Source of the DNA: Akkermansiaceae bacterium
Lineage (GTDB): Bacteria > Verrucomicrobiota > Verrucomicrobiia > Verrucomicrobiales > Akkermansiaceae
Direction: 5' to 3'
Assembly (NCBI GenBank): GCA_903909905.1
Contig: CAIVXP010000057.1
Coordinates: 1-13,659 of the forward strand
DNA length: 13,659 nucleotides
In this document: piece after piece, positions 1-13,659 of the stretch
How the letters are laid out: each line of letters starts with the position of its first letter
Position numbering within the stretch: the stretch's first letter is position 1
Translations under genes and position numbers: made by a program
The notes under the pieces: model-generated
What the model was told of the DNA's origin: nothing
Database searches by the model: none
The model's input: the letters and a program-made list of their open reading frames with translations, nothing else

Positions 1-2
1 AA

Positions 3-494
3 TACGAAAACGAAGTTAACGATTCCGGCGATCCTAGTGAAAAACCATCCGAAACTGACTCGACCTTAGGCAGCGATGGGGAATCTGACCAAAATGAAGT
101 CGTGGATTCCAGCGATCCTAACGACGATAACGAGGTAACCACGACCGGTGAAAACGATTCTGTCGATTTCGAAAAAGGAGTGCCTATTGAATGGTTAAAG
201 CACGGTGGAAGCAACGAAGACCCGCCCGTGATCCTTTACTCCATGGCCGGCAACCCTGCGCCCGTGCTTGAAAAAGAAGATGCTCCCAACGCACTCGCCG
301 GCAACTCTGTTTCCGACAACCTTGCTCCCTCGCTTAACAAAGAAGAGGCCCCCAACGCACTCGCCCGCGGGCTCGGTCAAGACGACAAAGCCGCTGCAAT
401 CAAGACGGAAGCGAACGCCGCCTCTCCTAAAATACTGAGCGAGAAAAACGTGCCTACTGCCCTGATCAAAAAAGGCCGCGTCTTCCTTCGCTAA
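3..494 (+). CDS. C-terminal part of an acidic, repeat-containing secreted protein (probable TpsA partner of the next gene), 5' end outside the window
   Basis: The frame is open from the first full codon at position 3 to TAA at 492-494, so only the last 163 residues are seen. A GTG at 102 lies inside this open frame and is not needed as a start. The first ~55 residues are rich in Asp, Glu, Asn and Ser, with repeated NEV and DS(G/S)DP motifs. Then come three related segments around KEDAPNALA, KEEAPNALA and EKNVPTALI, and the basic end KKGRVFLR. No catalytic motif, membrane segment or cysteine pattern is visible. Exoproteins of two-partner secretion are often encoded directly beside their TpsB transporter, and the next gene is a TpsB, so a TpsA identity is inferred from context only. 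The diagnostic N-terminal TPS/haemagglutinin domain would lie off the window. It could instead be another large surface or adhesin-like protein. That it is coding is fairly sure; the role is not. Confidence 0.6.
   Translation, partial: YENEVNDSGDPSEKPSETDSTLGSDGESDQNEVVDSSDPNDDNEVTTTGENDSVDFEKGVPIEWLKHGGSNEDPPVILYSMAGNPAPVLEKEDAPNALAGNSVSDNLAPSLNKEEAPNALARGLGQDDKAAAIKTEANAASPKILSEKNVPTALIKKGRVFLR
252..383 (+). repeat. Two tandem 66-bp (22-residue) repeats in the acidic protein
   Basis: Units 252-317 and 318-383 are in register with a 66-bp period. Both encode N-x-A-P-x-L-x-K-E-[DE]-A-P-N-A-L-A near the start of the unit. A 15-bp block, cccaacgcactcgcc, is identical at 285-299 and 351-365. 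A third, diverged copy with a one-residue shift (SPKILSEKNVPTALI) lies close to the C-terminus, from about 420. The spread of third-position changes elsewhere in the units suggests an old duplication with conserved protein sequence in the APNALA core. Confidence 0.8.
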
Positions 495-520
495 TTTTCA
501 GGATGTGTTCATTCATGAGA

Positions 521-551
521 GCCGCCAGATGATTCTGGCGGCTTTTTTTTT
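521..551 (+). terminator. Strong Rho-independent terminator between the acidic-protein gene and tpsB
   Basis: A perfect 8-bp stem, GCCGCCAG (521-528) and CTGGCGGC (535-542), closes a 6-nt loop (529-534). It is followed at once by nine T residues (543-551). It stands 26 bases after the stop of the upstream gene and ends ten bases before the ATG chosen for tpsB. Any transcript from upstream that reaches tpsB must read through it. Confidence 0.92.
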
Positions 552-561
552 GACCAACCCG

Positions 562-2235
562 ATGAGACACCCCGCCGCTATCGCGTCAGTTTGCGCGATC
601 CTCCCAGCCTCGGTTTTTGGCTTTGGTGCTGAGGATGCGAGTCGGCCCGTCCCCCTCACCGAAAGCCCTTCCTCCGAGCGCCCCACTCGGGAAGAATCCG
701 CGGAAGTGGTCGCAGACAAGGACCAAATCCTGGTCCCATCCCTTCTCGGATTAGCGGTTGGAAGGACTTCGGAATCAGCCTTAAAACTACAAAAAAAACT
801 TAATCCTGCCGTGGTAACGGATGGGTTTTCGGAAGCCGACGCTGCAACAATCTCAAAAATAGCAGCAGGCGCCATTGGTCAACCCGTCTCACTCCGATCA
901 TTGGACAGCTTGAGCACGAAATTGGAAACCGCGTTCCGTTCGTCGGGGCGGGCGTTTGTGAAAGTCTCATTCCCACCTCAAGAAATCACCTCTGGTGTCA
1001 TCGCCATCGTGATTTGTCCCGCCCGCGTCGGCTCGATTCTAGTCGCCGGCAAACCTTCCTTTGGGATGAGGTTTGCCGCCAACGCCTTCCGCACCGTGCC
1101 TGGCAAGGAGCTTTCCGGCGATGTTGTGATGGAAGACCTCGACTGGATCAATCTCAACCCGCTTCGGCGGGCATCCATCTCCTATCGCGATGGTCTGGCC
1201 CCAGACTCAATCGACCTAAAACTCCGCCTTCGGGCAGACAAACCATGGCGCGCCTATACCGGCATTGACAACCAACTCAGCGATAATCTTGGTGATGAAC
1301 GCATATTCCTCGGGTTTCAATATGGTGATCTTTTCTCGCTGGATCATCGGGTGACGGCGCAATACACCTCTTCGCTCGACTCAACAAGCTTGGTTGGAAT
1401 CAGCGGAATCTATCAGGTGCCGCTACCCGTTCGGCACCTGATCGACGCCTCGCTAGGTTACACTGAATCCGAGTCAGACTCCGAAGGGCCAATCGATCAG
1501 AGCGGACAATTCTCACGTGCCGCCCTTGTTTATCGCGTTCCACTTCCCCGCTGGAAATCCATCAGCCAAGAGTGGCGTGCTGGAATCGAGTTTCGTGCGA
1601 ATGATTATCTCTTTACCAATAACACCAGTGAGAAAGTTCGCTTTTTCAATTTCGAAGTCGGCCGAAAAGGACGCCGCAACGATTCGCTCGGCTACACCAG
1701 CATGGATGCTTCTTTGGTTTATAGCCCCGGCCAAGGGATTCTCGGCTCAAACGATGCTGACTTCATCGCCCTCGGTGCAGACGGCGCGGAATCGCTGATC
1801 GCCAAACTGGAACTCGAACGCACACTCAAGCTCAGTAAAAACGCAATGCTGTTGGGTCGCTGCCGATCTCAGTGGGCAGATTCCAATCTTTTATCATCCG
1901 ATCAAATTTCCGCTGGCGGCTTCGGGCTGGTGAGGGGATTTGATGAAAGTGTCGGTTACGCATCGACTGGCATCGTCACTACAGTCGAACTGCAATCCAG
2001 AAACTTTCACACAAAAAAGGCCGGCGACTATCAGGCCGTGACATTCTTTGACGCAGCATTTCTCAACCGCGATCAAGCGAGTGACATCGGACAACTTACC
2101 TCCACTGGCGTGGGCTTGCGCTGGCGCTACGCGGAGAACTTGTCAGCGAGACTGGATCTCGCGATTCCAGTCGACTGCCCAGAGCAAGAAAACAGCGATC
2201 CGATGCTGCACTTTTCGGTCAGCACCACTTGGTGA
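562..2235 (+). CDS. TpsB-family (ShlB/FhaC/HecB) outer-membrane two-partner secretion transporter
   Basis: This 557-residue protein should sit in the outer membrane as a beta-barrel that exports a TpsA partner from the periplasm. Residues 1 to about 22 form a signal peptide (MRHP, hydrophobic core, small residues at FGFGA). A linker rich in Ser, Glu and Pro follows. A POTRA-like region covers about 77-225 and ends in WINLNPLRRA, like the WLNxNPxR stretch found in this family. The ShlB-type barrel covers about 226-557. VRGF at 457-460 matches the (V/L)RG(F/Y) motif of the Omp85/TpsB superfamily, and the chain ends in Trp, usual for barrel proteins. The frame is open back to 505, but the segment before ATG 562 is mostly the terminator hairpin read as protein, so 562 is preferred. 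No Shine-Dalgarno is visible. The gene converges on the anti-sigma gene with six bases between the stops. The family call is firm; the substrate is inferred to be the upstream product. Confidence 0.88.
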   Translation: MRHPAAIASVCAILPASVFGFGAEDASRPVPLTESPSSERPTREESAEVVADKDQILVPSLLGLAVGRTSESALKLQKKLNPAVVTDGFSEADAATISKIAAGAIGQPVSLRSLDSLSTKLETAFRSSGRAFVKVSFPPQEITSGVIAIVICPARVGSILVAGKPSFGMRFAANAFRTVPGKELSGDVVMEDLDWINLNPLRRASISYRDGLAPDSIDLKLRLRADKPWRAYTGIDNQLSDNLGDERIFLGFQYGDLFSLDHRVTAQYTSSLDSTSLVGISGIYQVPLPVRHLIDASLGYTESESDSEGPIDQSGQFSRAALVYRVPLPRWKSISQEWRAGIEFRANDYLFTNNTSEKVRFFNFEVGRKGRRNDSLGYTSMDASLVYSPGQGILGSNDADFIALGADGAESLIAKLELERTLKLSKNAMLLGRCRSQWADSNLLSSDQISAGGFGLVRGFDESVGYASTGIVTTVELQSRNFHTKKAGDYQAVTFFDAAFLNRDQASDIGQLTSTGVGLRWRYAENLSARLDLAIPVDCPEQENSDPMLHFSVSTTW

Positions 2236-2241
2236 TTACCA

Positions 2242-3291
2242 TCACCGCGGCCCGATGAGAATCGTGTTCTTGTCGGAGGGAGGGACATCCTTTCCGGCGG
2301 AATCGTTGGTGATCATAAAATTGTCTGGGATCGTGCCCACAGGGAGCTCGAATCCCACCGACTCATACGCTTCGGCGCTTGGCGGAATTTTACCGAGCAA
2401 ACGAGGCTCGGTTTCACCTCTTGCGGTGACCCAGAAATTCGTGTTTGAAAGATTGTTCACGACCAAAGTTCCAGTCCCTGTCGCCGGGTCATAAATTGGC
2501 ACGGCAGACGGAGTATCGACAACGCCCTGTTCCCCCTGGTTATCTGCCAATGATGCTTTTCCCGCCAGTGCATCACCTAGCACATCCACCACTGACGTCT
2601 CGGCATCTGTCGTAGCTACTTCCGTGGGTACGATCTGAGTTGTGGCATTCGGCGGCCTCATTTTCATCACGATCGGCCATGCCATCCCTTGAACTGGTTC
2701 CAAGCGCTGCTGCTCGCGCTTTTCGACGCTCTCGAGTTTCTCACGCAAGACCGCGATCTCCTGAACAAGGCGTTTCGTTTCCATCTTCGTCACCAACTTC
2801 ACGTTGTTCTCATGGGTGGCGGCATCTCGGTTGGAGGTAGCATCTTCGGCCAGCTCGGATCCCACGTCTGAAGATGGCTTCGCAGCCAACTCTTGGACGG
2901 TAGCTTTTTGAATCATGAGGATATCCCGTTTGTTGGCGTGGGGAGTGGCGCTGTGCTTGACGATTTCCGACGGCGCGGGTGGTTTGCGATTCACCAGCAG
3001 CATGAAGGCAAACGCCGCGGCGGCCGCGGCCCAGCCTGAGATGCCCAGCCAATTCACCGACTTTGAAGCCTGTAGACCCAAACGCGCTTGAAGTTGCTCC
3101 AATTGTCCCGCGCGGGGTGAAAGCGGCGCGATGCTGGCTGCGGCCACGGCAGCACACAGAACGTTCATATCCCGGTAAGCATCTCTCAGCTCGGGGTCTT
3201 GATGAATTGCCTCGTCAAAGCCAGCGGCTTCGTAGGAATCGAGCATCCCAAATGCCCGCCAGGCTGCGGTATCGTGTGGGTCAGAATTCAT
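2242..3291 (-). CDS. RskA-like membrane anti-sigma factor
   Basis: This 349-residue protein is predicted to hold the neighbouring ECF sigma factor at the inner membrane. Residues 10-75 resemble the RskA-type cytoplasmic sigma-binding region (FGMLDSYEAAGFDEAI, DPELRDAY) but lack the HxxxCxxC zinc ligands of ZAS anti-sigma factors. One transmembrane helix lies at about 83-100 (GWAAAAAAFAFMLLV). Residues 101-260 form a periplasmic linker with a likely coiled coil at 162-195. Residues 262-349 match the anti-sigma-K C-terminal domain: YDPATGTGTLVVNNL, a W-containing strand, RLLGKIPP, and a final ILIGPR. It begins inside the end of the sigma gene (11-bp overlap), so the two are made together. RskA-type factors are typically released by regulated intramembrane proteolysis; no protease gene is in the window. 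Confidence 0.82.
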   Translation of the reverse strand: MNSDPHDTAAWRAFGMLDSYEAAGFDEAIHQDPELRDAYRDMNVLCAAVAAASIAPLSPRAGQLEQLQARLGLQASKSVNWLGISGWAAAAAAFAFMLLVNRKPPAPSEIVKHSATPHANKRDILMIQKATVQELAAKPSSDVGSELAEDATSNRDAATHENNVKLVTKMETKRLVQEIAVLREKLESVEKREQQRLEPVQGMAWPIVMKMRPPNATTQIVPTEVATTDAETSVVDVLGDALAGKASLADNQGEQGVVDTPSAVPIYDPATGTGTLVVNNLSNTNFWVTARGETEPRLLGKIPPSAEAYESVGFELPVGTIPDNFMITNDSAGKDVPPSDKNTILIGPR

Positions 3292-3892
3292 AACGTGATA
3301 GTTGGTTGCGTACCTTGTCCAATGCTCGACGCAGTCGGTTTTTCACCGTCCCCAGCGGAGTTCCGAGTTGCGACGAAATTTCCGAATGAGTATATTCCAG
3401 AAAGACAGCCAGTTCTAAACACTCGCGTTCGTCGGGCGGTAAAATTTGAAGTGCGGCGCGGACTCGGCGCCAATCGTCCTTCATCATCACCCGCGGATCT
3501 TCGCTCTCTTCCGTAGGTGCATGCAGATGAATGGGAACCACCCGCGAGGAATCGCGCTTGCCCCGGTGGCGGTAGCGCAGGCGGTCAATGCAGTAACCAC
3601 GCATCACCGCAAAGGCCCACGCAAAAGGCGGCGATTGCGACGGGTCATAGTCAACCGAGCGATGCCACATCCGCACGAAGGTGTCTTGCACGATTTCCTC
3701 CGCCTCGTGTCGGTCGCCAAGCATCCGAACCGACGCCCCCAACAGAATCGGACTCCACATGCCATAAAGTTCCGTAAGCGCACTGCCGTCCCCCCTCGCC
3801 ATGCGATCGATCAACGCCGCTGCAACACCCGTCTGATCTTCACCCAAAATAATGGGGGAATCCAAGTTTGGGATGAACTCAGGCTCGATCAT
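3281..3892 (-). CDS. ECF RNA polymerase sigma factor (SigK-like type)
   Basis: This 203-residue protein should direct RNA polymerase to a small regulon in response to an envelope signal passed by the anti-sigma factor encoded next. Region sigma-2 spans about 28-110, with the conserved stretches AEEIVQDTFVRMW and FAWAFAVMRGYCIDRLR. Region sigma-4 spans about 140-195, with LPPDERECLEL, the helix-turn-helix YTHSEISSQLGTPLGTVKNR and RRALDKVR. The FAWAFAV…IDRLR pattern and the RskA-like partner fit the SigK-type ECF groups. The frame opens earlier with a TTG at 3934, but ATG at 3892 (MIEPEF) is the better start. Neither has a Shine-Dalgarno. The stop lies inside the anti-sigma start (11-bp overlap). 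Confidence 0.9.
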   Translation of the reverse strand: MIEPEFIPNLDSPIILGEDQTGVAAALIDRMARGDGSALTELYGMWSPILLGASVRMLGDRHEAEEIVQDTFVRMWHRSVDYDPSQSPPFAWAFAVMRGYCIDRLRYRHRGKRDSSRVVPIHLHAPTEESEDPRVMMKDDWRRVRAALQILPPDERECLELAVFLEYTHSEISSQLGTPLGTVKNRLRRALDKVRNQLSRYEF

Positions 3893-3937
3893 GGAGGGCA
3901 GTATGGGTATGGGTATTGAGAGCCTGCGGCACAATGA

Positions 3938-3965
3938 TTGTCTACTCCAGATCCGTCATTTTAAT
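3938..3965 (+). promoter_or_regulatory. Candidate housekeeping promoter upstream of the 42-codon ORF
   Basis: A TTGTCT box (3938-3943, 4 of 6 to TTGACA) is followed after 16 bases by TTTAAT (3960-3965, 5 of 6 to TATAAT). Transcription would start near 3972, about 20 bases before the ATG at 3992. The block lies in the AT-richer part of the divergent gap, so it may also overlap the sigma gene's own promoter, which I could not identify. Confidence 0.35.
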
Positions 3966-3991
3966 AACTTTGGCCCACCGATTTTTAAAGA

Positions 3992-4120
3992 ATGATAAAA
4001 ATCGGCCCCCATGCCGTCGAGGTCCCCGAACGCCTCGCCATCCTCGCCCACCGCGAGAAAGTCGCCATCCCAATGGGCACCGACAAGGCCGTCTTCCGCG
4101 AGTGGCTGCTCAAGATGTAA
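3992..4120 (+). CDS. Uncharacterised 42-residue ORF
   Basis: ATG at 3992 to TAA at 4118-4120 encodes 42 residues beginning MIKIGPHAVEVPERL and ending DKAVFREWLLKM. I do not recognise it. Coding is supported by a very strong C/G preference at third positions across the whole ORF, while the flanking DNA is AT-rich, and by a fair promoter just upstream. There is no clear Shine-Dalgarno, only AAAG right before the ATG. It has no signal peptide or membrane segment. It is divergent from the sigma gene and convergent with lpxI, which ends 42 bases further on. It could be a genuine small protein or the surviving fragment of a larger lost gene. Confidence 0.45.
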   Translation: MIKIGPHAVEVPERLAILAHREKVAIPMGTDKAVFREWLLKM

Positions 4121-4162
4121 AGAAATTCTACGCAGCTACATTACCCTGCAAGACACAAGGCC

Positions 4163-4981
4163 TCAAGCAATGGCATGTAGGCCAATTTGGTACTTCGCGC
4201 AGAGATCCGCGACTTTTTCCTTCTCCAACAGGAGAGTCCGACCTGCCTCAATGGTGATACCCTTCACGCCAGCCGCGGCGCATGTCTCCAAGGTCTGCGG
4301 ACCCACAACCGGCACATCAAAGCGGAAGTCCTGATTGGGTTTTGAAACCTTTACCAGCATGACATCTTTGCCTCGCCCAAGCTCGCCACCGCGCCGGATG
4401 CAAGCATTGGTGCCTTCGAAGGCCTCGACGGCCAGCACGGTGCCGTGACGCACAACCACACTTTGCCCGATGTCGTGAGAGCTGGTTTCCTTGGCGATTC
4501 GAAATCCAAATGCCGCATCCGCCAACTGGCGCTTGCCAAAAGTCGGACCACAGACATGACCTGCCGCAGGAAGATGGTCATCAAGAAATGTGGTGGCGGA
4601 GAGCACCTCGATGCCCTCCTTTCCAAGCTCGTCGGCGATCGCTCCGAAGAGCGTCTCGGCATTGCGCTCCTTGACCCGCGCCAAAATCATCAGCACCCGC
4701 AAGTCAGGACGCAGATCAAAAAGATTCTTGGGCGAAATTTGCCCCATCATCACCGCCTCAGTCACCCCTTCACTGAGAAAAAATCGAATCATTTTCCCAA
4801 GTTGGGCAACGCGGAACCACTCGGAGGCATCAGCTTGATCGACGAGCTGTGGGTCGGTTTCGCCATGGAAGGCAGCAACTACGAGCTTCACCCCAGGAGA
4901 CACTCGCCGAGCCGCGGAAATGAATGTTGCGGGATAGACTCCGCTGCCAGCAATGATTCCGATGGTGCGCGATTGTGCCAT
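4163..4981 (-). CDS. lpxI: LpxI, UDP-2,3-diacylglucosamine diphosphatase
   Basis: LpxI hydrolyses UDP-2,3-diacylglucosamine to 2,3-diacylglucosamine 1-phosphate (lipid X) and UMP, the fourth step of lipid A synthesis, replacing the unrelated LpxH. The 272-residue length matches the family. The N-terminal domain opens with IGIIAGSGVYP (7-17). The C-terminal domain has AVEAFEGTNACIRRGG (184-199), then KPNQDFRFDVPVVGPQT (214-230) and IEAGRTLLLEKEKVADL (244-260). All are hallmark stretches of this family (DUF1009). Asp222 in RFDVP appears to correspond to the aspartate shown to be catalytic in the Caulobacter enzyme. The ATG at 4981 gives the complete N-terminal motif; no Shine-Dalgarno is visible. 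A tRNA-Leu gene lies 41 bases upstream on the same strand. No other lipid A gene is in the window. Confidence 0.95.
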   Translation of the reverse strand: MAQSRTIGIIAGSGVYPATFISAARRVSPGVKLVVAAFHGETDPQLVDQADASEWFRVAQLGKMIRFFLSEGVTEAVMMGQISPKNLFDLRPDLRVLMILARVKERNAETLFGAIADELGKEGIEVLSATTFLDDHLPAAGHVCGPTFGKRQLADAAFGFRIAKETSSHDIGQSVVVRHGTVLAVEAFEGTNACIRRGGELGRGKDVMLVKVSKPNQDFRFDVPVVGPQTLETCAAAGVKGITIEAGRTLLLEKEKVADLCAKYQIGLHAIA

Positions 4982-5022
4982 GCGTTTGATTCAAAAAACC
5001 CTTTTCACACAGAAACGCGAAG

Positions 5023-5102
5023 TAGCGGCTGTGGGACTCGAACCCACACTCGTTAGAACTCGATTTTGAGTCGAGCGCGTCTACCAATTCCGCCAAGCCG
5101 CC
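5023..5102 (-). tRNA. tRNA-Leu (anticodon CAA)
   Basis: On the minus strand the sequence folds as a complete class II tRNA. A 7-bp acceptor stem pairs 5102-5096 with 5030-5024; the first pair is G-U. The D-arm contains AATTGGTAGACGC. The anticodon stem CTCGA/TCGAG encloses loop CTCAAAA, giving anticodon CAA at 5068-5066. An 11-nt variable region follows, then a T-arm with GTGGG, loop TTCGAGT and CCCAC. The discriminator is A at 5023. The CCA end is not encoded. It reads UUG leucine codons. Confidence 0.95.
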
Positions 5103-5169
5103 TTGGTGGGAAGTAGTCTGCGCCCCTTTGCCGGGAGAATCAAGATGATTTAGGCGGCATTGGCCGCTC

Positions 5170-5202
5170 AAAAGCAGTGAGCCATGGCGGCCCGGGACTC
5201 AC
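5170..5202 (-). terminator. Possible weak terminator at the end of the five-gene operon
   Basis: In the minus-strand transcript, GTGAGTC (5202-5196) can pair with GGCTCAC (5183-5177), with one G-U pair, closing a 12-nt GC-rich loop. TGC and a run of four T (5173-5170) follow. It starts 11 bases after the stop of the last operon gene. A second, shorter hairpin (GCGGC, 4-nt loop, GCCGC at 5154-5167) follows without a T run. The rest of 5103-5213 must also hold the promoter of the tRNA gene, which I could not identify with confidence. Confidence 0.4.
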
Positions 5203-5213
5203 CAGGATTTTGG

Positions 5214-6668
5214 CTACCATTTTTCCGCACTGCGCATTGGCTCTAGGGCAGGATCATAAATGTTAAACTCGATGCGCTCGATGGAATCCATGCCAAAGAG
5301 GGCCCGCCCGAAATTCTGGCTTGAGCCAACCAATCGACCTTGATCGACGGCATCTAGACGAAACACCAGGTGCGATCCGTCGGTGAAATACACGCGAATG
5401 TCACCATTGCGACGGATGGCGCGCTCGGGACTTGTCGACCTCAAAGCCAGGGTGCGCAACCGCTCCACCGGTAGCTTCACTTCACCGAGACGGGTCTTGG
5501 TAACAACCAAGCCATTCTCGATTGCGGTCAGCTCGCCCGCGACAAAATCACCATTGGCTAACCGCATGCCATCCTCTCGCTGCGCTTTCTTCACTGTCGA
5601 AAGACTCGTCCCCCAAGGCCTCTGCATCTCTACGGCAGCCCCGGCCCGCGCTTCGGCGGCACCATCGACAACCCCATCCCACTTGCTAACGCGTATCGCC
5701 GAAACACGCTGTGACTGGCTGCCTAGTGACACGAATTGGAGACTATTGCCAAAGGCATCATTCTTGAAGCCGGTATCGGTCCAAACTTCGGCAATCCGTT
5801 CATTGATAAAAAGGCAGAATGTACCGTTGCGCCGGTTTGCCCGAATTTCAAAATGCGCCTTATCGGCCACCACGAGAACCTGTGCGTTACCGCTGCCAAG
5901 GTAGTTTTGAGAAGCGCAGTTCTTTAGACGGAAATTACCACGCTGAATCGTCAACTCGTAACCGGAGTTGGCAGGCTCGGTGGTGACATTCTCAGAAAAA
6001 ACCACCACCTTCAGCGAACAAGCGTCGCCTTTCCATTCCGCGTCAAAGGCAATCGAGCAGACGTCCGGCAGCAGGTCGTCGCGGCCAATCCCACCAACGC
6101 CGCTACTGCGAAACGATGATCTGCCGTATGTCCATACATCACTGTCACCAGTCTGTCGCCAACCATCCAGGCCAGTCGGCCCGCGGTACACAATCTCGCT
6201 TGAGGCCTCGATGCGAGCGTCGGCAATCATCGCGCGATTGAATTCCATACGTCCTCCAAAAAGTGTTTCCAGCGCCACAACCTTATCGTTCACCATCGCA
6301 AGCCCACCCCGTACCACATCGCCATTGGTCAGATTCAATACCAGTTCCGATTTTCCATGGACGGGTGCAGGATTGCCGGGCAATCGCAGCTCGAGGATTT
6401 TTGAAAGCTCGAATGGCGTGGGTTTTTCCAAAGCCGGCGAGATCCATACCAGTCGCTCAGCGGCGAACGATTCAAGTGATCCGGTAAGTCGGTCGTCATT
6501 GGCAAAACGAATTTCCGCGTCGGGGGCAAGCGCCCGGGTGAATCCAGTCATCGCTAGGCACAGCACCACAAGCCGCAACGCATCAATCCAAAGCGCCGAT
6601 GTTTTTGCATGATGTTGCGACCCACGGAGTCGTTCCATGACCCTGAAAAATGTATCAATCGGCGTCAT
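5214..6668 (-). CDS. Exported protein with a central lectin-like beta domain and four NGD modules (paralogue of the upstream gene)
   Basis: I do not recognise a named family for this 484-residue protein. A hydrophobic segment at about 25-48 ending in RALA looks like a signal peptide or anchor; a later start at Met11 is possible. Short beta modules lie at about 54-95, 112-153, 368-410 and 426-468. They share N-G-D-x-(hydrophobic)-x-G-x-L, then LxhxxxhGxhxh and xxhxxhxh (h hydrophobic); clear copies are LTNGDVVRGGL and LANGDFVAGEL. Between the pairs, about 158-330 is a beta-rich domain opening VYRGPTGLDGW, with EW, LKVVVFSEN, YELTIQ and CLFINERIAEVW, resembling concanavalin A-like folds. No catalytic motif is seen. 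Its ATG overlaps the stop of the preceding gene as ATGA, so translation is coupled. It is the last gene of the operon. Likely periplasmic or surface binding role; this is inference. Confidence 0.75.
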   Translation of the reverse strand: MTPIDTFFRVMERLRGSQHHAKTSALWIDALRLVVLCLAMTGFTRALAPDAEIRFANDDRLTGSLESFAAERLVWISPALEKPTPFELSKILELRLPGNPAPVHGKSELVLNLTNGDVVRGGLAMVNDKVVALETLFGGRMEFNRAMIADARIEASSEIVYRGPTGLDGWRQTGDSDVWTYGRSSFRSSGVGGIGRDDLLPDVCSIAFDAEWKGDACSLKVVVFSENVTTEPANSGYELTIQRGNFRLKNCASQNYLGSGNAQVLVVADKAHFEIRANRRNGTFCLFINERIAEVWTDTGFKNDAFGNSLQFVSLGSQSQRVSAIRVSKWDGVVDGAAEARAGAAVEMQRPWGTSLSTVKKAQREDGMRLANGDFVAGELTAIENGLVVTKTRLGEVKLPVERLRTLALRSTSPERAIRRNGDIRVYFTDGSHLVFRLDAVDQGRLVGSSQNFGRALFGMDSIERIEFNIYDPALEPMRSAEKW

Positions 6669-8065
6669 TCGCTGGCTGGTTTGGTGGCAGGAGTCACGAC
6701 CCTTTCAATCGCCCGCAAAAAATTATGTCGCATCTGCAGGGAGCCAAGCAAGGGATGCTGGATGATTGCCGAATCGTTCGAAAATCGACAAGAAGATATG
6801 TGCATAAGGCCGGCACCCGCATAGCTCAAAATATAAGAATCTACAGGCTCTTTCGTGAACGCTTTTGACGTTGGGGACCGCGAGAAAAAAACCGTCGACA
6901 CATCGGTCAAAGGCACCTCGACGCATTTTTCTTCGAAGCCGAAACGGAAGCGCAGCACAGCCCCCGTATTCGAAGCCGAAATCTCCTCCAAAACACCACT
7001 CCATCTTTCGTTGCGGCGGGTGATCAAACTGTCTCCATCCTCACCGCCTCGCGACTCCGCACGATGCATGCGCGGAGTGTTGTCGCATTCAAGCACCTCG
7101 AGACCGCTCACCTTCTGCTCGACCCCATCCGCTTGACTTACCAAAACAAGACCGGCACCCGATGGCGGCGATGGCACCGGATCGACAAACTCCCCCTCAA
7201 GCTTTCCGTCGAGAAGCAAGCGAAGAGTGGAATCACGACGATCGATTTGTAACTCCACCCGCAGCCGCCTGCCCTCACACTGTGCTGGCATGCGATTGAC
7301 AAAAGCAACGGTGGTGAAACGCCGGTTTTTCGCCGCCTCGCGCTTGACCTCTAAACCCGTCGATTGGAATGACAGACAGTAGCGATCACATCGCTCGTCG
7401 TTGGCCACGAGCGGATCGGCAAAAAACACCATGATGGCAGGCATTGCGTTTCTCGCCCATCCCAGCTCGAACTTCAGAATGAATTGTTCAGGAAATCCAA
7501 CACTGCGAGTGGCGACCGATTGCCCCTTGGACAACATGGTACCGTTTTCAAAGCGCCATGCGGCTGAATCCTCCTGATCGACCGACCAACCACCCATCCC
7601 TTGAGAAGCTGCATAAAGCACCTTGTCCCGACGCACACCCAATTGCATCGCTTCAAGATGCCTACGCTCAATGTGGATCCTTCCAAGTTCAGTGGACTCC
7701 ACCACAAGCCCGCCTTTGTCCAGTCCAACAATCCTGCAGGGAATGACATCACCATTGACCAGTTCGACTCGTTCTGGCGCCGGCTCCGATGCCACCGCTT
7801 CGGTCGTAAACTCCACCTTGCCAACCATCGAAGCACGCACACGCATGGGATCGGGTGATAGTTCGCTCTGCAATTCCAAAACCCCGCCATCCTCGATCGA
7901 ACGCAAGTCACCGGTCAGCCGCTCAATGCCACTCGTCATCGTCACCACATCGGCACACAGGCAGGCAGCGTACGCCATGTTCAGAACCGCCGTGGTCAAA
8001 ATGAGCTTCATGCCTTTAGATTTCGCCATCTCAATCATCAAAGTCATGCAAACTTCCGGTTTCAT
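6665..8065 (-). CDS. Exported protein with a central lectin-like beta domain and four NGD modules (paralogue of the downstream gene)
   Basis: This 466-residue protein has the same layout as the next gene's product and is clearly its paralogue. A signal peptide ends near residue 38 (MKLILTTAVLNMAYAACLCA from Met19; the coupled ATG adds 18 residues). Beta modules lie at about 44-86, 102-142, 349-394 and 409-456; the second, VNGDVIPCRIVGL followed by LGRIHIERRHLEAMQL, is the best preserved. The central domain at about 150-326 starts LYAASQGMGGW and carries W170, FILKFELGW, IMVFFADP, YCLSFQ and LRLLLDGKLEGEF, in the same order as in the paralogue. No enzyme motif is visible. It overlaps both neighbours by four bases (ATGA at each junction). 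Divergence between the two is high, so the duplication is old. Confidence 0.75.
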   Translation of the reverse strand: MKPEVCMTLMIEMAKSKGMKLILTTAVLNMAYAACLCADVVTMTSGIERLTGDLRSIEDGGVLELQSELSPDPMRVRASMVGKVEFTTEAVASEPAPERVELVNGDVIPCRIVGLDKGGLVVESTELGRIHIERRHLEAMQLGVRRDKVLYAASQGMGGWSVDQEDSAAWRFENGTMLSKGQSVATRSVGFPEQFILKFELGWARNAMPAIMVFFADPLVANDERCDRYCLSFQSTGLEVKREAAKNRRFTTVAFVNRMPAQCEGRRLRVELQIDRRDSTLRLLLDGKLEGEFVDPVPSPPSGAGLVLVSQADGVEQKVSGLEVLECDNTPRMHRAESRGGEDGDSLITRRNERWSGVLEEISASNTGAVLRFRFGFEEKCVEVPLTDVSTVFFSRSPTSKAFTKEPVDSYILSYAGAGLMHISSCRFSNDSAIIQHPLLGSLQMRHNFLRAIERVVTPATKPASE

Positions 8066-9129
8066 TTTTCGTATATCGGAAGATAGCGAAAATTCAACGC
8101 GAGGGAAAGTAGCGCTCCAGCAGTGTTGAAGGAAGGTCCTTGGTTGCCTGGAAACGAACCATCCGCCGACTGGATTGTAGCAAGATAGCGGATGTTACGT
8201 TCATTCCATTCCTTCCACACCGCTTCATCAGCATGAAACAGGGCCTGTGACATGTAACACTCAAAGTAATAGGGATAATAGCGATCCCGATAATCCAAAT
8301 GGTTTTTCAAAAACTCGAAACTTGCCTCATAACCCTTCGAATCGCGCTCCTTCGCCAGCGATTGGCAAAGCAAGCCGATCGCCGTAAGTGTCGGCTTTCC
8401 ACCGGAGAGCGAGGTGTAGCCATAGGATCCGTTCGCCGCACGATTGTTGGCGAGATAGGCCATTGCTTTGCTAATCGACCCGTCAGGCACTGAAATCCCG
8501 GCATTCCGAGCGGCAAAAAGCGTGACGAGCTGGCATCCGGTGACGGTCGTATCCGCATCACGGCTGTCGGGCGTATAGCGCCAAGCACCAGACCGATTGC
8601 GCTTTTGTGCGGAAAGGATCAGGTCCACCGCCTTGCGCAACGCCGTTTCAATCTCAGGATTCTCAACACAGCCATATGATTCGGCAAGCGCCTTGGCAGC
8701 AAAAGCATGGTTGTACATGCTTGAGCCAATGTACCCATTCTTCGGGTTCTGTTGCTTGATGATAAAATCAATCCCGCGACGAATATTGCCAGCGTAACGG
8801 CCACCAACCGGATCATCGCCGTGCGCCAAAAATGCGGCGACACACAATCCAACCACTCCCGGTTCAGACCCCACACTGTCGCTCCATGTCCCGTCCTCGC
8901 TTTGCGTGGATGCCAGGTACTTCATCCCTTTCTCGTAAATGATTTCAACCATGGCCGGCACCACGTCATTTTTCCTACCAATTGCATCCTGACCTGCGGC
9001 ATGACCTGAAAATCCAATGAGGATTGAAGATGCCCGCGCCGCAATGGACACCAAGCCCATCAAGCAATCGCGCTTCATTGTATTTCGAAAATTTTTCATT
9101 GATCCGTGTTTGCTATGCGTCCTTTTCAC
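8062..9129 (-). CDS. Secreted alpha/alpha-toroid protein (prenyltransferase / squalene-oxidase repeat family)
   Basis: This protein of up to 355 residues has repeated helical units of the terpenoid cyclase/prenyltransferase toroid fold. Repeat-like signatures include KYLASTQSEDGTW (70-82), FIIKQQNPKNGYIG (122-135), LSAQKRNRSGAWRYTP (172-187), MAYLANNRAANGSYGY (223-238) and YLATIQSADGSFPG (315-328). It ends RYLPIYEK. The class II cyclase acid motif DXDD is absent (only DADTT at 191-195), so it is probably not a terpene cyclase. Members near DUF4175-like genes are common in PVC genomes and have no known activity. The frame begins at a GTG overlapping the previous stop (GTGA). ATG at 9099 (Met11) is preceded by GGATCA and may be the real start; a signal peptide runs to about AAG46 from either. 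Likely periplasmic. Confidence 0.83.
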   Translation of the reverse strand: MKRTHSKHGSMKNFRNTMKRDCLMGLVSIAARASSILIGFSGHAAGQDAIGRKNDVVPAMVEIIYEKGMKYLASTQSEDGTWSDSVGSEPGVVGLCVAAFLAHGDDPVGGRYAGNIRRGIDFIIKQQNPKNGYIGSSMYNHAFAAKALAESYGCVENPEIETALRKAVDLILSAQKRNRSGAWRYTPDSRDADTTVTGCQLVTLFAARNAGISVPDGSISKAMAYLANNRAANGSYGYTSLSGGKPTLTAIGLLCQSLAKERDSKGYEASFEFLKNHLDYRDRYYPYYFECYMSQALFHADEAVWKEWNERNIRYLATIQSADGSFPGNQGPSFNTAGALLSLALNFRYLPIYEK

Positions 9130-9752
9130 TTCACCAAGGCTCCAGCCCCGCGGTTATAGGCGTCCAGCAACTTTCTAAATTCCTCGGGTATTTCCTGATT
9201 TCCACCGCCTGCGGCCTTTGGCACCCGCCGCTCTTCATCTTTGCCACCACTTGCACCGTCATTGGCCTCACCGCTCGCATCCGATTTCCCGCCATTGCCC
9301 TGCCCTGCATTTTCTCCCGCCCTCCCGTCCTTTCCCTTTTCATCGCCCTGCCCTTCAGGCTTGCGGCCCATCATTCGCTCCATCATTTCCATCATCGCTC
9401 CGCCTGCCTCACTTTGGGATCCGCCCTCTTGGCGCTCCTTTGCCGCTGCATGAATCTTCTCAATGATTTCGGTCTGCGCCGCCATGGTCTCGCCTCCGGT
9501 ATCACCATTGGCCAAACGATTCGTCGCCGCGTCCATCAGGCCTTCGATTTCTTTGAGCAAGCAGATGACTTCAGGCAAGGTTTGCTCAATAACGAGCTGC
9601 TGCACATCCGCAGCCAGCTCGTCCTGTGCGTCGGCCAGCACCGATGCGCCTTCACGATGCTCCGCAATCTTGCTTTCGATCGACTCGGGTTCGGCATCCG
9701 CTACCACCAAGAGACGCACACACAAAACAGTGGGAAGAATGAAATTTTTCAT
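9126..9752 (-). CDS. Small secreted helical protein with a Gly/Lys/Asp-rich linker, function unknown
   Basis: This 208-residue protein begins with a signal peptide (MKNFILPTVLCVRLLVVADA, cut near residue 20). Residues 21-108 look all-helical and acidic, with LPEVICLLKEIEGLMDAA and AAQTEIIEKIHAAAKER. A Met-rich patch follows (MMEMMERMMGR, 120-130), then about 45 residues of low-complexity Gly, Lys, Asp, Glu and Ala. A conserved-looking tail reads EIPEEFRKLLDAYNRGAG (187-204). I recognise no named family; the helical block plus 'IPEEFRKxLDAY' tail is the type of small protein seen beside large coiled-coil membrane proteins in PVC operons. The ATG overlaps the stop of the large upstream gene by one base (TGATG), so it is probably translated by re-initiation in fixed ratio to it. 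Confidence 0.72.
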   Translation of the reverse strand: MKNFILPTVLCVRLLVVADAEPESIESKIAEHREGASVLADAQDELAADVQQLVIEQTLPEVICLLKEIEGLMDAATNRLANGDTGGETMAAQTEIIEKIHAAAKERQEGGSQSEAGGAMMEMMERMMGRKPEGQGDEKGKDGRAGENAGQGNGGKSDASGEANDGASGGKDEERRVPKAAGGGNQEIPEEFRKLLDAYNRGAGALVK

Positions 9753-12382
9753 CAGTTTTCTGGTGGGTTAGGCACGGAACCGATCGAACGGCGAAATTGC
9801 TCGAGCACACGGGTCTGCGCCCGCAGATCCTGCTCGCTCTGAATCATCTTCATCACACGCAGCATGAATTCGAAATCCTCGTTTTCGGCATCGGGCGCGC
9901 CACCCGCACCACCGCCAGTCGCGGCATTCATGCCTCCACCCAGTTCTATCGCCCACCGATTGAGCTGATCCGCCCATTTTTTCGACTGCTCGGCAGCCTC
10001 GAATGAATGGTTGTTGGAGAGCCGCGAGCGAATTTCCTCGAGGCCCAAATCAATCCCGGATGCCTTCATCGCATCCATCAAAGATTGAATCGGCTCGGCC
10101 TTGGTGCGTGAGAAATAATGGGCAAGATCCTCCTGCAACCAACGCAGGTCAGATGCTGTGGTTCCCTGTTGTTTCGAGCTTTCATCGAGCTTCCTTGCAT
10201 CAGCCGGATCAAGTTGCCGATAGCCAAGCCCAAGAATGCGTGCGAATGACTCTTTGAGCGATTCGACGATACCGGTTTGTTCGCCTGCGGCTTTTTTGAG
10301 ACGACTGACGAAGGTGCCGGCCTCGAAGTGCTTGTTGGCATCGTTGGCGCGCTCGATGGCATCGCGCATTTTTTCAAGAGCCTTGCGCTGCCCCTCAATC
10401 GCCGCATCAAGATCTTTCGCTGATTTATCCGGGGTGTTGGAACTCTCACATGATTCACCCAATTTACGTTCCACCTGCGGGATATCCTGCGTGGAAAGCT
10501 CGCTTAGCGCACCCTGAGCTTCAGCCAGTTTGCGCAATGTCTGCTTGTCGATTTGCCCGTTACGGGCCGCATCTTTCATTAATTGTTCCAACCTACGCGC
10601 AAGATCCTCCGCGCGTCGACGAGTCTCAACTTCTTCACTTGCCTGCACCCCGAGCCGTTGGCGGTTTTCACTTTTCTCCAACTCGCCCCCCTCCATGGCA
10701 CCAAGCCTCTCATTTTCATCCAGCAAACCGGTCTCGCGACGCGCGAGATCTTCCAAATCGCTGATCTGCCGATTGAACAAGTTCTTGAGCATCTGCGCAT
10801 GTTCATCGCGCGACAACACATTCAGAACCACTGGCTCAGAATGCGATCGGGCGCGGCCCGGAAAAAAATCTTCGGCGTAGGCACGCAAGACAATCTTCTG
10901 CGGACCAATCCCAAAGGCCGCCGGAGAAAAAGCCACCGCCTCGAGCAATCGCCCGGCACCAGGCGTACCCGATGCAAGCTGCAGCTCGCCCTTGGCCGGT
11001 TTGCCGCCCGCCGGCCGGGTGTGCTCGCCCAACCACTCGATGCCTGCCACCTTCACACCAAAGTCATCTTCGGCCAGTAACTCGAAGTCCACCGTTTCCT
11101 CCGGCAACATGACCTTCTGGCGATCAATGCCCTGCAAATAACAATGTGCCCCAGCATCCTCAGTCGCATCGATACGCAAGCGATACCCTCCCACCCCCTC
11201 AAGCCCATCGCGATCTTTCCACGCAAACGGAATCTCATGCGAATCCTTGCCAATGAGGATTTCTCCAGTGCGCGCGATCTGGCCTTCGACAAGAAGATCA
11301 TTTACTACGGACGGCACTCCATTTGCTGAATTTTGAACGGCATCGGAAATAGTTTGCATCGGACCGCAAGTTCCCGACCTCAAGGCCCGATCCATTCGCA
11401 ACACAAAACGCACTTTACTGCCCGATACCGCACTCAAGACACCAGCCGAACAATCCACCGACTGCTCGCCAAGACCGAGATATGCAGGGGGCGTAACGAT
11501 CGCATCGACACTTTGCACCGCCGGGCGCAAACGCGGCTCAACCCGCATCGCGTGACGCATATCTCCCGCACGAAATTCAATCACGCCAGCTTCCTGCTGA
11601 CCCGGAAATAAAAACCGATAAACACCATTGTTCAAATAGGCCACGACTTCACGTTGCCTGTCATAAACACCACTCGCATGGGACGGTCGCCTCTCGGAAT
11701 CAGCATCCAAACGCAGCTCAACTTGAAATGCCTCGCCCATCGGAACAACTAGGCGCTCTGGCGCATCAATCAAACGCGTGAAGGTATATCGCTCGGTTTT
11801 CGACAAAGGAAACATCCATCGCTGCAACGCATTCCATCCAGCCTTCGGCATCGTGATGCAAGCCACCAATGCCAACACAATCAAAACCGCACCCATGGCC
11901 ACCCAACGACGGTAACTTGATGCCGGCAAAGCATCATCAAGCGAACGCGACGCAACCTCAGCTGACACGGCAAGCATCGCAGCCTCACGCAAACGCGGAG
12001 ATATCGATGCCGCACCCTCGCCCTGCTCTTGCAATTCGATCGCTCCCAACAGGCGATCACCCAAACCCGGATGACGTCGAGCAATCAGCCGCGCCAACTG
12101 CGCGTTCCGCCGCTGCCCCCATACCCAGCGATGCAGCCAAAATGGCACAAAAACCGCAAACAGTGAAATGCCGGCTCCAAGGATCAACAAACGCAACCAC
12201 CCCGGTGTCGGCCACACACGATCCAATGCCATCACCAGCAAAAAAGATAACAGCAAACCCGCCACACCCGCAGCAACTGCCTCCAGAACCTTGAGCCGCC
12301 ACAAGTGACGACGAAACGACGCCAACTGCATTTGCAATGACTCGGGAATCGGAATCGTGGATGTCCGGGAGGATTGCGCCAT
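9752..12382 (-). CDS. DUF4175-like large inner-membrane protein with periplasmic beta region and coiled coil
   Basis: This 876-residue protein leads the five-gene operon. Transmembrane helices lie at about 34-53, 62-84 and 159-179. Between the second and third is a cytoplasmic-type stretch with RLIARRHPGLGDRLLGAIEL. Residues about 197-527 are beta-rich and presumably periplasmic, with the Ig-like signatures IVTPPAYLGLGEQ and LLAEDDFGVKVAGIEW. Residues about 527-770 are highly charged heptad-like helix (long coiled coil). A Gly-rich hinge, MNAATGGGAGGAP, leads to the tail FMLRVMKMIQSEQDLRAQT. This layout resembles DUF4175-type proteins annotated in planctomycetes and verrucomicrobia, whose function is unknown. 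A TTG at 12421 would add 13 residues, but ATG 12382 is preferred; no Shine-Dalgarno is visible. It probably acts as a membrane scaffold for the smaller secreted products; that is inference. Confidence 0.82.
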   Translation of the reverse strand: MAQSSRTSTIPIPESLQMQLASFRRHLWRLKVLEAVAAGVAGLLLSFLLVMALDRVWPTPGWLRLLILGAGISLFAVFVPFWLHRWVWGQRRNAQLARLIARRHPGLGDRLLGAIELQEQGEGAASISPRLREAAMLAVSAEVASRSLDDALPASSYRRWVAMGAVLIVLALVACITMPKAGWNALQRWMFPLSKTERYTFTRLIDAPERLVVPMGEAFQVELRLDADSERRPSHASGVYDRQREVVAYLNNGVYRFLFPGQQEAGVIEFRAGDMRHAMRVEPRLRPAVQSVDAIVTPPAYLGLGEQSVDCSAGVLSAVSGSKVRFVLRMDRALRSGTCGPMQTISDAVQNSANGVPSVVNDLLVEGQIARTGEILIGKDSHEIPFAWKDRDGLEGVGGYRLRIDATEDAGAHCYLQGIDRQKVMLPEETVDFELLAEDDFGVKVAGIEWLGEHTRPAGGKPAKGELQLASGTPGAGRLLEAVAFSPAAFGIGPQKIVLRAYAEDFFPGRARSHSEPVVLNVLSRDEHAQMLKNLFNRQISDLEDLARRETGLLDENERLGAMEGGELEKSENRQRLGVQASEEVETRRRAEDLARRLEQLMKDAARNGQIDKQTLRKLAEAQGALSELSTQDIPQVERKLGESCESSNTPDKSAKDLDAAIEGQRKALEKMRDAIERANDANKHFEAGTFVSRLKKAAGEQTGIVESLKESFARILGLGYRQLDPADARKLDESSKQQGTTASDLRWLQEDLAHYFSRTKAEPIQSLMDAMKASGIDLGLEEIRSRLSNNHSFEAAEQSKKWADQLNRWAIELGGGMNAATGGGAGGAPDAENEDFEFMLRVMKMIQSEQDLRAQTRVLEQFRRSIGSVPNPPEN

Positions 12383-12399
12383 GATTCTAATGATCCGAA

Positions 12400-12429
12400 A
12401 CAATAAGCGGGAAAATCGCAATCAGGCAA
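12400..12429 (-). promoter_or_regulatory. Candidate promoter of the five-gene operon
   Basis: On the minus strand TTGCCT (12429-12424, 4 of 6) is followed after 18 bases by TATTGT (12405-12400, 4 of 6). Transcription would start near 12393, leaving a leader of about ten bases before ATG 12382. The match is modest; an activator site upstream, such as the repeats at 12446-12594, would be a natural helper. Confidence 0.25.
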
Positions 12430-12445
12430 CTCAAGCCGATCACCG

Positions 12446-12594
12446 ATCACCAAACGCCAATAGTTTCGCCCGATCTTGCTTTCACCTCAAGCGACATTCT
12501 CGACCTCATCCGAGATTTACTACCATCGATGACATTTCGGTTTGGGGCAACCATCACTAAATGAAAGAATCAAGACCCATCAAATCACCAAACG
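12446..12594 (+). repeat. Three copies of an 11-bp direct repeat, candidate regulator binding sites
   Basis: ATCACCAAACG occurs exactly at 12446-12456 and at 12584-12594. A third copy, ATCACTAAATG (9 of 11), lies at 12553-12563, 31 bases before the last one, close to three helical turns. All are in the same orientation and inside the divergent promoter region. The word is not a palindrome. Confidence 0.5.
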
Positions 12595-12706
12595 TTCAAA
12601 AAAATTCTCAAATATCTCCGCCTGCGAAATTTTGCAAAAAATTCATCTTATTCGTTGATTATTTTAAATTTACCATCCAAGGTATCCTATAACTCATCTC
12701 CCCCCG

Positions 12707-13585
12707 ATGAAAATTGCCCCCATTGGTTGGCGCCGTCCTCTCGGCGCGTCTTTGTCAATTGCCGCAGCTGCGGCATGTCTCGACTTTTCATGGCTTGATG
12801 CGTCGGTTTCCAATACGGATTCGATCTCAAATTACGCGCTAGAATCATTGACTAGCCGGAATTCCGGATGGGCGAGCGCTGCTGTGTTGGGTACCGCACT
12901 GTTGGTTTCGATCTCCGCCTTCAGCAAACGCCGCAAGTCGGAACAGAAACACGTCGAACAAATCCGCCAACGCATTGCCGCCGACCTTCACGACGATATC
13001 GGTAGCAATCTCGGCAGCCTCTCACTCATCGCACGCAGTGCGCGCAAGGACTTGATACGACTCGATGGCCCCGAAGAAATCGCTCATGACCTCAGCGAGA
13101 TGGAAAACATCGCACGCGAGTGCTCGCTCGCGATGCGTGACATCGTCTGGATGTGGGAGCGAAGCAACGACTCGGTCGGAGACTTGATCGAGCGCATGCG
13201 CCAAACAGCCAACCGCATGCTGCGCGAAATGCGGTTCAGCCTCGATTGCCAATCCTGCGAAATCGATGCTCACCTATCGCTCGAAGCCAAACGACACCTC
13301 TTTCTCTTTTTCAAGGAAGCGCTTCACAACATCATGAAACATTCCCATGCCGACCAAGTCTCGGTGAAGGTCTGGAATGAAGATGATCAACTCGCCATCG
13401 AGATCCTTGACAATGGCAATGGCATTCCAGCCACGCCCGGTGCGGATTCACCCGGTGTCCGCAAACTCCAGGACCGCGCCCGTACTCTCCACGGTCTTTT
13501 CCGCGTCAAGTCCAACAAGGAGTATGGCACGCGCATCCAACTCTTCGTCAAACACTCACACCTCTCCATACAACCCGCCATATGA
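12707..13585 (+). CDS. Compact membrane histidine kinase (HisKA_3 / HATPase_c)
   Basis: This 292-residue protein should autophosphorylate on His95 and pass phosphate to the response regulator encoded next. Two hydrophobic segments at about 13-27 and 56-72 frame only some 28 residues, leaving almost no extracytoplasmic sensor domain. The dimerisation/H-box is RQRIAADLHDDIGSNLGSLS (88-107). The ATPase domain shows the N-box FKEALHNIMKH (202-212, Asn208), G1 DNGNGI (235-240) and GVRKLQDRARTLHG (250-263). The DLHDDIGS box is the type found in the large propeller-sensor kinases of Bacteroidetes and Verrucomicrobia, but here the beta-propeller is absent. Start is ATG 12707; no Shine-Dalgarno. The stop overlaps the next ATG (ATGA). 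Confidence 0.92.
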   Translation: MKIAPIGWRRPLGASLSIAAAAACLDFSWLDASVSNTDSISNYALESLTSRNSGWASAAVLGTALLVSISAFSKRRKSEQKHVEQIRQRIAADLHDDIGSNLGSLSLIARSARKDLIRLDGPEEIAHDLSEMENIARECSLAMRDIVWMWERSNDSVGDLIERMRQTANRMLREMRFSLDCQSCEIDAHLSLEAKRHLFLFFKEALHNIMKHSHADQVSVKVWNEDDQLAIEILDNGNGIPATPGADSPGVRKLQDRARTLHGLFRVKSNKEYGTRIQLFVKHSHLSIQPAI

Positions 13586-13659
13586 TAGCAACCACCAAGA
13601 CCACCAACATCTGGAACGTCGATGACCACGAAGTCTTCGCCAAACAGATCAACCGACTC
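13582..13659 (+). CDS. Response regulator, N-terminal 26 residues (truncated by the window end)
   Basis: The frame starts with ATG overlapping the kinase stop and runs off the window. Residues 10-18 read IWNVDDHEV, the first beta strand and acidic pocket (Asp14, Asp15) of a receiver domain. The DDH form is usual in NarL/LuxR-type regulators, which commonly pair with HisKA_3 kinases, so a C-terminal LuxR-type DNA-binding domain is expected but not seen. Confidence 0.85.
   Translation, partial: MIATTKTTNIWNVDDHEVFAKQINRL

Follow-up and report, generated by a model that had tools for sequence, protein, structure and literature searches.

Operons that encode a MoxR ATPase (PF07726), a DUF58 protein, a protein with the BatA N-terminal domain and vWA-like proteins together are known as Bat/cmd-type systems, and include Bacteroides BatI, the bat operons of Leptospira and Borrelia, and RL3499–RL3502 (cmdA–D) of Rhizobium. 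Such operons are widespread, and the targets of most are unknown. The Rhizobium operon has been tied to cell morphology and envelope integrity, the Borrelia Bat proteins provide a precedent, and Bat operons were named for aerotolerance (all as reported in PMC5700661). In Leptospira biflexa, deletion of all bat genes is reported to have caused no growth, shape or oxidative phenotype (PMC3557215). MoxR-vWA pairs are reported to remodel a target, as in NorQD, and the NorQ/NorD and RavA/ViaA chaperones share their ATPase family and type of partner with the system considered here; however, these are described as two-component, cytosolic machines with known targets, whereas here the partners are several, in both membrane and periplasm, and no target is known. 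Relative to Bat/cmd-type operons, the locus described here adds a membrane protein (A, with B), a toroid (C) and barrel/jelly-roll proteins (D-type), and in one family these form a separate operon. Among the papers listed in literature searches, none describes this gene set or its MoxR linkage, as judged by title and abstract opening.

The window, meaning the whole 13,659-nucleotide stretch that was analyzed, is contig 57 of a Luteolibacter-like Akkermansiaceae MAG (2.06 Mb in 405 contigs). Its five genes and the sites that matter to the argument are as follows.

Gene A, 9752..12382, minus strand: 876 aa, inner-membrane protein with three TM helices, distant DUF4175 relative
Gene B, 9126..9752, minus strand: 208 aa, small exported protein, helical, the counterpart by homology of the C-terminal domain in long-form A proteins of relatives
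Gene C, 8062..9129, minus strand: 355 aa, exported alpha/alpha toroid of the squalene-cyclase-like fold family, lacking DxDD
Gene D, 6665..8065, minus strand: 466 aa, D2 orthologue, homologous to E; the real start may be near 8011
Gene E, 5214..6668, minus strand: 484 aa, D3 orthologue, with a jelly roll (residues 157–333) between small beta barrels
C/D junction, 8062..8065, minus strand: ATGA, where relatives carry an extra gene, D1
Gap 5' of A, up to a divergent histidine kinase, 12383..12706: 324 bp, the likely place of the promoter

All five open reading frames and the four overlapping junctions of the original prediction were found again as described: besides the C/D junction, A and B meet in TGATG (a 1-nt overlap at 9752), B and C in GTGA (9126–9129), and D and E in ATGA (6665–6668). 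The histidine kinase gene starts at 12707, and a sigma-70 scan predicted no promoter before A, with one promoter-like site against 4.6 expected. Overlap motifs alone are weak evidence of coupling because they are cheap by chance. In these loci, a start codon overlaps the stop by 4 or 1 nt, in either frame, at 1191 of 2052 random stop triplets, and for one given frame the chance is about 0.19 by our own arithmetic, assuming uniform frames. It is conservation that gives them weight. Among 46 named loci with the pattern A-B-C-D-D-D, whose open reading frames were called mechanically so that starts are uncertain, a 4- or 1-nt overlap recurs at A/B (37), B/C (26), C/D1 (41) and D2/D3 (43), with only two cases at D1/D2, so that four of the five junctions in the family's set show conserved coupling. 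Translational coupling within the window's own operon is thus plausible. Translation of C, D and E may in truth begin at internal ATGs (for D, a start near 8011 gives a cleaner signal peptide), and because of this uncertainty we still infer, rather than observe, the joint production of all five products.

The hydrophobic peaks of A (residues 35–53, 65–83 and 160–178, Kyte-Doolittle) agree with its description as a three-helix membrane protein, and are followed by three Ig-like domains (residues ~199–524) and a long helical/coiled-coil region (525–867). The label "DUF4175-like" holds only as a distant relationship. Like A, DUF4175/PF13779 (TIGR02302) proteins have a TM-rich N-terminus followed by an extracytoplasmic part, and one of 13 aligned A orthologues matched PF13779 (E 0.014); against the cut-off of 27.3 bits, the A orthologue of G014 scores 29.3, and those of G055 and G044 fall below it at 21 and 19.2. 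With PF13779, the window's own A gives nothing at E<=1, in contrast to A' paralogues in MoxR-BatA operons of relatives, which reach the Pfam cut-off. No Pfam family was matched over its cut-off by A, B, D or E. Each of B, C, D and E begins with a hydrophobic stretch, as judged by Kyte-Doolittle hydropathy. The proposal that B is a partner of A gains from fusions in relatives, where the C-terminal domain of long-form A is matched by B in 12 of 12 cases (E 4.6e-18 to 4e-11; hhalign 99.0); by this homology, B is evidently the detached C-terminus of A.

Protein C, predicted to be a toroid, does match SQHop_cyclase_C above the cut-off (E 3.7e-9; 36.5 bits versus 26.1). It shares this domain with the squalene-cyclase/prenyltransferase toroids, but is an exported protein of 355 aa without the DxDD (D.DD) motif of squalene-hopene cyclase, and was rejected as a squalene-hopene cyclase on that ground. 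An alpha-2-macroglobulin/complement TED was likewise rejected: C carries no thioester motif (C..Q), and touches TED_complement only below the cut-off (E 0.0016). The lectin-like fold expected in E was also recovered as a concanavalin-like jelly roll, whose best matches include CBM66 and L-type lectins. Identity to CBM66 and the L-type lectins ERGIC-53/VIP36 is 10–14%, and the jelly roll of E differs in being flanked by small beta barrels.

The operon proved to be a reduced form of a larger set. D1, D2 and D3 are mutually homologous (hhalign 99.8–99.95), and the window's D and E are the D2 and D3 of its relatives. In the 20 same-genus loci (L031–L050), three D-type genes stand behind C in 18, while in the remaining two the contig ends too early. 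At the nearest named locus (L091, a Verrucomicrobiaceae MAG), where A is 90% identical, D1 directly follows C with an ATGA junction. A D1 query of the window's genome matched D and E only, and the missing gene reflects either a lineage-specific loss or an assembly gap. All five genes of the original prediction are present; same-genus relatives usually have six.

Conserved synteny, which had been named as the check on the set, was borne out. Named homologues of A and E include Luteolibacter and Verrucomicrobiaceae MAGs, and one cultured strain with the set is Luteolibacter pohnpeiensis KCTC 22041. The sequence beyond A extends for 6.5 kb or more in 49 of the 79 named loci. Every one of these 49 has C and D-type genes behind A in the same orientation, and 41 have exactly A-B-C-D-D-D. 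The 30 loci with less room show A alone (9) or the beginning of the same order. Run across the phylum at E<=1e-40, the profile of A hits 32 of 193 genomes, in 16 of 108 genera. The neighbours upstream of the operon vary within the genus.

The window itself contains no MoxR or vWA gene, as had been noted; the genome, however, does have them, on contig C103 (L071). Pfam matches there include MoxR (PF07726, E 8e-63), DUF58 (E 2.3e-50), BatA (E 1.7e-14) and VWA_2, and the GATase-like gene is cut by the contig end. The conserved linkage of the families holds; what the original prediction did not foresee is that these genes form the latter part of an operon opening with MoxR-DUF58-BatA-GATase. The evidence for this comes from more distant loci. 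Outside the order, with at most two intervening ORFs of at least 150 aa allowed, A has the GATase-like gene upstream in the same orientation at 14 of 18 loci (L211–L214, L216–L225), and in 12 of the 18 MoxR, DUF58, BatA and the GATase-like gene all precede A in one operon. The GATase-like gene is missing 5' of A at L215 and L228, and contigs end at L226 and L227. C adjoins A in 15 of these loci and D-type genes occur in 12. Within the order, at five of the 17 loci with an A orthologue (L051–L067), A is preceded within a single operon by MoxR, DUF58 and the GATase-like gene (L055, L057, L059, L061 and L065, of families f2, f3 and f4; BatA was not separately called in L057), and some of the others have little upstream sequence. 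The intact order MoxR-DUF58-BatA-GATase/vWA-A(B)-C-D is, we infer, likely the ancestral state.

By contrast, the 79 named loci, mostly of the window's family, gave no same-strand match to MoxR, DUF58, BatA or the GATase-like gene within up to 10 kb upstream, and separate MoxR-DUF58-BatA-GATase operons occur at L073, L074, L076, L077 and L079. In the window's family, the operon is split into two unlinked halves. Paralogous MoxR-DUF58-BatA-GATase-A' systems also exist, with A' of ~1500 aa and some with a toroid (L069, L084, L085, L090). It is because of such paralogous systems that MoxR is found in all 59 relatives and BatA likewise in all 59 (at E<=0.001, 58 of them over the cut-off), so that mere presence of these genes does not discriminate.

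A was matched in 55 of the 59 relatives, and three of these (G043, G047, G050) have distant paralogues only, leaving orthologues in 52. A and the GATase-like gene, which serves as the proxy of the MoxR half in this tally, are both missing in one and the same group of seven (G003, G042, G043, G047, G050, G052, G057), and the one discordant genome, G027 (81% complete), has A only. Orthologues of C (at least 42% identity) are likewise lacking in these seven, and additionally in G025 (57% complete). The E-type profile matches 41 of the 59, and its 18 misses comprise the seven genomes without A and 11 with it; D-type proteins are too divergent or missing in those 11, so the presence of D and E does not lend itself to the scoring used for A, C and the GATase-like gene. 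Many of the genomes compared are MAGs, and the wider count was restricted to the 191 genomes of the order at least 90% complete. Here 132 have both halves, three A only (G111, G120, G144), one the GATase-like gene only (G098) and 55 neither, at thresholds (E<=1e-30 for A, E<=1e-100 for the GATase-like protein) set after seeing how orthologues separate from paralogues in the 59 relatives, with at most four (A) and five (GATase-like) candidates scored per genome. Fisher's test of this pattern gives 4e-43, a value that overstates the case because the genomes are related; both states are seen within genera g1, g8, g10 and g18. The two genes lie within 10 kb of each other in 29 of the 132 genomes, on one strand in 28, and none of the 29 belongs to the window's family (f1). 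Although unlinked there, the two halves appear from these profiles to be lost and kept together.

Taken together, linkage, joint inheritance, fusions, structures and precedents make it the best explanation that the operon is the membrane/periplasmic half of a MoxR/vWA (Bat/cmd-type) envelope system, a reading to which we give about an even chance; the whole set probably serves the cell envelope. We postulate that the cytosolic MoxR ATPase and DUF58 protein would work on BatA and the GATase-like protein, both vWA proteins of the membrane, which could pass ATP-driven remodelling to A. The Ig-like domains and coiled coil of A, with B, would project into the periplasm, where A and B might hold the toroid C and the barrel/jelly-roll proteins D and E, and the latter may dock substrates, for example sugar-bearing proteins or a wall polymer. 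The outcome would be correct envelope assembly or upkeep, as reported for the Rhizobium cmd operon. Against this explanation stand the L. biflexa deletion, the separation of the halves in the window's family and the 55 genomes of the order that lack both halves, so that the system is not essential everywhere. A MoxR/vWA system is here joined by genetically linked partners of recognisable fold in the membrane and periplasm, and the arrangement, shared across the phylum, naturally split in one family and cleanly present or absent as a pair, poses a directly testable question.

A rival reading gives the leading role to D and E instead, as lectins displayed by a glycan-binding surface or periplasmic assembly in which the other proteins anchor and help export, and MoxR is only a maturation factor. 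This is close to the original prediction. The lectin-like matches of E and the variable number of D-type genes would fit it, yet D-type genes went undetected at three of the 15 loci outside the order that keep A-C (L220, L224, L228; L227 is cut). The core, therefore, looks like A-C with MoxR, and D like an addition. Pfam, moreover, found no surface-anchoring motif, and we consider a glycan-binding assembly unlikely, if worth taking seriously.

Alternatively, the D-type proteins might bring or recruit a thioredoxin for periplasmic redox or oxidative-damage repair, with C and D holding damaged proteins and MoxR driving turnover, a form of the aerotolerance for which Bat operons were named. Giant fusions of D-type units (1013–1403 aa) occur at 12 loci of the order; 10 of the 12 contain WC[GA]PC, and eight of nine tested have an AhpC/TSA domain (none in L054; that of L062 is without CxxC). 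A TPR protein, the type to which BatC and BatE of Bat/cmd-type systems belong, adjoins A only in L051 and L052, and in L051 DsbD lies two ORFs upstream of the TPR gene that precedes A. However, neither D nor E of the window has a thioredoxin domain by Pfam, and the L. biflexa mutant is described without an oxidative phenotype, which leaves redox repair distinctly unlikely.

A role for A in septation or wall synthesis, as part of a division or morphogenesis scaffold, would follow the example of other DUF4175-domain proteins. AdvA, a DUF4175-domain protein of Acinetobacter, is reported as a critical division protein (PMC7481262), and the listed targets of CenR, which regulates division and the envelope in Rhodobacter, include both a TIGR02302 gene and a MoxR gene (PMC9275681). 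The absence of both halves from 55 of 191 genomes and the lack of a PF13779 match in the window's A make such a scaffold very doubtful.

Most speculatively, the system could be the bacterial equivalent of the machinery that folds glycoproteins in the ER: the D proteins, with their lectin-like jelly rolls, would pick out periplasmic proteins that bear sugars, a thioredoxin, either fused or acting as a partner, would handle client disulfides, C and the coiled coil of A would hold the client, and force would come, driven by ATP, from the MoxR/vWA machine in the cytosol and inner membrane. We regard this as a long shot. That the operon merely groups exported proteins with no functional relation, held together by chance or shared regulation, would suit the variable upstream neighbours and the unknown functions of the products, but linkage, joint inheritance and fusions already disfavour it, and we think it extremely improbable. 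Beyond the other end of the five-gene set, the window carries a tRNA-Leu gene and lpxI.

At the C/D junction (8062-8065) the window is without D1, the extra gene that in relatives lies between the toroid gene C and D2 (D of the window) and that is kept by the nearest named relative (L091, a Verrucomicrobiaceae MAG). The D-type set is reduced to D2 and D3, the counterparts of D and E, in L124, L127 and L158, and in L128 C is followed directly by a D3-type gene.

Paralogous operons, in which MoxR, DUF58, BatA and GATase genes accompany a gene for a protein of DUF4175 type, about 1500 aa long, were detected in L069, L084, L085 and L090, and in those of L084 and L090 a toroid gene stands beside the DUF4175-type gene. 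In an order relative, DsbD-like and TPR genes lie upstream of A, the membrane protein gene (L051:4819-8609); the DsbD-like gene fits the thioredoxin theme.

In the window, A is flanked by a divergent gene:

12707-13659, +, NarL-type histidine kinase gene, followed by what may be the beginning of a response-regulator gene

Among the same-genus loci, this kinase gene is also present beside A in the nearest relative, L031, and was not recognised adjoining A in the others.

Downstream of the operon, past a tRNA-Leu, lie the following genes:

4163-4981, -, lpxI, encoding the lipid A enzyme LpxI (UDP-2,3-diacylglucosamine hydrolase)
3281-3934, -, ECF sigma factor gene, first of a pair spanning 2242-3934
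2242-3291, -, anti-sigma-like membrane protein gene, second of the pair
505-2235, +, outer-membrane protein gene of two-partner-secretion type (ShlB/FhaC, Omp85 and POTRA_2 matches)
3-494, +, open, low-complexity ORF, tail only

The low-complexity ORF directly precedes the outer-membrane protein gene and may encode its exoprotein. Also noted by eye, in the gap between the sigma factor gene and lpxI, is a small ORF (about 3992-4120, +), about 42 codons long.
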